DNA from: Sorangium aterium | Lineage (GTDB): Bacteria; Myxococcota_A; Polyangia; Polyangiales; Polyangiaceae | NCBI RefSeq assembly: GCF_028368935.1 | Contig: NZ_JAQNDK010000003.1 | Coordinates: forward strand, 248,001 to 312,000 | Length of the DNA stretch: 64,000 nt | Reading direction: 5' to 3' | Shown: one piece after another, positions 1 to 64,000 of the stretch | Position numbering within the stretch: the stretch's first letter is position 1 | Layout of the letters: each line of letters opens with the position of its first letter | Program-made: the position numbers and the translations under genes | Notes under the pieces: generated by a model | Seen by the model: the letters and a program-made list of their open reading frames with translations, nothing else | The model's database searches: none | Told to the model about the DNA's origin: nothing

Positions 1-1
1 C

Positions 2-1057
2 ATGGCGCCGGAGCAGGCCCTCGCGACGATGGTCGACCGCCGCGCAGACATCTTCTCGATGGGCCTCATCTTCTGGGAGCTCGTCGTGGGCGAGCGCTTC
101 TGGGGCGATCTCTCCGACGTGCAGATCCTCCAGCGGCTCACGTTCGGCGAGATCCCGAAGCTGCGCGAGCGGTGGCCCGCGGCGCCTGACGCCCTCGAGC
201 GGATCTGCTCGCGCGCGCTCGCGATGGCGCCCGAGGAGCGGTACGCGACCGCGGCCCAGATGCGCGACGACGTCGAGGCGTACCTGGCGACGATGGGCCG
301 CCGCCCCTCCTCGGCCGAGATCGGTCGCCTCATCGGTGAGACGTTCGCGCACCGCCGCGCCGAGGTGAGGTCCGCGATCAGCGACCAGCTGGGGCGGCTC
401 CACGCCGGCGCGGCCGAGGGCGGGGAGGAGTTCGAGATCCTGCCGGTGCTCGAGGAGCGCGGCGCCGTGCCGTGGTCTCAGCGCATGCCGCTCTCGCAGA
501 TGTCGCAGCAGTTCTCCGCGCCGGTGGGGGACCAGATGCTGGGCGACGACCCGTCGCGCGAGGACAGCATCTCGAACCGCCAGACGATCCCCACGATCAT
601 GGTCGCCAACACCAAGTCGACCCGGCGAAAGGCGCTCTGGAGCGCGGGGATCGCCGTGCTCTCGGTGCTGCTGATCGGCGGCGCGTGGGCGGTCCTCACG
701 CTCCGGACCCCGAGGACCCCGCCGGAGGGCGATCTCCCGGCGGAGACGAGGGACGAGCCCACGACCCCTCCTCCTACGACCTACGCGCCCCCGGTCGCCA
801 ACCTCGTCGAGCTCCGGATCATCGCCACGCCGCTGGACGCGAAGATCTACCTCGACGACGTGGAGCTCCCCAGCAACCCGTTCTTCGCGAGGTTCAGCCG
901 GGATGGCACCGGGCACCGCATCCGGGTCACAGCCGACGGATACACCCCGGAGGCGCGCTTCGTGGTGTTCACGCGCGACGAGGTGCTGACCATCAACCTC
1001 CGCCAGGTGCCGTCGACGTCCCCCAAGGCGGGCGGCGGCGCCGCGCCGCGGAAATGA
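2..1057 (+). CDS. Hanks-type Ser/Thr protein kinase, C-terminal part (5' truncated by window)
   Basis: The gene begins before the window. The visible part opens with the APE motif of the kinase activation segment (MAPEQAL) and continues through the C-lobe (about residues 1-100 of the visible part). A linker of roughly 110 residues follows, then one membrane segment (around residues 212-233, ALWSAGIAVLSVLLIGGAWA). A Pro/Thr-rich stretch leads to a C-terminal PEGA-like domain (about 265-335) whose LDDVELPSNPF and GYTPEARFVV stretches are typical of surface-layer-like PEGA folds. This is the usual layout of a membrane-anchored bacterial kinase: cytoplasmic kinase, one pass, extracytoplasmic PEGA sensor. 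ATP-binding and HRD residues lie outside the window, so activity cannot be judged. The next gene is convergent. Confidence 0.9.
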   Translation: MAPEQALATMVDRRADIFSMGLIFWELVVGERFWGDLSDVQILQRLTFGEIPKLRERWPAAPDALERICSRALAMAPEERYATAAQMRDDVEAYLATMGRRPSSAEIGRLIGETFAHRRAEVRSAISDQLGRLHAGAAEGGEEFEILPVLEERGAVPWSQRMPLSQMSQQFSAPVGDQMLGDDPSREDSISNRQTIPTIMVANTKSTRRKALWSAGIAVLSVLLIGGAWAVLTLRTPRTPPEGDLPAETRDEPTTPPPTTYAPPVANLVELRIIATPLDAKIYLDDVELPSNPFFARFSRDGTGHRIRVTADGYTPEARFVVFTRDEVLTINLRQVPSTSPKAGGGAAPRK

Positions 1058-1100
1058 CGGGCAGGGCCGCGGGCTCGGCCTAGCCGCCGGAGGCGCTGCG

Positions 1101-1140
1101 CGGGGCGTCGGAGCGCCGCGCGGGGCGTCGGAGCGCCGCG
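1101..1140. repeat. two tandem copies of a 20-bp unit between convergent genes
   Basis: The 20-bp unit cggggcgtcggagcgccgcg occurs twice back to back (1101-1120, 1121-1140), with partial extensions on both sides, in the 89-bp gap between convergent kinase genes. The unit contains short self-complementary GC stretches, so a transcription-end role is possible, but there is no T tract. Confidence 0.7.
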
Positions 1141-1146
1141 CGGGCT

Positions 1147-4100
1147 CTACGGCCGGCCGCTCAGCATCGCCTCGAGCTCCGGCGGCACGCAGCCGTAGGC
1201 CTCCGCGGCCACGAGCAGCGCCGAGTTCTGCGGCAGGTTGAGCAGGAACGAGCTGGCGTAGGGCGTCCCCTCGAGGCCCTTCAGCCGGCGCAGGAGCGGG
1301 GGCATCGCGCGCTCCATCGCGGCACGCGCGCCCTCCAGATCGCCCATGTCCACGCAGGCGTCGTGGAGCGCGAGGTAGATCGGCGCCTCGTTGAGCAGGC
1401 TCGGCGCGCCCGCCTCGACGAGGGCCGCCGCCTCCCGCGCGATCTCGCGGGCCTGCTCGGCGTTGCCGAAGCGGCGCTCCGCCTCGGCGCAGAACCCGAG
1501 CGCCACGGGCAGGACGTCGCGGTTGTCGGTGACCCGGTACGCGTCGGTGGCCTTCTTCAGCAGCGAGCGCGCCCGCGCGAGGCCCGACGACTCGAGGCGC
1601 AAGAGCTCGCAGCCCCGGTAGAACAGGATGCCCAGCGTCACCCGGTCGCGCACGACCCACATGCTCCCCGCGGCCTCGTCCGCGCTCGCGCGCGGCTCCG
1701 CGAGCACGGCGTCGAGCCGAGGCTCGGGGCCGAACGTCGCCGCCCAGCAGAGCAGGATCATCTGCCCGTGCCGCGCCGCCCCGGAGCTGCCGATCGCCTG
1801 CGCCCTGGCGATGCCCCCCTCGATCTCCTGGAGCGCCTCCTCCCGGGCGCCGATGGTCGTCAGCGCGAAGCCGACGTTCATCGTCAGCATCGCCTCGCGC
1901 TCCTGCAGCCCGGCCCGGCGCGCGGCCCGCGCCGCGTTCCGGCGCGCCCCCAGCGCAGCGGCCGGCTCGCCGCGCGTCTGGTGGGCGACCGCGCGCGTCT
2001 GCCACGCGTCGACCGCCGCCCAGACGAGGTTCCGCCGCGCCGCCAGGTCGAGCAGGTGCGCGGCCTCCTGCTCGGCCATCGCCAGCTGCCCGGCGAACGC
2101 GTGGACCTGCGCCAGCGTCGCCGAGCACTGCGCCTCCTCCTCGACGAGATCGATCGACCGGGCGCGGTCGCGCAGCGCCGTCAGCCGCTCCTCCAGGTCG
2201 ATCCCGGAGCCGCACGCGTGGTCGTAGCGCGCGCGGGCCGTCAGCGTGCGCAGCTCGCTCGCCTCGTCGAAGACGTTCTCCCACATCGCCCGGATCGCCG
2301 AGTCGCGCTCGGGCGAGCGCGCGTCGAGCCGCGAGTACGCCTCCTCGAGGAGGACCGCGCGCGCGAACGCCGTCGGCTTGTCGGGGGAGAACACGAGCGC
2401 GCGATCAGCCATGGTGACCGCGTCGCGGAGCGAGTTCGTCGCCAGGGCGCGCCGCGCGGCGGCCTCCCAGCGGATCGCGGCCTCCTCGTGCTCGCCGCCG
2501 AGATCGAAGTGCTGCGCCACCGTCGCGCTGTCCTCGCCGAGCCGATCGAGCCAGCGCGCCGCCGCGGCGTGCAGCCTCTTGCGGAGCTCTTCGCCGACGG
2601 ACGCGTACGCGACGTCGCGGACGAGCGCGTGCTTGAACAGGAACTCGCGCGCGGCCGGGAAGCGCGACGCGGGCTGCGCGACGAGGAGCTCCGCGGCGAT
2701 GAGCTTCTTCAGCGCCGTCGCGGGCTCGGCCACCCCGACCTCGGCGAGGCCCAGGTCCCACACCGACAGGCCGAAGACGCTCATGCGCACCACCGCCTCC
2801 CGGGTGGGCTCGTCGAGCGCGTCGAGGCTCACCTGGATGGCCGCCTCGATGGTGGGCGCCGTGGCGGCGTCCTTGCCTGACGCGATGACCCGCGCGAGCT
2901 CCTCGGCGAAGAGCGGGGAGCCGGCCGCCTGCTGCGCGACGCGGTCGAGCGTCGCCTCCTCGAACGGCCGCGCGGCCGCGGCCGCGCTGAAGACCGCCCG
3001 CGCGATCTCGCGGGTGGCCCGGCGCGCGATGGGGCGCAGCTCCACGCGCACGTGGTCGCGGCCGGCGAAGCGCTGGCCCTGGTCGCGCCAGAACGCGGGG
3101 CGCACCATGAGCAGGATGAACAGCGCCCTCCCGGTCGCCCGCCCGAGGAGGTGATCGAGCCACGCGACGCTCTCCGGGTCGGCCCACTGCGCGTCCTCGA
3201 CGAGCAGCGCGCACGGCTCGCTCGACGCCGCGTCGACGGCGATGTCGGTCATCGAGAGGTAGAGCGCGTCGCGCGCGCCGCGCAGGTCGACGCCGTCCGG
3301 GAACGGCTGGTTCGCGAGCAGGCGCGCGAGGAGCCCGCCGTCGCCGTGGAGCGGCCGCCGCGCGCGCACCGCGTCCTCGGCCTGCTCGAGCGACGCGCCC
3401 TTCGGCAGGCCCATGAGGACCCGCAGCGCGTCCGTGGCGACGCCGAGCGCCTGCGCGCGGCCGAACGACTCGCAGCGCAGCTGGACGAGCCGCGGCGGAT
3501 CCGGTCGATCCACGATGCGGGCGACGAACTCGCGCGCGAGCCGGCTCTTGCCGATCCCCGGCGGCCCCGAGATGCTCATCACGACCGGCGTCCCGTCCTC
3601 CACGCACCGCTCGAACGCCGCGACGGTCGTGATGAGCTCGGCGTCCCGCCCCACGAACGGCGTCTGCGCGTCGGGCCGCTTCGGCGCGCGCGCGAGCACC
3701 CGCACGGCGCCGCTCTCCAGGGGCTCGCCCATGAAGCGCCCGCGGGACAGCTCCACCGTGGTGGCGTCCGCGAGGACCCTGCCGAGGCCCGCCTCGCGCG
3801 CGAGCGCGACCGCGCGGTCGACGACCTCGCCGGCGGCGCGCGTCCTGTCGACGCGCATGCGGCCGGAGGCGACGCCGACGCGGCCGCCACGGCCGCCGAG
3901 CGCGAGCCCGAGCTCGAGGGCGCGGGACGCCTCGTCGCCGTGGGCCTGTCGCACGCCGAGGTGGGCGGCGATCGAGTCCGTGCCGAGCGGCAGCGCGTCG
4001 GCCCCGCGGCGGCGCAGCGCTTCGAGCTCCCGCTGCCGCTCCTCCCCGGTGGCCACGTGCAGCGCCACGATCGTGGTCACGAGCCGCGTCCCCATCGCGC

Positions 4101-5037
4101 CCGGCGGGTTGTCGCTCACGCGCAGCGGCGACGGGGTGGGCAGGTACGGCTCGTCGGCGAGCGCCGCGAGCCTGTCCGCCACCTCGCGCGCCGAGCTCGG
4201 CCGGAGCTCCCGGTCGGCGAGCAGGAGCGCGTGGATCAGGTCGTCGAGCGCCGGGACCACGTCGAGCAGGAACTCCGAGAGGCGCGGCGCGGGCGTCGTC
4301 GCCAGGCGGACGAGGGTCGCGATCGAGCTCGGCCCCATGTGCGGGGGCCGGCCGGCGACCAGCTCGAACAGCGTCGCGCCGAGCGAGTAGAGATCGCTGC
4401 GCGCGTCCACCGTCGCGTCGCCGCGCGCCTGCTCGGGCGAGATGTACGCCGGCGTGCCGACGAGACCCCCCGCGTCCGTCGTGAGCACGACCTCCTTCGA
4501 CGCCGCCACGCCGAAGTCCACGAGCTTGGTGCGGAGCGGGGCGTCCGGCGAGCCGCGCAGGAGGATGATGTTGGAAGGCTTGATGTCGCGGTGGACGACG
4601 CCCGCGGCGTGCGCGGCCGCGAGCGCGTTCGCCACCTGCCGCCCGACCTCGATCCCCTCGCGCAGCGAGAGCGGGGAGCGCTTCTGGCGCGCCGCCAGGT
4701 CCTCGCCGTCGAGCCATTCCATCGCGATGAACGTCGCGCCCTCCTCGATGCGCCGCCCCTCCGCGTCGACAGCGCTCGCCTCGAGCGTCCCGAACGCAAC
4801 GACCCTCACGATCGCCGGGTGATCGAGCTCCGAGAGGACCTGCCCCTCGCGGGAGAGCCGGGCCTGGCCCTCGGCGTCGACGCCGACCGCCGTGATGATC
4901 TTCAGCGCGACGTAGCGCTCTGTCTGCACGTCGAAGGCGCGGTGCACGGTGCCGATCCCGCCGCGGCCGACCTCGTGCTCGATGTGGAATCGGCCTGCGA
5001 CGAGCGGCCTTGCGGACTCGATGCGCGCGGAGCTCAT
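1147..5037 (-). CDS. multidomain Ser/Thr kinase with degenerate cyclase-like region, AAA ATPase and TPR region
   Basis: 1296 aa. The N-terminal Hanks kinase (about residues 14-290) has a Gly loop GRGGIGTVHRA, the catalytic Lys in VALKII, HRDIKPSN and a DFG motif (VDFGVA), so it should be active. Residues about 315-450 resemble a class III nucleotidyl cyclase but lack the metal-binding Asp residues, suggesting a non-catalytic remnant. A signalling-type AAA/STAND ATPase follows, with Walker A GPPGIGKSR and a Walker B-like LLVEDAQWAD. About 500 C-terminal residues are Ala/Leu/Arg helical repeats of TPR type. No membrane segment is evident, so it is probably cytosolic. This kinase-AAA-TPR fusion is common in myxobacteria; partners and substrates are unknown. 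The start (ATG 5037) lies close to the kinase domain. The downstream neighbour is convergent. Confidence 0.93.
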   Translation of the reverse strand: MSSARIESARPLVAGRFHIEHEVGRGGIGTVHRAFDVQTERYVALKIITAVGVDAEGQARLSREGQVLSELDHPAIVRVVAFGTLEASAVDAEGRRIEEGATFIAMEWLDGEDLAARQKRSPLSLREGIEVGRQVANALAAAHAAGVVHRDIKPSNIILLRGSPDAPLRTKLVDFGVAASKEVVLTTDAGGLVGTPAYISPEQARGDATVDARSDLYSLGATLFELVAGRPPHMGPSSIATLVRLATTPAPRLSEFLLDVVPALDDLIHALLLADRELRPSSAREVADRLAALADEPYLPTPSPLRVSDNPPGAMGTRLVTTIVALHVATGEERQRELEALRRRGADALPLGTDSIAAHLGVRQAHGDEASRALELGLALGGRGGRVGVASGRMRVDRTRAAGEVVDRAVALAREAGLGRVLADATTVELSRGRFMGEPLESGAVRVLARAPKRPDAQTPFVGRDAELITTVAAFERCVEDGTPVVMSISGPPGIGKSRLAREFVARIVDRPDPPRLVQLRCESFGRAQALGVATDALRVLMGLPKGASLEQAEDAVRARRPLHGDGGLLARLLANQPFPDGVDLRGARDALYLSMTDIAVDAASSEPCALLVEDAQWADPESVAWLDHLLGRATGRALFILLMVRPAFWRDQGQRFAGRDHVRVELRPIARRATREIARAVFSAAAAARPFEEATLDRVAQQAAGSPLFAEELARVIASGKDAATAPTIEAAIQVSLDALDEPTREAVVRMSVFGLSVWDLGLAEVGVAEPATALKKLIAAELLVAQPASRFPAAREFLFKHALVRDVAYASVGEELRKRLHAAAARWLDRLGEDSATVAQHFDLGGEHEEAAIRWEAAARRALATNSLRDAVTMADRALVFSPDKPTAFARAVLLEEAYSRLDARSPERDSAIRAMWENVFDEASELRTLTARARYDHACGSGIDLEERLTALRDRARSIDLVEEEAQCSATLAQVHAFAGQLAMAEQEAAHLLDLAARRNLVWAAVDAWQTRAVAHQTRGEPAAALGARRNAARAARRAGLQEREAMLTMNVGFALTTIGAREEALQEIEGGIARAQAIGSSGAARHGQMILLCWAATFGPEPRLDAVLAEPRASADEAAGSMWVVRDRVTLGILFYRGCELLRLESSGLARARSLLKKATDAYRVTDNRDVLPVALGFCAEAERRFGNAEQAREIAREAAALVEAGAPSLLNEAPIYLALHDACVDMGDLEGARAAMERAMPPLLRRLKGLEGTPYASSFLLNLPQNSALLVAAEAYGCVPPELEAMLSGRP

Positions 5038-5268
5038 GCGCTAGCCGACGTGGTTTGTGGGATGGGCGCCGAGGGGGCTCCGGCGCAGCGGAGAGGCGAT
5101 CTCATCGCGTCGGGCCGCGTGGGCCTGCGGTGTTCCGACAGGGCGCATTCGCGAAAGAGACTACGCCGTCGCTCATGGCAGTTCCAGTGTCGCGGTCGCT
5201 GGGACCCGGCAGCGTGGCGGACGCGGCGAGCCGGCAGGAGATGTCGTAGAGCGCGCGGCGGGCCTCTC

Positions 5269-5297
5269 TTGACGGATCCGGCGGCTCCTCCTACGGT
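5269..5297 (+). promoter_or_regulatory. candidate sigma-70-type promoter for the 5366/6901 gene pair
   Basis: TTGACG (5269-5274), a 17-bp spacer and TACGGT (5292-5297) form a good housekeeping-type -35/-10 pair. Transcription would start near 5304, about 60 nt before the ATG at 5366. The rest of the 328-bp gap (5038-5268) shows no gene; it should also hold the promoter of the divergent kinase, which I could not place. Confidence 0.5.
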
Positions 5298-5320
5298 CTT
5301 CGGCTCCGCTGCTCCTCCAA

Positions 5321-5350
5321 CGTTGCGCTACGTTGCGTTACGTTCGAGCG
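5321..5350. repeat. three 10-bp phased direct repeats downstream of the promoter
   Basis: cgttgcgcta, cgttgcgtta and the weaker cgttcgagcg lie head to tail with a 10-bp period, one helical turn, between the predicted transcription start and the ribosome-binding site of the gene at 5366. The position suits a repressor site, but no binding protein is implied by the sequence. Confidence 0.4.
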
Positions 5351-5365
5351 GCGGGAGCCATTTCG

Positions 5366-6904
5366 ATGCTCGATCGCGTCGCCGTTCACCAGACCCGGCT
5401 GCGCACGCCCGGCCTCGGGCTCGACGCCAAGGGGGTCGCGCTCGGCGCCAAGGGGCTCGTCCTCCTGCCGTCGATCGATCGGCTCGTGGCCTTCCTGGCG
5501 CTCTACACGCGGCAGGGCTCGCTCGCGGACATCCTCCGCTCGCTCGTCGTCGAGATCGTCCGATCGAAGCTGGGGGCGCGGGAGGTCACCCTCCTGTTCG
5601 CGGCCGAGAGCAGCGATCGGCTCGACCGTGTCGCCGAGATCGCGCGGCTCGCGGGCGGCTACAGCTTCACCGGCACGAGCCGGCACTTCGTCCAGTACCG
5701 CGACGCGGCCGCGCCGTTCGGGTACGACGTCCCGCAGATCCTGCCCAGCGACGCGGCGCTCTCGCTCTATCACAACGCCTTCTCGCAGACGTACGAGGTC
5801 GAGCGGCGCGTCGACGTGCGCACGCTCCTGCTCCGGCTCGAGCCGCACCTCGATCCGGCCGCCGGGCGGGACCCTGGCCCGCGCTGGCTGCTCGCGGAGT
5901 CGGGGCTCGGCCCGGCGCTCATTCGCTACTTCTCCCGGAGCAGCGTCGAGGCCGAGGTCGGCCTGTGCGAGTGGCCGCCGGAGTCGAGCTTCGACGACGC
6001 CCCGGTGCTCCGGTACCTCTTCCGCGCGCCGGCCATCCCTGCCCGGATGGTCCCGCTGCTCACGAGCACGCCGGGGCTCGGGTATTTCGTGCCGGTCGCG
6101 CCGGGCGCGGCGGTGGAGGTGGGGTTCCGGCACCCGGTCAACCTCCGCGCCTGCCCGGTGTTCGGCGAGGCGGGCCTCGTGCTCTTCCGGGGCGGGGGCC
6201 GCGAGGCGCTGGAGATCGCGAAGCTGCCGGCGATGGGCGACGTCGCGGCGTTCGCCCGGGTGGAGCTCGGCCGCGAGCCCGTCGCGGCGAAGGTGGCGGC
6301 GGAGGGCGACGCGCAGCGCCCCGCGTCGGTCGTGCTGTCGCTCCGCCTCGTCCCGAGCTCCGAGCCGTGGCGCTCGGTCACGGCTTCATGGATCCGGCCG
6401 CAGGAGATGCCGCTCCTGCGGCACGTCGCCTACGCGCTCGGCCCCGAGACCCTGCGCCGCGCCCGCATCGCCTTCACCGCCGCGGGCGCGTTCCTCCGGC
6501 ACCCCACCGGCATCGAGGGGATCCCGGTCGGCGAGTTCTTCCGGGAGGTCCATCCGGGCCTCTACATCCCTGCCGGCTACGACGCGGTCCCTGCGGTCGC
6601 GCCCGGCGTGCTGTTCCGCGCGCTGGGCGCCCCCGCCGGGCAGGCGCTGTTCATCGGGCGCGACGGGGGGGCGATCGGCGTGCCGGAGGAGGCGTTCGTC
6701 GCCCTCGAGACGGCGCTGCTCGAGGCCCAGCAATGGTCGGCGGTGGCCGCGTCGTCCGCGGGCCTCACGGCGGCGCTGGCCACCGAGCTGCCCGAGGTCG
6801 TGCTCGGCGGCGTCGGCATCCGGCCGCTGCGCGATCTCGCCCCGTCCGAGGCGCTGGCCGAGCCGAGGGCGCTGCCGCCGGGCGCTGGCCGGGCGCCCCA
6901 ATGA
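5366..6904 (+). CDS. hypothetical protein, first gene of an overlapping pair
   Basis: 512 aa, function not recognised. The ATG at 5366 is preferred over an upstream TTG because GGGAG lies 8 nt upstream. There is no signal peptide or membrane helix. The protein reads as alternating beta-rich modules (for example LGYFVPVAPGAAVEVGFRHP around residue 240) with a mostly helical N-terminal third and a C-terminal segment rich in Ala/Leu. No catalytic motif stands out. The stop overlaps the next start as ATGA, implying translational coupling, so the two products probably act together. A relation to accessory subunits of multi-component ATPase conflict systems in myxobacteria is conceivable but is only a guess; no ATPase gene adjoins. 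Confidence 0.85.
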   Translation: MLDRVAVHQTRLRTPGLGLDAKGVALGAKGLVLLPSIDRLVAFLALYTRQGSLADILRSLVVEIVRSKLGAREVTLLFAAESSDRLDRVAEIARLAGGYSFTGTSRHFVQYRDAAAPFGYDVPQILPSDAALSLYHNAFSQTYEVERRVDVRTLLLRLEPHLDPAAGRDPGPRWLLAESGLGPALIRYFSRSSVEAEVGLCEWPPESSFDDAPVLRYLFRAPAIPARMVPLLTSTPGLGYFVPVAPGAAVEVGFRHPVNLRACPVFGEAGLVLFRGGGREALEIAKLPAMGDVAAFARVELGREPVAAKVAAEGDAQRPASVVLSLRLVPSSEPWRSVTASWIRPQEMPLLRHVAYALGPETLRRARIAFTAAGAFLRHPTGIEGIPVGEFFREVHPGLYIPAGYDAVPAVAPGVLFRALGAPAGQALFIGRDGGAIGVPEEAFVALETALLEAQQWSAVAASSAGLTAALATELPEVVLGGVGIRPLRDLAPSEALAEPRALPPGAGRAPQ

Positions 6905-7809
6905 CCCAGGCTGAAGCGATCGCCGAGCGGCTCTCCGAGCTCCAGGCGAACGTGCTCGCCCCGCTCGTCCTCGGCGGTCCTCTGCGCCCGGTGCGCCCCT
7001 TCGGCGTCCGGCTCGCGCTGCTCCTCGGCGACGGCGCGCCGGCGATCGATCGCGACCTCGGCTCGCGCATCGATCTGGTCCGCGTCCGTGTCGCCCGCCT
7101 CATCGCCCCGATCGACGTGCTCCCGGGGCTCGCCGCTGCCGAGTGGGCGCTCCTGGCCGCGCTGAACGACCTGCTCCAGCTCACGAACCACGAGCTCGCT
7201 GGCGTCCTGACGCGCAGCCGCTATCCCCGCCTGCTCGCGAGCGTGCGCGACCTCTGCGAGCTCGTGCCCGCGCCGGTGGACGTCGGGGCCGCGCTCTCGC
7301 GGCACGCGACGTTCGCGCGGGTGCTCGACTGCTTTCGCACGGACGCGCTCGTCGCCTGGTGGACGGGCCGCGCGAGCTTCCGCGGCCAGCGTCCGCCCGC
7401 GCGGCTGCTCCGGTGGCGGCAGCTGCGCGGCGTCCAGGTCGACACCCGGCGCGTCGGCCTCGCGGACATGGGCCACGACGTCCCGGGGCTCGCCCCGCCG
7501 GACTTCGCCGAGGCGCTCTCCCTCTGGATGACGCGCACGCCGCTCACGGATCTCGCGACCGCCGCGCGAAAGGACCCGCCGTTCGCGTGGTCGGCCTCGA
7601 CGCTCGCGGTCGTCGCGACGCCTCCTGGCCGGAGCCTCGCGTACCGCGTCCTCCTGCGCCAGCCCCACGACCTCGCCGTCGCGGCGCTCGCCCGCGCCGC
7701 CCGGGAAGTCCCGCCGCGGTTCGGCCAGGCGCGGGTGCTCGCCGAGTCGTTCGCCAGCGAGGTCGCCGCCGGCATCAAGCTGCTCGACGAGCGCTCCGCG
7801 GCCGGCTGA
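6901..7809 (+). CDS. hypothetical protein, second gene of an overlapping pair
   Basis: 302 aa, function not recognised. It starts at ATG 6901 inside the stop codon of the preceding gene (ATGA), typical of coupled translation. The sequence is largely alpha-helical, soluble, with many Leu/Ala/Arg residues and two Trp-rich patches (DALVAWWTGRASF near residue 150; EALSLWMTRTPL near 205). No signal peptide, metal-binding motif or nucleotide-binding loop is visible. Coupling to the upstream unknown protein suggests a two-component complex. The region after it (7810-7980) shows no gene. Confidence 0.85.
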   Translation: MTQAEAIAERLSELQANVLAPLVLGGPLRPVRPFGVRLALLLGDGAPAIDRDLGSRIDLVRVRVARLIAPIDVLPGLAAAEWALLAALNDLLQLTNHELAGVLTRSRYPRLLASVRDLCELVPAPVDVGAALSRHATFARVLDCFRTDALVAWWTGRASFRGQRPPARLLRWRQLRGVQVDTRRVGLADMGHDVPGLAPPDFAEALSLWMTRTPLTDLATAARKDPPFAWSASTLAVVATPPGRSLAYRVLLRQPHDLAVAALARAAREVPPRFGQARVLAESFASEVAAGIKLLDERSAAG

Positions 7810-7980
7810 CCCGCGCCTGCCACGCGCTCGTCCTGTCATCTCCACGCACCGCGCGCGGCTTTGCTCGGCTCAAACGGTGCGTGGTACGCTCCGTCCTCCT
7901 TGCAGTGCGGAGGCGCGCCGTCCTTGCGCTCGCGCCTTGGACATCACCTCACGGGCATCGCCCTGGGAGCGACGGACCGT

Positions 7981-9663
7981 TTGAACCGGCAAGACGCTGA
8001 GACTTCCGACAAGTTGCTTGCTTCCCCCTGGCGCGCGCGGCGCCGCGGATCCTGCGTCGAGGCGTCGCGGCGCGCCTGGAGCGCCGGGCGCTCCTGCGCG
8101 CGCCTCGCCGGCGTCGCGCTCGCGCTCGCGCTCGCGGTGAGCCCGGGCGTCGCGTTCGCGCAGGCGGAGGCGCTGCTCGACGAGGGCAAGAGCCTGATGA
8201 AGAAGGGCAAGGTCGCGGAGGCCTGCCCGAAGCTCGAGGAGAGCTACAGGCTGAGCCCGAGGTCGGCGACGCTCCTCGCGCTGGCGATGTGCCACGAGAA
8301 GCAGGGCAAGGTGGCGACGGCGTGGGCCGAGTACATCGATCTCGGCGCAGCGGCCCGCAAGGAGGGCAACAAGCGCCTGGAGGCCGACGCGAAGGCGAGG
8401 GGAGCGAAGCTGGAGCTGTCGCTCCCGCGGCTGACGCTGAGCGTGCCGCGCGCAGCCGCGGTCGAGGGGCTCGAGGTGACGCTGGACGGGGCGCCGGTCG
8501 ACGGCGCGCTCTGGGGTCAGGCGAGGCCGATCGATCCTGGCCAGCACAAGGTGAGCGCGAGCGCCCCTGGCCGAAAGCCGTGGGAGAAGTCGGTCTCGAT
8601 CAAGCGGGGCGAGCGGAAGACCGTGGCGGTGCCGGCGCTCGCCAAGGACGCCTCGGCCGCTGCGCAGCCTGCGCCCGCAGCGGAGGCGCCCGCGGCGGCG
8701 GCGCCGGTGGCGGCGGCGTCGGAGAAGGGGAGCGCGGCGGCTGGGGACGGCGCTGCGGGGCCGGGGAAGGGCGCTGCGGGGCCGGGGAAGGGCGCTGCGG
8801 GGCCGGGGAAGGGCGCTGCGGGGCCGGGGAAGGGCGCTGCGGGGCCGGGGAAGGGCGCTGCGGGGTCTGAGAAGGGCCCGGCTGCGGCGGAGGCTGGGAA
8901 GGGCGCTGCCGGGCCTGGGAAGGCTGCAGCGGGGCCGGAGACCGATGCGTCGCCTGCGGCGCCTCCTGCAGCCGAGGAGCCGGAGCCGAGCTCTGGATCT
9001 TCGCCGAGGCACACCGGGAGCTTCGTGATCGAGGCCGGTGTGGCCGGCGGCGCGTTGATCGGCCTGATGGACTCCGGCAGCTTCGGCGATCTGAGCGCGT
9101 ACTCCTACAGCTACAACATCCCGGAGGGTGAGCTCATCGCGCCTTGTGACGATGAGGTCTGCCATGCCAGCTTCGATCCGGCGATCGGGCCGTTTGCTGG
9201 CGGGGAGGCGTTCATCGGGTTTGCGATCTCCGAGGATCTGCACCTTGGCGCGCGTGTGCTGGGCGGCTACCGCTTCGGCGGCGGCTATTTCGTTGTCGGC
9301 GGCCCCTCCGTCTCGATGCGCCTCGGGCGCGTCTGGCTCGGCCTTTCAGGGCTCGTGGGCCCGGTGGGGCAGCAGGCGAAGGTCACCGGGATCAAGGGGG
9401 AGATCCCCTCCGAGGTGGTCCACCTCAACTACGGTCGGAGCGAGGTCGCCGTGAACGCGCGCGAGGGCAGCCTCCCCGAGAGCGCGCTCGTCGAGACGCT
9501 CGCGTTCGGCGGGAGCGTCGACGTGTCGCTGGTGCTCGCGGACCTTCCGAGCGCGGGCTGGACGTCGGGCGCGCTCCTGCTGAGCGTCTCCCCGACGGTC
9601 ATGAAGGGCCTCGACGGCTGGGTCTTCGCGGCCCCGGCGAGCCTCGGCTACCGCTTCTACTGA
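7981..9663 (+). CDS. secreted TPR protein with repeat linker and C-terminal beta-barrel-like domain
   Basis: About 560 aa. A signal peptide (LAGVALALALAVSPGVAFA) precedes TPR-like helices starting EALLDEGKSLMKKGKVAEAC. A PEGA-like beta segment follows (VEGLEVTLDGAPVDG), then an Ala/Pro/Gly linker containing six GAAGPGK-type repeats. The last 220 or so residues have alternating hydrophobic/Gly pattern and end in an aromatic residue (SLGYRFY), suggesting an outer-membrane barrel. There is no ATG or GTG in frame before the signal peptide. I chose TTG 7981 because GGGAG lies 11 nt upstream; TTG 8014 and upstream TTGs are alternatives. The cellular role is unknown. Confidence 0.75.
   Translation: MNRQDAETSDKLLASPWRARRRGSCVEASRRAWSAGRSCARLAGVALALALAVSPGVAFAQAEALLDEGKSLMKKGKVAEACPKLEESYRLSPRSATLLALAMCHEKQGKVATAWAEYIDLGAAARKEGNKRLEADAKARGAKLELSLPRLTLSVPRAAAVEGLEVTLDGAPVDGALWGQARPIDPGQHKVSASAPGRKPWEKSVSIKRGERKTVAVPALAKDASAAAQPAPAAEAPAAAAPVAAASEKGSAAAGDGAAGPGKGAAGPGKGAAGPGKGAAGPGKGAAGPGKGAAGSEKGPAAAEAGKGAAGPGKAAAGPETDASPAAPPAAEEPEPSSGSSPRHTGSFVIEAGVAGGALIGLMDSGSFGDLSAYSYSYNIPEGELIAPCDDEVCHASFDPAIGPFAGGEAFIGFAISEDLHLGARVLGGYRFGGGYFVVGGPSVSMRLGRVWLGLSGLVGPVGQQAKVTGIKGEIPSEVVHLNYGRSEVAVNAREGSLPESALVETLAFGGSVDVSLVLADLPSAGWTSGALLLSVSPTVMKGLDGWVFAAPASLGYRFY
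8749..8874 (+). repeat. 21-bp coding minisatellite, five perfect copies plus one diverged
   Basis: The unit ggcgctgcggggccggggaa(g) repeats perfectly five times (8749-8853), followed by an imperfect sixth copy (8854-8874). Each encodes GAAGPGK in the periplasmic linker of the surrounding protein. Copy number is likely variable between strains because perfect in-frame units change length without breaking the frame. Confidence 0.9.
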
Positions 9664-9836
9664 GCGGGCCCGCGAGCCGTCGCCCGACCGAGCGCTCGAT
9701 GACGCGGCTGCCATCGATGCACAGCTCGACGTGCTCGTCGCGGCGGTCGACCCGCAGCGCGAGGCTGGTCGGCAGCATGACAGCGTCGAGGCGACGGTGG
9801 AACGAGATTCGCGAGGTCGTCGTAGTCCCCCCGAAG
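9599..9836 (-). pseudogene. out-of-frame 3' extension of the TIGR02996 gene
   Basis: Directly after the stop of the 441-aa gene, a different reading frame continues with protein-like sequence (SFGGTTTTSRISFHRRLD, then LPTSLALRVDRRDEHVELC and IDGSRVIERS) with high GC at third positions. It joins the upstream frame if a single base is removed from the A/T run at 9839-9842, and runs to a stop at 9599, overlapping the end of the convergent gene. This suggests that the original protein was about 60-80 residues longer. Confidence 0.5.
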
Positions 9837-11162
9837 CTAAAAGAGGAATCCTCCGAGAGGAAAGCCGGCGATCGCCTCTCGATCTACTTCTTCGAGGCCG
9901 GCGCGGATCCGGTCCGTCCAGATCACGGCGGGCCAGTCGGCAAACTGGGCGACGAGATCGGCGGGGGCGCCGTGGCGCGGAACGACGAGCCGCTGCAGAT
10001 GAGCGAGATCCCTCCGCCGCGTGAGCAGCGCCTCGTACATGCCGCGTTGGGGCGTGATTTGTGACCAGAGATCGAGGCTCCTGAGCTGTGCCATGATCGG
10101 TTCGTCGAGCATTGCGCTCGTTGACTTTGCGTCGAGCGGAGCGTCCCACAAGGCGAGGTGCTGAAGCGCCGGGAGCTGGTCAGCACTGAGTGCAGCCAAA
10201 ACCGAGGACAGCTGCGCCGCTTCCCAGCGGACCGTGACACGCTCGAGCTGCAACAGCGGCGCAGCGGTCCAGCCGCCGAGCGATCGGGCGTAGCAGGCGA
10301 GGGCACGCAATCCAGGCAACGACGGTCCGAGCGCGCCTCCGGCTCGCGACGTAACGGTCAGGTGCGAGACGCGGTCGATGCGCCCGTGCTCCATGAGGAG
10401 AGAAAGGAACGGTTCGAGCTCCGCGTGGACCTCGATGCGCAGACGGCGGATGAAGCGTCCGGCAGGATGATGCAGCAAGCGGCGGAGCGCGTGGATGGCG
10501 TAAGTGTGGGGTGCTGGTCGATCGACGCGGGGATCGAAGCCGAGCTCCCGTCGATCGGCACGCAGCAGCGGTGGTTCAAATCCGTCCGCAAGGGCAACAG
10601 CGTCGGCGCCTGCGACGGACGCCTCGCGAACGAACCCAAGGAAATTCTCGTACGAGAAGGTGCCTGGAAGAGCGCGCTGAACATCATCGAGGGCACCAAA
10701 GAGGTGGCCCCCGTGCGCCCGGAGCAGATCCTCCTCGCGCCTGCGCAGATCCGGCGTGTCCGCGTGAAGGCGTGCAGCTTCAATCTCAATGAGCTCACCG
10801 CGTGGGTCTGCTGACGCGCGGAGCAGCTCCGCGAGAAGCAGGTAACCTGTGGGCTCTTCAGGCTCCTCGTCGATGAGCGACTCGACGTCAGCATGGAGTG
10901 AAGGAGGTGGCAGGGCATGGCGGAAGCCTGCCGCGAGGAGCTTCATCAACTGATGCTCGAACGCTGTTACCGCCGCGATCGCGCTATCCAATCTATGATG
11001 CTTGGCTTCGTGAATGCCGCCGCCCGCGAGGCTCTGCTCGAAGATGTGGCCGAAAATGCGCAGTGTTGCGAGCTGAGAGGTGCTCGGTTCGACAAGGTTG
11101 AGTTCGAATACTCCGGCGGGGAGTGAGTCTCGATGCTCCGCTCTCATGCTACGATCTGCCAT
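9837..11162 (-). CDS. TIGR02996 (repeat-companion) domain protein; candidate immunity partner of the Rhs tip
   Basis: 441 aa. Residues about 87-130 match the TIGR02996 domain of myxobacterial proteins (LLLAELLRASADPRGELIEI, compare the family's ADWL...DPRGE.I pattern). The rest has leucine-rich-like segments (LRSLDLWSQITP, LQHLALWDAP, LERVTVRWEA). No signal peptide is visible. It starts at ATG 11162 with AGGGA upstream and lies 54 bp downstream of the Rhs stop on the same strand, where immunity genes of polymorphic toxins usually sit. Base composition is visibly less GC-rich than the neighbourhood, matching the toxin tip. The stop follows a TTTT run, and a plausible continuation exists in another frame. 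The immunity role is inference; TIGR02996 proteins have no established function that I know of. Confidence 0.8.
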   Translation of the reverse strand: MADRSMRAEHRDSLPAGVFELNLVEPSTSQLATLRIFGHIFEQSLAGGGIHEAKHHRLDSAIAAVTAFEHQLMKLLAAGFRHALPPPSLHADVESLIDEEPEEPTGYLLLAELLRASADPRGELIEIEAARLHADTPDLRRREEDLLRAHGGHLFGALDDVQRALPGTFSYENFLGFVREASVAGADAVALADGFEPPLLRADRRELGFDPRVDRPAPHTYAIHALRRLLHHPAGRFIRRLRIEVHAELEPFLSLLMEHGRIDRVSHLTVTSRAGGALGPSLPGLRALACYARSLGGWTAAPLLQLERVTVRWEAAQLSSVLAALSADQLPALQHLALWDAPLDAKSTSAMLDEPIMAQLRSLDLWSQITPQRGMYEALLTRRRDLAHLQRLVVPRHGAPADLVAQFADWPAVIWTDRIRAGLEEVDREAIAGFPLGGFLF

Positions 11163-11216
11163 GGAGTAAGTCCCTAAGAGCCTTTGTGGATGAGCATCGA
11201 GTGCGCGCTCAGCGGT

Positions 11217-12764
11217 TCAGTGACGGTGCCAGAATCCGCGCTCTTCATCATATGTCCAGGTGCCGAGCCCGCTGCGTCCGGGTGTCTGTCCTGGAGTCCC
11301 GCTGCGGTTTCGTGGATCGTTGAAGCTGGAGGCAGTGCGGTTGCTGTTGTTGAAAAGGAAGCCGCTTGCGGGTCTGGTGGTCCTTGTCTGAGTCCCACTG
11401 CGTTCCTGACCCTCGTACCCCGGAGCAATCACGCCGTTCGGTGGATTCATCCCGGCGAGCGTGTAAAGGCGGGGGATCGTCTGTGAGCAGTTGGGGCACG
11501 ACGCGCGTGGGACTCCGGCCATGGACGAGGCGATGCCGTCGTTCTCGTTGATCTCGCGCATCGCTTTTCCCAGGTGTTTCCTCCAATTTGGATCACCTGG
11601 CCGGCACGATAGGCCAGTTCTGCTCTCCCAGTCCTCCAGATGGGCGCTCAACGCCTGCGGTTCGGCGCAGTCCTGTGGCAGGACGTTCGCGTCGCTGCCG
11701 CGAGCGTTCGATGGAGGCAGCGCCGCCTGAACGGCAGGGTGGATATCGCTCCGGCGCCGCCCGCGGCTTAGTGCCGTGATCGTCGAGCCATCCGTCCGCG
11801 TGATGGTGCACTCCATCCGCGTAAGGCCGTTGAAATCGACCCAATCCACCGGGTAGTTGTCGACGTACGCATACGGCTTGAGGCTCCCTTCGATCCCGAT
11901 CGGCTCCGGGCTGAGGTACTCCCCGGTCTCCGGGTCGTAGTACCTGTGCCCGTTGTAGTGGAGCCCGGTCTCCTCGTCGGCATACTGCCCCGGAAGCCTG
12001 AGCGGTGTGATCCTGGCCTGTTCGGCCGACAGGTCGCCGTACAGGCCTGCCTCGAGCTCCGTCGCGGCGCTCCCGTCCCCCTCGAACAGCGCCTCCGGAA
12101 ACCCGTTCACCCCATGCACGAAGTACCTGAGCGCCCCCGCCGCGCCCTCCCTCTGTGCGAGCGGCAGAATGCTCTCCGGCAGCGTGACGTAGCTCCGCTC
12201 CTCCACGACGGGCGCCTCGTCGTGCAGCGCGCGCTCGGTGCGCTCGTGCACCATCACATCGCCGCGAAAGGCATACCGGGTCACGCTCTCGACCTGCCCG
12301 AGTCGCGCCACGCGCTTCTCGACCCTGCGGCCGAAGGCGTCATAAGCGAACGAGATCGTCCTCCCCTCCGGGGTCCGCGCCGCCATGAGCCGCCCGTCGC
12401 CGCTCCAGTCGTACGTCCACACGCGCTCGCTCCGCACCTCGCCCTGGCCGTCCAGCTCGCTCACGCGCTTCCGCACCACGTCGCCGCGCTCGCTGTACTC
12501 GTAGTGCACGGTCTCTTGTCCCGCGCTGCGTGCCGTCAACCGCCCCCCAGGCGCGTAGGTACGTCGCTCGCCAGCTCGCTCCATCTCTCCCGCAGCGGTG
12601 AAGCGGAACCGCTCGGCGGCTCTGCCCGCCTTGCGCCGCTCGACGACGCGGCCGTTCGCGTCGCGGAGCAGCTCTCCCATCTTGCCGCCGAGGTCCTCGT
12701 GGGTGCGTAGCAGCCCCGCAGGCGACCAAGCGTACGTCTTGCGCCACGTCTCGCGCGACGGCAT
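11217..12764 (-). CDS. Rhs protein, C-terminal frame: RHS core end and deaminase-like toxin tip
   Basis: This frame carries YD-repeats (YEYSERGDVV, FAYDAFGRRVEKR) and the conserved RHS core end (GLHYNGHRYYDPETGEYLSP). The junction YPVDWVDFNGL lies near 11820. A variable tip of about 200 residues follows. The tip has CAEPQAL and, about 55 residues later, SCPNCSQTI. A [HC]-x-E plus C-x2-C pair is the zinc-site signature of the nucleotide-deaminase superfamily used as toxin domains (YwqJ-like families). The upstream part of the same Rhs lies in another frame, so the gene appears frameshifted near 12765-12800. ATG 12764 is the first usable start in this frame, but separate translation is unproven. 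The tip is less GC-rich than the core, as expected for an exchanged module. Confidence 0.75.
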   Translation of the reverse strand: MPSRETWRKTYAWSPAGLLRTHEDLGGKMGELLRDANGRVVERRKAGRAAERFRFTAAGEMERAGERRTYAPGGRLTARSAGQETVHYEYSERGDVVRKRVSELDGQGEVRSERVWTYDWSGDGRLMAARTPEGRTISFAYDAFGRRVEKRVARLGQVESVTRYAFRGDVMVHERTERALHDEAPVVEERSYVTLPESILPLAQREGAAGALRYFVHGVNGFPEALFEGDGSAATELEAGLYGDLSAEQARITPLRLPGQYADEETGLHYNGHRYYDPETGEYLSPEPIGIEGSLKPYAYVDNYPVDWVDFNGLTRMECTITRTDGSTITALSRGRRRSDIHPAVQAALPPSNARGSDANVLPQDCAEPQALSAHLEDWESRTGLSCRPGDPNWRKHLGKAMREINENDGIASSMAGVPRASCPNCSQTIPRLYTLAGMNPPNGVIAPGYEGQERSGTQTRTTRPASGFLFNNSNRTASSFNDPRNRSGTPGQTPGRSGLGTWTYDEERGFWHRH

Positions 12765-15229
12765 CGGGCGGGCTCTCCCGGGGCGACGCGCGGCGCCGTA
12801 GCCATCCCGAGCACCCGCTGCCGATCCATCCACCCGTCCGCGTCGACGTCGGTCGCAATCGTGCCGCCGCCTGGCAGGAGCCGCTCGACCTCGAAGCCGC
12901 GCGCATCGTAGGCGAGGCGCAGCGGCTTGCTCTCCCCGCCGATCTGCACGGCGACGGGCCGCCCCCTGAGGTCGCGCTGCACGCTCATCTCGCCCCCCGG
13001 CCCGCGCACGGAGGTGGCCTTGCCCATGGCGTCGTAGGTCCACGCGAACGCCGCGAGCACCTCGGCGCCCCGCCGCGTCACCTCGGCCGTCACGCGCCCC
13101 CGCGCGTCGTAGATGTACTCGCACTCGATGTCGCCGCTGACCGCGCGCTCGATCCGGCCGAGCGGATCGTACTCAAAGGTATCTTCGCGCCCGTCGGAGG
13201 TGCTCCGCTTCACGAGCCTCCCGAGCGGATCGTACGCGAGACCGACGCTCTCGGAGCCACACTCCCTCCGTACGATCCTGCCCAGCAGGTCGAGCCTGTA
13301 CCGGATCGCCCGCCCATCGAAGGTCCGCTCGCCGGTGATGCGCCCCTCGGCGTCGCGCTCGATCCGGTGCTCCTCACCGGCCTCGTTGACGATGCGCACC
13401 AGGTCCTGCTCGCGGTCGTAGCGATACCGCACCGCGCTCCCGTCGGGCCGCACGAGCTCGGTGACGACGTGGAAGCCGCCCCAACGTAGCGTGGTCGTGC
13501 GCCCGTCGGCGTCGCTGATCCTCGCCAGGTTGCCGTCGACGTCGAAGTCGTAGCGCGTCACCGCGCCGCTCGGCCCGAACACGGCCGCGAGCCTGCCGCA
13601 GGCGTCGTAAGCGAAACGGGTCTCGTGCCCGCGCTCGTCGGTGAAACCCATCACCCGGCCGAGGAAGTCGTATCGGATGCGCCGCTCGGCGCCGTCGGGT
13701 TCGATGACTCGGATGCGGTTCGCGAGCGCGTCGTACTCCATGCGCGTCTCGCCGCCGTTCGGCAGGGTCGCGCCGACCAGCAGGCCACGCATGTCGTAGG
13801 CGAATCCGACGACGAACCCCATGTCGTCGTAGACGGCCACCACATCGCCGCGCGCGTCGCGCTCGTAGCGCGCCGTGCCGCCGAGCGCGTCGATCATGGC
13901 CGAGACGAGCCCGCGCGCGTCGTGCTCGTAGGCGGTCCTGTTCGCCATCGGATCGACCTCGGCCAGAACCCGCCCCTCGGTGTCGCGCTCCCAGCGGAAG
14001 ACCTGCCCCAGCGCGTCCTGGTACGCGCACAGCGCACCGGTATCGTCGTAGCCGAACATATGCACGCCGCCGCCGGCTCCCCAGACCATCCTGTCGAGCT
14101 TGCCGAAGGCGTTTCCGTCGACCCGTCGGATGGCGCGCGAGGTGATCACCTCGGTGAGCGCGACGTCGTGGTGGTCGATCTTGACGTGCAGGAACCCCTT
14201 CGCCGGCGAACCGTCGCCCAAGGCCCCCGGCACGCCGTCGTCGAGCGCGTCGTTGCCCTCGCGGTGACACCACGCTTCGATGCAGCGCGTGTCCTTGTAG
14301 CGAAACTCCGCCACGAGCCCGCCGGGCTCTTCCCGCCGCACCAGGCGATGGTCCTCGTCGTACGCGAACCGGTGCGCGTGCCCCGCGGCGTCCTCGGCTG
14401 CGATGAGGTCGCCGCGCGCGTCGAACGCGTACCGCCGCCGTGTCTCCCATCGACCGTGCGCGAAGGCGTTCTTGACCTCGAAGGCGGCGATGTGCCCGTC
14501 GCTGTGGCGACGTACGCGCACGACACGGCCTGCGCTGTCGATGACCTGCACGAGGCGGCCGTCCTCGTACGCGAGCGAGATGGCGTTGTCGTGCGCGTCG
14601 ACGATCCGGCTCAGCAGCCAGCGGCTGCCGAGCGGCTCCGCGAACAGATACGCCAGCCCATCGGCCGCGAGCGCGTAGCCCCAGGGATACCGGGTCAGTA
14701 CCCCGCACGGCAGCCGCACCGATTCGCCCTCATCGAGCTCCTGCGGCAGCTCCGTCGCCGCCGCGTGCGGCTCCAGCACCCGCACGCCGCGACGCCGCTC
14801 CTCGATCTGCCACGCGAGCGAGTGCGTCCAGCCAAAGCCGAGGCCGCAATCGTCCTCGACGAGCGCCGAGCTGTAGCTGCGCTTGACCACGAGCGGGATC
14901 GCGCCGGGCAGCGCGAGGTCGACGACCGCCACCGTGTAGACGCGCCCTGCGATCGGATCGACCGGATCGCCCGCGTGCGTGCCGCCTCCGCCGCCGTGTG
15001 CGGGGTTGGGACAGCCGCCGCCGCTGCCGGGCCCGCAGCTCCCCGCGTCCTTGCCGCCGCCGCGCGCGCCGTTGCCGCCGTTCTTCCCATCGCCACCTTG
15101 ACCGCCGCCGCGGCCATTTCCGTTGCGGCCATTGCCACCTCCGCCGCTTCCGCCGCCGCCGAGGATGAAGACGCCGGGGTTCATGCCGGGGATCACCGCC
15201 GCATTCGGAAACGGGGCCGTTCGCGCCAT
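12536..15229 (-). CDS. Rhs-family protein, N-terminal frame (Gly-rich PAAR-like start and YD repeats)
   Basis: It starts MARTAPFPNAAVIPGMNPGV, the usual opening of myxobacterial Rhs proteins with a short PAAR-like tip and a long Gly/Asn spacer. It continues with the AGDPVDPIAGRVYT motif and many YD-repeats (for example FAYDACGRLAAVFGP, YEHDARGLVSAMIDALGG) that build the hollow RHS shell. Coherent Rhs sequence ends at GWMDRQRVLGMATAPRV near 12790. After that this frame becomes Arg/Ala nonsense to 12536, while the RHS sequence resumes one frame over. ATG 15229 was chosen because upstream in-frame sequence is only the translation of a DNA repeat. Such proteins are delivered by type VI or similar secretion; no secretion genes are seen here. 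Confidence 0.85.
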   Translation of the reverse strand: MARTAPFPNAAVIPGMNPGVFILGGGGSGGGGNGRNGNGRGGGQGGDGKNGGNGARGGGKDAGSCGPGSGGGCPNPAHGGGGGTHAGDPVDPIAGRVYTVAVVDLALPGAIPLVVKRSYSSALVEDDCGLGFGWTHSLAWQIEERRRGVRVLEPHAAATELPQELDEGESVRLPCGVLTRYPWGYALAADGLAYLFAEPLGSRWLLSRIVDAHDNAISLAYEDGRLVQVIDSAGRVVRVRRHSDGHIAAFEVKNAFAHGRWETRRRYAFDARGDLIAAEDAAGHAHRFAYDEDHRLVRREEPGGLVAEFRYKDTRCIEAWCHREGNDALDDGVPGALGDGSPAKGFLHVKIDHHDVALTEVITSRAIRRVDGNAFGKLDRMVWGAGGGVHMFGYDDTGALCAYQDALGQVFRWERDTEGRVLAEVDPMANRTAYEHDARGLVSAMIDALGGTARYERDARGDVVAVYDDMGFVVGFAYDMRGLLVGATLPNGGETRMEYDALANRIRVIEPDGAERRIRYDFLGRVMGFTDERGHETRFAYDACGRLAAVFGPSGAVTRYDFDVDGNLARISDADGRTTTLRWGGFHVVTELVRPDGSAVRYRYDREQDLVRIVNEAGEEHRIERDAEGRITGERTFDGRAIRYRLDLLGRIVRRECGSESVGLAYDPLGRLVKRSTSDGREDTFEYDPLGRIERAVSGDIECEYIYDARGRVTAEVTRRGAEVLAAFAWTYDAMGKATSVRGPGGEMSVQRDLRGRPVAVQIGGESKPLRLAYDARGFEVERLLPGGGTIATDVDADGWMDRQRVLGMATAPRVAPGEPARCRRARRGARRTLGRLRGCYAPTRTSAARWESCSATRTAASSSGARRAEPPSGSASPLRERWSELASDVPTRLGGG

Positions 15230-15299
15230 GCGGGCATGCTCGGCGACGGGCGTGCCGCTCGCAACCTGCCGGCGGTTCCTCGACGCCGTCCGCGGCGGT

Positions 15300-15410
15300 C
15301 CCCGCACGCGGCGGTGCATGCCGGCGGGCGTCCCCGCACGCGGCGGTGCATGCCGGCGGGCGTCCCCCCACGCGGCGGTGCACGCCGGCGGGCGTCCCCC
15401 CACGCGGCGC
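15300..15410. repeat. 32-bp tandem repeat in the divergent Rhs / TPR-SUKH promoter region
   Basis: A 32-bp unit (begins ccccgcacgcggcggtgcat) occurs at 15300-15331, 15332-15363 and, with two changes, 15364-15395, plus a partial fourth copy. It fills the middle of the 352-bp gap (15230-15581) between divergent genes, so it lies in both upstream regions. No spacers of differing sequence separate the units. Nothing else gene-like was seen in the gap. Confidence 0.9.
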
Positions 15411-15581
15411 TGGCCTGCCAGGCCGCCCGCCGGCGGCCGGTTCCGGGCATCCGCGAGAGCTCGCCCTAGCGGACCGCGTTCCCAGAGAGGCATCGACGGC
15501 CGACCTCTCCCGGCGCGCGCGATGCCCCGCAGGCCTCCGCCGCTCCTTGGTGCCCCCACTTGGGCAGGCTACCGTCCCGCC

Positions 15582-17144
15582 ATGTCCAGGACCGGGCGGC
15601 GCAAGCAGAAACCCACGCCGCGGCAGGGCGCCCCGGAGCTCACGCCGAAGAACGTGGCGCGCATGGAGGTCGACGCCGCGGTCTACCGCCTCGTGAAGCT
15701 CCTTGGCCGCTACCCGGACGGGCACCCCGACGCGAAGGCCCGCGGCGCCCTGGAAAAGACGCTGCCCGTCCTCGACGCGCTCCGCGCGAGCCACCCGGAC
15801 CACCCGCAGGTCGCCTGGGTCTCCGGGATGATCCTTCGCAAGCTCGGCCGCCTCGACGAGGCCGTGCAGCTCGCCCGCCGGGCGTTCGAGCTCGATCCGA
15901 CGTTCGCGACCGCCGTGAGCCTGGCCTACGTCCTCCGCGAGCGCGGCGAGATCGACGCGGCCCGCGACGCGTTCGAGGCCGCCGCTCGCCTCGATCCCGA
16001 GGACGTCTCGGCCCGCTGCGACCTCGGCGCCATGCTCTGCGAGGCCGGCCGCACCGACGAGGGGCTGCGCCACCTCGAGGCCGTCCTCGCGGCGCAGCCG
16101 GCGCACCCAGCCGCCTTCCCGATCCACGCCTACCACCGCGCCGCGCGCGACGGCGACGCCTCCGCATATGACAAGCTCGCGGCCTACGCCAGGGCGCACC
16201 CGGAGAGCGCCGCCGCCGCGTGGGCGCTCGAGCGCCTGCGCGCCGAGGGGCTCCACCATCCCGCTCCCGCCGCGGTCGTCGAGGGCTTCGTCGCGGGCGC
16301 CGCCGAGGCGCTCGACCACCTCCACCGCGATCACGATCCGTGGCTGAACCGCTTCGGCGCCCGCGCGCACGGATACCGGCTCCACCCGCCGCTCACCGCG
16401 CGAGACATCGAGCGCGTCGAGGCCTCGTGCGGCGCTCGCATACCCGCCGATTACGCCGCCTTCCTGACCCGCGTCGGCAGCTCCGGCGCCGGCCCGTACC
16501 ACGGGCTCCTGCCGCTCGACGGCCCTGGACAGCTCGAGAGCCTGACCGGCGAGTTCCCCCATACGAGGGCCTACCGACCCGATCCACGGACGCTGACCGC
16601 ACCCCAGCGCGCCGCGCTCCAGACCGACGAGGTCGTCCGCGGGACCGTCGCCCTCGCGCACATGGGCTGCGGCTACTTCTCCGTGCTCGTGATCCGCGGC
16701 CCGCGCGCGGGCAGCGTCTGGGCGGATCTTCGCGCGGCAGGCCTCGGCGTCGTCCCGACCCACGACAGCTTCACCGCGTGGTACCGCGGCTGGATCGAGG
16801 CGCTCTCCAGGGGAGAGCCGGCGCGGATCCCCGTGGAGCCAGGACGGTGCTCGGCGCCCGCGGCGCTCAGCGACTACCTTGCTTCATGGGAGCGGGAACA
16901 CGCGCTCCGGCCCGGCACCCTGGACGAAGCAGGGACGCGACGGGCGCTGCGCGAGATCCCCGACGCCGGGATCGCGATCCAGGCGGCGGCGTCCAGGTAC
17001 TTCGACGCCGGCGATCCCGTGGACCCCTGTCCCAGCTGCCAGCACATGTTCGATCACTTCCTCCGGAAGAACATGCTGCAGCCCGCGCAGATCCGCCCCG
17101 GCGTGCCACCCAGGGCAGCGCGGCGGGCCCCGCCCGAGGCGTAG
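15582..17144 (+). CDS. TPR protein with SUKH (SMI1/KNR4-like) domain
   Basis: 520 aa. The N-terminal 190 or so residues form TPR helices (GRLDEAVQLARRAFELDPTF, ERGEIDAARDAFEAAARLDP). Residues about 255-410 match the SUKH/SMI1-KNR4 fold: LTARDIERVEASCGARIPAD, YAAFLTRVG, then VALAHMGCGYFSVLVIRG and a W-containing strand GSVWAD. SUKH proteins are widespread immunity proteins against Rhs/contact-dependent nuclease and deaminase toxins. The gene is divergent from the Rhs gene rather than downstream of it, so a role as its immunity protein is possible but not in the standard arrangement. A C-terminal CPSCQHMFD motif might bind metal. It starts at ATG 15582; no strong ribosome-binding site is evident. 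It ends one base before the next, convergent, gene. Confidence 0.85.
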   Translation: MSRTGRRKQKPTPRQGAPELTPKNVARMEVDAAVYRLVKLLGRYPDGHPDAKARGALEKTLPVLDALRASHPDHPQVAWVSGMILRKLGRLDEAVQLARRAFELDPTFATAVSLAYVLRERGEIDAARDAFEAAARLDPEDVSARCDLGAMLCEAGRTDEGLRHLEAVLAAQPAHPAAFPIHAYHRAARDGDASAYDKLAAYARAHPESAAAAWALERLRAEGLHHPAPAAVVEGFVAGAAEALDHLHRDHDPWLNRFGARAHGYRLHPPLTARDIERVEASCGARIPADYAAFLTRVGSSGAGPYHGLLPLDGPGQLESLTGEFPHTRAYRPDPRTLTAPQRAALQTDEVVRGTVALAHMGCGYFSVLVIRGPRAGSVWADLRAAGLGVVPTHDSFTAWYRGWIEALSRGEPARIPVEPGRCSAPAALSDYLASWEREHALRPGTLDEAGTRRALREIPDAGIAIQAAASRYFDAGDPVDPCPSCQHMFDHFLRKNMLQPAQIRPGVPPRAARRAPPEA

Positions 17145-17145
17145 C

Positions 17146-19617
17146 CTACCCCCTCGGATCCGCGCGCCGCCTCCGGGCGCGGCGCGGCTCGCCGCGGACG
17201 CTGTCCGCCCCGCTGGCGGGCTCGGGCGACGGGGCGAAGCCGATCGCCGCGAGCTCGCTCTCGCCGATGACGTCGCCCTTGGCCACGAGCGCCGCGCGGA
17301 GCAGGACCGCGCCCATCTCGGCGTCGTTGCCGGGCCACGGGTGGTCGAGCACGGCCTGCAGCGCCCGCAGATCGAGGCCGAACGGACGGCCCCGCAGGCG
17401 GACGCCGATGCGCGCGAGGTGATCCAGCGCGAGCGCGCGGAGATCCTCGGCGCGCGACGACAGCGAGGGCAGCGCGACGGCCCGGTCGCCGAGCCGGTCC
17501 GCGAGCCGCTCGCTCAGCTGGCCGGTCGCCGCGAGCGCGTCCACGGTCTGGGGCACCGCCACGACGAGCCCCACGTCGTCCGGCAGCGCCGCGCCGAGGT
17601 AGCTCTGCACCTCCGACGGCAAGGCCTGGGCGTCGAGCACGAGCAGCGTGCCCCCCCGCGCCGCCTCGATGGGCGAGCTGTCCGGATCACGCCACAGTGC
17701 GAGCGCGGTCGGCGTCCCCGAGGAGCCCTCGATCGCCGCCGCCTCGTCGCGCGCCGGCGCAGCGCCCCGCTCGTCGCGCGCCGGCGCAGCGCCCCGCGCC
17801 TGCGCGAACGCCTGCGCGAACCCCTCGGGGAGGGGCGCCGCGCCGTCGACGATCGCCAGCGGGCCGCCCGCGCGCGGCGAGGTCAGGTGGACGACCGCGC
17901 CCCACGCCACGGCGTCGATCCCGGGCGCCGTCAGCAGCGTGACCGGGCCGCCGGCCACGCCGAGCCGCTCCAGCTGCTCGAGCGCCGCGCGGGCGGCGGG
18001 GCTGTAGGCGGCGGCCCGCGCCGGCCGCGCGAGCAGCGCCGCGATCGCGCGGAAGCGCCCCGCGCCCTGCGCCACGGCGCGCTCGAGCCGGCTCACCTCG
18101 CGCGCGCGCTCCTCGGCCTCGCGGCGGGCGGCGACCTCGCGGCCGCGCGACCCCGACAGCATCGCCGACACCGCGATCACCGCGCCGAGCCGGTCGGCGA
18201 CAGCGCGCAGGCCGCTCACCTCCTCCAGCGTCATCGGCGACGCGCGCCGGGCCCGCGGGATGGCCAGGGCCCCGATCGGGCCCTCCGCGTCGTTCACCAG
18301 GGCCACGACGCCGACGTCGCGCTCCGCGAGCCAGGCGAGCAGCGGGCGCACCTCCGGCCGCCGGACCTCGACGGCCTCGGCGGCCTCGACGCGAAGGACG
18401 CGCTCCGGCTCGATCTGGGCGAGCTCGATGAGGCGCGCCGGCACCTCCGCCGGCTCGGTGTGCGCGTAGCCGGCGCGATCGACGGTCACCCGCTCGGGCG
18501 GCGAGAGCAGGTAGAGCGCCGGCGGGGCCTGCCCGGCGACGCCGGCGTCCGACGCCTCGCGCAGCGCGGAGAGGGCCGCCTCGAGCGCCGCCTCCGGCTC
18601 CGGGTTCATCGCCGCGCGCGTCGCGGCGTCGAAGGCCCCGAGCCAGCGCGCCCCCTCCGGCGCGAACCGGCGCGCGAGCGCCGGCGCCGCGAGCCCCGCG
18701 AGCGCGCACAGCGCGCACGCGCCGAACACGGCGACGCCGACGGAGGACTGCGGCGCGCCCCGGAGCCCGAGATCGCCGCGCGGCGCCTCGTGCACGGCGT
18801 AGACCGCGAGCAGCGCCGGCGGGGTCGCGAGCGTCGCGACGGCGAGCGTGCCGCGGAGCGCGCGCGAGACCTGCGCGGCGTCCGCGGCCACGGTGCAGAA
18901 CGCGACGCAGACCGCCGCGACGGCGCTCGTGACCGGCAGGATCGACTCGGGGGGCGCGACGCCGACGAAGGCCGCCGCGAGGCCGACCGCCAGCGCGGTC
19001 GCGGTGAGCAGCAGCGCGGCCTCGACCCTGTCGGCCACGCCGAGCTCGATCCGCCGCGCGATGCGGACGCGCGCGATCGCCACGAGCGTCACCGTGAGCG
19101 AGCCGAGCGAGGCGGCGGACGTGGCGTAGTGGACGAGCAGCGGATCGAGATCGGCCGTGCGCTCGGGCGCCACCGCGGAGACGGCGGGCAGGGCGATCGC
19201 CACGGTCCAGAAGAGCGAGGCGAACGCCGCCGCGTCGAGGCGCCGCGTGCTCGGCGGAGGCTCGAGAAGGCCGCCGAGGCCCGCGATGCGCGCGAGGCCG
19301 ACCAGGGCGGCCATCGCCGCGGCCGCCGCGCCGAGGTTGCCGAGCGCGATCAGCGCGAGCCCGGCGGGGCCGCTCCGCGCGGCGGCGAGCATCGCGGCGC
19401 CGGTGAGGCAGACGGCGGCCGCGCTGCGGGCCGCCGGCTCGATCCGGTCCTCTCCCCGCGGCGGCCGCTCTACCCAGCGGAGGCCAAGCGCGAGCAACGC
19501 GGGCAGCCCGAGCAGGGCGAGCCACGCGGGCCCGTGGCCGCCGGACGCCCGGAGCGCGGCGAAGGCGGTGTAGGCGACGGCGGCCGCGGCGATCCAGAAC
19601 GAGCGCCGGCGCAGCAT
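17146..19617 (-). CDS. polytopic membrane protein with degenerate NtrC-like AAA domain
   Basis: 823 aa. The first 310 or so residues hold about eight to ten hydrophobic helices. A GAF-like region (about 320-500) and a short Arg/Glu coiled coil follow. Residues about 560-790 align with the sigma-54-activator AAA module: LTSPRAGGPLAIVDGAAPLP mirrors SPR..GPFV.VNCAALPE; GGTLLVLDAQALPSEVQSYL mirrors the Walker B region; LPSLSSRAEDLRALALDHL and HPWPGNDAEM mirror the sensor II part. The Walker A lysine loop and the GAFTGA loop are absent and there is no DNA-binding helix. It is therefore unlikely to be a sigma-54 activator; it may be a membrane sensor using a dead AAA fold for protein contacts. The family pattern is known; the role is inference. 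Confidence 0.8.
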   Translation of the reverse strand: MLRRRSFWIAAAAVAYTAFAALRASGGHGPAWLALLGLPALLALGLRWVERPPRGEDRIEPAARSAAAVCLTGAAMLAAARSGPAGLALIALGNLGAAAAAMAALVGLARIAGLGGLLEPPPSTRRLDAAAFASLFWTVAIALPAVSAVAPERTADLDPLLVHYATSAASLGSLTVTLVAIARVRIARRIELGVADRVEAALLLTATALAVGLAAAFVGVAPPESILPVTSAVAAVCVAFCTVAADAAQVSRALRGTLAVATLATPPALLAVYAVHEAPRGDLGLRGAPQSSVGVAVFGACALCALAGLAAPALARRFAPEGARWLGAFDAATRAAMNPEPEAALEAALSALREASDAGVAGQAPPALYLLSPPERVTVDRAGYAHTEPAEVPARLIELAQIEPERVLRVEAAEAVEVRRPEVRPLLAWLAERDVGVVALVNDAEGPIGALAIPRARRASPMTLEEVSGLRAVADRLGAVIAVSAMLSGSRGREVAARREAEERAREVSRLERAVAQGAGRFRAIAALLARPARAAAYSPAARAALEQLERLGVAGGPVTLLTAPGIDAVAWGAVVHLTSPRAGGPLAIVDGAAPLPEGFAQAFAQARGAAPARDERGAAPARDEAAAIEGSSGTPTALALWRDPDSSPIEAARGGTLLVLDAQALPSEVQSYLGAALPDDVGLVVAVPQTVDALAATGQLSERLADRLGDRAVALPSLSSRAEDLRALALDHLARIGVRLRGRPFGLDLRALQAVLDHPWPGNDAEMGAVLLRAALVAKGDVIGESELAAIGFAPSPEPASGADSVRGEPRRARRRRADPRG

Positions 19618-19724
19618 CGCGGCGAGCGTAGCGTCTGGTCACGGGGGCGCCAACGAGGCGGTCTCATCGAGGTGACGACCGCGCCGCCCGCGCCGCTGCC
19701 GCGGCCAGACGCTCCTTCGCTACC

Positions 19725-20309
19725 TCAGGGCGGGAGCGCCGCGATGTAGTCGTAGAGACACTTCTTCTCGTCGGCGCTGAGCTCCGGGCCGAGCGGCATC
19801 CGGCTGTCGCACGGCGGGGGGTCCGAGAGCTTCATGTAGAGCAAGCTGGCGTCCGGATCGCCCGGCACGATCACCGTGCCGTTGCCGCCGCAGTCGGACG
19901 CCTGGCCCGCGACCCTGGTCTCCCAGCCCGTCGTCAGATTGAGGCCCCCCAGGTTCGCTTGCCCATCGTGGCAGCCCGCGGTGGCGCACTTCGCCGCCAC
20001 CAGCGCCTGCGCTTCCGCGCATCCGGTCCCACCGCCGCTGCTCGCGCTGGTGGTCGCAGCGTCGCCGCCGCTGGTGGCCGCAGCGTCGCCGCCGCTGGTG
20101 GCCGCAGCGTCGCCGCCGCTGGTGGCCGCGGCGTCGCCGCCGCTGCCGGTCGTCGCGCCCTGGCCGTTTCCGCCGCCAGGCCCGTCGCCGCCGGCGAGGT
20201 ACTGGTCCTTGTCCTCGAGGGTCCCCGCGCAGCTGATGATGAACGCAGCGCCGCTCATCACGGCGGCGGCGAGCGCGGTGCGCCCGCCAAGGAAAGCGAT
20301 GTACGTCAC
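19725..20309 (-). CDS. small lipoprotein with cytochrome-c-like CX4CH motif
   Basis: 194 aa, GTG start at 20309 preceded by GAGAGG at good spacing. The N-terminus has a hydrophobic stretch ending in a lipobox-like FIISC (Cys about residue 27). A linker of GGDAAATS repeats follows, and then a compact domain with KCATAGCHDG and several more Cys residues, ending MPLGPELSADEKKCLYDYI. The final part resembles the C-terminus of planctomycete/myxobacterial cytochrome-c-like domains (M-P-x-G, then a helix). The haem motif is CX4CH rather than CX2CH, so covalent haem attachment is uncertain. It precedes other envelope proteins of unknown function (DUF1592/DUF1552 pair at 22032-25099). Confidence 0.75.
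   Translation of the reverse strand: MTYIAFLGGRTALAAAVMSGAAFIISCAGTLEDKDQYLAGGDGPGGGNGQGATTGSGGDAAATSGGDAAATSGGDAAATSGGDAATTSASSGGGTGCAEAQALVAAKCATAGCHDGQANLGGLNLTTGWETRVAGQASDCGGNGTVIVPGDPDASLLYMKLSDPPPCDSRMPLGPELSADEKKCLYDYIAALPP
20047..20142 (-). repeat. 24-bp coding tandem repeat, four copies
   Basis: Four near-identical 24-bp units (20047, 20071, 20095 and 20119 onwards) encode GGDAAATS-type repeats in the lipoprotein linker. Only single-base differences separate them, so recent expansion is likely. Confidence 0.9.
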
Positions 20310-20329
20310 GTGCTACCTCTCTCTCTCGC

Positions 20330-21787
20330 TCAGTAAACGTAGGCTCCGGCGAGCCGCACCCCAAGGTACTGGTCGATCGCCCCGCCGGCCACGTACGGGT
20401 CGCCGATCGCGGGCTCGAACGACGAGAAGAACCGCGCGTACTCGACGAGGAGCCGCGCCTCGACGCCGGTCGTGACGGGCACGAGCACGCCGGCCATCGC
20501 GCCGATGCCCTGCACGCTCGCCCCGGCGAACCGATCGTAGACCGGGCCTGACGAGAGCGGGAAGAGGTAGTCGGCGCCGAGCGCCAGCGCGACCGGGCCG
20601 GCCGGCACCCGCAGGTCGAGGCCGCCCCGGACCAGCGTGTAGGAGACGTTCGGCACCGTCCTGGCCAGGGCCTCCGGCGCGTCGACCTCGAAGGTCAGGA
20701 GCCGGAGCCCGGCGGAGATGCCGAGCACGGCCGACTCGCCGATCGACAGCCGCTCCCGCAGCCCCAGGTTGACGCGCTGGTAGGTCGTGCTGATCGGGTC
20801 GCCCTCGCCCACCGCCGAGTTGAGGCCGAGCGCCAGCATGTACCCCGCGGTGATGCCGAGGCCCTTGAGCACCGGGATGTCCGTCGACGCGAGCGGGTAC
20901 ACCTCGCCGGAGATCGACACCGCGGGCTGACCGAAGACGTCGTAGGGCCGGAGGTTCTGCGTGACCGGATCGGAGTACTCGAACCAGCGGCCGGTGAACT
21001 CGACGCCGGCCTCGACTGAGAACAGCGCCGAGCGGGGGTCGTGGCGCTTGCGCTTCCCGCCCTTGTCGCCGTCGTCGCCGCCCTTGTCGCCGTCGTCGGC
21101 GCTCTTGTCGCCGTCGTCGCCGTCCTTCTCGTCGTCGCCGTCCTTCGCGCCGTCGCCCTCGTCGCCGCCGTCCTTCGGCTTGTCCTCGTCGGCCGCGGCG
21201 GCCGCCGGCGCGATCTGCGAGAGCGTCGGGCCGAGCAGCTCTTCCAGCGCCTTCTTGCGGTCGTCCCGCGAGCCGCCCAGCGGCACCGCGCCGTCCACCG
21301 CGAGGTCGCCGGCGTTCTCGTCGACGTAGACGAGGTGGACCTCTTTCTTCTTCTTCTTGTTCGTCCGCGAGACGCCGTAGATCACCCCCTCCACCTTGGC
21401 GGCCTTGCCCGCCTTGCGGATGCGGTCGATGGCCTTCTTCCGCTGGGCCTTCGCCACCAGCGCGTCGCCCACCGGCTTGGTCTGGCCGGCGCCGCGCAGC
21501 GACTTCGAGAACGCGTCAGCGTCCACGACCTTCAGCGTCTCCGGGACGAGGGACGCGATGTCCTCGCGGATGTCGTCCGCGTTCGGCCCCTCGATGTGGA
21601 TCGCGATCGACTTCGACCCCTTGGGGGCGGCGAGCGCGATGGGCGAGAGCGCGAACGTCGTGACCGTCGCGGCGGAGAGCCCGAGGAGGATCCTCCCGCA
21701 GAGGCTCAAAGAGAGGGACAGCGTTCTGAACCTGGTCGGCTTCCGCGTGGGCCTTTTGCCGGCAGCGGCGTCAAACGAAGCTTGCAC
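20330..21787 (-). CDS. secreted protein with acidic repeat linker and beta-barrel-like C-terminus
   Basis: About 485 aa from a GTG at 21787. No ATG lies between the upstream spurious extension and the signal peptide (LLGLSAATVTTFALSPIALA); a TTG slightly downstream is an alternative start. After the signal peptide comes an alpha/beta domain (KSIAIHIEGPNADDIREDI) and a Lys/Asp/Gly-rich acidic linker (DGDDGDKSADDGDKGGDDGD). The C-terminal 230 or so residues alternate beta-strand patterns and end LAGAYVY, typical of an outer-membrane barrel terminus. The role is unknown. The 244-bp gap to the divergent gene at 22032 should hold both promoters; none was recognised. Confidence 0.75.
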   Translation of the reverse strand: MQASFDAAAGKRPTRKPTRFRTLSLSLSLCGRILLGLSAATVTTFALSPIALAAPKGSKSIAIHIEGPNADDIREDIASLVPETLKVVDADAFSKSLRGAGQTKPVGDALVAKAQRKKAIDRIRKAGKAAKVEGVIYGVSRTNKKKKKEVHLVYVDENAGDLAVDGAVPLGGSRDDRKKALEELLGPTLSQIAPAAAAADEDKPKDGGDEGDGAKDGDDEKDGDDGDKSADDGDKGGDDGDKGGKRKRHDPRSALFSVEAGVEFTGRWFEYSDPVTQNLRPYDVFGQPAVSISGEVYPLASTDIPVLKGLGITAGYMLALGLNSAVGEGDPISTTYQRVNLGLRERLSIGESAVLGISAGLRLLTFEVDAPEALARTVPNVSYTLVRGGLDLRVPAGPVALALGADYLFPLSSGPVYDRFAGASVQGIGAMAGVLVPVTTGVEARLLVEYARFFSSFEPAIGDPYVAGGAIDQYLGVRLAGAYVY

Positions 21788-22031
21788 GCGCGCGAGCCTA
21801 CAGGCGATGTCGCGGCTGGATCCAGCGTCTTTCGAGGGGGGTGAGCGACATTTCTGGTGACGCGCAGTGTCGCTACGAGACTCCGCTGCAATCGGACTCG
21901 CGGGCCTCGCGGAGCCTCGTCTTCCTTGGCGCCTTGACGGGCCCCAGCGAAGGGAGAAATGTCGTCGCACGATGCGCAGCGCCGCAACGCAGCGCATCGC
22001 GGGCCAGCGCGTCCCCCCGGGGAGAGGACAG

Positions 22032-23738
22032 ATGGATCGGTCAAGAGGACGGCACCGCCGCGCGGCGCGCGGCCCCGGCGGCTCTCTCGGGCTCGCGATC
22101 GTCGTGGCGGCGGCCGCCGCCTGCTCCGGCGGGCGCGGCGGCGGGGCCGCGGGGGGAGCGGAGGGCGAGGCGCCGCGCTGCGCGGACATCCGGCCGGGCG
22201 CGTCGCCGCTCCGGCGGATGACGCGCTTCGAGTACAACAACACGATCCGCGATCTCCTGGGCGACGACAGCGCGCCGGCCGACGCCTTCGTTGTCGAGGA
22301 GGAGGCGCTCGGGTTCAACAACCAGGCGGCGGCGCTCGGGGTCACGCAGCTCCTCGCCGAGCAGCTCATGAAGGCCTCCGAGGCGATCGCGGCGCGGGCC
22401 GCGAAGGATCTCGGGAAGCTCCTTCCGGGGTGCGACCCGGTGGTGCAGGGGCCCGACGTGTGCGCTGCCGAGCTCATCGAGCGCCTCGGCAAGCGCGCGT
22501 TCCGCCGTCCCCTCGCGCCCGCGGAGAGCGAGCGGCTCGCGCGGCTCTTCGCCTCCGGAAACGACGAGCACGGCTTCTCGACCGGCGTCGAGCTCGTGAT
22601 CCAGGCGATGCTCCAGTCGCCGCACTTCCTTTACCGCGTCGAGCACGGCATGCCGGATCCGGCCGGCGAGGGCGTGGTGGCGCTCTCGGACCACGAGATC
22701 GCCTCGCGGCTCTCGTACCTGCTCTGGAGCTCGATGCCCGACGACGCGCTGTTCGCTGCAGCCGACGCGGGGGAGCTCCGCACCGCGGAGCAGATCGCCG
22801 CGCAGGCCCGCCGCATGCTCGAGGATCCGCGCGCCCGCGCCGCCGTCGCGAACTTCCACGCGCAATGGCTGCAGCTGTCGAACATCGACACCCTCACCAA
22901 GGACCCGGCGGTCTACCCCGGCTTCCACGCCGGGCTCCCGGCGCTCCTCCGGGCGGAGACCGAGGCGTTCCTCGATCACGTCGTGTTCGAGGACGACGCC
23001 GGCGACGTGGCGACCCTGCTGACGGCGCCCTACTCGCTGATGAACGCCGAGCTCCGCGCTTTCTACGGGCTGGGAGCGGCGGGCGGCGCGGAGGCGCCCG
23101 GCGCGCTCTCGGTCGTGCCGCTCGATCCCGCGCAGCGCGCCGGCTTCCTCACCCAGGCCAGCGTGCTCGCGGTGCTCGCGAAGCCGGACCAGTCGTCGCC
23201 CGTCCATCGCGGCAAGTTCGTCCGGGAGCGGCTGCTCTGCCGGACGCTGCCGCCGCCGCCGCCCGACGTGGACATCCAGCCGCCGCCGGTGCGGGACGGG
23301 ATCCCGACCCGCAGGCAGTTCGAGCGGCACGCGGAGGACCCGGCCTGCGCCGGTTGCCACCGGCTCATGGATCCGATCGGCTTCGGGTTCGAGCGCTACG
23401 ACGGGATCGGCCTCTACCGCGAGGTCGACCAGGGCGTCCCGGTCGACGCGAGCGGCGAGATCGTGGGGAGCCGGGACATCGATGGGCCCTTCGACGGGGC
23501 GGTGGAGCTCGCGCACCGCCTCGCGGAGAGCGACGAGGTGCGCCAGTGCGTCGCGACGCAGTGGTTCCGCTTCGGCTACGGCCGCGCCGAGCAGGCGGAG
23601 GACGAGTGCAGCATGCGCCAGATCCAGGCGGCGTTCGCCGAGAGCGGGTACAACATCAAGGCGCTGCTCGTGGCGCTGACCCAGACGGACGCGTTCCGCT
23701 ACCGCCGCGCGGCGCGGGGCGCAGGGGGCGCGCCGTGA
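22032..23738 (+). CDS. DUF1592/DUF1588/DUF1585-type lipoprotein
   Basis: 568 aa. ATG 22032 is preceded by a strong GGGGAGAGG. The signal region ends in a lipobox-like AAAAACSGG. The domain order follows the planctomycete/myxobacterial family: RMTRFEYNNTIRDLLGD (DUF1587 region), ERLGKRAFRRPLAPAESERL (DUF1595), SRLSYLLWSSMPDDALFAAA (DUF1592), CAGCHRLMDPIGFGFERYD with a CX2CH motif (DUF1588), and YNIKALLVALTQTDAFRYR (DUF1585). These proteins are exported, and the CX2CH suggests haem binding; the biochemical role is not known to me. The next gene overlaps as GTGA, and the DUF1592-DUF1552 pair is a recurrent neighbourhood, so the products likely form one complex. Confidence 0.92.
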   Translation: MDRSRGRHRRAARGPGGSLGLAIVVAAAAACSGGRGGGAAGGAEGEAPRCADIRPGASPLRRMTRFEYNNTIRDLLGDDSAPADAFVVEEEALGFNNQAAALGVTQLLAEQLMKASEAIAARAAKDLGKLLPGCDPVVQGPDVCAAELIERLGKRAFRRPLAPAESERLARLFASGNDEHGFSTGVELVIQAMLQSPHFLYRVEHGMPDPAGEGVVALSDHEIASRLSYLLWSSMPDDALFAAADAGELRTAEQIAAQARRMLEDPRARAAVANFHAQWLQLSNIDTLTKDPAVYPGFHAGLPALLRAETEAFLDHVVFEDDAGDVATLLTAPYSLMNAELRAFYGLGAAGGAEAPGALSVVPLDPAQRAGFLTQASVLAVLAKPDQSSPVHRGKFVRERLLCRTLPPPPPDVDIQPPPVRDGIPTRRQFERHAEDPACAGCHRLMDPIGFGFERYDGIGLYREVDQGVPVDASGEIVGSRDIDGPFDGAVELAHRLAESDEVRQCVATQWFRFGYGRAEQAEDECSMRQIQAAFAESGYNIKALLVALTQTDAFRYRRAARGAGGAP

Positions 23739-25099
23739 GCGGGGCCGTGCAGCGCCGCGCGTCGAGGAGGCGCCTCGATCGCCGCGCCTTCCTGCGCGGG
23801 GCCGGCGGGCTCGCCCTCGCGCTCCCCTTCCTCGACGCCATGGCCGGATCGGCGAGCGCGGTCGATTTCCCGAAGCGCTTCGTCGTCTTCTTCACCGGCC
23901 TCGGCACGGTGAAGGAGGCCTGGCAGCCGATCGGGACCGAGACGTCGTTCGAGCTCGGAGAGATCCTCGCGCCGCTCTCGCCCTACCGGGACAAGCTGCT
24001 CGTCGTCGAGGGCATCGACATGGAGTCCGCCTACCACGGGCCGGGCGACTCTCACCAGCAGGGCATCGGCCAGGCGCTCACGGGCACGGAGCTCCAGGAG
24101 GGGACCCTCTTCCCGTACGCCTGCAACCCCGCCGCGCGGGTCGGCTGGGGCGGGGGCATCTCGGTCGACCAGCTCCTCGCCGCGAGGCTCGGGGCTCGCA
24201 CGAAGCTCTCGTCGCTCGAGCTCGGCGTCCAGGTCCAGTACGCCAACGTCTCGTCGCGCCTCTCGTACCTCGGCCCGGGCCAGCCGGTCCCGCCGGAGGA
24301 CGATCCGCGCGCGGCCTTCGACCGGCTGTTCCTGGACCTCAGCGCCGACCCCGCGGAGCTCGCGCGGCGGCGCGTCCTGCGCCGCCGGGTGCTCGGCAGC
24401 GTCATGGAGGACTACGGCGCCCTCGCGCGCGAGCTGGGGGGCGAGGACCGGCAGAAGCTGGAGCGGCACCTCGACGCGCTGAACGACATCGAGCAGCGGC
24501 TCGACGTGCCGGCGCTCCTCGGCGGCGCGTGCGCCCTGCCGGCGCTGGGCGAGCCGCTCGACGTCTACGCGAACGACAACTTCCCCGCGATCGGGCGGCT
24601 GCAGACCGATCTGCTCGCGATGGCGCTCGCCTGCGATCTCACGCGGGTGGCGTCCATCCAGTGGAGCGCGACCCAGGCGGGCAAGGTGTTCACGTGGCTC
24701 GGCCAGTCGGAGACGCACCACGCGCTCTCGCACTCGAACATCGCCGACGCGGACAAGCAGCGGCAGCTCGTCGACATCGGGCGCTGGCAGGCGGAGCAGC
24801 TCGCGTACCTGCTCGAGCGGCTCGACGCCGTCCAGGAGGGCACGGGCACGCTCCTCGACAACACGCTCGTCCTCTGGTGCACGGACATCTCGGAGGGGCA
24901 GAGCCACTCGCGGCGCGACATGCCGTACGTGATCGCGGGGGGCGCCGGCGGGGCGCTCAGGACTGGAAGATTCTTGCGCTATGCCGGCGATCCCCACAAC
25001 AACCTGCTCGTCGCGCTGTGCAACGCGATGGGCGTGGACGTGTCGACGTTCGGCAACCCCGCGTACTGCACGGGGGCGTTGCCGGGCCTCTCGGTCTAG
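23735..25099 (+). CDS. DUF1552 protein with Tat signal
   Basis: 454 aa from GTG 23735, overlapping the stop of the preceding gene. The N-terminus carries a twin-arginine signal (RRLDRRAFLRGAGGLALALP), implying export of a folded protein. The mature part shows the DUF1552 hallmarks: FTGLGTVKEAWQPIGT, the GPGDSHQQGIGQALTGTE region, TRVASIQWSATQAGKVF, HHALSHSN and a C-terminal DNTLVLWCTDISEG..HSRRDMPYVIAGG. The fold resembles sulfatase/alkaline-phosphatase-like DUF1501/1552 proteins with conserved His/Asp, but the substrate is unknown. It is translationally coupled to the DUF1592 gene. Confidence 0.92.
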   Translation: MSGAVQRRASRRRLDRRAFLRGAGGLALALPFLDAMAGSASAVDFPKRFVVFFTGLGTVKEAWQPIGTETSFELGEILAPLSPYRDKLLVVEGIDMESAYHGPGDSHQQGIGQALTGTELQEGTLFPYACNPAARVGWGGGISVDQLLAARLGARTKLSSLELGVQVQYANVSSRLSYLGPGQPVPPEDDPRAAFDRLFLDLSADPAELARRRVLRRRVLGSVMEDYGALARELGGEDRQKLERHLDALNDIEQRLDVPALLGGACALPALGEPLDVYANDNFPAIGRLQTDLLAMALACDLTRVASIQWSATQAGKVFTWLGQSETHHALSHSNIADADKQRQLVDIGRWQAEQLAYLLERLDAVQEGTGTLLDNTLVLWCTDISEGQSHSRRDMPYVIAGGAGGALRTGRFLRYAGDPHNNLLVALCNAMGVDVSTFGNPAYCTGALPGLSV

Positions 25100-25266
25100 T
25101 TGCGCGCGCCGGAAATCCCTCCAGGGATCGCTGACGCGCGCAACCAGGGCGACCGCGAAGCGGACGCCGGGGTCCGGGGCGGAGCCCCGAGGAGCCAGCC
25201 GCCGGCGCGCGTCCGCCGGGTGTTTTGGGCTTTTCGTCGCGCGCCGATTTTGGCAAGTAGGCCCGC

Positions 25267-27180
25267 ATGGGCGCCCTGCTGTCCTCCGGGAAGCCTCACG
25301 GTGCGCGGCGCGCGGCGCGCCTCGCTCTCTGTCTCGCTCACCTCGCGGCGCTCACGGCCGCGGCGTGCGGCTGTCGCAAGCCCGCGGACGCCTCCGCGGA
25401 CGCGGGGGCCGCGGCCCCTGCCGGCGACGCGGGCGCCGACGCGGCCCCCTCGGCGCTCACAGCGACCGAGGGGCAGGCCGCGCCTGCGGCGCCCGCGGCG
25501 TCCGCGTGGCCGCCGAGCGACAAACCGCTGCTCGGCGTGACGGCCTTCGTGGCGACCGTCTACAAGGAGCCGCGCGACACGTCGAAGAAGCTCGGGTACC
25601 TGCGCGTCGGCTCCAGGGTGCCCCGCTCCGCCGAGCCCGCCGGCACCGCGGGCTGTCCGGGCGGCTGGTATGCGATCGAGCCCCACGGCTACCTCTGCGT
25701 TGGCGAGGAGGCGACGCTCGACCTGAACGACCCGATCCTCAAGGCCGCCGGCCCTGGGCCGAACCTGAGGACCGCGCTCCCGTACCGGTACGCCTTCGTC
25801 CGCGCGGTGCTGCCGCTCTACCTGCGCGTCCCCACCGCCGAGGAGCAGCGCAAATCGGAGTTCAAGCTCGACGAGCACCTGTCGTGGTTCGAGGAGAACA
25901 AGGCGACCGTGCAGCGGGTCGTCCTCGGCGCGAACGACGTGGCGATCGACGCGCGCGGCGTGCCGCTTGCTGGCAAGCAGCTCGGCGAGCTCGGCCTTGG
26001 GAAGAACTCGCTCGAGATCGGCGAGGGCGCGCTGCTCGGCGGGGAAGGGGACGGCGACCCGATCCCGTTCTGGCTCGAGGGCGGCAAGCGCCTCATCCGC
26101 AACATCAGCGACTTCAAGGTCCCGGACTACGCGGTCTTCGCCGATCGCGCGCGGCGCTTCACGGGGCTGTCGCTGATCGGATCGTTCACGACCGGACCGG
26201 AGTCGCTGAGCCGGCGGTTCGCGATCACGACCGATCTCCGGCTCGCGCCTGCGACGAAGATCAAGCCCGACACCGGCTCTCCCTGGCACGGCGTCGAGCT
26301 GACCGACGCGCTCACGCTGCCGCTCGCCTTCGTCCGCGCGCGGAGCGCCCGCGACGTCCAGATCCAGGGCGACAAGGCGACGCCGGGCAAGGAGCTGCCG
26401 TTCCGGGACATCGTCCCGCTGACCGGCAGGATGCGCCGGATCGAGGGCGTGAAGTACTACCGCACCCGGGATCAGCGGTACGTGAGCCAGCTCGACGTCG
26501 GGCTCGCGGTCGCGCCGTCCGCGTGGCCGGAGGTCGCCGAGAAGGGCGAGAAGTGGATCGAGGTGTCGATCACGCACCAGACGCTGGTCCTCTGGGAGGG
26601 CAAGCGCCCGGTCTACGCCACGCTGGTCTCGACCGGCCAGGCCGGGGTGGCCGATCCCAAGACCACGACCGCGACGGTGCGCGGCATCTTCCGGATCCGC
26701 AACAAGCACATCACGGCGACGATGGACTCGAACGAGTCGTCGAGCGTCGGCGGCCGCGCGGAGACGACCGCCGACGCGCCGTCGGCCTCGCGCGGCGCGA
26801 AGCCGGAGAAGGGCGGCTCCTCGAAGGAGCGCTCCTCGAAGAAGCCGGGCGCGAGCGCTGCGGCGAAGCCCGCGGCAGGCGAGAAGGTGGTCCCCCGGAA
26901 GGGCGACGGGGAGTACGGCGTGACGCGGCGCCGCGGCGAGGGGACCTATGCCCTCAAGGACGTGCCGTACATCCAGTACTTCGCGAGCGGCTACGCGCTC
27001 CACGCCGCGTACTGGCACGACGTCTTCGGCACGCCGCGCAGCCACGGCTGCATCAACCTGTCACCCATCGACGCCCACCGGCTCTTTCTTTGGACCGATC
27101 CCCCGGTGCCGCCCGGATGGCACGCCATCAACACAGGCGAAGAGCTGGGCGAAGGAACGACGGTCATCGTGCACGAGTAA
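25267..27180 (+). CDS. L,D-transpeptidase (YkuD) family lipoprotein
   Basis: 637 aa. A hydrophobic leader ends at ALTAAACGC, a possible but weak lipobox, followed by an Ala/Asp linker. An SH3-like segment (LGVTAFVATVYKEPRDTSKK) precedes a central region. The C-terminus is a YkuD catalytic domain: WIEVSITHQTLVLWEGKRPV begins it, and HDVFGTPRSHGCINLS contains the His and nucleophile Cys (about residue 594). Such enzymes make 3-3 crosslinks in peptidoglycan or attach proteins to it, in the periplasm. An unusual Ser/Lys/Ala-rich insert of about 60 residues (from NESSSVGGRAE) interrupts the domain. A stand-alone transcription unit is likely. Confidence 0.92.
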   Translation: MGALLSSGKPHGARRAARLALCLAHLAALTAAACGCRKPADASADAGAAAPAGDAGADAAPSALTATEGQAAPAAPAASAWPPSDKPLLGVTAFVATVYKEPRDTSKKLGYLRVGSRVPRSAEPAGTAGCPGGWYAIEPHGYLCVGEEATLDLNDPILKAAGPGPNLRTALPYRYAFVRAVLPLYLRVPTAEEQRKSEFKLDEHLSWFEENKATVQRVVLGANDVAIDARGVPLAGKQLGELGLGKNSLEIGEGALLGGEGDGDPIPFWLEGGKRLIRNISDFKVPDYAVFADRARRFTGLSLIGSFTTGPESLSRRFAITTDLRLAPATKIKPDTGSPWHGVELTDALTLPLAFVRARSARDVQIQGDKATPGKELPFRDIVPLTGRMRRIEGVKYYRTRDQRYVSQLDVGLAVAPSAWPEVAEKGEKWIEVSITHQTLVLWEGKRPVYATLVSTGQAGVADPKTTTATVRGIFRIRNKHITATMDSNESSSVGGRAETTADAPSASRGAKPEKGGSSKERSSKKPGASAAAKPAAGEKVVPRKGDGEYGVTRRRGEGTYALKDVPYIQYFASGYALHAAYWHDVFGTPRSHGCINLSPIDAHRLFLWTDPPVPPGWHAINTGEELGEGTTVIVHE

Positions 27181-27221
27181 GAGACGCGATCGCTGTCTGG
27201 ATGAAGGGGTGCGGGGGCGCT

Positions 27222-27938
27222 TCAGTGCTTCGGCGCGGTGCGGAGGAGGTCGGTCAGGGCGTCGTCCGCGGAGGCGGCGAGGGCGTCGAGGAGCGCGGCC
27301 AGGCGGGCGTGCTGGTCCGGGGTGAAGGGGGGCATGCCGAAGCGCGCGCGGACGCCTGAGAGGCGAAGAGCTAGGCCGGCGCCGTCCTGGTAGCCGGCGA
27401 TCCAGGGGCCGCGGAGGAGCTCGTCGCAGATGCGATGGAGCCGCGACTCGAAGGCGGCGCGATCGGCGAGGGCGCCGGCAGGGGAGGGGGCGCGCTGCTG
27501 GAAGTGGTGGATCGAGGCGGCGGTCTCGGTCGGGGCGCCGTCGATGGCGTCGAGGCCGGCGCGGAGGTCGTCGAGGAGGGGCGCTAGGCCCGTCCTGCGG
27601 ACGAGCGCGCCGTCGAGGCACATCTCCCAGAGCACGTGCGCGAACAGCGCGAGCCGGGGCGCGCCGAGCGAGGCGGCGCGCAACGCGGCGGCGAGGCGGC
27701 GCTCACCCTCCACGAAGACGGGGGCGGCGTGGAACCAGCGGTCGACGGCGACGTGGTGGTCGATGCCGGCCAGCACCTCGGCGAGGCGGGGCGGCGGGGC
27801 GGCAGGGCGATCGGGCGCGCGGGAGGGCCTGACGCGCCGGTCGGCCATGCGCCAGAGGTCCGGGAGCATCGCCGCTGCGCCCGCGGCGGCCGAGCCGAGG
27901 TCGCGCGCGGCGAGGTGGCGATGAAGCAGGAAGTTCAT
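27222..27938 (-). CDS. AcpH-like (acyl-carrier-protein phosphodiesterase-like) protein
   Basis: 238 aa, ATG 27938. The start MNFLLHRHLA, an Asp about 27 residues in (LPDLWR), the central GIDHHVAVDRWFHAAPVF and WEMCLDGALVRR parallel the MNFLAHLHLA, AGIHMHRRID and WDHFLSRHW landmarks of AcpH. That enzyme removes phosphopantetheine from acyl carrier protein using an HD-like metal site. The spacing is similar, but identity is low and an Arg/Pro-rich insertion sits near residue 40, so substrate and activity are uncertain. It is convergent with the L,D-transpeptidase gene. Confidence 0.5.
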   Translation of the reverse strand: MNFLLHRHLAARDLGSAAAGAAAMLPDLWRMADRRVRPSRAPDRPAAPPPRLAEVLAGIDHHVAVDRWFHAAPVFVEGERRLAAALRAASLGAPRLALFAHVLWEMCLDGALVRRTGLAPLLDDLRAGLDAIDGAPTETAASIHHFQQRAPSPAGALADRAAFESRLHRICDELLRGPWIAGYQDGAGLALRLSGVRARFGMPPFTPDQHARLAALLDALAASADDALTDLLRTAPKH

Positions 27939-28241
27939 GCGTTCAGGATGGCGCTGCCGTCCGCGGCGGTCGACGATGAACCGACGCGGCGCGCTCTCCC
28001 TCGCCCTTTCGATTCCCGCTCTGGGGCAAGGGATACTGCTTCTTCGGCGTCCCTGCGCGCCCGTGAGCGCCTGAAGCGCAGGCCGACCGTGACAGGCAAA
28101 GAGCGAGTTCGGCCGCTGCGCTCATGTAGGCAAATCAGCGCCGTCGAGCTCGAATCACCGGCCTCATCATGACCCGGCCGGCGGAGGCGGCTCCATGCCA
28201 GTCGCCCGTCGCGGCCGTCAGGGCCTCTTTCCCTCCCTGGA
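27939..28241. other. intergenic region upstream of the nested palindrome
   Basis: First part of a 519-bp gap between divergent genes. No convincing reading frame or promoter was identified; it should contain the promoter of the AcpH-like gene. Confidence 0.5.
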
Positions 28242-28408
28242 GCCGCGGGCGAGGGGATGTGCGAGGCGGGGCGCGCGTGGAGACGGGCCGCTGTCCGAGC
28301 ACTCTTGCCGCTCGCGCCTCCCACGCGCAGCGAGGGAGGCGCGAGCGGCCCATGCGAGTTCGGCGGGCCCCACGCGCGCCCCGCCTCGCACATCCCCTCG
28401 CCCGCGGC
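28242..28408. repeat. nested perfect inverted repeat (39-bp outer arms, 16-bp inner arms)
   Basis: 28242-28280 is the exact reverse complement of 28370-28408 (39 bp). Inside it, 28307-28322 is the exact reverse complement of 28334-28349 (16 bp) around an 11-nt loop. The element sits 49 bp upstream of the kinase start at 28458 and could form a cruciform in DNA or a double hairpin in RNA. It encodes no transposase and has no obvious target duplication. Confidence 0.95.
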
Positions 28409-28457
28409 CGTTGCTTCTCTTGCTCGGGGTTCGGCGCAACAGGTAGCCTAGGCAACG

Positions 28458-31400
28458 ATGCAGGCCAGCGACCCGTTCGGCTGGGTGGGGTCGATCATCG
28501 ACGGCCAGTTCGCCGTCGAGGCGCTGGCGGGCGAGGGAGCGTTCGGCGTCGTCTACCGGGCCCGGCACCTCGGCTTCGATGCGCCGGTCGCCGTCAAATG
28601 TCTCAAGATCCCCGCGGGTCTAAGCCCTGACCAGCAGGACGGCTTCCTCGCCAAGTTCCGCGAGGAGGCGCGCCTGCTCCACCAGCTCTCGCGCCGGACG
28701 ATGGGCATCGTCCAGGCGCTCGACATCGGCGCTGCCGCGGCTCCGAAGGGGCCCTGGACGCCGTACATCGTCATGGAGTGGCTGGAGGGCGAGACGCTCG
28801 AGCAGGATCTCAAGCGCCGCAGCGCCGAGAAGCTCCCGCCGAGGAGCCTCGGCGACGCGATCCGGCTCCTCGCGCCGGTCGCCTCCGCGCTCGCCGTCGC
28901 CCACGACGAGAACGTGTCTCACCGCGACGTCAAGCCGGCCAACCTGTTCCTGCTCGGCGACCGCATGAAGGTGCTCGACTTCGGGCTCGCCAAGGTCTTC
29001 TCGGAGACGCCGACGTTCGCAGAGGCGCTCGTCCAGACGGGACGAACGTTCCGCGCCTTCACGCCGCAGTACGGCGCGCCGGAGCAGTTCAGCCCGCGGT
29101 TCGGCGCCACGGGGCCCTGGACCGACGTCTATGCGATGGCCCTCATCCTCGTCGAGGTCGCGAGCGGTCAGCCCGCCCTCTCGGGCGGCGACGTCATCCA
29201 GCTCTTCGTCGCCTCGAGCGACGAGGCGATCCGGCCGAGCTTCCGTTCCCGCGGGGTGAACGCGAACGCCGACGTCGAGGCGGTCCTCGGCCGCGCGCTC
29301 GCGATCAACCCCTCGCAGCGGTTCCACAACCTCGGCGAGATGTGGGCCGCCCTGGAGGCCGCCCACCGCTCCAGCATCGTCGTGGTGGCGCGCGACACCC
29401 TGCGCGCGCCCGCCTTCGGCCCGAGCGACACGAACGACGACGCGGACGGGCTGCTCGACCTCGCCACCGTCCACCTGCCGCCGCTGCCGCCGCCGCCGGC
29501 GCTGTCGGTCCCGCCGCCGTCGCTGCCGCCGTCGTCGAGGTCGTGGCTGGCGCCGGACAGCAGCGGGATGAGGGGGAGCGTGAGCTCCGATCGCGGCTCG
29601 CCGCGGACCCGGGCCGCGCTGCCGTTCGAGGGTGGAGAGCACCGGATCTGCACCGTCCTGTTCGCCGATCTGTCCGAGGCGACCGCGCTCTCGTCGCGGC
29701 TCGATCCCGAGGACGTCAAGGACGTCGTCGACCGCTGCTATCAGGAGCTCGCGGAGCACGTCGAGCAGATGCACGGGATCGTCGAGCGGCCGATCGGCGG
29801 GCGCGTCATGGCCGTCTTCGGCGTCCCTCGCTCGACCGACAGCGACGCCGAGCGGGCGATCGTCGCGGCGCTCGGCGCGCAGGCCGCGATCCCGCGCCTC
29901 GCGCTGCCGCGCGCCGCGCGATCGGTCCGCCTCTCGGTGCGGTTCGGGATCGCGACGGGGCGGGCCTTCGTCGGCGCGGGAGGCTCGGCGCGTCAGGACC
30001 TCGCCGTCATCGGCGACGCGGTCGACGGCGCGGGGCGCCTGCAGCAGCTCGCGCCGCGCGGCGCGATCGTGATCGGCCGCGACACCCACCGCCTCGTCCT
30101 CGGGCGCTTCCACGTCGAGCCGATCGACGCGGGCGCGGGTGCGGTCCGGGCGCCGGCGGCGCCTCCGGCGTCCACCGCTCACGGCGCGGCGCAGCCGATC
30201 TACCGCGTGCTCGGCGAGGCGCCGCTCCACCACGCGTTCGCGCCGCCCGATTTCCATGGGCTCTCGACGCGCCTCGTCGGGCGCGGCGCGGAGATGCAGC
30301 GCCTGTGTGATCTCGTCGAGACCGCCTTCCACGAGCGGCGGCCGCGCCTCATCACGCTGGTCGGCGCGCCCGGCGTGGGACGGACGCGGATGCTCGCAGA
30401 GCTCTTCGCGGGCCTCCGCGACGGCGGCGCCGGGGGCGGCGCGCCCTCCTCGGAGCGCGGGTACGCGCTCGCGCCGCCCGGGGAGCTGCTCACCCTCTCG
30501 GCGCAGTGCTCGGCGCTCGCGCAGGAGTCGAGCTATGGCCTGGCCGGCGCGCTGCTCCGCCGCTGGTTCGGGATCCACGAGGCCGATCCAGCCCAGGTCA
30601 TCCTGCGCAAGCTGCGCCGCGGTCTGCGCTGGATCCGGCTGCGCGCCGCGCGCGCCCGCGTCCGCGCCGAGCGGGAGGCCGCCGGGGCGGGGGCCAGGGC
30701 CGCCGCGCTCGGGGGCGCGTCGCCCATCGTGACCCGCGCGTCGTCCGTCCCGCTCCGAGGGCCGATCAGCTCGACCGTCAGCGGGCGCAGGGGAGCCGGG
30801 GCGGCGCGGTACGAGGACGACGACGAGCTCGATCCGTCGCCCTCGCTGTCGAGGCCGAGCGGGGGGAGCGACCTCGAGGAGATCCTCGCCCGGCTGGCGG
30901 CGATCCTGGGCGCGCGGCCTGCGCCCGCAGGGCTGCTCGAGGCCGCGGCGCGCGGCAGCGTGCTGGCGAGGCGCCGGATCGCCTCCGCGCTCGTGCTGCT
31001 CGTCACCTTCGCCCTCGAGCGGACGCCGATGGTGATCGTGTGCGACGACCTGCAGTGGGCCGACGACGCGACGCTCGACCTCGTCGAGGAGCTCGTGGCG
31101 CACGCCGAGGGGCTGCCGCTCTGCATGGTGTGCACCGCGCGCCCCGAGCTCTACGAGCGCCGCCCCGACTGGGGCGTCGGGAAGGAAGCGTACGTCCGCG
31201 TCGACGCGTCACCGCTCGCGCGGCGGCACGCGGAGGAGATGATCCGGGATCGGCTCCGCGGCGCCTCCGCGCTCGATCTCGAGCTCGTGCGCGCGATCGC
31301 CGAGCGCTCCGAGGGCAACCCGCGAACCGTGGAGGAGACCCTCCACCTGCTCGTGGACGCCGGCGCCATCGAGGCCCAGGAGGGCGCGTGGCACGTCCGT

Positions 31401-32045
31401 GACGACGCGCTCAGCGCGCTGAGCCTGCCGCCGGCGGTGCACGGCGTGGTCCAGGCGCGCCTCGACCGCCTGGACGAGGCCGCGCGCGGCCTCCTCGCGC
31501 AGGCCGCGGTCGTCGGCCGGACCTTCTGGGAGGGCGCGGTCGAGCGGCTCCGGAACGACGCCCCGCAGGCGCGCTCGCCGATGTCGAGCGAGCGCATCCT
31601 CGCGGAGCTCCAGGATCTCGATCCGCCGTTCTCGGTGCGCCACGGCGGCAGCGCGTCCACCGCCGAGCTGCTCGCGCGCCTCTGCGAGCGCCAGCTGATC
31701 CGGCTCCGCTCCCCCGCGTCGTTCCCCGGCGAGCGCGAGTACGTGTTCGTGGAGCAGGCGACGTGCGAGGTCGCCTACGAGATGCTGAGCCTCAAGATCC
31801 GCCGGCGGATCCACCTGCTCGTCGCCGACTGGATCGAGCACCGCGCCCCGAACGCGGCGGCGCGCGACGAGGGCGCCGCCCTCCTCGCCCACCACTATGA
31901 GCGGGGCGGCGATCTGCGGGCGGCCGCGGCGGCGTACGACCGCGCCGCGGCGCACGCCACCGCGATCGGCGAGGGCGCCGCGGCGGCGCGCCACGCGGCG
32001 CGCGCCCGGGAGCTCCACGACGAGCTCGCGGCCGACGACGCGTAG
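28458..32045 (+). CDS. Ser/Thr kinase fused to cyclase-like and AAA/STAND-like domains
   Basis: 1195 aa. The Hanks kinase (about residues 14-300) has GEGAFGVVYRA, the catalytic Lys in VAVKCLKI, SHRDVKPANL and LDFGLAK, so it looks active. A Pro-rich linker follows. Residues about 395-570 form a class III cyclase-like domain: the first metal Asp is present (CTVLFADLSEA), but the second site reads GGRVMAVFG where GDAVMAVFG is usual, and the ribose-binding Asn region reads GDAVDGAGRL. The AAA-like domain (from about 610) has a P-loop GAPGVGRTRM with Arg in place of the conserved Lys and a Walker B-like VIVCDDLQWAD. The remainder is helical. Signalling through the kinase, with the other domains as regulators, is the likely design. 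The start codon is close to the palindrome at 28242-28408. Confidence 0.93.
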   Translation: MQASDPFGWVGSIIDGQFAVEALAGEGAFGVVYRARHLGFDAPVAVKCLKIPAGLSPDQQDGFLAKFREEARLLHQLSRRTMGIVQALDIGAAAAPKGPWTPYIVMEWLEGETLEQDLKRRSAEKLPPRSLGDAIRLLAPVASALAVAHDENVSHRDVKPANLFLLGDRMKVLDFGLAKVFSETPTFAEALVQTGRTFRAFTPQYGAPEQFSPRFGATGPWTDVYAMALILVEVASGQPALSGGDVIQLFVASSDEAIRPSFRSRGVNANADVEAVLGRALAINPSQRFHNLGEMWAALEAAHRSSIVVVARDTLRAPAFGPSDTNDDADGLLDLATVHLPPLPPPPALSVPPPSLPPSSRSWLAPDSSGMRGSVSSDRGSPRTRAALPFEGGEHRICTVLFADLSEATALSSRLDPEDVKDVVDRCYQELAEHVEQMHGIVERPIGGRVMAVFGVPRSTDSDAERAIVAALGAQAAIPRLALPRAARSVRLSVRFGIATGRAFVGAGGSARQDLAVIGDAVDGAGRLQQLAPRGAIVIGRDTHRLVLGRFHVEPIDAGAGAVRAPAAPPASTAHGAAQPIYRVLGEAPLHHAFAPPDFHGLSTRLVGRGAEMQRLCDLVETAFHERRPRLITLVGAPGVGRTRMLAELFAGLRDGGAGGGAPSSERGYALAPPGELLTLSAQCSALAQESSYGLAGALLRRWFGIHEADPAQVILRKLRRGLRWIRLRAARARVRAEREAAGAGARAAALGGASPIVTRASSVPLRGPISSTVSGRRGAGAARYEDDDELDPSPSLSRPSGGSDLEEILARLAAILGARPAPAGLLEAAARGSVLARRRIASALVLLVTFALERTPMVIVCDDLQWADDATLDLVEELVAHAEGLPLCMVCTARPELYERRPDWGVGKEAYVRVDASPLARRHAEEMIRDRLRGASALDLELVRAIAERSEGNPRTVEETLHLLVDAGAIEAQEGAWHVRDDALSALSLPPAVHGVVQARLDRLDEAARGLLAQAAVVGRTFWEGAVERLRNDAPQARSPMSSERILAELQDLDPPFSVRHGGSASTAELLARLCERQLIRLRSPASFPGEREYVFVEQATCEVAYEMLSLKIRRRIHLLVADWIEHRAPNAAARDEGAALLAHHYERGGDLRAAAAAYDRAAAHATAIGEGAAAARHAARARELHDELAADDA

Positions 32046-32056
32046 GCAGGCCGCCG

Positions 32057-34060
32057 CTACCGCGCCTTGCCGCGCGCGTTCGGCAGCCGGGCGCCCGACA
32101 CGACCAGCGCGTGGCGCAGGGCGTCCTCGAGCGCGCCGAAGGTCTCGAGCATCCGCGCGTCGCTTCCCAGCGTCACGATGGCCTGCGCGACCCCGGGGGA
32201 GATGCCCGACACGAGGCAGCGGCTGCCGAGCAGGCTCGCGGCCCGGGCCACCTGGAACAGGTGGTCGACCGTCGGCGTGTCCGCGACCTCCACGCCGGTC
32301 AGATCGAGCACGGCGAAGTGGGCCTGCGTGCGGACGATCTCCCCGAGCAGCTTCTCCATGATGTCCGTGGCCCGGACGCCGTCGAGCGCGCCGATGATGG
32401 GCAGCACGAGGACGCCCTCCCACGCCTGGATGATCGGCGTCGACAGCGCGCGGATCGCCTCCTGCTGCTGGCGCAGGACGCTCGCGGTCCGCTCGCGTTC
32501 GGCGTTCTCCGCGGCGAGCATCCGGTTCTTGCCTTCCAGCTCCTCGGCGTACACCTCGAGGCGCTCGATCGACTGGCGCAGCTGATCTTCGAGCCGCTTG
32601 CGCTCGGTGGTGTCCCGCATCGTCACGGCGACGCCGCCCTGGATCGGCACGATCTGATGGTGCACCCAGACGCCCGGGCGCGACGCCTGGGCGGTCGGCG
32701 CGGGCAGGAGGATCTCCTCCTCGATCGGCGCCCCCTTCCGGAGGCCGCGCAGGCACCTCGCGAGGAGGACGCCGGCCTCGACCGAGTGGACGAGCTCCGA
32801 GAGCCGCTGGCCGAGGAGCTGCTCGCGCGGCATCGACAGCATCGTCGCGGCGCGCGCGTTGAGCCCCGTGATCACGAAATCGGAGATCTCCTCGCTGTCG
32901 TCGCGGCGGGAGGCCAGCGTGAGGAACGCGTCCATGCTGGCCTCGACGGCCGCGTGGAAGCGCGCCTCGCTCTCCCGGCGCTGCTCCTCGGCGCGCCGGC
33001 GCTCGGTGATGTTCTCCCCCACGATGAGCGCGTTCGTGACCTCGTCGGCCCCGCGGATCGCGCTGACGTGGTTCGCGTACCACGCCCGCCCGCCGTTCGC
33101 CCCGAGGCCGACCACCTCGTAGCTCGCGCGGCCCCCCTCCTGGAGCACCGTCCGGAGCGCCTCCCTCACCGTGGCGTGGTACTCCGGCGCCGTGAAATCG
33201 TAGAGGCTCCGGCCGACGATGCTCTCCTCCCGGACCCCGGGAGACGGCCGGTTCACCGAGACGATGCGCGCGTCCTTGTCGACGACCACCAGGTGGTGCG
33301 GGATGCCGTCGTAGAGCGCCCGCAGCTTCTCCTCGGACTCACGGAGCGCGATCTCGGCGGTCTTGCGCCGCGTAACGTCGCGGGCGACGAAGTAGACGAG
33401 CCCCTCGTCGAGCGCGAGCATCGCGTTCCACTCGAGCCACCGGTACGAGCCGTCCTTGCAGAGGAAGCGGTTCTCGTAGGTGATCGTCTGCGCGCCCGTC
33501 GAGAACGTGTCTGTCTCCGAGAGGGTGCGCGCCTTGTCCTCGGGGTGGATGAACTCGAGGTAGGGCCGCGCCATCAGCTCCTGGCGGCTGAACCCGAGCG
33601 TGCGCTCCCACGAGGGGCTGAGCTCCTTGAACCGCCCGTCGAGCGTCGCGGCGCCGAGCATGTCGACGGCGAGCGCGTAGAGCCGCCGCTGCTCCTTGTC
33701 CTCTTCGCGCACGACCGCGCGCAGGATCGGCCCTGCTCGGTCGGGGAGGGGGAGCCGCGCGATCTGCGTGTCGGCCTGGATGAAGTCCCCGCCTGGGCGC
33801 CGGTAGAGCCACCGAAACCGCTGCGGCTCGCCCCGGCCCGCCGCGTCGAGCCGCTGCGCGAGGCCTTCGGCGGAGGCCTGTCCGTCGGGCTGCAGGAGCG
33901 GCGCGAGGTCCGCGAGCTCCCGTCCGACGAGGCCGTCCGCGGACCCGGCGAGCAGCCGGATCGCGCTCGGGTTGGCGTCGATCACGCGGCCGTTCTCCAG
34001 GAGGAGGAGCGCGTCTTCGGCCGCCTCGAACGCGGCGCGGTGGAGATCAGGCTGGCTCAT
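32057..34060 (-). CDS. PAS-PAS-PAS-PAS-STAS signalling protein (RsbR-like)
   Basis: 667 aa, soluble. Four PAS domains are visible: about residues 1-115 (ALLLLENGRVIDANPSAIRL), 125-235 (GRFKELSPSWERTLGFSRQE with a PAC-like YRWLEWNAMLA), 240-360 (HHLVVVDKDARIVSVNRPSP) and 365-480 (ISDFVITGLNARAATML). A coiled coil (LEVYAEELEGKNRMLAAENA) links to a C-terminal STAS domain (about 545-655) with AVLDLTGVEVADTPTVDHL. Thr residues here occupy places phosphorylated in RsbR-type stressosome proteins. No kinase domain is present, so it probably feeds a partner-switching cascade or stressosome. It is convergent with the kinase at 28458. Confidence 0.88.
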   Translation of the reverse strand: MSQPDLHRAAFEAAEDALLLLENGRVIDANPSAIRLLAGSADGLVGRELADLAPLLQPDGQASAEGLAQRLDAAGRGEPQRFRWLYRRPGGDFIQADTQIARLPLPDRAGPILRAVVREEDKEQRRLYALAVDMLGAATLDGRFKELSPSWERTLGFSRQELMARPYLEFIHPEDKARTLSETDTFSTGAQTITYENRFLCKDGSYRWLEWNAMLALDEGLVYFVARDVTRRKTAEIALRESEEKLRALYDGIPHHLVVVDKDARIVSVNRPSPGVREESIVGRSLYDFTAPEYHATVREALRTVLQEGGRASYEVVGLGANGGRAWYANHVSAIRGADEVTNALIVGENITERRRAEEQRRESEARFHAAVEASMDAFLTLASRRDDSEEISDFVITGLNARAATMLSMPREQLLGQRLSELVHSVEAGVLLARCLRGLRKGAPIEEEILLPAPTAQASRPGVWVHHQIVPIQGGVAVTMRDTTERKRLEDQLRQSIERLEVYAEELEGKNRMLAAENAERERTASVLRQQQEAIRALSTPIIQAWEGVLVLPIIGALDGVRATDIMEKLLGEIVRTQAHFAVLDLTGVEVADTPTVDHLFQVARAASLLGSRCLVSGISPGVAQAIVTLGSDARMLETFGALEDALRHALVVSGARLPNARGKAR

Positions 34061-34078
34061 CGTGGGCGCCGCAGGGTG

Positions 34079-34291
34079 TCAGGAGCGCCGTGCCGCCGGG
34101 TTGTCCTCTCGATCTCGATCGCCAATCAGCACCTCGAGCGGCCGCCGACACCCCCGCTCGGTCGCTGCCGCCAGCGGCGCATTGTGCAGGAAGCCTCGGT
34201 CGAGGTCCATGAGCCCGCGCGCGGCTCGGCGCGGGCCGTTGTCGTCGTCGCCGTCCTCGTCGTCTTCGTCCCCGTGCGTTTCGTCTCTCAT
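34079..34291 (-). CDS. possible small acidic protein
   Basis: A 70-codon frame beginning MRDETHGDEDDEDGDDDN and ending in a conserved-looking GFLHNAPLAAATERG segment; AGGGAG lies just ahead of the ATG. It is short, of unusual composition and matches no family I recognise. The rest of the 441-bp gap (34061-34501) shows nothing clear apart from the upstream region of the gene at 34502. Confidence 0.3.
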   Translation of the reverse strand: MRDETHGDEDDEDGDDDNGPRRAARGLMDLDRGFLHNAPLAAATERGCRRPLEVLIGDRDREDNPAARRS

Positions 34292-34501
34292 CCGCTCCCT
34301 GGTTCGGGATCCGTTCCGGTGCAGGCCGCTCGCGCGGCGGCATTCGAGCGCTGTTGCCTTCGTCAATGTTGTCTGCCTGCCACCTGCTGGCGACGGCCTC
34401 TCGCGTGCTGCGGGCGCCGTGGTAGCGTTGGTCTGTATCGCGGGGGGTTCCTTCTGCGCTGCCTGTCGGCAGGCAGCTCTCGCGCGGTGCGAGGGGGTTC
34501 G

Positions 34502-35194
34502 ATGATCTCAGAGGCGTGCGGGCTCTGCGCTTGGCCGGCGAGCCTTCTCGTCGACGACGTACAGCGGCACAAGAGTGCGCTCCTGGACATGGCGCTGCAG
34601 ATGCGTGCGGACGACAAAGAGCCGCTCGCGCGCGTGGCCTTCCGGGGCGCGCTCTACTGGCAGCGCTGGCTCCTGACGAAGGAGCCTGGGCTCCACGAGG
34701 AGGCTCGGGTCGTCTCCGGGCTCGAGTTCGCCCGAGAGGCTGGCGACTGGAAGGAGGCCGACATGCTCCTTGCCCACGCCGACGGCTCGAGCGCCCTCGC
34801 CGGTCTGCCGTTCGTCGATCACTGGAAGGCGCTCGTCGCGCAGCACTTGCCGGAGCAGGTGAGCGACGAGCACGAGCTCGAGGAGACGTTCCAGGAGTTC
34901 CGGCGGCACCCCAGCGAGGAGGCCGCGGAGAGCGTGCGGCGCTGCGCCACGGCGATCGCGCCCCTCGGGTCGCCGGTCCCGGTGCACAGCCTCCTTGCGC
35001 GTGTGGCGATGGATCTCGGCCAGACCGAGGAGGCGGAGTTCCACCTCGCCGCGCTCGTCGTCTGCAGGCCGCTCTGGATCCCCTACGTCGTGCAGCTGGC
35101 CGAGCACCAGGCGAGGCTCGATCTGCCGCGCGCCCTCCGCACGATCGAGGACGCGCGCCGCCTCTTCGGCCCCGACTTCTGGCTCCCTCTTTGA
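34502..35194 (+). CDS. hypothetical TPR-like protein
   Basis: 230 aa, ATG 34502 with GAGGGGG upstream. Predicted all-helical, soluble. Pairs of helices of roughly TPR size (FRGALYWQRWLLTKEP, VVSGLEFAREAGDWKEADML, RVAMDLGQTEEAEFHLAALV) suggest TPR-like repeats ending RALRTIEDARRLFGPDFWL. Two early Cys residues (CGLC) might bind metal. The function is not recognised. Its stop codon lies at the edge of the nested palindrome at 35193-35317. Confidence 0.75.
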   Translation: MISEACGLCAWPASLLVDDVQRHKSALLDMALQMRADDKEPLARVAFRGALYWQRWLLTKEPGLHEEARVVSGLEFAREAGDWKEADMLLAHADGSSALAGLPFVDHWKALVAQHLPEQVSDEHELEETFQEFRRHPSEEAAESVRRCATAIAPLGSPVPVHSLLARVAMDLGQTEEAEFHLAALVVCRPLWIPYVVQLAEHQARLDLPRALRTIEDARRLFGPDFWLPL

Positions 35195-35317
35195 GCGGGG
35201 CTCACCCGCTTCGGATACGGGCCCATCTCGGCGTTTTCGGTGCTCAGCGCACGGGAGTGCGCCTGCGCGCCGAAAACGCCGATCTGGACCCGTCTCCTGT
35301 GCGGGTGAGCCCCGCTC
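35193..35317. terminator. nested palindrome between convergent genes, probable bidirectional terminator
   Basis: The outer arms 35193-35209 and 35301-35317 (17 bp, perfect) enclose middle arms containing cggcgttttcgg / ccgaaaacgccg (35229-35240, 35270-35281) and an inner hairpin gcgcac-ggga-gtgcgc (35247-35262). The element starts inside the stop codon of the upstream gene and ends 90 bp from the stop of the convergent kinase. Position favours termination; the length and nesting are unusual for that. Confidence 0.65.
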
Positions 35318-35407
35318 GGCGACGCAGCTCGGGAGAGCGTCAGCCGTCGACGGCCTTTGATCCTTTGGAGCGCACTTGTGGCCGGATCCAGTGCCCCCGG
35401 CCTCGCC

Positions 35408-38400
35408 TCAGGCGCTCTCGAGCGTGCGCATCCAGCCGCTGATCCGCGTCCCCGCCGGCTTGGGCCAGCCCATCCGCGCGAAGCGCTCGAGGAGCTGCGG
35501 CGTATGGTCTCCGGTGCGGCTGTCCTTGAAGGCCGCCCGCGCCGCGTCGAGCTCGCGCGCCGCCTCGTGGAAGCGCCCCTCGTGGTACGCGAGCCACGCG
35601 AGCGTCAGGTGCCGGTGCTGCCGGGGCTCCGCCTCCGCGAGCGCCACCGCCTCGCACGCCATCAGGTGCTCGCGAGCGAGCTCCGCGTCCCCGCGGTGGA
35701 GCGCGATCTGCGCGAAGAGCAGCCGCGCCTCCACCAGGCCCCACGGATCCCCGAGCCGCTCGAAGAGCCTGCCGGCGGCGAGCGCGTGCTCCTCGGCGAG
35801 CTCCGGCGCGCCCGCGTCGAGCGCCACCATCGAGAGGAGGCGCTCGCACCCGGCCTCGCCGCGCGGGTTCGCGACGTCGCGGAAGCTCTGCCGCGCCGCG
35901 AGCGCGCCCGAGCGCGCCGCCTCGAAGTTGCCGACGCGGTGGTCCGAGTGCGACAGCGCGAGGTCGCACTGCGCGAGCCCGAGCCGGTAGCCGATGGCGT
36001 CGAAGTCGGCGTGCGCGGTCGTGAGCAGCGCGCGCGCCGCCTCCGAGGTCGCCCCGGCCTGCTCGACCATGCTCTGCAGCAGCAGGCACTGCGCCCGGCC
36101 GAGCCGATCGCCGACCTCCATGAACCTCGACGCCCCGGACGCCAGCACCGCCCGCGCCCGCGCGTGCTCGCCGAGCAGGTAGTCGATCTCGCCGAGCAGC
36201 ACCTCGCACTGCGCCTGCCCGTGGCCGTGGCCGATCTCGTCGAAGATCGCGTGCGCTCGCGCCACGAGCCGCCGGCCCTGCGCCTCCGCGCCGAGGTCCG
36301 ACGCGATGTGCCCGAGCAGGCGCAGGCAGTGCGCCTGGTTCTCGCGGTCGCCGGCTTGCTCGAAGATACGCCGCGCGTCCTCGGCGTCGCGCCGCGCCTC
36401 GTCGAGCCTCCCCGCCAGCCGCAGCGCCTCGCCGCGGAAGCGCAGCTGCGTCCCGAGGCGCGTCCCCGTCAGCACGGGCCGCGCGTCCACCCCGCCCCGG
36501 AGGCCCGGGCGCGAGTCGCTCCCCCCGGGCAACTTGCCGTCGAGCACGGCGAGGTCGCGGAGCGTCGCCGCGATGTCGCGCGAGCTCTGCCAGTGCGCCG
36601 CCACGTGCGCGTGCATGAGCGCCGCGGCCTCGTCGGTGTCGCCGGCGCGCAGCAGGCTGACCACCCGGTGCCGGAGGATGCGGCGGCTCGACGCGGCCGG
36701 GTGCGCCCCGAGCGCGTCGGCGGCGGCGCGGAACACGCGGGCCGCGTCCGGCTCGAGGAAGAGCTGCGAGAGGAGGTGCTCCTGGAGCAGCGCGTGCGGC
36801 CAGCGCAGGCGATCGCCCACGGCGAGGAGGATCTGGGCGCGCTGCATGGACGCGATCGCCCGGTCCGCCGAGATGTCGAGCGAGGTGAGCAGCGCGCGCA
36901 GGATCTCGCGCCGGATGTCGCCGCCGAGCGCGGCGGCGGCGCGCGCGCCGGTGCGGAGCTCCTCGGGCAGCGCCGCGAGGCGCTCTTCCCAGAGGTCGGC
37001 GGTGGTCGCCGCCTGCACGGCCATCGACGCCCTCGGCACGAAGTACTTGCCCGCGCGCAGCTGGAGGTGGCCGCCGCCTGCCCACGCGTGCAGCAGCTGC
37101 AGCGCGAAGAGCGGGTTCCCCTTGCTGCGGGCCGTCGCCGCCTCGGCCGCCGCGTCGTCGAGCGGCAGCGTCTCCCGGAGCAGCGCGTGCGTCTGCGTGG
37201 GGTTCAGCGGGGCGACGTCGAGCCGCTCCCCGACGTAGGCCGCGAGCGCCCCCTCGATGCGCCTCGCCGCCACCGGATCGCACTCGACCGCCTCGCTCCT
37301 GACCGTCGCCACGACGAGGAGGCCCAGGTTCGGCGCGTCGCGGTGGAGCGTCATGAGCCCCTCGAACGTGGTCGAGGAGGCGTAGTGCAGGTCGTCGAGC
37401 CAGAGCAGCACCGGCCGGTCCCGGCCGATCCTCTCCAGGGTCTTGCGGATGATCAGCCAGCGGAGCTCGGGGCGGTCCAGGCGGAAGCGCTTCCCCGTCG
37501 GGCCGACCGCCTCGCTGCCCGGAGGCGACGGCTTGATCCACTCGGCGGTCGCCGCGACCCACGTCTTGCCGACCTCGTCCTCGGGCGGGACCTCCCAGAG
37601 GTTCATCAGCACCTTCTCGACGATCTCGCGCTCGGCCCGCTCCAGCCGGTAGTGCTGGGTCACCGCGCCGAGCACGCCGTCGAGCGGCGCCGCGATGCGC
37701 CGGTAGCGCGCGCGGAGCGGCACCATGAGCGCCCGCTCGTGGACCTCCTCGCAGAGCCACTCGGCCAGCCGGCTCTTGCCGACGCCGGCCTCGCCCGCGA
37801 GCAGGACGAACCGGTGCATCGCCTTCGGCGCGTCGACCATCTCGGCCACGACCTCCATGAGCCGCGCCCGCTCCCCGGTCCGCGCGACGAACGGGCTCGG
37901 CCGGAGCGCGAGCAGCCCGGTGGTCGTCACGGACGGCGGCGGGTCGTCGTCTGGAGGCTCGATGAGCTCGGGCGTGAGCAGCTCCTTGCGGCTCGGGGGC
38001 AGACGGCCGCTCGTCAAGAGGGCGATCGGCAGCGGCGTCGCTGTCACGTTCTCGTTGTTGCGCGGCTCGAACCGCTTCCACACCCGCCGCGCGTCGCCAG
38101 CGAAATCGAAGCGGTGCCAGGGCCGCTTCGCGAGCAGCCGCTTCGCGAACTTCGCGACGTCGCCCGGCACCACCGGGGGGAGGGGCAGGTCCGGGATCGA
38201 CGCGCTCCGGTGCTGCTGGAGGAGCTCGTCGTTGTTGCCGTCGTAGACCTCGCCGCCGGCGAGCAGGGCGTAGAGGATGCAGCCGAGCGCGTAGAGGTCC
38301 GTCGGCGGTCCGACGTGGGGCGCCGCGAACCGGATCTGCTCGGGCGCCATCCAGCCCGGGGTGCCCGCGCCCCAGCGCACCGTGGGTTCGCTCTCCCTGG

Positions 38401-38953
38401 AGCCGTCGAGCCGGTGATCGACCCGGTCCTGGATGAGCCAGGCGAGCCCGAGGTCGAGCACGTGCACGAGCGGCGGCTCGCCCCCGTGCTGCAGATCGAC
38501 GAGGACGTTGGACGGCTTCAGGTCCCCGTGGATCACGCCCCGCGCGTGCGCGTGCGCCAGCGCGCCGAGCACCTGGTCGATGACGCTCCAGATGATCGGC
38601 CAGGGCAGCGGGTCCTCGAGCCGCGCGAGGTAGAGCCACTCGTGGAGCGATCGCCCCGGGACGGCGTCCATCACGAGGTACGGCGTCCCGTTGCTGAGCG
38701 CCCCGAAGTCGCGGGCCTTGACGAGCGCCGGATGGGAGAGCCCGGCGAGCGCCCTGGCTTCTTCCTGGAACCACCAGGCGTCCTCGGGGCGGGCCGCCGC
38801 GCCTGGCCGGTCGAGCAGCTTCACGGCCACGCGCTCGTCGAGCACGAGATCGCGGCAGAGATAGACGACGCCCATACCGCCGCGACCCAGCTCTCGGCGG
38901 ACCTGATAGCGACCGGCCAGGATCGTGCCCGGCAAAAAGCCTTCTTCCGACAT
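35408..38953 (-). CDS. Ser/Thr kinase-AAA-TPR protein with non-canonical HGD and DLG motifs
   Basis: 1181 aa. The kinase domain (about residues 14-275) has a good Gly loop (GRGGMGVVYL) and Lys (VAVKLL). The catalytic loop reads IHGDLKPSNV instead of HRD, and the magnesium motif reads DLG (VLDLGLAWL). The Asp residues are kept, so activity is possible but of the non-RD type, not dependent on activation-loop phosphorylation. A STAND-like ATPase follows from about residue 330, with Walker A GEAGVGKSRL and LLWLDDLHYAS. About 550 C-terminal residues are TPR-like helices (QAGDRENQAHCLRLLGHIA, VGDRLGRAQCLLLQSMVEQA). No membrane segment was seen. It probably acts as a signal-integration hub; substrates are unknown. 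Confidence 0.93.
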   Translation of the reverse strand: MSEEGFLPGTILAGRYQVRRELGRGGMGVVYLCRDLVLDERVAVKLLDRPGAAARPEDAWWFQEEARALAGLSHPALVKARDFGALSNGTPYLVMDAVPGRSLHEWLYLARLEDPLPWPIIWSVIDQVLGALAHAHARGVIHGDLKPSNVLVDLQHGGEPPLVHVLDLGLAWLIQDRVDHRLDGSRESEPTVRWGAGTPGWMAPEQIRFAAPHVGPPTDLYALGCILYALLAGGEVYDGNNDELLQQHRSASIPDLPLPPVVPGDVAKFAKRLLAKRPWHRFDFAGDARRVWKRFEPRNNENVTATPLPIALLTSGRLPPSRKELLTPELIEPPDDDPPPSVTTTGLLALRPSPFVARTGERARLMEVVAEMVDAPKAMHRFVLLAGEAGVGKSRLAEWLCEEVHERALMVPLRARYRRIAAPLDGVLGAVTQHYRLERAEREIVEKVLMNLWEVPPEDEVGKTWVAATAEWIKPSPPGSEAVGPTGKRFRLDRPELRWLIIRKTLERIGRDRPVLLWLDDLHYASSTTFEGLMTLHRDAPNLGLLVVATVRSEAVECDPVAARRIEGALAAYVGERLDVAPLNPTQTHALLRETLPLDDAAAEAATARSKGNPLFALQLLHAWAGGGHLQLRAGKYFVPRASMAVQAATTADLWEERLAALPEELRTGARAAAALGGDIRREILRALLTSLDISADRAIASMQRAQILLAVGDRLRWPHALLQEHLLSQLFLEPDAARVFRAAADALGAHPAASSRRILRHRVVSLLRAGDTDEAAALMHAHVAAHWQSSRDIAATLRDLAVLDGKLPGGSDSRPGLRGGVDARPVLTGTRLGTQLRFRGEALRLAGRLDEARRDAEDARRIFEQAGDRENQAHCLRLLGHIASDLGAEAQGRRLVARAHAIFDEIGHGHGQAQCEVLLGEIDYLLGEHARARAVLASGASRFMEVGDRLGRAQCLLLQSMVEQAGATSEAARALLTTAHADFDAIGYRLGLAQCDLALSHSDHRVGNFEAARSGALAARQSFRDVANPRGEAGCERLLSMVALDAGAPELAEEHALAAGRLFERLGDPWGLVEARLLFAQIALHRGDAELAREHLMACEAVALAEAEPRQHRHLTLAWLAYHEGRFHEAARELDAARAAFKDSRTGDHTPQLLERFARMGWPKPAGTRISGWMRTLESA

Positions 38954-39095
38954 GACGGTGAGCCGCCCGATGATAGCCGTGCCGGCCGGGCCCGGTAGAC
39001 TCGAATCTCGCCAGGCGCCAGGCGCCAGGGCGGCCCGAGGTCGCTTGGCGGCAGTTCGTCGTGTCGGGTCAGCGGAGCGATGCTAGGTTGCGGTG

Positions 39096-39347
39096 ATGGA
39101 TGCAGCGGTACGCGTGCTTGCATTCGCTGGCGCGAGGGATGTGCTGGGCACCGGAGAAGTGGCGCTGCCGCTGGCTGGTCCCTGCACCGCAGCGGAGCTC
39201 CTGGAGCACGTCTGTGCTCGCTATCCGGGGCTCGGCCCCTACAAGGGATCCATCCGGGTGGCCGTGAACGGCGTCTATGCGACGCCGAGCGATCCTGTAG
39301 GTTTCGGTGACGAGGTCGCGCTCATCCCGCCGGTGGCGGGCGGCTAG
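39096..39347 (+). CDS. moaD: molybdopterin synthase small subunit MoaD
   Basis: 83 aa, ThiS/MoaD ubiquitin-like fold: VRVLAFAGARDVLGTGEVAL at the start, VAVNGVYATP in the middle, FGDEVALIPPVAGG at the end. The C-terminal Gly-Gly is the site that becomes the thiocarboxylate sulfur donor for molybdopterin. An immediately preceding GTG (39093) is an alternative start. First gene of a moaD-moaA-moaC-moaE operon, 21 bp before moaA. Confidence 0.9.
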   Translation: MDAAVRVLAFAGARDVLGTGEVALPLAGPCTAAELLEHVCARYPGLGPYKGSIRVAVNGVYATPSDPVGFGDEVALIPPVAGG

Positions 39348-39368
39348 AGGACCGGAGAGGGACGCTGC

Positions 39369-40490
39369 ATGCCTTCTTCTATTGGTGCCCTCGATCCTGC
39401 GCGCAACGCCGGCGACGCGCCGGCCGAGCGGAGGCGATCGCTGCCGCTCGTCGGCGGCGGAGAGGCCGGGCGACGCGCCGCCGTGATCCCGTACCGCGAC
39501 GGCGCCCGCGAGGCCGCTGGCGCGCACGCGGGGCCCGCACCGCGGAGCGCGCGCATCTCGGTCACGGATCGGTGCGACTTCGCGTGCACCTACTGCCGCC
39601 CGTCGCGGCATGACGGCTACGCCGACGGCAAGCTCATGACGGCCGCCTGGCGCACCATGTTCGAGGCCCTGCGCGACGCCGGCGTCCGGCGCGTGCGCCT
39701 GACCGGCGGCGAGCCGCTGCTCCACCCCGAGATCGTGTCGATCGTCGGGTGCCTCGCCTCGCTCGGCTTCGAGGATCTGGCCCTCACGACGAACGCGTCG
39801 CAGCTCGCGCGGCTCGCCGGGCCGCTGCGCGCCGCCGGGCTGCACCGGCTGAACGTCTCGATCGACACCCTCGATCCTGCGCGCTTCCACGAGGTGACCC
39901 GGGGCGGCGAGCTCGCCCGGGTGCTCGACGGCATCGACGCCGCGATCGCGGCGGGCTTCTCGCCGATCAAGCTGAACACGGTGGTCCTCCGCGGCGTGAA
40001 CGACGACGAGATCGAGCGGCTCGCGCTGTGGGCCTGGGAGCGCCGGATGGTGCCGCGCTTCCTCGAGGTGATGCCGATCGCCGAGGGCGCTCGGCTCGTC
40101 GGCAAGCACCTCGTCACCGCGGCCGAGATGAGGGCGCGCCTCGCCGAGCACCTCCTCCCCGAGGAGGCGGCGGCCGAGCCCGGCCTCGGCCCGGCCAGGT
40201 ACGTCCGCGCTCGCCGCGACCCGTCGCTCCGCGTGGGCTTCATCACGGGCACGAGCGACACGTTCTGCGAGAGCTGCGATCGCCTGCGCGTCTCCTCGAC
40301 GGGCGTGCTCCGGCCGTGCCTCGCCACGGACGACGGCGTCGACGCCTCGCGCGAGGCGAAGATCGGCGATCGCGAGGCGATCCGCCTGCGCCTGGACGAG
40401 GCGTGGCGCCTCAAGCCGGACGGCAAGGTCTGGAAGGGCTGCACCGAAGAGACGGCCTCCGCTGTGTCGATCCGCGCGATCGGCGGCTGA
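39369..40490 (+). CDS. moaA: GTP 3',8-cyclase MoaA (radical SAM)
   Basis: 373 aa. It converts GTP to 3',8-cyclo-GTP, the first step of molybdopterin synthesis. The radical-SAM cluster motif CDFACTYC (C69, C73, C76) follows about 60 extra N-terminal residues. The second Fe-S site is visible as FCESCDRLRVSSTGVLRPC. LTGGEPLLHP and NVSIDTLDP are typical of the family. The protein ends in Gly-Gly, which in MoaA enters the active site. It sits between moaD and moaC on the same strand. Confidence 0.95.
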   Translation: MPSSIGALDPARNAGDAPAERRRSLPLVGGGEAGRRAAVIPYRDGAREAAGAHAGPAPRSARISVTDRCDFACTYCRPSRHDGYADGKLMTAAWRTMFEALRDAGVRRVRLTGGEPLLHPEIVSIVGCLASLGFEDLALTTNASQLARLAGPLRAAGLHRLNVSIDTLDPARFHEVTRGGELARVLDGIDAAIAAGFSPIKLNTVVLRGVNDDEIERLALWAWERRMVPRFLEVMPIAEGARLVGKHLVTAAEMRARLAEHLLPEEAAAEPGLGPARYVRARRDPSLRVGFITGTSDTFCESCDRLRVSSTGVLRPCLATDDGVDASREAKIGDREAIRLRLDEAWRLKPDGKVWKGCTEETASAVSIRAIGG

Positions 40491-40567
40491 AGGAGCGGGC
40501 GATCGGCGCGGGGCCGGATCACGTTCGGCTACCGGTCCTCGGGGCCGCCGTGTCAGATTCCGGGGCG

Positions 40568-41083
40568 ATGCCGCGAACCCCTGATCGACCCCGCGAGGGC
40601 GAAGCGCTCTCGACTCACCTCTCTCCGAGCGGCGAGGCCCGCATGGTGCCTGTCGAAGGCAAGCCTGTCACGCACCGCCGCGCGGTCGCGTCCGGCGCCG
40701 TCCTGATGCGCCACGAGACGATCGCCCGGGTCGCGCGCGACGACGCCCCGAAGGGCGACGTCCTGGCCGCGGCGCGGATCGCCGGGATCATGGCGGCGAA
40801 GCGCACGCCGGAGCTCATCCCGCTCTGCCACGGCATCGCGCTCACGCACGTCTCGGTCTCGCTCGACGTGGACGAGCCGTCCGCGTCGATCCGGGTGACC
40901 GCCGCCGCGGAGGCGGTGGATCGCACCGGCGTCGAGATGGAGGCCATGGTCGCGGTGAGCGCCGCGTGCTTGACGATCTACGACATGCTCAAGGGGATCG
41001 ATCGCGAGATGGTGATCTCGGACATCAAGCTCCTCGAGAAGAGCGGGGGCCGGTCCGGCCATTTCCAGCGGAGCGCGCCGTGA
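40568..41083 (+). CDS. moaC: cyclic pyranopterin monophosphate synthase MoaC
   Basis: 171 aa. It acts after MoaA to form cyclic pyranopterin monophosphate. Family landmarks: KGDVLAAARIAGIMAAKRTP, LIPLCHGIALT, GVEMEAMVAVSAACLTIYDM, KGIDREMVISDIKLLEKSGG. A 77-bp gap separates it from moaA. The stop overlaps the moaE start as GTGA. The roughly 20 N-terminal residues before the family core (LSTHLSPSGEARMV) are not conserved, so a slightly later start is possible. Confidence 0.95.
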   Translation: MPRTPDRPREGEALSTHLSPSGEARMVPVEGKPVTHRRAVASGAVLMRHETIARVARDDAPKGDVLAAARIAGIMAAKRTPELIPLCHGIALTHVSVSLDVDEPSASIRVTAAAEAVDRTGVEMEAMVAVSAACLTIYDMLKGIDREMVISDIKLLEKSGGRSGHFQRSAP

Positions 41084-41604
41084 GCCGGATCCGCGCCGAG
41101 CCGCTCCGACTCGACGAGCTCATCGCCGCGGTGTCTCACCCTGGCGCGGGCGGCATCGCCACGTTCCTGGGCGTGGTGCGCGACGTCAACGAGGGCCGTT
41201 CGGTCACGCTGCTGGAGTACGAGGCCTACGGGACGATGGCCGAGGCCGAGCTGGAGCGGGTCCTGTCGGAGATCGCGGCAGAGCTCCCCGGCGTGCGCGT
41301 CGCCGCGACGCACCGGGTGGGCGCCCTCCACGTCGGCGACGTCGCCGTGGCCTGCGCCGCGAGCGCGCCGCACCGGGCAGAGGCCTTCCGCGGGTGCCGC
41401 CTGCTCATCGATCGCATCAAGGAGCGCCTGCCGATCTGGAAGCGTGAGCACGGGCCGGACGGCCCGTACTGGGTCGGATGGGAGGACGCCCGCTGCGCCG
41501 GCGAGCACGGGCACGAGGCGCCCCACGGGCACGCGCACGGCGATGAGGAGCCCCACGGGCACGGCCACGGCGGGACGGCGCCTCCGGGCAGCGCAGGCGC
41601 CTAG
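41080..41604 (+). CDS. moaE: molybdopterin synthase large subunit MoaE with His-rich tail
   Basis: 174 aa from GTG 41080. Together with MoaD it inserts two sulfurs into the pterin. The core shows GIATFLGVVRDVNEGRSV, LEYEAYGTMAE, HRVGALHVGDVAVACAASA, FRGCRLLIDRIKERLPIWKRE and the YWVGWEDARC end. The last 25 or so residues are an added tail of His-Gly repeats (EHGHEAPHGHAHGDEEPHGH), not part of the family core and likely metal-binding. Its stop codon lies in a 22-bp repeat shared with the convergent phoU stop. Confidence 0.95.
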   Translation: MSRIRAEPLRLDELIAAVSHPGAGGIATFLGVVRDVNEGRSVTLLEYEAYGTMAEAELERVLSEIAAELPGVRVAATHRVGALHVGDVAVACAASAPHRAEAFRGCRLLIDRIKERLPIWKREHGPDGPYWVGWEDARCAGEHGHEAPHGHAHGDEEPHGHGHGGTAPPGSAGA

Positions 41605-41657
41605 CGCAGGCCGGGCAGGCGCCTAGCGCAGGCCGGGCAGGCGCCTAGCGCAGGCGA
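41595..41657. repeat. 22-bp tandem repeat supplying stop codons to two convergent genes
   Basis: The unit aggcgcctagcgcaggccgg(gc) occurs at 41595-41616 and 41617-41638 and partly from 41639. Each copy contains CTAG, which reads TAG on both strands. The first copy ends moaE (41602-41604) and the third ends phoU (41645-41647). Confidence 0.85.
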
Positions 41658-42391
41658 AGCCCGGCCGGCGGCGGCGAGGAGAGCGGGTCGTTCTCCTTCA
41701 GGCGGTTGTGGTGCCGGATGTCCGTCCCCTTGACGAGGAAGACGACCGACTCCGCGATGTTCATCGCGTGATCGGCGATGCGCTCCAGGTACTTGGCGAT
41801 CGACTGGATGCGCGTGGCCCTGTACACCGTGCTCGGATCGCGGCTCATGACGAGGAGCACCTCCTGGAAGATGCGGGCGTAGTGCTCGTCGATCACGTCA
41901 TCGCGCGTGAGCAGCTGGTTCGCTCGCTCGCAGTCGCGGGCGACCAGCGCGTCCAGCGCCTCGTGCACCACCTCGATCGCCTCGTCCGCGAGGCCTTGCA
42001 GATCCGCCACCGGCGCGAGCGGCGGCTCCTCGTTGAGCTCCTGCACACGCTCGCAGACGTTCACAACGAGGTCGCCGACCCGCTCCAGATCGGTGACGAT
42101 CTTGAGCGCCGTGGTGACGAAGCGCAGGTCGGACGCCACGGGCTGGCGGGTCGCGAGGATCCTCATACAGAGCTCGTCGACCTCGCACTCGAGGCGGTTG
42201 ATCCGGCGATCGAGCCGGATCGTCGCCTTGGCGAGGCCCGTGTCGCGCGTCGTGAGCGCGGTCGAGCCTTTCTGGATCATCTCCTCGACGAGGCTCCCCA
42301 TGAGCAGCAGCTTCTCGCGAAGCGTGCGTAGCTCGTGCTCGTAGACCTTGCTCGTGTGCGACGTCGGCATGACTCTATCCCCCGCTTCCAT
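41645..42391 (-). CDS. phoU: phosphate-signalling regulator PhoU
   Basis: 248 aa. Two PhoU repeats of three-helix type (first from about residue 20: LREKLLLMGSLVEEMIQKGS; second from about 125: DLQGLADEAIEVVHEALDAL) and the conserved ITDLERVGDLVVNV / IAKYLERIADHAMNIAE metal-binding motifs. It mediates negative signalling from the Pst transporter to PhoR. The ATG at 42391 overlaps the pstB stop (TGATG); ATG 42370, with GGGGGA upstream, is an alternative start. Last gene of the pho/pst cluster. Confidence 0.95.
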   Translation of the reverse strand: MEAGDRVMPTSHTSKVYEHELRTLREKLLLMGSLVEEMIQKGSTALTTRDTGLAKATIRLDRRINRLECEVDELCMRILATRQPVASDLRFVTTALKIVTDLERVGDLVVNVCERVQELNEEPPLAPVADLQGLADEAIEVVHEALDALVARDCERANQLLTRDDVIDEHYARIFQEVLLVMSRDPSTVYRATRIQSIAKYLERIADHAMNIAESVVFLVKGTDIRHHNRLKENDPLSSPPPAGLRLR

Positions 42392-43254
42392 CAGCCGAAC
42401 TTCCCGGTGACGTAGTCTTCCGTCTTGCTCTCCTTGGGGTTGGTGAAGATGGTCTGGGTCCTGTCGAACTCCACCAAGTCCCCCATGTAGAAGAAGGCGG
42501 TATAGTCAGAGCACCGGGCGGCCTGCTGCATGTTGTGTGTTACGAGCACGCAAGTATACCGCTCTTTCAGCTCGTCGATGAGCTCCTCGACGCGCGCGGT
42601 CGCGATGGGATCGAGCGCCGAGCACGGCTCGTCGAGCAGGATCACGTCCGGCTCCACCGCGAGGACGCGGGCGATGCAGAGCCGCTGCTGCTGGCCGCCC
42701 GAGAGAGATAGCCCGGACTGATCGAGCTTGTCCTTCACCTCGTCCCAGAGCGCGACTTGGCGCAGGCACTTCTCGACGAGGCCTGTGGGATCCTTGACGG
42801 AGATGCCGTTCAGCTTGTGTCCAGCGAGGACGTTCTCGCGGATGGACATGGTTGGAAACGGGTTGGGTTTCTGGAACACCATGCCGACGCGCCGCCGCAG
42901 CCGCACCGGGTCGACGGCTTTGTCATAGATGTTCACGCCGTCGATCATGACGGAGCCCTTCGCCGAGGCCCCGGGCACCTGCTCGTGCATCCGGTTGAGA
43001 CATCGCAGGAACGTCGACTTACCGCACCCGGACGGGCCGATGACCGCTGTGACCTGGCCGTCGGGGATATCCAGCGTGATGTCGTGGATGGCGTGGAACT
43101 TATGAAAATAGGCGTTGAGCCGAGTGACGCTGATCTTGGCAGGCGGCGCCTCGTCTCCTGGCTCGATGGAGCGGCTGTCGATGCCGTCCGTGTCGAGCCC
43201 GCTGCGGCGTTCCCCGGACCGTCCTTTGTGGTGCAGTGAGTCGAACGAGCTCAT
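42391..43254 (-). CDS. pstB: phosphate ABC transporter ATP-binding protein PstB
   Basis: 287 aa. Cytoplasmic ATPase of the high-affinity phosphate importer. Walker [10 protein letters not shown] at residues 73-81, signature [20 protein letters not shown], Walker [14 protein letters not shown] and the switch His in [13 protein letters not shown]. About 35 residues precede the usual family start. It lies 9 bp after pstA and overlaps phoU. Confidence 0.97.
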
Positions 43255-43263
43255 CGAGTGCCT

Positions 43264-44175
43264 TTAGCGCGCCTTGACGCTCCGCGACGTGGCGATGCGC
43301 GCGAGCAGGTTGAGGAGGAAGACGATGATGATCAGCACGAGGGCGCCGGTCCACGCCTCCTGCTGCCATTTCGGGTAGGGCGATGTGGCGTTCCGCCAGA
43401 TCTGCACCGGCAGTGAGGCGATGGGGCGGTCGATGGCGAAGCTCCAATACGATGAGCCGAGCGCGGTGAGGAGCACTGGCGCGGTCTCGCCGGCGATGCG
43501 GGCCACGGCGAGCATCACGCCGGTGCCGATCCCGGGCGAGGCCGTCCGGAGCACGACGAGGAGGCTCGTGCGCCACTCCGGCACGCCGAGGGCGAGCGAC
43601 GCTTCGCGGAGGTGGGCGGGCACCAGCTTGAGCAGCTCCTCCGTCGTGCGGGTCACCGTCGGGAGCATCACGATCGCGAGCGCGATGCCGCCGGCGAGCG
43701 CCGAGAAGCGCTTCATCGTGACCACGACGAGGGCGTAGACGAACACGCCGATGGTGATCGAGGGGACGCCGCCGAGCACGTCGGCGATGAACCGGATGGC
43801 GGCCGCGAGCTTGCCGCGCCCGATCTCGGCCAGGTAGATGCCGGCGAGGATGCCCGTCGGCAACCCGATGCTGCAGCCGATGGCGACGAGGATGAGCGTG
43901 CCGACGACCGCGTTGCCCATGCCGCTCCGCTCGTCGCCGACGGGCTTCGGCAGCTGGGTGAAGAAGTCGAGGGACAGCCCGCTGAGGCCCTTGCTGACGA
44001 CGTAGATGAAGATCAGGAACAGCGGGACCAGGACGACGACGGCGCTCGAGACGCAGAGCCCTTCGAAGAAGTAGCTGCGCGCGCGGCGCAGCGTCTCGCC
44101 GGGCGCGGGCTCGAGCAGCGTGCGCTTGGGGGCGCTCGTGGGGCTCGCCACGGGGACAGGGGTGTCGCTGTTCAT
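43264..44175 (-). CDS. pstA: phosphate ABC transporter permease PstA
   Basis: 303 aa, six or so transmembrane helices, beginning with SSAVVVLVPLFLIFIYVVSK. The ABC permease motif is visible as EASLALGVPEWRTSLLVVLR, and the conserved GGVPSITIGVFVYALVVV and GETAPVLLTALG segments are typical of PstA. The start (ATG 44175) overlaps the stop of pstC by four bases. Confidence 0.96.
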   Translation of the reverse strand: MNSDTPVPVASPTSAPKRTLLEPAPGETLRRARSYFFEGLCVSSAVVVLVPLFLIFIYVVSKGLSGLSLDFFTQLPKPVGDERSGMGNAVVGTLILVAIGCSIGLPTGILAGIYLAEIGRGKLAAAIRFIADVLGGVPSITIGVFVYALVVVTMKRFSALAGGIALAIVMLPTVTRTTEELLKLVPAHLREASLALGVPEWRTSLLVVLRTASPGIGTGVMLAVARIAGETAPVLLTALGSSYWSFAIDRPIASLPVQIWRNATSPYPKWQQEAWTGALVLIIIVFLLNLLARIATSRSVKAR

Positions 44176-45155
44176 GCGCGCTTCTCCAGCTTGCTCTTGG
44201 TCGAGCTCACGAGCCACCGGGCGAAGAGGTTGAGGAGGAGGGCGACCCCGAAGAGGAGCAGCGCGATCTTGGACAGCGCCGACACGTACATATCGCTCGT
44301 CGCCTCGACGAACTCGTTGGCGATGACGCTCGCCATCGAATAGCCGGGGTGGAAGATCGACGCGCTCACCTTCGGGACGTTGCCGATCATCATCGTGACG
44401 GCCATCGTCTCGCCGAGCGCCCGGTTCAGCCCGAGGATGATGGCCCCGATGATGCCTGAGCGCGCCGACGGGAGGACCGCGTAGCGGATCGTGTCCCACG
44501 CGCACGCGCCGAGGCCGACCGCCGCCTCGCGGTGCAGCTGGGGCACCGCCTGCATCACCTCGCGCGACACCGACGTGATCGTGGGGACGATCATGATGGC
44601 GAGGATGACGCCCGCCGCGAACATGCCGAAGCCGAGCGGCGGGCCCTCGAAGAGGGGGATGTAGCCGAAGTACTTGATGATGACCGGCTCGACGGTGTCC
44701 CGGAGCCAGGGGCGGAGCACGGCGATGCCCCAGAAGCCGTAGACGACGCTCGGGATCGCCGCGAGCAGCTCGACCATGAAGCCGAGCGGCTTGCGGATCC
44801 GGTGGGGCGCCAGATCCGACAGGAAGATCGCGAGGCCGAGCGAGACGGGGACGGCGAGCACGATGGCGATCAGCGACGTGACGACCGTGCCGTAGACGAA
44901 CGGGAGCGCGCCGAACTCCTCACGCGCAGGGTCCCACACGCGCCCGGTGAGGAACCCCAGCCCGAACTTGTCGATGGCGAGCCGCGATGAGCGGATGAGC
45001 TCCAGCACCATCAGCGCTGGCACCGCGAGCACCGTCAGGCCGAACATCGTCAGGATGGCGCGGAACGCTCGATCTGCTCCGCGCGTGCCATGTGGCGCGT
45101 CGCTCTGTGGCGCGGACGAGGCGGCTTGTTGCATCGGGACTTCTACGGTGCTCAT
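44172..45155 (-). CDS. pstC: phosphate ABC transporter permease PstC
   Basis: 327 aa. Hydrophobic helices throughout (for example AILTMFGLTVLAVPALMVLE), PstC motifs ELLAAIPSVVYGFWGIAVL and the permease loop REAAVGLGACAWDTIRYAVL, and GETMAVTMMIGNVP near the end. ATG 45155 was preferred to a start 24 codons upstream because AGGATAGG precedes it. It overlaps pstA by four bases (ATGA) and follows pstS after 81 bp. Confidence 0.96.
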   Translation of the reverse strand: MSTVEVPMQQAASSAPQSDAPHGTRGADRAFRAILTMFGLTVLAVPALMVLELIRSSRLAIDKFGLGFLTGRVWDPAREEFGALPFVYGTVVTSLIAIVLAVPVSLGLAIFLSDLAPHRIRKPLGFMVELLAAIPSVVYGFWGIAVLRPWLRDTVEPVIIKYFGYIPLFEGPPLGFGMFAAGVILAIMIVPTITSVSREVMQAVPQLHREAAVGLGACAWDTIRYAVLPSARSGIIGAIILGLNRALGETMAVTMMIGNVPKVSASIFHPGYSMASVIANEFVEATSDMYVSALSKIALLLFGVALLLNLFARWLVSSTKSKLEKRA

Positions 45156-45236
45156 GGACCTATCCTGCGCTCCTGCGCGCACGCCAGCCGCGCGCGGCGG
45201 AGCGCCGTTCGCACGGCCGAGGCGCATTCCTGGGGG

Positions 45237-46346
45237 TTATGGGGCGAGCAGGGGCTTGCCGTCAGGGCCGACCAGCGCGGCGAGCTTCTTGTCGACCTTC
45301 TCGACGACAGCCGCGGGCAGCGGGGCGTAATGGAGGTCGTTCGTGAACTTCTGGCCGTCTTGCATCGCCCACTTGACGAAGTTGGCGAGCACCTTGCCCT
45401 TCGCGAGGTCCTTCTGCTCCTGGTACACGAGGAGGTACGTGAAGCCGGCGATGGGGTATGCGTCCTCGCCCTCGGCGTCCACGAGCGAGATCCGGAGGTC
45501 TTCCGGCATCTTGGCGGCGGCGCCGGCGCCCGCGGCGGTCGTGCTCTCCAGCGACGGGGTGATGAACTTCCCGCTCTTGTTCTTGAGCGAGGCGAACGTG
45601 AGCTTGTTCTGCATCGCGTACGCGAGCTCGATGTAGCCGATCGAGGCGGGCGTGCTCGTGATGAGCGCGGAGACACCGTCGTTGCCCTTGGCGCCGAGGC
45701 CGCCAGGCCAGTTCACGCTGGTCCCGGTCCCTGGTCCGCTCTTCCACTCCGGGCTGACCGTGCTCAGGTAGTCGACGAAGATCTTGGTCGTCCCGCTGCC
45801 ATCCGAGCGGTGGACCGTCGCGATCTCCTTGTCGGGGAGCTTCACGTCCGGGTTCTCCTTCTGGAGGGCCGGGTCGTTCCACTTCTTGATCTTGCCCAGG
45901 AAGATGTGCGCGGCCGCCTCCGGCGTGAGCTTCAGGCCAGACGGGACACCCTCGAGGTTGTAGGTCAGCACGACCGCGCCCAGGCAGGTCGGCAGGTGAA
46001 GGATGCCGGCGGCCTTCCCGAGCTGCTCCTCGTTCATCGGGGCATCGGAGGCGCCGAAATCGACGGTCCGCTCGGTGATCTGCCGGATCCCACCCCCGGA
46101 GCCGATGGACTGGTAGTTGATCTTGACCTTGGAGTTGGCTTTCTGAAACTCAGCGATCCACTTCGTATAAAGAGGGTACGGGAACGTCGCACCCGCGCCC
46201 GTCAAGGTGATGTCCCCGTCAGCGGTCGGCTGCGGCGCGGTGTCCTTCTTCGCGCCGGGGAGCGAGCCGGTTTCTTGGGGGGCATCAGAGCGACCGCACG
46301 CCGCGGTCAGGAGGAACATCGCCAGGGTGAGCAGAATTCGAGCCAT
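45237..46346 (-). CDS. pstS: phosphate-binding lipoprotein PstS
   Basis: 369 aa. The signal peptide ends in a clear lipobox (FLLTAAC), so the protein is anchored in the periplasm as phosphate receptor of the Pst importer. Ligand-binding motifs: GAGATFPYPLY, SIGSGGGIRQI, DFGASDAPM and HRSDGSGTTKIFVDYL. ATG 46346 was used; an upstream TTG is less likely. A Pho box lies about 26 bp upstream. Confidence 0.96.
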   Translation of the reverse strand: MARILLTLAMFLLTAACGRSDAPQETGSLPGAKKDTAPQPTADGDITLTGAGATFPYPLYTKWIAEFQKANSKVKINYQSIGSGGGIRQITERTVDFGASDAPMNEEQLGKAAGILHLPTCLGAVVLTYNLEGVPSGLKLTPEAAAHIFLGKIKKWNDPALQKENPDVKLPDKEIATVHRSDGSGTTKIFVDYLSTVSPEWKSGPGTGTSVNWPGGLGAKGNDGVSALITSTPASIGYIELAYAMQNKLTFASLKNKSGKFITPSLESTTAAGAGAAAKMPEDLRISLVDAEGEDAYPIAGFTYLLVYQEQKDLAKGKVLANFVKWAMQDGQKFTNDLHYAPLPAAVVEKVDKKLAALVGPDGKPLLAP

Positions 46347-46371
46347 GCACAGCAAGGCGTAATCGAGTTTT

Positions 46372-46389
46372 GTGACAGCTCCGTGACGG
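46372..46389 (-). promoter_or_regulatory. Pho box upstream of pstS
   Basis: On the minus strand CCGTCAC-GGAG-CTGTCAC forms two heptamers with an 11-bp period, the PhoB-site layout (consensus CTGTCAT repeated every 11 bp). It lies 26-43 bp before the pstS ATG, consistent with induction on phosphate starvation by the PhoB encoded just upstream. Confidence 0.75.
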
Positions 46390-46442
46390 CAAGGTGGAAC
46401 AGCGAGTACCGCGCTTTCCTGGCTTTGCGTGGTTCGCGTGGA

Positions 46443-47939
46443 TCACTCGGCGCGCGCCAGGCGGACGGTGAACTGGGTGCCGCGGCCGATGGCGCTCTCG
46501 ACCTCGATCGAGCCGTTCATCAGCTCGACCAGGTGCTTCACGATAGCGAGGCCGAGCCCGGTGCCGCCCAGATCGCGTGAGCGGCCGGCGTCGACTCGAT
46601 AGAACCGCTCGAAGATGCGGCCCAGGTGGTGGGGCGGAATACCGGGGCCGTCGTCGGCGACGGCGATCGTCACCTGGTGATCGACCGAGCGCGTCTTCAC
46701 CGTGACGTGAGCTCCCTCGCCGGCGTACTTGATGGCGTTGTCGAGCAGGTTCATGAGCACCTGCTCGAGCGCGCGGCGGTCGCACCGAGCGGGCGGGAGC
46801 GCCGAGGCGTCGACGGTCAACGTGACCCTGCGCCGGCGCGCCGCCTCCGCGAGCAGCTGCGTGACGTGCTCGATGGCGGGGGCGATGTCGAGCTCCGACA
46901 GCGCGAGGCGGAAGTTCTTCGCCTCGATCTTCGAGAGGTCGAGCAGATCGTCGACGAGGTGGCGGAGGCGCTTCGCGTGCCGATCGATCACGTCGACGAA
47001 CTCGGCGGCCTCGTGGGGATCGTTCAGCGCGCCGAGCTGCAGCGTCTCGGCGGCGGTGCTGATCGCGGTGACCGGGGTGCGCAGCTCGTGGGACACGTTG
47101 GCGACGAAATCGGTCCGGATCGTCTCCAGCCGGCGGAGATCGGTGACGTCGTGAAACACCGCGATGAGCCCCGGCTCGGCGGACGCGCCGTCGTGATCCG
47201 CGCCCCACGCGGCGAGGGCCTCGCGCTCATCGTGCCCGAGCCGCTCCGGGCCCTTCCGGCGCGACACGCGCACGAGCAGCCGCCTCGGGAGCGTCCGCCC
47301 GAGCTCGACCTCGACGTCGACAGGCTCGTCCCGCTTGCCGGCGAGCTGGATCGCCTCGGTGAGCCGCGCGTTGCGGATCGACTCGATGACCGATCGACCG
47401 AGCGCGTCCTCGCCGAGGGAGGCCATCGCGCGGAGCGCCCGGTTGGCGAGGAGGATCCTCCCGTCGCGATCGAGCACGAGGACGCCCTCGCTCATCCCGT
47501 CGAGGATGCCCGCGAGCAGGGCGCGCTCCGTCCGGACCTCGGCGGTGGAGCGGGAGAGCTCGCTCGAGAGGTGGTTCAGCGCGCGCGCCAGCTGACGCAG
47601 CTCGCCCGAGCCGCGCAGCGGGGCGCGCGTCGACAGGTCGCCCTCGGACATCGCCTGCGCGAAGCGGGTCAGCCTCCGGATCGGGCGCGTGACGAAGAAG
47701 GCCGTGGCCGCGCCCACCGAGACGGCGACGACGATCACGGTGCCCATGCCGAGCAGCAGGGTGCGCCGTGAGCGAAGCAGGGCGGCGTCGACGGCGGCGC
47801 GCGGGCTGTGCTCCGCCAGCAGCGCCGCTTCCATGTCGCGCGCGGCGAGGCGCTCGATCGGGACGCCAGCGACGAGGAGGGCGAGCACCGTCCCCGCCGC
47901 GAGCTTCGCGCCGATGCCCAGCCCCCTAAGCAAGCGCAT
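46443..47939 (-). CDS. phoR: sensor histidine kinase PhoR
   Basis: 498 aa. Two membrane helices (about 10-27 and 60-83), a HAMP linker (TRPIRRLTRFAQAMSEGDLS), a PAS domain (about 145-265, GVLVLDRDGRILLANRAL), HisKA with the phosphorylated His at 284 (NVSHELRTP), N box MNLLDNAIKY, DDGPGIPP, FERFYRVD and GTGLGLAIVKH. All catalytic boxes are intact. It lies 6 bp after phoB and upstream of the pst genes, so it is the phosphate-starvation sensor. Confidence 0.93.
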   Translation of the reverse strand: MRLLRGLGIGAKLAAGTVLALLVAGVPIERLAARDMEAALLAEHSPRAAVDAALLRSRRTLLLGMGTVIVVAVSVGAATAFFVTRPIRRLTRFAQAMSEGDLSTRAPLRGSGELRQLARALNHLSSELSRSTAEVRTERALLAGILDGMSEGVLVLDRDGRILLANRALRAMASLGEDALGRSVIESIRNARLTEAIQLAGKRDEPVDVEVELGRTLPRRLLVRVSRRKGPERLGHDEREALAAWGADHDGASAEPGLIAVFHDVTDLRRLETIRTDFVANVSHELRTPVTAISTAAETLQLGALNDPHEAAEFVDVIDRHAKRLRHLVDDLLDLSKIEAKNFRLALSELDIAPAIEHVTQLLAEAARRRRVTLTVDASALPPARCDRRALEQVLMNLLDNAIKYAGEGAHVTVKTRSVDHQVTIAVADDGPGIPPHHLGRIFERFYRVDAGRSRDLGGTGLGLAIVKHLVELMNGSIEVESAIGRGTQFTVRLARAE

Positions 47940-47945
47940 GGGCCC

Positions 47946-48641
47946 CTAGGCGACCTCGGGCTCGGCGCGGAACCGGTAGCCGACGCCGCGCACGGTCTCG
48001 ATGTAATCGCCCGCCGCGCCGAGCTTCTCGCGGACGCGCTTCACGTGGGTGTCGACGTTGCGCGCGGTCACGTCGACGTGCGAGCCCCACACCTCGTCGA
48101 GCAGGAGATCGCGCGACAGCACGCGCCCGCGGCGATCGTAGAGCATCATGAGCAGGCGGAACTCGAGGGCGGTCAGCGCGATCTCGGCCTCCTGAACCCA
48201 GGCCCGGTGCGCGGCGCGATCGACCCGCAGGATGCCGAAGTCGAACTTCTCCGGCGCCGACGCCGGGCTCTCCGAGCGCTTGAGGATCGCCCGGGCGCGC
48301 AGGATGAGCTCGCGCACGCTGAACGGCTTGACGACGTAGTCGTCGGCCCCGAGCTCGAAGCCGACGATCCGGTCGATCTCCTCGCCCTTGGCCGTGACCA
48401 TGATGACGGGCACCGCCGATGTCTGTGGGTTCTGCTTGAGGCGGCGGCAGATCTCCGTGCCCGACATGTCCGGGAGCATCAGGTCGAGCAGGACGAGATC
48501 GAACCGCTCCTCCTTGACCGCGCGGAGCGCCGTCTCCCCGCTCCCAGCGGACACCACATCGAACCCTGCCTGACGGAAATTGTAGGTGAGGACGCGCTGC
48601 AGGTCGCGCTCGTCCTCCACGATGAGCACGTGGCTCGGCAT
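47946..48641 (-). CDS. phoB: response regulator PhoB
   Basis: 231 aa. The receiver domain (1-120) has VEDE acidic residues, phosphoacceptor D53 (LLDLMLPDMSG), MVTAKGE and VVKPFS. The OmpR/PhoB winged helix (about 130-231) has FRLLMMLYDRRGRVLSRDLL, LDEVWG, RNVDTHVKRVREKLG and ETVRGVGYRF. ATG 48641 begins the family core. First gene of phoB-phoR-pstSCAB-phoU; a heptamer CTGTCAC at 48666-48672 just upstream may allow autoregulation. Confidence 0.95.
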   Translation of the reverse strand: MPSHVLIVEDERDLQRVLTYNFRQAGFDVVSAGSGETALRAVKEERFDLVLLDLMLPDMSGTEICRRLKQNPQTSAVPVIMVTAKGEEIDRIVGFELGADDYVVKPFSVRELILRARAILKRSESPASAPEKFDFGILRVDRAAHRAWVQEAEIALTALEFRLLMMLYDRRGRVLSRDLLLDEVWGSHVDVTARNVDTHVKRVREKLGAAGDYIETVRGVGYRFRAEPEVA

Positions 48642-48941
48642 GGCCGATGTATGTAGCAGCGCATTGTGACAGCTTGATGGCGATCGCGCGTGTCGCGCGT
48701 CGCCCTCGCGAGACGGAATTGCGACAAGGACGCGATGGCGCGCGAGCGCGAGGAGAGCGCGGAGAGCCGAGACGGACAACGGGCGGGCGGGATCGGACGT
48801 GGCCGATCCGCAACCTGGGGCGCGGCCGGGAGAGCAGCCTGGAGCGGTGTGGCGGGGCGGACAGCGATGACGGAAGCGCGACCAGCCGAGGGATCGTGCA
48901 GCGCGGCGGGCTGCGGACTCCCGGGACGGAATGCGTGATGC
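48642..48941. other. divergent phoB/ndk intergenic region with Pho half-site
   Basis: No gene was recognised in this stretch. A single good Pho heptamer (CTGTCAC on the minus strand, 48666-48672) lies 25 bp before phoB; the partner heptamer 11 bp away (TCGCCAT) is weak. Confidence 0.45.
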
Positions 48942-48970
48942 TTGCAACGCTCGGCGTTTTCGCCTAACTG
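48942..48970 (+). promoter_or_regulatory. candidate promoter placing ndk transcription start at its ATG
   Basis: TTGCAA (48942-48947), a 17-bp spacer and TAACTG (48965-48970). Initiation about 6-8 bp after the -10 would fall at or just before the ndk ATG at 48979, and no ribosome-binding site is evident, so the message may be leaderless. Confidence 0.4.
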
Positions 48971-48978
48971 GGCCGCCC

Positions 48979-49413
48979 ATGGCCCTCGAGCGAACACTCT
49001 CAATCATCAAGCCTGATGCGATGGAAAAGAACACGGCCGGCGCGATCGTCGCCCGCCTCGAGCAGGAGGGCTTCACGGTCAAAGCGATGAAGCGCATCCA
49101 CCTTACCCGCGCGGAGGCCGAGGGCTTCTACGCGGAGCACCAGGGGCGCGGCTTCTTCGACGAGCTCGTGACGTTCATGTCGCGAAGCCCCATCCTGGTG
49201 ATGGCGCTCGAGCGCGAGGACGCGGTGGCGAAGTACCGCGAGGTCATCGGCGCGACGGACCCGGCCAAGGCGGCGGCAGGGACGATCCGCAAGCTCTACG
49301 GGGCGAACGTGGGCGAGAACGCGGTCCACGGGTCCGACAAGCCGGCGACCGCCGCGCGGGAGATCGCCTACTTCTTCGCGGGTTACGAGGTCGCGCCGAG
49401 CGCGACGGCCTGA
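48979..49413 (+). CDS. ndk: nucleoside diphosphate kinase
   Basis: 144 aa, full family length. It transfers the gamma phosphate between nucleoside triphosphates and diphosphates through a phosphohistidine, His117 in NAVHGSD. Other landmarks: [15 protein letters not shown] at the start and [20 protein letters not shown]. The stop overlaps the next start (TGATG), so the downstream gene is translationally coupled. Confidence 0.97.
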
Positions 49414-50306
49414 TGCTCGGCGAGCGGCTCGCGGCTGCGCTCGGCGCGGCGCGGGACGGCGCGGCAGGCATCGAGAGCTTCGCGCACCTGCTCGGCTCGC
49501 GCCGCGTCGGGCCGCGTGGGGTCGCGCTCGCGCTGCCGGAGGTCTGCGAGGGGTGCGCGGCGCTCGTCGTTGCCCTCGACAGCCTGTCCGCGGCGGTCCG
49601 CGACGGCTTCGTCGAGACAGACGCCGCCGTGGCGGCCGACGCCGCGGCGGCCGACGCCGCCTGCGCGGTCCTCGGCCACGCGGGCGTCGAGGTCGCGCGC
49701 CTCACGGACGAGCTGTCCCGCGCCGCGGCCGGCGCCTCGCCGGCGCGCGGCCCTGGCCGCGGTCGCGGAGATCGCGGCGGCTCCGAGCGCGGCATCGACG
49801 CGCGGCAGCGCCTCGGGCTCGAGGCGTCGGTGCGCAGGACGGCCCGGGAGCTGAGCGGCGCGCTGCGCCTGTCCGAGCTCGTGATCGCGACCCTCGAGCT
49901 GCGCCCGACGCCGCTCGATCTCATCGACGTGCTCCGCAACTGGAGCGCCGCCCCGGCCGAGGGGCGGCCCGTGGTCGGCATCTCGGTCGCCTCCTCCGAC
50001 GGCCGGGCCAACGAGGTGGAGGGCGACGTCCGCGCCGTGAGCGGGCTCATGGAGCTCGCTGTCGGCATGGTCAGCGCCGCCGGTGTCGCGAGCCCGCACC
50101 TCACCGTGTCCCGCCTCTCGGACGGGCGCTCGGTGGTGCGCATCGCCGAGCGCGGCCCGCGTGAGGGGGCGCCGGCGGTCGCCCTCGACGTGGTGCTGCG
50201 CGACGGCGGCGAGCGGGCGGCCGCCGTGGCCCGCGTCGTCGCGCGCCGCGCGCGCATCGAGCTCGTCGAGGGGACGGGCGGGCGCGTCGTCACCATGACG
50301 TTCTGA
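49413..50306 (+). CDS. degenerate histidine-kinase-like protein
   Basis: 297 aa, soluble, Ala-rich. The second half follows the order of a histidine-kinase dimerisation helix pair (LGLEASVRRTARELSGALRL...LLRPTPLDLIDVLRNW style) and an HATPase fold: GDVRAVSGLMELAVGMV at the N-box position, DGRSVVRIAERGP at the G1 position and AAVARVVARRARIELVEGTG at the G2 position. The catalytic Asn, DxGxG and GxGL motifs are missing and no His box is seen, so it is probably not a kinase. It is coupled to ndk by TGATG and lies 42 bp before dapD. The fold is inferred from pattern only. Confidence 0.7.
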   Translation: MLGERLAAALGAARDGAAGIESFAHLLGSRRVGPRGVALALPEVCEGCAALVVALDSLSAAVRDGFVETDAAVAADAAAADAACAVLGHAGVEVARLTDELSRAAAGASPARGPGRGRGDRGGSERGIDARQRLGLEASVRRTARELSGALRLSELVIATLELRPTPLDLIDVLRNWSAAPAEGRPVVGISVASSDGRANEVEGDVRAVSGLMELAVGMVSAAGVASPHLTVSRLSDGRSVVRIAERGPREGAPAVALDVVLRDGGERAAAVARVVARRARIELVEGTGGRVVTMTF

Positions 50307-50348
50307 CCCCGGTGCCGGTGCTGGCTCGGCCGTGCTAAAGGCGGCGCC

Positions 50349-51224
50349 ATGGCCACCGAAGAATCCATGAAGTCCCTTGTCGAGGCGGCGTTCCGCGACC
50401 GCGAGCTCCTGCGCTCGCCCGCGCACGAGGCCGCGGTCCTCCGCACGATCGAGTGCCTCGATCAAGGCCAGCTCCGCGTCGCCGAGCCCGACAAGACCGC
50501 GCAGGCGGGCGGCGAAGGCGCGGCGTCCACCGGCGAGGGCGCGCCGCACAGGTGGGTAACGCACGCGTGGATCAAGGAGGCGATCCTTCTCTACTTCTCG
50601 GTCCGCGGCATGAGCGTGATGGAGGCCGGCCCCTTCGAGTTCCACGACAAGATCCCGCTCAAGCGCGGCCTCGACAAGGCGGGCGTGCGCGTCGTCCCGC
50701 CGGGGACGGTGCGCTACGGCGCATTCCTCGAGCAGGGCGCGATCGTCATGCCCGGCTACGTGAACATCGGCGCGTGGGTCGGCTCGGGGTCGATGGTCGA
50801 CACCTGGGCGACGGTCGGCAGCTGCGCGCAGATCGGGCGAGGGGTGCACCTCGCCGGGGGCGTCGGCATCGGCGGGGTGCTCGAGCCGCCGGGGGCGCGG
50901 CCTGTGATCATCGAGGACGGCGTCTTCGTGGGCTCCCGCGTGATCGTGGTGGAGGGCGTCGTGGTCGAGGAAGAGGCGGTGCTCGGCGCCGGCGTGGTGC
51001 TCACCGCGTCGACGGCGATCCTCGACGTCACGGGGCCGGAGGTCGTCGAATACCGCGGCCGGGTGCCTGCGCGCAGCGTGGTGATCCCGGGAACGCGGCC
51101 GAAGCGCTTCCCCGCAGGGGAGTTCTCGATCCCCTGCGCGCTCATCATCGGCAAGCGGAGCGAGGCGACGGACCGCAAGGTGTCGCTGAACGCGGCGCTG
51201 CGAGATTTCGCGGTGCCGGTGTGA
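50349..51224 (+). CDS. dapD: 2,3,4,5-tetrahydropyridine-2,6-dicarboxylate N-succinyltransferase DapD
   Basis: 291 aa. It succinylates tetrahydrodipicolinate in the diaminopimelate/lysine pathway. Family landmarks: HAWIKEAILLYFSVRGM, FHDKIPLKR, VRVVPPGTVRYGAFLEQGA, then a left-handed beta-helix of hexapeptide repeats (IVMPGYVNIGAWVGSGSMVD, VGSCAQIGRGVHLAGGVGIG), ending SVVIPGT and SLNAALRDF. Its stop overlaps dapE (GTGA), placing two steps of the pathway in one transcript. Confidence 0.96.
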   Translation: MATEESMKSLVEAAFRDRELLRSPAHEAAVLRTIECLDQGQLRVAEPDKTAQAGGEGAASTGEGAPHRWVTHAWIKEAILLYFSVRGMSVMEAGPFEFHDKIPLKRGLDKAGVRVVPPGTVRYGAFLEQGAIVMPGYVNIGAWVGSGSMVDTWATVGSCAQIGRGVHLAGGVGIGGVLEPPGARPVIIEDGVFVGSRVIVVEGVVVEEEAVLGAGVVLTASTAILDVTGPEVVEYRGRVPARSVVIPGTRPKRFPAGEFSIPCALIIGKRSEATDRKVSLNAALRDFAVPV

Positions 51225-52324
51225 GCGCGCGCGCCGACGCGGGCGCGGCGGCCGCGGCCGATCTCGCGGACACGCTGCTCTGGCTGTGCTCCGTCCCGTC
51301 GCCCACGGGCGAGGAGCAGGAGCTGTGCTGCGCGGTGGCGGAGCGGCTCGGTCGGGCCCGGCTCGCCGCGCCGGTGCGCCGCCACGGCGACTCGCTCGTC
51401 GTGCAGGTGACGCAGGGCACGGGCGGCCCGAAGATCGCGCTGGCCGGGCACCTCGACGTGGTGCGCACCTCGCACGACGGGCCGCCGCGGATCGAGGGGG
51501 ATCGCCTCTACGGCCCCGGCGCGAGCGACATGAAATCGGGGCTCGCGCTGATGCTCGACCTCGCCGAGGGAGAGCGGGAGGCGATCGCGGGCGTCGATCT
51601 GACGCTCGTGTTCTACGCGCGGGAGGAGGGGCCGTACCTGGAGAACGAGCTCGCGCTGGTCATCGAGCGCGAGCCGGATCTCCGCGCGCTCGATCTCGCT
51701 GTGTGCCTCGAGCCGAGCGACAACCGGCTGAGCCTCGGCGCGAGCGGGTCGCTCCACGCTGGGCTGACGTTCCGCGGGCGGACGGCGCACAGCGCGCGGC
51801 CGTGGCAAGGGGAGAACGCCATCTACAAGGCAGGCCCGCTCCTGGTCGAGCTCGCTGCGCTCGCGCCGCGCGAGGTCGAGATCGACGGATTCGTCTACCG
51901 CGCCGTCACCACGGCGACGATGGCGCAGGGCGGGCGCGGGCGGAACGTCGTGCCGGACGAGTTCACGATGAACCTGAACCACCGCTTCCCGCCTGGGACG
52001 TCGATCCAGGAGGCGCAGCGGACCATCGAGGCGCTCGTGGACGGCCGCGCCGAGATCGCCTGGCGCGATCTCAGCCCTTCGGCGCCGCCGCACGCGTCGC
52101 ACCCGCTCGTCGTCGCGCTGCGCGAGGCGGGCGTCGCCGCGGTCGAGCCGAAGCAGGCGTGGACCGACGTGGCCCGCTTCGCGGAGCTCGGAGTGCCTGC
52201 GGTCAACTTCGGCCCTGGCGAGAACGCCCAGGCGCACCAGCGCAACGAGTGGTCGTCGCTTCAAAAGCTGTCGGAGGGTCGCGCGATCCTCCGCCGCTGG
52301 CTCTCGGCGCTCGGACCGGCCTGA
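51221..52324 (+). CDS. dapE: succinyl-diaminopimelate desuccinylase DapE
   Basis: 367 aa from GTG 51221. M20 metallopeptidase that releases LL-diaminopimelate. Metal and catalytic residues are visible: LAGHLDVV (His), YGPGASDMKSGLALM (Asp), FYAREEGPY (Glu-Glu), AVCLEPSDN, and the C-terminal His in GENAQAHQRNEW. The dimerisation domain is intact (GLTFRGRTAHSARPWQGENA). It follows dapD with a four-base overlap. The actinobacterial/myxobacterial subgroup of DapE fits best; another M20 amidohydrolase is less likely given the neighbour. Confidence 0.93.
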   Translation: MSARADAGAAAAADLADTLLWLCSVPSPTGEEQELCCAVAERLGRARLAAPVRRHGDSLVVQVTQGTGGPKIALAGHLDVVRTSHDGPPRIEGDRLYGPGASDMKSGLALMLDLAEGEREAIAGVDLTLVFYAREEGPYLENELALVIEREPDLRALDLAVCLEPSDNRLSLGASGSLHAGLTFRGRTAHSARPWQGENAIYKAGPLLVELAALAPREVEIDGFVYRAVTTATMAQGGRGRNVVPDEFTMNLNHRFPPGTSIQEAQRTIEALVDGRAEIAWRDLSPSAPPHASHPLVVALREAGVAAVEPKQAWTDVARFAELGVPAVNFGPGENAQAHQRNEWSSLQKLSEGRAILRRWLSALGPA

Positions 52325-52421
52325 CGCCGCGCGCGCACCCGCCGCGCGCGCTCCGTGTCAGGGGGGAACCCGCCTGATCGCGCGCGGTGCTCGGGGCGCG
52401 CCCCGGCGACCCTCGTGCCCC

Positions 52422-53414
52422 TCAGGTGCCTGCGCGCACCGAGAGCCCGGCGGCGGGGATGGTGAAGAAGAACGTGCTCCCCTGGCCGGGCGAGCTCTCG
52501 ACCCAGATCGTACCGCCGTGGGCCTCCACGATGCCCTTCGTGACGAACGCCGCGAGCCCCATCCCCTGTCCCATGGGCCTTCGAGGGAGCGCGTGGCGGG
52601 TGAAGAGAAGCGGGTGCTGATCCGGGGAGATGCCAGGTCCTGTATCGGAGATCGAGAATCGCGCGTCGGTGCCCGATGGCTCGGCGCGCACCGTGATGCG
52701 TCCGCCCTTCGGCGTGAAGCGCATGGCGTTGCCGAGCAGGGTGGCGATGACCTGGACGATGCGCTCGCGATCGCACGCGATGGGCGGCAGATCGTGCGGA
52801 AGCTCCTTGGCGATCTCGAGCGGCTTCAGCGCGACCGTGGGCGCCACGAGCTCGATCGCCTTGTCGAGGATCGGCTCGACCTCGTGCGCGCCCTTGCCGA
52901 CCTTCAGCGAGCCGCTCTCGATGCTCATGGCGTCGACAAGGTCCTGCGCGAGCTGGTTGATCTCGTCCGCCGCGCGGGTGATCGCCTCGAGCTGCCGCCT
53001 ACCCGGGCCCTCTTGAGCCACGGATCGCATCAGCATGCGGGCGCTCACGACGATCACGCTCAGCGAGTTCCTGAGGTCGTGAGAGATGGTGGATACGGTG
53101 TCGCGCAGGAGGCGCTCCGCCGCCTCCGCGCGACGCTCGAGGAGCTGGCGCTGCTCCTCGATGATCCGCTCGCGCTTGGCCGCGTCGCCCCGTGGGGCGA
53201 GCCGCTCCGCGTCCGCCTTCGATCGCCTGGGCGCCCTGGCGCGCAGGGTCGCCGGTCCCGCGGATCGAGGCCCGCTCGCTGCAGCGGACGCCGAGCCTCT
53301 CTTCGGAGCGCGCAGGGGCGCCGCCGTGGTGCGCCCGCGGAGCGTGCGGCCGTGCGCTGCATCCGCGCCGTCCGCCGCGTTCTTCCCGGCTTTTTTTCTC
53401 GTCACCCCCGCCAT
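52422..53414 (-). CDS. soluble histidine kinase with disordered N-terminus
   Basis: 330 aa. The first 75 or so residues are Ala/Arg/Lys-rich and probably disordered; a coiled coil follows (REQ/ERR pattern, residues 80-105). HisKA has the phosphorylatable His112 (TISHDLRNSLSV). HATPase boxes are intact: LLGNAMRFTPKGG, SDTGPGISPDQ, GQGMGLAAF and a GQGSTFFF end. No sensor domain or membrane helix is present, so input must come through a partner protein. Two stand-alone receivers lie just downstream/upstream (53658-54152, 54315-54779) and are obvious phosphotransfer candidates. Confidence 0.9.
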   Translation of the reverse strand: MAGVTRKKAGKNAADGADAAHGRTLRGRTTAAPLRAPKRGSASAAASGPRSAGPATLRARAPRRSKADAERLAPRGDAAKRERIIEEQRQLLERRAEAAERLLRDTVSTISHDLRNSLSVIVVSARMLMRSVAQEGPGRRQLEAITRAADEINQLAQDLVDAMSIESGSLKVGKGAHEVEPILDKAIELVAPTVALKPLEIAKELPHDLPPIACDRERIVQVIATLLGNAMRFTPKGGRITVRAEPSGTDARFSISDTGPGISPDQHPLLFTRHALPRRPMGQGMGLAAFVTKGIVEAHGGTIWVESSPGQGSTFFFTIPAAGLSVRAGT

Positions 53415-53527
53415 TCTTGTCCCCTCGTGCCTCTCAAGCGCTCAGTTAGCCAGAAAGACCGCACCGAGAATAGTCAGGTGGTGCCGCAGTCAAGTCCTGG
53501 CAGCGCGGGAGCGCAGGTGCGCTATTC

Positions 53528-53571
53528 GCGGTCTCGCCGCGGTCTCGCCGCGGTCTCGCCGCGGTCTCGCG
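53528..53571. repeat. 11-bp tandem repeat, four copies
   Basis: gcggtctcgcc occurs at 53528, 53539 and 53550, and as gcggtctcgcg at 53561, directly abutting, between the stop of the receiver gene (53658) and the start of the histidine kinase (53414). The 11-bp period is close to one helical turn. Confidence 0.85.
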
Positions 53572-53657
53572 GGGGGGCCACGCGCCTCGGGGATCTCGCG
53601 AGCTCGTGCGCGCTGTGTGGGTTTCGCTGGTTCCGTGGAGCGGGGATTCGCGGCGCG

Positions 53658-54152
53658 TCAGGGCGTGCTTTCCGGCTGCGATGACGCGACGCCGCGCGAC
53701 AGGAGGCGGCGAATCTCGAGCACGAGCGTGTCCGGCAGACACGGCTTCGTCAGGAAGGCGTCGCACCCCGCGTCCTTCGCCTCGCGCGAGTGCCCCGCGA
53801 GCGTGTGACCCGTGAGGGCGACGATGGGGATCCGCATGGTGCGAGGATCGCTCTTGAGGTGGCGCGTCGCCTCCCAGCCGTCGATCTCGGGGAGCGAGAG
53901 GTCCATCAGGATGAGGTCCGGGATCAGCTCGAAGGCGCGGTCGAGCGCCTCGCGCCCCGTCGCCGCCTCGGCCACGCGGAACCCGGAGAAAGACAAGTAC
54001 TCCGCGAACATCTCCCGGTTGTCCTGGAAGTCGTCCACGACCAGGACGAGCGGCGAGACCGCGTTGTCATCAGACTTCACTTCCATCCCAGTGAACCTTT
54101 CCATTTCCTCGGCGCACCGCGCCGCCCGATCGGTCGTAAGGGGCTCCGGCAT
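53658..54152 (-). CDS. single-domain response regulator (CheY-like)
   Basis: 164 aa, with a receiver domain from about residue 34. Phosphorylation site D84 (LILMDLSLPEIDG), acidic pair in LVVDD, switch Thr114 (ALTGH) and Lys136 (LTKPC) are all present. No output domain follows, so it acts by protein contact or as a phosphate shuttle. The start is uncertain: ATGs at codons 17 and 23 could also serve. It lies upstream of the histidine kinase at 52422-53414 on the same strand. Confidence 0.9.
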   Translation of the reverse strand: MPEPLTTDRAARCAEEMERFTGMEVKSDDNAVSPLVLVVDDFQDNREMFAEYLSFSGFRVAEAATGREALDRAFELIPDLILMDLSLPEIDGWEATRHLKSDPRTMRIPIVALTGHTLAGHSREAKDAGCDAFLTKPCLPDTLVLEIRRLLSRGVASSQPESTP

Positions 54153-54314
54153 CGCTCGGCCGGCCTCTCACGAAGGTCATGTAGGGGGGCGATCCGCTCG
54201 GGTCACGTCATGTTTGTATACCTGATAGCGGGCACAATGCCGGGCATTTCCCCTCCCGCGCAGGGGTTATCCTGCATTTGCCCTGAAGGGGTCTCAGGTT
54301 GCTCCTGACGTGGC

Positions 54315-54779
54315 CTAGGTAGGTCCGTAGGGTCGGCGGACGCCGACGATCTCGTGGAGCAAACGAGCGGCGCTGTCCCAGTCGACCGGCTTCACGAGGA
54401 CGCCGTCGAACGCCGAGGCGTTGAGGGCGGCGCGGGCCTCGAGATCGCGCCGGCCGGTGCACGCGAAGATGGCGACGTGCTGGGTCGCCGGATCGGCGCG
54501 CAGCGCCTCGGCGACGACGAAGCCGTCGATGCCGGGCATCCTCAGGTCACACAGGATCACATCCGGCACGTCCTGCGTCGCGAGGAACACGCCACGCAAC
54601 CCGCCGGTTGCCCGCTCCACCAGGAAGCCGTGCGCAGCGAGCGCCGCCTCCGCCATGACGAGGAAATCGGGATCATCATCGACGATGAGGACCCTGCGCC
54701 GCCGCTCGATCACCAGGGTATCCTCATCTCCCTGCTCGTCGTGATGCTCGGTGAACTCACTGCGCTCTGCCTCGGACAT
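54315..54779 (-). CDS. single-domain response regulator (CheY-like)
   Basis: 154 aa from ATG 54779, preceded by GGGGGAG; longer upstream starts would extend into non-coding-like sequence. After an acidic N-terminus (about 25 residues) the receiver has VLIVDDDPDF, D78 (VILCDLRMPGIDG), FACTGRR and LVKPVDW. No output domain. Same strand as the receiver at 53658, 162 bp apart, probably co-regulated. Confidence 0.9.
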   Translation of the reverse strand: MSEAERSEFTEHHDEQGDEDTLVIERRRRVLIVDDDPDFLVMAEAALAAHGFLVERATGGLRGVFLATQDVPDVILCDLRMPGIDGFVVAEALRADPATQHVAIFACTGRRDLEARAALNASAFDGVLVKPVDWDSAARLLHEIVGVRRPYGPT

Positions 54780-55081
54780 GCTCCCCCGCTCGCGGCTCGG
54801 CTGACAGCGCTCCCCAGGTGCTCGGGCTTCGATGCGCGATGCGCGGAAGCATGACCATGGGACCATGGAAGGAGAGCAACGGCCTCCCGCCGGCGTTTCT
54901 GGAAAGGCCCCCCCGCGCTGGTGGAGGCGGAACCTGAACCCCAGGTACACCTTGTGCCCAGGTCGCTTATCCGCAACCATCAACTGTCCAGCGCAGATGG
55001 GGGGTCTCTGCGCGGCTCACCCCCAGCGTCCGGCGACCGCTGTTTCGGGGCAGCCCCGACGACGGTTGGCTTGCTCGTCTG
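54780..55081. other. intergenic region between receiver and histidine-kinase-like gene
   Basis: About 300 bp between divergent genes. No open reading frame of coding character, hairpin or clear promoter was recognised; it must contain the promoters of both genes. Confidence 0.5.
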
Positions 55082-55945
55082 ATGCTCGAGGTCCGCGCTG
55101 CTGCATATTCGGAGCAGGCGTTTATGTGGATGGATGACGAGTTCTTCGCGCGTGTGGGCCACGATCTTCGGGGTGAGCTGGCGACCATGCTGGCGGGGGT
55201 CCACTATCTCCTGCGTTACCAGAAGGACCTCGGGGCGGCGCCGCGAGACATGCTGGAGCGCGTGCGCGGCGCGGGCGAGCGGCTGAAGCGGCTCCTCGAC
55301 GAGTTCGACAACTCCATCTGGCTCCGCGCGGACGCGAGCCGTCCCATGGCGATCGCGTCGTGCGATGCAGGCGAGCTCGCCCGCCGCGCGGCGGGGCACC
55401 TCGAGGAAGCGGCGACCGCGCGTGGCGTGCGCATCTCGTTCGATGCGGAGCCCGACGGGGGCGCCCCCGTGGAGGGGGATCCTGAGCTGCTCCGGGTGGC
55501 GATCGAGTACGTGCTCGGCTTCGCCATCCTGCGCTCGCGCGATCGCCCCGTGCAGATACGTGTCTCGATCTCTGGCGGTGAGGCGGTGGTGACCGTCATC
55601 GACGAGGCCGGCCCCGTCGCGCCAGAGCCGCTCGCCCGGCTGCTCGATCCGTTCGGCGAGCGGGCAGCGATCCCCGCCGACCCCGTCGCGCCGCGCCGTC
55701 GAGAGCGGCTGGGCCTCGGGCTCGCGATCGCGCGTGGCATCCTCGGCGCGCACGGGGGCGGGCTGACCGTGGAGCCGTCGTCCGAGCGCGCGGACGGCAG
55801 CTCGACGGAGCCGGCCTCGGGGCTCTCCCCGACGGGTCTGCGATTCTCGTGCTCTCTCGGCGGCGTTCAACGGGGCGCTCCCCCCAGCTCGCCCGAAACG
55901 AGGGGTCGCGGCGGCGCGGCGAGCGCGAGCGGCGATGGCGGATGA
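55082..55945 (+). CDS. histidine-kinase-like protein lacking the N-box Asn
   Basis: 287 aa. A His box is present (FFARVGHDLRGELATMLAGV, His27). In the ATPase half the N box reads AIEYVLGFAI, without the Mg-coordinating Asn, and the G1 box reads DEAGPVAP rather than DxGxG; the G2 LGLGLAIARGILGAHGGG is well kept. ATP hydrolysis is therefore doubtful. The protein may be a phosphotransfer or decoy partner for the receivers nearby. The C-terminal 45 residues are Ser/Gly/Ala-rich. No membrane segment. Confidence 0.85.
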   Translation: MLEVRAAAYSEQAFMWMDDEFFARVGHDLRGELATMLAGVHYLLRYQKDLGAAPRDMLERVRGAGERLKRLLDEFDNSIWLRADASRPMAIASCDAGELARRAAGHLEEAATARGVRISFDAEPDGGAPVEGDPELLRVAIEYVLGFAILRSRDRPVQIRVSISGGEAVVTVIDEAGPVAPEPLARLLDPFGERAAIPADPVAPRRRERLGLGLAIARGILGAHGGGLTVEPSSERADGSSTEPASGLSPTGLRFSCSLGGVQRGAPPSSPETRGRGGAASASGDGG

Positions 55946-56065
55946 GGTCCTGCCCTGGGCTCGCAACGCGCGGATCGTGTCCGATGAAGACTTCGTCTAG
56001 GATGAACGGGGTCGCACGTCGCGAGCGTGCTCCAACTTCCACCGCCCACCGATGAATGCGCCTCG

Positions 56066-59000
56066 ATGCCGACGCTGAGCTCTCTCCTCGTGCAGCATGG
56101 GGTTACCTCGATGCGGGTGGTCGAAGAGGCGATCGCCCGCCAAGTGCTCCACGGCGGCGACCTCGCCACGAATGTGCTGGAGCTGGGGGCGGTGCGTGAG
56201 CGGGAGCTCACGGCGCTGCTCGCAGAGAGCCTCGGGCTCCCGCCCGCCGTGGGCCGATTGCGGCCCGCGTCGCCCGAGGTGCTCCGGACGATCCCGGTCG
56301 ATCTCGCGGTCCAGCACCGCGTGTTCCCCCTCGACGTACGCGGAGGCCTCGACGTGGCAGGGGCGGGAGCCGCGCAGCGCGAAGCGACGCTCGTCATCGC
56401 CACGGCGGAGCCCCTCGCGTTGCCCGTGGCGGAGGAGCTGAGCTTCGCGCTGGGGGTCAGCCTGCGGCAGCTCGCCGCGCCGCTGGTGCGCATCCGCCAG
56501 GCGCTCGCCGAGCACTACGGCGTGGCCCTGGAGCGGCGGTTGTCGCGGCTCGTGAAGCAGCTCGACGCGCGCGCCGAGCCGAGCCCCGACGAGCCGAACC
56601 AGTCGAACGGGCCTGGGCCAGCGGTCACCGCAGCGGTCCCGCCGGCGGCGTCGGCGCCCGCCTCACCCGCGGGCGCCGACGCGGCTCCACGCGCAGCGGT
56701 CGACGCCACCTCGTCCGCGCGGGTCGACACGACGCCTCCTGCCGAGGTCGTCGCGGCCCGCCCGGTCGAGGTCGCTGCGGCCTCGCCCCCTGGCGCCGAT
56801 GCGGATTCACCGGCAGGCGCTCGCCCCACGTCGCCTCCAGGAGTCGACGCGTCTTCGCCGGCCAGCGTCGAGGAGCCCGAGGAGGCTGCTGAGACCCAGC
56901 AGCGGCGGCACAGCATCGAGGATGCTCCGACGGTCGAATCGCTGACCTCGATCTACGACGAGGACACGGTCGTCGCGGACGTCGCGCTCAACGAGGCGGT
57001 GCCCACGCCGAGGAAGCCGCCGCTCCACGAGATGGATGACGAGCCGACGGTCGTCGCTGCGTATCCGCTCGATCTGTCCGCGCTCCGCTATCCCGAGGCG
57101 CACATGCCTCGGGTCGAGGCGGTCGCTTCGAAGCGCGCCGCGCCAGCTCGTGATGAGGCGGCCGCGCCCACCGGCCAGGCCGCTGCGCTGCAGGAAGAAC
57201 CGGCGATCGAGCCGGCAGTGCCGACGCCGCGCTCCGAGCAGCTCGCGCCGCACCTCTCGCCGCTGGCGCCATCGGACGCCGTGCACACGTCGCCGCGCGT
57301 GGAAGCGCCGGGGCCGCCCGTCGAAATCCCGGAGTCGGCTCCGAAAGCAGCGGCCTCGCCGGCGTCGGCGCTCTCCGGCGCGCGTTCGCCGGCGCCAGGT
57401 ACTCAGCTCCTGACGGGCTGGCTGAAGCGGGCCTCTGCGGCACACCGGCCTCAGCGAGAGCCGCTGCCGCAAGCCGCCTCGGCGCTGCAGCAGCGGCCGG
57501 ACGGATCCGCGCCGACGGCGTCGGCACCGTTGCCGCTACCCGCAGTACCGACACCCGAGGCGCCGGTCCCCGAGGCGCCGGTCCCCGAGGCGCCTCCGGC
57601 CGAGCGACGCGAGCTCTCCTCGATCACGCCAGCGGCGAAGGTCTCCATGCGAGAGGCGGGACGGTCTGCGCCCGCTGCGCAGAGGCGTAAGGGCCCCTTC
57701 ACGCTGGCCATGGCCGAGCAGGCGCTCGCCGCCGTCGGCTCGAGCGAAGAGGTGCTCGCGGTCCTCTTCGACTTCGCTCAACAGTACTTCGAGTACACGG
57801 TCCTGTTCACGGTGCACGGCGAGCGCGCCGAGGGCCGCAACGCTTCAGGTCCAGGCGCCGAGCGTGAGCGCGTCACGAAGATCACCGTGCCCTTCGAACG
57901 TCCGAGCGCCCTCGCCAGGGCGCGCGCGCTCCGCGCGCCGCTCGTCACCGCGATTGCCGGCAGCGCTCCTGACGCCGAGCTCCAGCGCGAGCTCGGCAGG
58001 AAGGTCCATGCGGCCGCTGTGGCGGTCGTCCCGATCGTCGTGCGCGGCCGCGTCGTCGCGCTCGTCTACGGTGACGACGGCGCCACCTCGGTCGAGCTCT
58101 CGAGCATCGGAGACCTCATCGCGCTCGCCGGCATCGCGGCGACGGTGCTGGAGCGGCTCATCCTGCGGAAGAAGCTGAACCGCAGCGGTGGTGCCCAGCA
58201 AAGCGACGGCCCGGCGCCCCACGATGCCGCCACGCCTCCGCAGAAGGCGCCCGCGCCGCTGCATCCCGCACCTGCGCCTCCGGAGGACGCCGCCGCCGGA
58301 CCTTCGGAGGGCGCTGCTGCGCCTCCAGAGGACGCTGCTGCGCCGCTGGGCGAACAGGCCATCGAGGGACCGCTGTCCCTGCGCACCCGCGCCGCGCTCA
58401 TGGAGCTGAGCAGCATGGTCCGCTCGGACGCGCACGGCTCGCACGTCGCCGCCGCAGGAGCGCAGCTGCCCGCGGCGGATGCAGATCGCGACGCGGGAGA
58501 GCCCCCGCCCGCCGACCCCTCGGACGTCGCGCCGCGAGCCGTGCGGCCGCAGGGCGGCTGGACGACGGAGGACGGCGCTTCGGGGATCGATGCCGTCGCG
58601 CGTGCCTTCGGCCTTCGCGGCACCGGCGTGGAGGCCGAGTCCGTGCCGCCGGAAGAAGGTGTCGCGCACGCGATGGCCTTCAGCTCGACCATCCCGCCGG
58701 CCCCGACGCTGCACGCACAACGCCTCGGCTCCGAGCCGCAGTTCCGGTCGGGCCTCGAGGTGGACGCGGACGTCGTGTCGGGCACGGCCGTCACGGCGCC
58801 GATGATGCCGGCGATCACGCCGCCGATGATGCCGGCGGTCACAGCGCCGATGATGCCGGCGGTCACGCCGCTGCCTGCGTCGCGCGCCGCAACGTCGTCC
58901 GCGCCGGCGATCATCGACGAGATCCCCGACCTCGAGATCCCCGCGGCGCCGGTCCCCTCGGCGTCGGAGGACCTCGATCTCGGCGAGCCGGAAGAGGCGC

Positions 59001-60118
59001 GGACGAAGCGGTACTCACGGCCTCCGTGGATGCTCGACAGCTCGATCACGCCGGGTGCAGAGGAGCACCGGGAGCTCGGACCGGCGCCGGCAGCGGGGCG
59101 CCCCTCGTGGCGCCGCCGCACGCCTGTCGCCGTCGAGACCGCCACGTCGTACGCGAGGCCCCCGTCCGAGCGCCGCGCCGCGGCCTCGCAGTCGCCGGCC
59201 GGCGACCTGCGCGCAGAGTACAGCTCGCTCCTTCAACACGTCCTCGCGGGCGGCGAGTCCGGCGCGAGGGCGTTCGCCGAGCTCGTGCGGAACGCCGACA
59301 CGGCGATCTCGATCGTCGCCGCGCGGTTTCCCGGTCCGCTCCGGGTCGACCGTCAGCGCTTTCGTGAGCAGCTGGCCGGACCGGAGGGCGCCGCGATCGT
59401 CGCCACCGCGCCCCCCGCCTCCCAGTGCGGGCCGCTGCTCGAGCTCATCGTCGCGATGCGGCGGCCGGCGCTCCCCTTCATGACCGTGCGGAGCGCCTCG
59501 CCCGATCCCGAGGTGCGCCTGTGGGCCACGCACGTGCTCGGCGAGCTGCCGTACCCGGAGGCCGCCAACGCGCTGCTCCCACGGCTCTTCGACGACAGCA
59601 TCGCCGTGCGGCGGATCGCGATCCAGTCGGCCGCCTCGCTGATCGCGGCGCCGCCTGCGGGCGGCCCGATCCTGCAGGGGCTCGATCACATCGCGCGCGA
59701 TCGCGAGGAATCGTCCGCGCGACGGCTCGCGGCCATCGAGACGATGACCGAGATCCGCTCCGGAGCCAGCGTGCCGGCGCTCATCAGCGCGCTCACCGAT
59801 CCTCACGAGGCGATCGTCGAGGCGGCGGCGCGGGCGCTGATCGTCATCACGCGGGACGATCTCGGCCGAGACGCGCGCAGGTGGCTGTCGTGGTGGTCGA
59901 GGAACGGCGAGCGCCATCGCATCGAGTGGATCATCGACGCGCTCACGCACGAGAAGCCTGCCATCCGCCGCGCGGCGATCGACGAGCTGAAGGGCATCAC
60001 CAAGGAGTACTTCGGCTACTACGAGGACCTGCCGCGGCAGGAGCGGGAGGCCGCCCAGGAGCGCTACCGCGCGTGGTGGATCTCCGAGGGGCGCTCGCGG
60101 TTCCGCACCACCGGCTGA
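56066..60118 (+). CDS. MshEN-GAF-HEAT scaffold protein
   Basis: 1350 aa. The N-terminal 130 or so residues resemble the MshEN/GspE-N domain (LSSLLVQHGVTSMRVVEEAI, ELGAVRERELTALLAESLGL), which in relatives binds c-di-GMP. The usual RLG Arg and final Gln are not conserved, so binding is doubtful. A long Ala/Pro/Thr-rich disordered region follows (about 170-530), with repeats PEAPV. A GAF-like domain (about 545-710) is visible as FTLAMAEQALAAVGSSEEV...VVPIVVRGRVVALVYGDDG. A second disordered region contains a TAPMMPAV-type repeat. The end (from about 1050) is HEAT-like (PDPEVRLWATHVLGELPYPE, DPHEAIVEAAARALIVITRD, KPAIRRAAIDELKGIT). ATG 56066 was preferred to a GTG 13 codons earlier. It probably assembles complexes. 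Confidence 0.85.
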   Translation: MPTLSSLLVQHGVTSMRVVEEAIARQVLHGGDLATNVLELGAVRERELTALLAESLGLPPAVGRLRPASPEVLRTIPVDLAVQHRVFPLDVRGGLDVAGAGAAQREATLVIATAEPLALPVAEELSFALGVSLRQLAAPLVRIRQALAEHYGVALERRLSRLVKQLDARAEPSPDEPNQSNGPGPAVTAAVPPAASAPASPAGADAAPRAAVDATSSARVDTTPPAEVVAARPVEVAAASPPGADADSPAGARPTSPPGVDASSPASVEEPEEAAETQQRRHSIEDAPTVESLTSIYDEDTVVADVALNEAVPTPRKPPLHEMDDEPTVVAAYPLDLSALRYPEAHMPRVEAVASKRAAPARDEAAAPTGQAAALQEEPAIEPAVPTPRSEQLAPHLSPLAPSDAVHTSPRVEAPGPPVEIPESAPKAAASPASALSGARSPAPGTQLLTGWLKRASAAHRPQREPLPQAASALQQRPDGSAPTASAPLPLPAVPTPEAPVPEAPVPEAPPAERRELSSITPAAKVSMREAGRSAPAAQRRKGPFTLAMAEQALAAVGSSEEVLAVLFDFAQQYFEYTVLFTVHGERAEGRNASGPGAERERVTKITVPFERPSALARARALRAPLVTAIAGSAPDAELQRELGRKVHAAAVAVVPIVVRGRVVALVYGDDGATSVELSSIGDLIALAGIAATVLERLILRKKLNRSGGAQQSDGPAPHDAATPPQKAPAPLHPAPAPPEDAAAGPSEGAAAPPEDAAAPLGEQAIEGPLSLRTRAALMELSSMVRSDAHGSHVAAAGAQLPAADADRDAGEPPPADPSDVAPRAVRPQGGWTTEDGASGIDAVARAFGLRGTGVEAESVPPEEGVAHAMAFSSTIPPAPTLHAQRLGSEPQFRSGLEVDADVVSGTAVTAPMMPAITPPMMPAVTAPMMPAVTPLPASRAATSSAPAIIDEIPDLEIPAAPVPSASEDLDLGEPEEARTKRYSRPPWMLDSSITPGAEEHRELGPAPAAGRPSWRRRTPVAVETATSYARPPSERRAAASQSPAGDLRAEYSSLLQHVLAGGESGARAFAELVRNADTAISIVAARFPGPLRVDRQRFREQLAGPEGAAIVATAPPASQCGPLLELIVAMRRPALPFMTVRSASPDPEVRLWATHVLGELPYPEAANALLPRLFDDSIAVRRIAIQSAASLIAAPPAGGPILQGLDHIARDREESSARRLAAIETMTEIRSGASVPALISALTDPHEAIVEAAARALIVITRDDLGRDARRWLSWWSRNGERHRIEWIIDALTHEKPAIRRAAIDELKGITKEYFGYYEDLPRQEREAAQERYRAWWISEGRSRFRTTG

Positions 60119-60132
60119 GGCTGCAGGGGGGC

Positions 60133-60163
60133 GGGCGGCTCAACCGCTCAGCGGGAGCCGCCC
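60133..60163 (+). terminator. hairpin after the HEAT protein gene
   Basis: gggcggctc (60133-60141) pairs with gagccgccc (60155-60163), 14 bp after the stop, between convergent genes. No T tract follows, as is usual in very GC-rich genomes. Confidence 0.6.
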
Positions 60164-60222
60164 GTCGGGTGGGCTTCAGGGAAGGGAAGGGGAAGGGAGA
60201 GAGCGAACCGCGCGGCGGCGGT

Positions 60223-62250
60223 TCACTTCGGGGTGGCGGGGGCGGCGGCCGGCTGCGCGGCGGGCGCCGGCTTCTTGACGGGCAGCCCGGCGGGCGCGGT
60301 CTCGCCGGCCTCCTTCATGGCCTTGTCGATGAGCTTCTTGAACTTCGAGAACGGCTGGGCGCCGCTGATGAAGTAGCCGTTCACGACGAACGCCGGCGTC
60401 CCGCTGATGCCCGCCTTGTCCGCGACGGCGCTCTCGGAGTCCACGAACGCCTTGTGGGTGTTCGCGTCGAGCGCCTTCTTGAACTTCGTCAGGTCGAGGC
60501 CCTGCTCCTCGGCGTACTTCTCGAGCGAGGCGCGCGCGAGGCCGTCCGGCTGCCCCTGGTTCTTGAAGAGCTCCTCGTGGTACGCCCAGAACCCGGCGTT
60601 GCCCTTCTGCGCGTACGCCTCCTGCGCGGCCTCGGACGCGAGCGGCGCGTTCTTGTGCATCGGCAGCGGCCGGTGGCGCCACACGATCTTCAGCTTGTCG
60701 CCGTAGGTCTTCGAGATCTGGGAGACCGTGTCCTCGACGCGCTTGCAGAACGGGCACTCGAAGTCCGAGAAGACCTGCATCACGACCTTGGCCTTCTCGC
60801 CGCCCTTCCACGGGCTGTTCGGCGGCGGCGCGGAGACCTCCTTGCGCTCGGGCGGCGGCGGCTCCTTGCCGTCCTTGATGATCTCGGCGTAGAGGTCCTT
60901 CGCGGCGACGCCCTTGGCGAGCAGCGCCTCGGACTTCTTCAGCTCCTCGTCGATGATCGCCTTGAACTTGTCGATCGGCTGCGCGCCGACGAGCCGGCGG
61001 CCGTTGATGAAGAAGTGCGGGGTCCCGGACGCCTGCAGGTCGTCCGCGAGCTCCTGATCGGCGGCGATGGACGCGCCGTGCTTCTTGGTGGCGATCGCGG
61101 CCTTCACCTTCTCGACGTCGAGCCCGAGCTCCTTGGCGTAGCCGAGCAGGTCCTCGTCGTTGAGCTTCTGCTGGTTCTTCCAGAGCAGGTCGTACGCGTC
61201 CCAGAAGCCCTTGTCGCCCTTCTGCGCGCGGGCCTCCATGGCGAGCTCAGCCGCGGGCTCCGCGCGCTGGTGGAACGGGAGCGGGTTGTTCTTCCAGACG
61301 AACCGGACCTTGTCCCCGTAGGTCTTGACGATCTCGTCGATCGTCGGGACGACCTTGCTGCAGAAGGGGCACTGGAAGTCGGACCACTCAACGATGGTGA
61401 CCAGCGCGGTGGCCGGACCCTTCGCCGGCGCCTCGCCGACGGGCACCTTCCAGACGGTCTTGTCGTCCTCCTGCGGGCGCTCGCGGTCCTTCTGGGGCGG
61501 CGCCTTCGCCTTGTTCTCCGCGGCGAGCTTGGCGTACACCTTGTCGGGCTTCGTCCCGGAGGCGACCGCCGCCTGCGCGGCCTTGAGCTGCTCGTCGATG
61601 ACGGACGTGAACTTGTCGATCGGCTGAGCGCCGCTCAGGAACACGCCGTTGATGATCGACGCGGGCGTGCCGGTGACGCCCGAGGTCTTGCCGACCGCCA
61701 TGTCGGCGTCGATCTTGGCCATGTACTCCTGCCGATCGAACGCCGCCTTGAACTTCGCCCTGTCGACGCCGGCGTCGCCGGCCCACTTCTCGAAGCTCTC
61801 GGGCGAGAGGCTCTTCTGGTTCTGGAAGGCGAGCTCGTGGAACTTCCAGAACGCCTTCGAGCCGCCGAGGCGGAACACGGTCTCGGCCGCGAGCGCCGCC
61901 GGGCGCGCGTTCTTGTGGAAGGGGAGCGGGTTGTTCTTCCAGATGATGCGCAGCTTCTCGGGGCCGTACTTGTCCTTGAGCTGGCTGATCGTCGTCTCGA
62001 CCTTGCTGCAGAACGGACACTCGAAATCGCTGAAGACGACCATCGTCACCGGCGCCGCCCGCGTGCCCCACAGGGGGTCCTTCGACGACACCGGGATCGC
62101 CGCGTCCTCGTCGGTCCACGGCTGACCGTCTTCGACGGCGGCCGAGATCTCATGGCCGCGCGAGCCGGCGCTCCGATCGATGCTCCACATCAGCCCCATC
62201 CCTGCGATGAAGCAGAGAAGAAAGCCGACGATGGCTGTTCCCTTGTTCAT
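60223..62250 (-). CDS. membrane-anchored protein with three tandem DsbA-like thioredoxin domains
   Basis: 675 aa. One N-terminal hydrophobic anchor (AIVGFLLCFIAGMGLMW). Three DsbA-like thioredoxin domains each carry a CPFC active site: C78/C81 (FSDFECPFC), C294/C297 (WSDFQCPFC) and C499/C502 (FSDFECPFC), each followed by WKNNPLPFH or RHRPLPMHK and a cis-Pro TGTP/SGTP loop. Ala/Lys/Pro linkers separate them and the C-terminus is Pro/Ala-rich. Activity is probably periplasmic thiol oxidation or isomerisation. ATG 62250 was chosen because AGAGGAA lies upstream and further upstream sequence is not protein-like. Three domains in one chain is unusual compared with the single-domain DsbA. Confidence 0.93.
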   Translation of the reverse strand: MNKGTAIVGFLLCFIAGMGLMWSIDRSAGSRGHEISAAVEDGQPWTDEDAAIPVSSKDPLWGTRAAPVTMVVFSDFECPFCSKVETTISQLKDKYGPEKLRIIWKNNPLPFHKNARPAALAAETVFRLGGSKAFWKFHELAFQNQKSLSPESFEKWAGDAGVDRAKFKAAFDRQEYMAKIDADMAVGKTSGVTGTPASIINGVFLSGAQPIDKFTSVIDEQLKAAQAAVASGTKPDKVYAKLAAENKAKAPPQKDRERPQEDDKTVWKVPVGEAPAKGPATALVTIVEWSDFQCPFCSKVVPTIDEIVKTYGDKVRFVWKNNPLPFHQRAEPAAELAMEARAQKGDKGFWDAYDLLWKNQQKLNDEDLLGYAKELGLDVEKVKAAIATKKHGASIAADQELADDLQASGTPHFFINGRRLVGAQPIDKFKAIIDEELKKSEALLAKGVAAKDLYAEIIKDGKEPPPPERKEVSAPPPNSPWKGGEKAKVVMQVFSDFECPFCKRVEDTVSQISKTYGDKLKIVWRHRPLPMHKNAPLASEAAQEAYAQKGNAGFWAYHEELFKNQGQPDGLARASLEKYAEEQGLDLTKFKKALDANTHKAFVDSESAVADKAGISGTPAFVVNGYFISGAQPFSKFKKLIDKAMKEAGETAPAGLPVKKPAPAAQPAAAPATPK

Positions 62251-62605
62251 GATGTTTCCTCTCTCAACGTGGGTGGGGCTCCGCCAGGCGGGCCCCTCCT
62301 TCAACGCGGGTGCGGCACCGGGTGCAGCGCCCGCGACAAGATCGCCAATCGTGAGCTCCCGGGGCGGCGCGCCACCCCGGGCCAAGGGAGCCGCCGCCGC
62401 GTGCCCACAGCGCAGCCCCCGGCGGAGCGCCAGAGCCGCTCTCGACCCCTCACGCCGGCGCCTGCGCCCGGCCTCGAGCGCGGCTGGCACGTCGCCCTCG
62501 AGAGGGCGAGCCTGCGCGACGTGGGACCGGACCGGCGCCTAGGAGGCTCGGGTCAGACCGGCAAGCGCTCCGGATCTCGCGGCAGCACCGCCCTCGCGCC
62601 TGGAG
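62251..62605. other. intergenic region upstream of the triple-DsbA gene
   Basis: About 355 bp of GC-rich DNA without a convincing gene; it contains the promoter region of the gene at 60223-62250, not located. Confidence 0.5.
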
Positions 62606-62622
62606 CGGTCTCCGAGAGACCG
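62606..62622 (-). terminator. short hairpin downstream of the small secreted protein gene
   Basis: cggtctc-cga-gagaccg forms a perfect 7-bp stem with a 3-nt loop, about 40 bp after the stop at 62661 on the minus strand. No T tract. Confidence 0.4.
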
Positions 62623-62660
62623 AGCGGCGCGATCGCGTGCGGGCTGCCGGCGAGCTCGCC

Positions 62661-63155
62661 TCATCGAGGCGGGTGGTAGACGCCCTGCGCGACGCCGGGA
62701 CGCGGTCCTCCCGAGACCGCCCCGAACGAGAAGAGCGAGACGGGCGCGCACGGGGGAGGGAGGACGAGCTCCGGAAGGAGCAGCGCCTGGTGCGGAGCGC
62801 TGGCGAGCTCGCTCACAGGACCTGGGTGTCGCGAGTTCGGCCCCACCATCGGCCCGCCATCGAGCCCGGCGCAGCCTGGCGCCGCGTCGATCCGCGCGTC
62901 GGTGATCGGGAGGGTGCGGGGCGGAGCGACGGCGGAGGCTCCGCGGGGATCACAGATGGGCGCGTCCCTCGTCTCGCCCGTCGCATCGTCGACGCTGGTC
63001 AAGACGGTGCACGACGGCTCGTCCGGCGGGGCGACGATCGTCATCCGGTCGTCCTCGCACACCGGGATGATCGCAGCGCGCGCTTTCAGCGGCAGGACCA
63101 GCGCCAACGCGAACGTCAGCACGGTCATCAGGCGCTGGACAGCGTGTCGCGACAT
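62661..63155 (-). CDS. small secreted hypothetical protein
   Basis: 164 aa from ATG 63155. A signal peptide (LMTVLTFALALVLPLKARA) precedes a mature part beginning AIIPVCEDDRMTIVAPP, with Cys residues at CEDD, PSCTVL, ICDPRG and GCAGLD that could form two disulfides. No family was recognised. The GC content and codon use match the neighbours. Same strand as the triple-DsbA gene, which could act on its cysteines, but about 410 bp separate them. Confidence 0.6.
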   Translation of the reverse strand: MSRHAVQRLMTVLTFALALVLPLKARAAIIPVCEDDRMTIVAPPDEPSCTVLTSVDDATGETRDAPICDPRGASAVAPPRTLPITDARIDAAPGCAGLDGGPMVGPNSRHPGPVSELASAPHQALLLPELVLPPPCAPVSLFSFGAVSGGPRPGVAQGVYHPPR

Positions 63156-63293
63156 CCCTCGCAAGGATTAGCCGAGGCGTGCAGGGAGAGCAATGGCCCG
63201 GATCCCCGAGGGAACGCGGCACTCCGGGCCTTCCTGGACGGAGCCCGACGCTTCTCCAGGGTACCGCCCGGAGGACGCCACTTGTCGACAGGG

Positions 63294-63314
63294 TGTGGAT
63301 AACCCTGTGGATAA
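63294..63314. promoter_or_regulatory. two tandem perfect DnaA-box consensus sequences
   Basis: TGTGGATAA, the exact reverse complement of the DnaA box TTATCCACA, occurs at 63294-63302 and again at 63306-63314, three bases apart and in the same orientation, in the 289-bp gap between divergent genes. No dnaA, dnaN or gyrB gene and no AT-rich unwinding stretch lies in the window, so regulation of the kinase at 63445 or DnaA titration is likelier than an origin. Confidence 0.6.
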
Positions 63315-63332
63315 GTTGGAGAGCCCCTGTGT

Positions 63333-63347
63333 CGAACCGGTGGTTCG
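63333..63347. promoter_or_regulatory. small inverted repeat upstream of the kinase
   Basis: cgaacc-ggt-ggttcg (63333-63347), 98 bp before the kinase ATG and 18 bp after the DnaA-box pair. It could be an operator; no regulator is implied. Confidence 0.4.
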
Positions 63348-63444
63348 AGCAGCCCGCGCCAGCAGGAGCACGGCCGGTTTCAGGGTTGTGCGGCGATCCG
63401 CGCGAACTTGGCCCACCTTGTCCTACATCCGGTAGGTTCGCTTC

Positions 63445-64000
63445 ATGGCGAACTCCTCCGCGACCGTGCCTCGCCCGGTTCCTCCGCCCTCGCATGAGCC
63501 CAACAAGAGCGGCTTCGCTGCGGACGATGTTCCCCGGCCGCTCGGTCGTTACGTGCTCCTGCGGCGCATCGCCCGGGGAGGCATGGGGGAGGTGTTCCTC
63601 GCCTCCACGACCGGGCTGGAAGGGGCCGAGCGCCCCGTCGTCGTGAAGATCATCCGCCGCGAGCACGCGTCCGATCCGAGCTACATCGCCCGCTTCCTCG
63701 ACGAAGCGCGGGTGCAGGCGCAGCTCCAGCACTCCGGCGTCGCGCAGGTCATCGAGGCGGACGTCGACCCGGCGACGGGGGAGCCTTACGCGGTGGTCGA
63801 GCACGTCGAGGGCCGGAGCCTCGGCGAGGTCCGCGCCCGCGCGGTGCAGCTCGGGCACCGCTTCGACTGGGCGGAGGCGGTCGCGATCGCGACGATGATC
63901 GCGGAGGCGCTCGCCCACGTGCACGAGCGCAGGGACCCGTCGGGCGCCGCGCTCGCCATCGTCCACCGCGATCTGTCGCCGCAGAACGTGATGCTCGGCT
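63445..64000 (+). CDS. Hanks-type Ser/Thr protein kinase, N-terminal part (truncated by window)
   Basis: 185 codons are visible from ATG 63445, which has a short AGG upstream. A 30-residue Pro-rich leader precedes the kinase domain: LGRYVLLRRIARGGMGEVFLA Gly loop region (residues about 32-52), the catalytic Lys in VVVKIIRRE, the regulatory Glu in FLDEARVQAQL and the catalytic loop VHRDLSPQNVML just before the window end. HRDLSPQN with Ser is a form common in myxobacterial kinases. It appears active. The rest of the protein, including any sensor, lies beyond the window. The upstream gap has tandem DnaA boxes and an inverted repeat. Confidence 0.92.
   Translation, partial: MANSSATVPRPVPPPSHEPNKSGFAADDVPRPLGRYVLLRRIARGGMGEVFLASTTGLEGAERPVVVKIIRREHASDPSYIARFLDEARVQAQLQHSGVAQVIEADVDPATGEPYAVVEHVEGRSLGEVRARAVQLGHRFDWAEAVAIATMIAEALAHVHERRDPSGAALAIVHRDLSPQNVMLG

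Follow-up and report, generated by a model that had tools for sequence, protein, structure and literature searches.

A dispersed family of nested-hairpin repeats in Sorangium with a conserved core and variable, paired arms

Results

The window analysed here is a stretch of 64,000 nucleotides of the Sorangium aterium genome. A nested-hairpin element occupies positions 28242-28408, with its core oriented on the minus strand, as recognized by the genome search and by covariance model match. The outer arms, 28242-28280 and 28370-28408, are 39 bp long and complementary at all 39 positions, and they enclose a spacer of 89 nt. Within the spacer lie two inner arms, 28307-28326 and 28330-28349, paired at 19 of 20 positions (95%), of which 28307-28322 and 28334-28349 form a perfect stretch of 16 bp. 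The original prediction of perfect 39-bp palindrome arms with a nested 16-bp palindrome is therefore borne out. The interval given for it is the exact foot-to-foot span of the hairpin, but conservation between copies is confined to the 89-nt middle and does not include the arms.

The conserved middle consists of two segments read on the minus strand: a 5' half at 28354-28369, GGCCCGCCGAACTCGC, in a segment 97% identical over 41 family members, and a 3' half at 28281-28302, GTGCTCGGACAGCGGCCCGTCT, with 94% identity over the same members. For the composition of the window and spacers up to 200, about 6e-14 perfect 39-bp inverted repeats are expected by chance; the second-longest perfect inverted pair in the window is 17 bp. 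The DNA strand of the element folds at -103.6 kcal/mol (z = -15.6) and the minus-strand RNA at -162.4 (z = -15.0).

The ATG of the downstream gene, which encodes a protein with Ser/Thr kinase, guanylate cyclase and AAA ATPase parts (28458-32045, plus strand), lies 49 nt past the end of the element. On the other side is an ACP phosphodiesterase-like gene (27222-27938, minus strand; marginal Pfam match), followed by remnants of a methyltransferase-like gene (27928-28063, plus strand), of which only the start and the end are found and which has an intact counterpart in So0157-2. The earlier description of the site as lying between divergent genes holds for the two intact neighbours, but the gap also contains these plus-strand remnants.

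A search of the element's own genome (13.47 Mb in 7 contigs) gave several distant copies of the palindrome. All of them are nested hairpins with the common asymmetric middle GCCGAACTCG ... TCRGACANCGGCC and with arms that differ between copies yet are perfectly paired. The first covariance model, built from six of these copies, found 20 distinct elements in the window genome and further elements in all five other Sorangium genomes. The covariance model match to the window element has E = 1.1e-10 (C3:276253-276397, minus strand). This search for further copies, proposed with the original prediction, was decisive: the window palindrome belongs to a dispersed, genus-centred family of hairpin repeats with at least about 20 copies in the window genome, all family copy numbers being lower bounds.

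For the family analyses 63 distinct elements were extracted. A second covariance model, from 41 members, was run on 183 genomes of the order; all six Sorangium genomes were positive, and only two single copies were found among the other 177. When a two-part core pattern was scanned over 84,980 species, every stem-bearing match was from S. cellulosum (the scan named So ce26, So0157-2, So ceGT47 and So0008-312), while none of the many core-pattern matches outside Sorangium had inner and outer stems. Every copy has the asymmetric core GCCGAACTCGC ... CTCAGACATCGGCC, flanked by variable outer and inner arms which are nearly always perfectly paired. The family is marked by the core GCCGAACTCGC ... 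TCRGACANCGGCC within nested arms; the window element has this core, reading GCCGAACTCGC ... CTCGGACAGCGGCC on its minus strand, and falls in a small divergent subgroup together with L003, L006, L062, L069 and L082. Column identity over the 41 members is highest in the core (94-97%), falls to 76% in the outer arms and is lowest, at 69%, in the inner part.

The two copies outside Sorangium are L047 (genome G036) and L257:560-720 (genome G029). An A/T run (CAATTTTTTGGCGG) occurs in one arm of the copy from G029; it is thus the core that is conserved and not the composition of the arms.

No Rfam family reached its gathering score, and the sub-threshold matches were nearly all to microRNA precursors; a known Rfam family was therefore rejected as the identity of the element. 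The family is apparently undescribed so far: no account of it came up in literature searches.

The pairing of the arms was assessed on 41 elements aligned to the covariance model. Standard pairs occupy 98.6% of 2356 cells, as against 72% in shuffles and 44-49% when the arms are slid, and none of 500 shuffles matched the observed values. In the 30-bp outer helix of the 41 copies, two-sided changes occur in 293 cells and a one-sided (G-U) change in one, and RNAfold over all 63 elements gave 61 G-U among 2801 outer pairs; the elements were detected by pairing, so that weakly paired, decayed copies are under-sampled and these figures exaggerate both how perfect the arms are and how scarce G-U pairs are. 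The helices adjoining the core do hold G-U pairs. The exchange of GC for CG is frequent in the outer helix, and such a change cannot proceed through G-U. The orthologue of L006 in genome G003, which was located through its flanks rather than its pairing, shows nearly perfect pairing as well.

Orthologous elements, with flanks mostly 88-94% identical, were compared in eleven pairs; of 400 outer-arm base pairs, 60 differ on both strands, and there are paired insertions and deletions besides. Orthologous elements often carry wholly different inner hairpins. L067 and L069, which are unrelated loci of one genome, share a nearly identical inner hairpin that their orthologues lack; inner hairpins thus appear to have been exchanged between loci. 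In the 41 aligned copies, the preponderance of two-sided changes in the outer helix fits template copying from arm to arm better than slow compensation at the RNA level. Template switching has been proposed as a route to perfect stems in RNA (PMC8794818), and the copying of one arm from the other at the DNA level is a well-supported explanation of how the arms are maintained here.

At L004, L005 and L049 partial tandem duplications of one hairpin arm adjoin the element; replication slippage at a hairpin would be expected to leave such duplications.

The strand of the neighbouring genes was deduced from GC by codon position and not by a gene caller. On this basis 56 of the 63 copies have a same-strand gene 5' of the core strand, its stop codon lying a median of 32 nt upstream, and the gene on the other side of the element is most often convergent. 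Where the gap is convergent and the two distances are not tied, the stop of the upstream gene is the closer one to the element in 25 of 27 cases (p = 6e-6). In the alignments of L026 and L031 the coding sequence extends right up to the element. Since seven of the 63 copies depart from this arrangement, the window copy among them, placement 3' of a gene is a tendency rather than a rule. The orientation relative to the transcript suggests either a role at the RNA level or a target preference near gene ends.

The window copy is a divergent and atypically placed member of the family. Its upstream neighbour in core orientation is the kinase gene, on the opposite strand, so that it does not lie 3' of a core-strand gene. 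Beside the kinase gene, So0157-2 and So0008-312 have sequence that is about 94% identical and no element at the orthologous site, which, together with its position upstream of the kinase, marks the window copy as an outlier in placement. The empty site in So0157-2 reads CTGGAGC|GGCCG and holds the methyltransferase-like gene and a further plus-strand gene; the window genome retains only the ends of the former and the latter is missing. In So ce26 and So ceGT47 the sequence upstream of the kinase differs. An in-place inversion of the spacer was considered as a possible reason for the reversed orientation of the window copy.

The presence of elements varies locus by locus among Sorangium species. 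At L006 the element is found in three species and decayed remnants in the others; at L026 and L031 arm fragments are retained in some species; at L029 four other species show only a short gap without an element. Both gain and loss of elements seem to occur. The flanks of non-orthologous copies share no homology, and no target-site duplication was seen at the window or L029 site, where the flanks are not clean. The Y1/RAYT transposase domain PF01797 was found in none of the six Sorangium genomes, the control genomes being positive, and a RAYT/REP origin was rejected on this ground.

Discussion

Taken as a whole, the data are best explained by a Sorangium family of nested hairpins with template-copied arms that would act as an RNA rod at transcript 3' ends; we put the probability of this combined reading at about 0.55. 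Its first step concerns DNA. Replication would stall at the hairpin and one arm would serve as template for the other, which would keep the pairing perfect at the DNA level, and copies would occasionally swap inner hairpins. In the second step the upstream gene's transcript would carry the core-strand RNA at its 3' end, where this RNA would fold into a rod of about 150 nt and block RNA polymerase, 3' exonucleases or both. The conserved loop may be a recognition site, either for a protein or for a mobilising enzyme.

The functional part of this reading comes from position. The stop codon just upstream in 56 of the 63 copies and the arrangement in convergent gaps lead us to infer a 3'-end element, that is, a terminator or an exonuclease barrier, as the best account of function. 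The placement could instead stem from purifying selection against insertions elsewhere. In the original prediction the place was considered wrong for a terminator. This is true of the window copy only, since the majority of copies have a stop codon a short way 5' of them. Like an intrinsic (Rho-independent) terminator, the Sorangium element is a GC-rich hairpin that follows a stop codon directly and often stands between convergent genes. It differs in being far longer and nested, in having a conserved internal loop and in lacking a U-tract: none follows the hairpin, and no terminator-like site was found in 27900-28520. An ordinary terminator was therefore rejected for want of a T-run. The local effect of the window copy is uncertain; it would either insulate the promoter region of the kinase from read-through or have no effect.

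The strongest competitor, which we consider improbable but by no means negligible, is a non-autonomous mobile element of MITE or REP-like type with no cellular function. Its conserved core and ends would be the target recognized by the mobilising enzyme, and the bias to 3' ends would reflect selection against other insertions. A mobile palindromic element was also the nearest of the three guesses made originally, in that the family is indeed dispersed. Occupation of the window and L029 sites in one species only agrees with mobility, as does the apparent exchange of inner hairpins between loci. The other strand of the main subfamily begins CGGTAGGCC, with GTAG at the foot of the hairpin as in REPs (PMC3733652). 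Most copies of the main subfamily have this GTAG on their complementary strand; those in the subgroup of the window copy do not. Against mobility stand the lack of PF01797 in all six Sorangium genomes and of a target-site duplication at the window and L029 sites, where the flanks are not clean. Moreover, the elements at L006, L026 and L031 are old in the genus, with arm remnants in some relatives that point to inheritance and loss, and terminal arms of changing sequence are unusual for a transposon.

According to a second alternative, the conserved internal loop would be the active part of a structured RNA or ribozyme, with helices that serve as a scaffold and are kept by ordinary RNA-level selection. 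The loop does lie between covarying helices, the core-adjacent helices hold G-U pairs, and placement downstream of genes is strand-specific. Yet G-U intermediates are nearly absent from the outer helix (1 against 293), which argues against selection on RNA pairing alone as the force that shaped it, and no Rfam family reaches gathering score; this alternative is unlikely. The more specific suggestion of a structured RNA leader of the kinase is not supported, since copies have no particular association with kinase genes and the orthologous kinases of So0157-2 and So0008-312 have no element.

A cruciform, or another DNA-level protein-binding site controlling the kinase, would make use of the position 49 nt upstream of the ATG and of the strong fold of the single DNA strand (-103.6 kcal/mol). 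Other copies adjoin unrelated genes, however, the upstream element is lacking in So0157-2 and So0008-312, and the sequence differs in So ce26 and So ceGT47. Such a site is very unlikely, and kinase-specific regulation was rejected because of the two orthologues without the element. Although the perfect arms could recall an assembly artefact by read fold-back, this is excluded by the non-palindromic 89-nt spacer, by the offset inner hairpin and by the presence, in six assemblies that include three complete chromosomes, of about 60 relatives with sequences of their own.

It is useful to compare the Sorangium family with known palindromic repeats. YPAL or RU-2, the Yersinia palindromic sequences of about 168 bp, and ERIC or RU-1 (127 bp) are clade-restricted, dispersed intergenic palindromic repeats that can form long stable hairpins and occur in tens of copies per genome (PMC2759123). 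The Sorangium repeat is similar in size, dispersal, hairpin folding, copy number and clade restriction, and is nearest in kind to repeats of this type. The entire sequence of YPAL and ERIC is conserved between copies, whereas in the Sorangium repeat only the asymmetric core is conserved, and the outer and inner arms alike change in sequence without losing their pairing. REPs are 20-40 bp long, with stems of 5-13 bp (PMC3733652). The likeness to REPs and BIMEs lies in the extragenic palindromes and in the GTAG that, in the main subfamily, adjoins the foot of the hairpin on one strand, as it does in REPs of the GTAG type, but the Sorangium elements measure about 150-170 bp, the window stem alone 39 bp, and their host genomes are without the Y1 transposase domain. 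The terminal inverted repeats of MITEs are conserved between copies; the outer arms here have a mean column identity of 76% and three or four pair types at most positions.

Hairpins maintained by template switching were described by Monttinen and Loytynoja in 2022 for rRNA and microRNA stems (PMC8794818). They resemble the present elements in having perfect stems that change by simultaneous two-sided substitutions. The Sorangium elements differ in that they form a bacterial repeat of many copies, their helices measure 30-45 bp and the effect is much stronger. If the explanation by template copying is true, the family would be a clear natural case for the debated idea that long perfect stems arise through template switching and not through G-U intermediates, and it offers many independent orthologous pairs for measuring template switching. 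In addition, very large genomes in which transcription termination has been little studied would gain a 3'-end element that is apparently not yet catalogued.

A broader view is possible, although we hold it only tentatively and think it doubtful in its full extent. The helices around a conserved, strand-specific RNA core may be undergoing constant renewal through arm copying and inner-hairpin exchange between loci, so that structure is inherited and sequence is not. Two other repeat families, at 35182-35328 and at L051, L055 and L057, look as if built on the same plan, and this may be a general mode by which elements evolve in these genomes, possibly with a dedicated enzyme that recognizes the core.

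The first of these, at 35182-35328 of the window, is a hairpin repeat of 130-147 bp that also lies between convergent genes. It is far more abundant, numbering at least about 40 in each complete Sorangium genome, and has a conserved core (...CAGGAGACGGGCCCAGATCGGCGTTTTCGG...) and variable paired ends. It had been intended as a control with imperfect arms and was dropped because its outer arms also vary in a paired fashion. The other is a third family of long inverted repeats (L051:1186-1432, L055:1788-2046 and L057:1127-1370), which has no Rfam match; perfect but variable arms of 40-47 bp flank a conserved core of about 165 nt.
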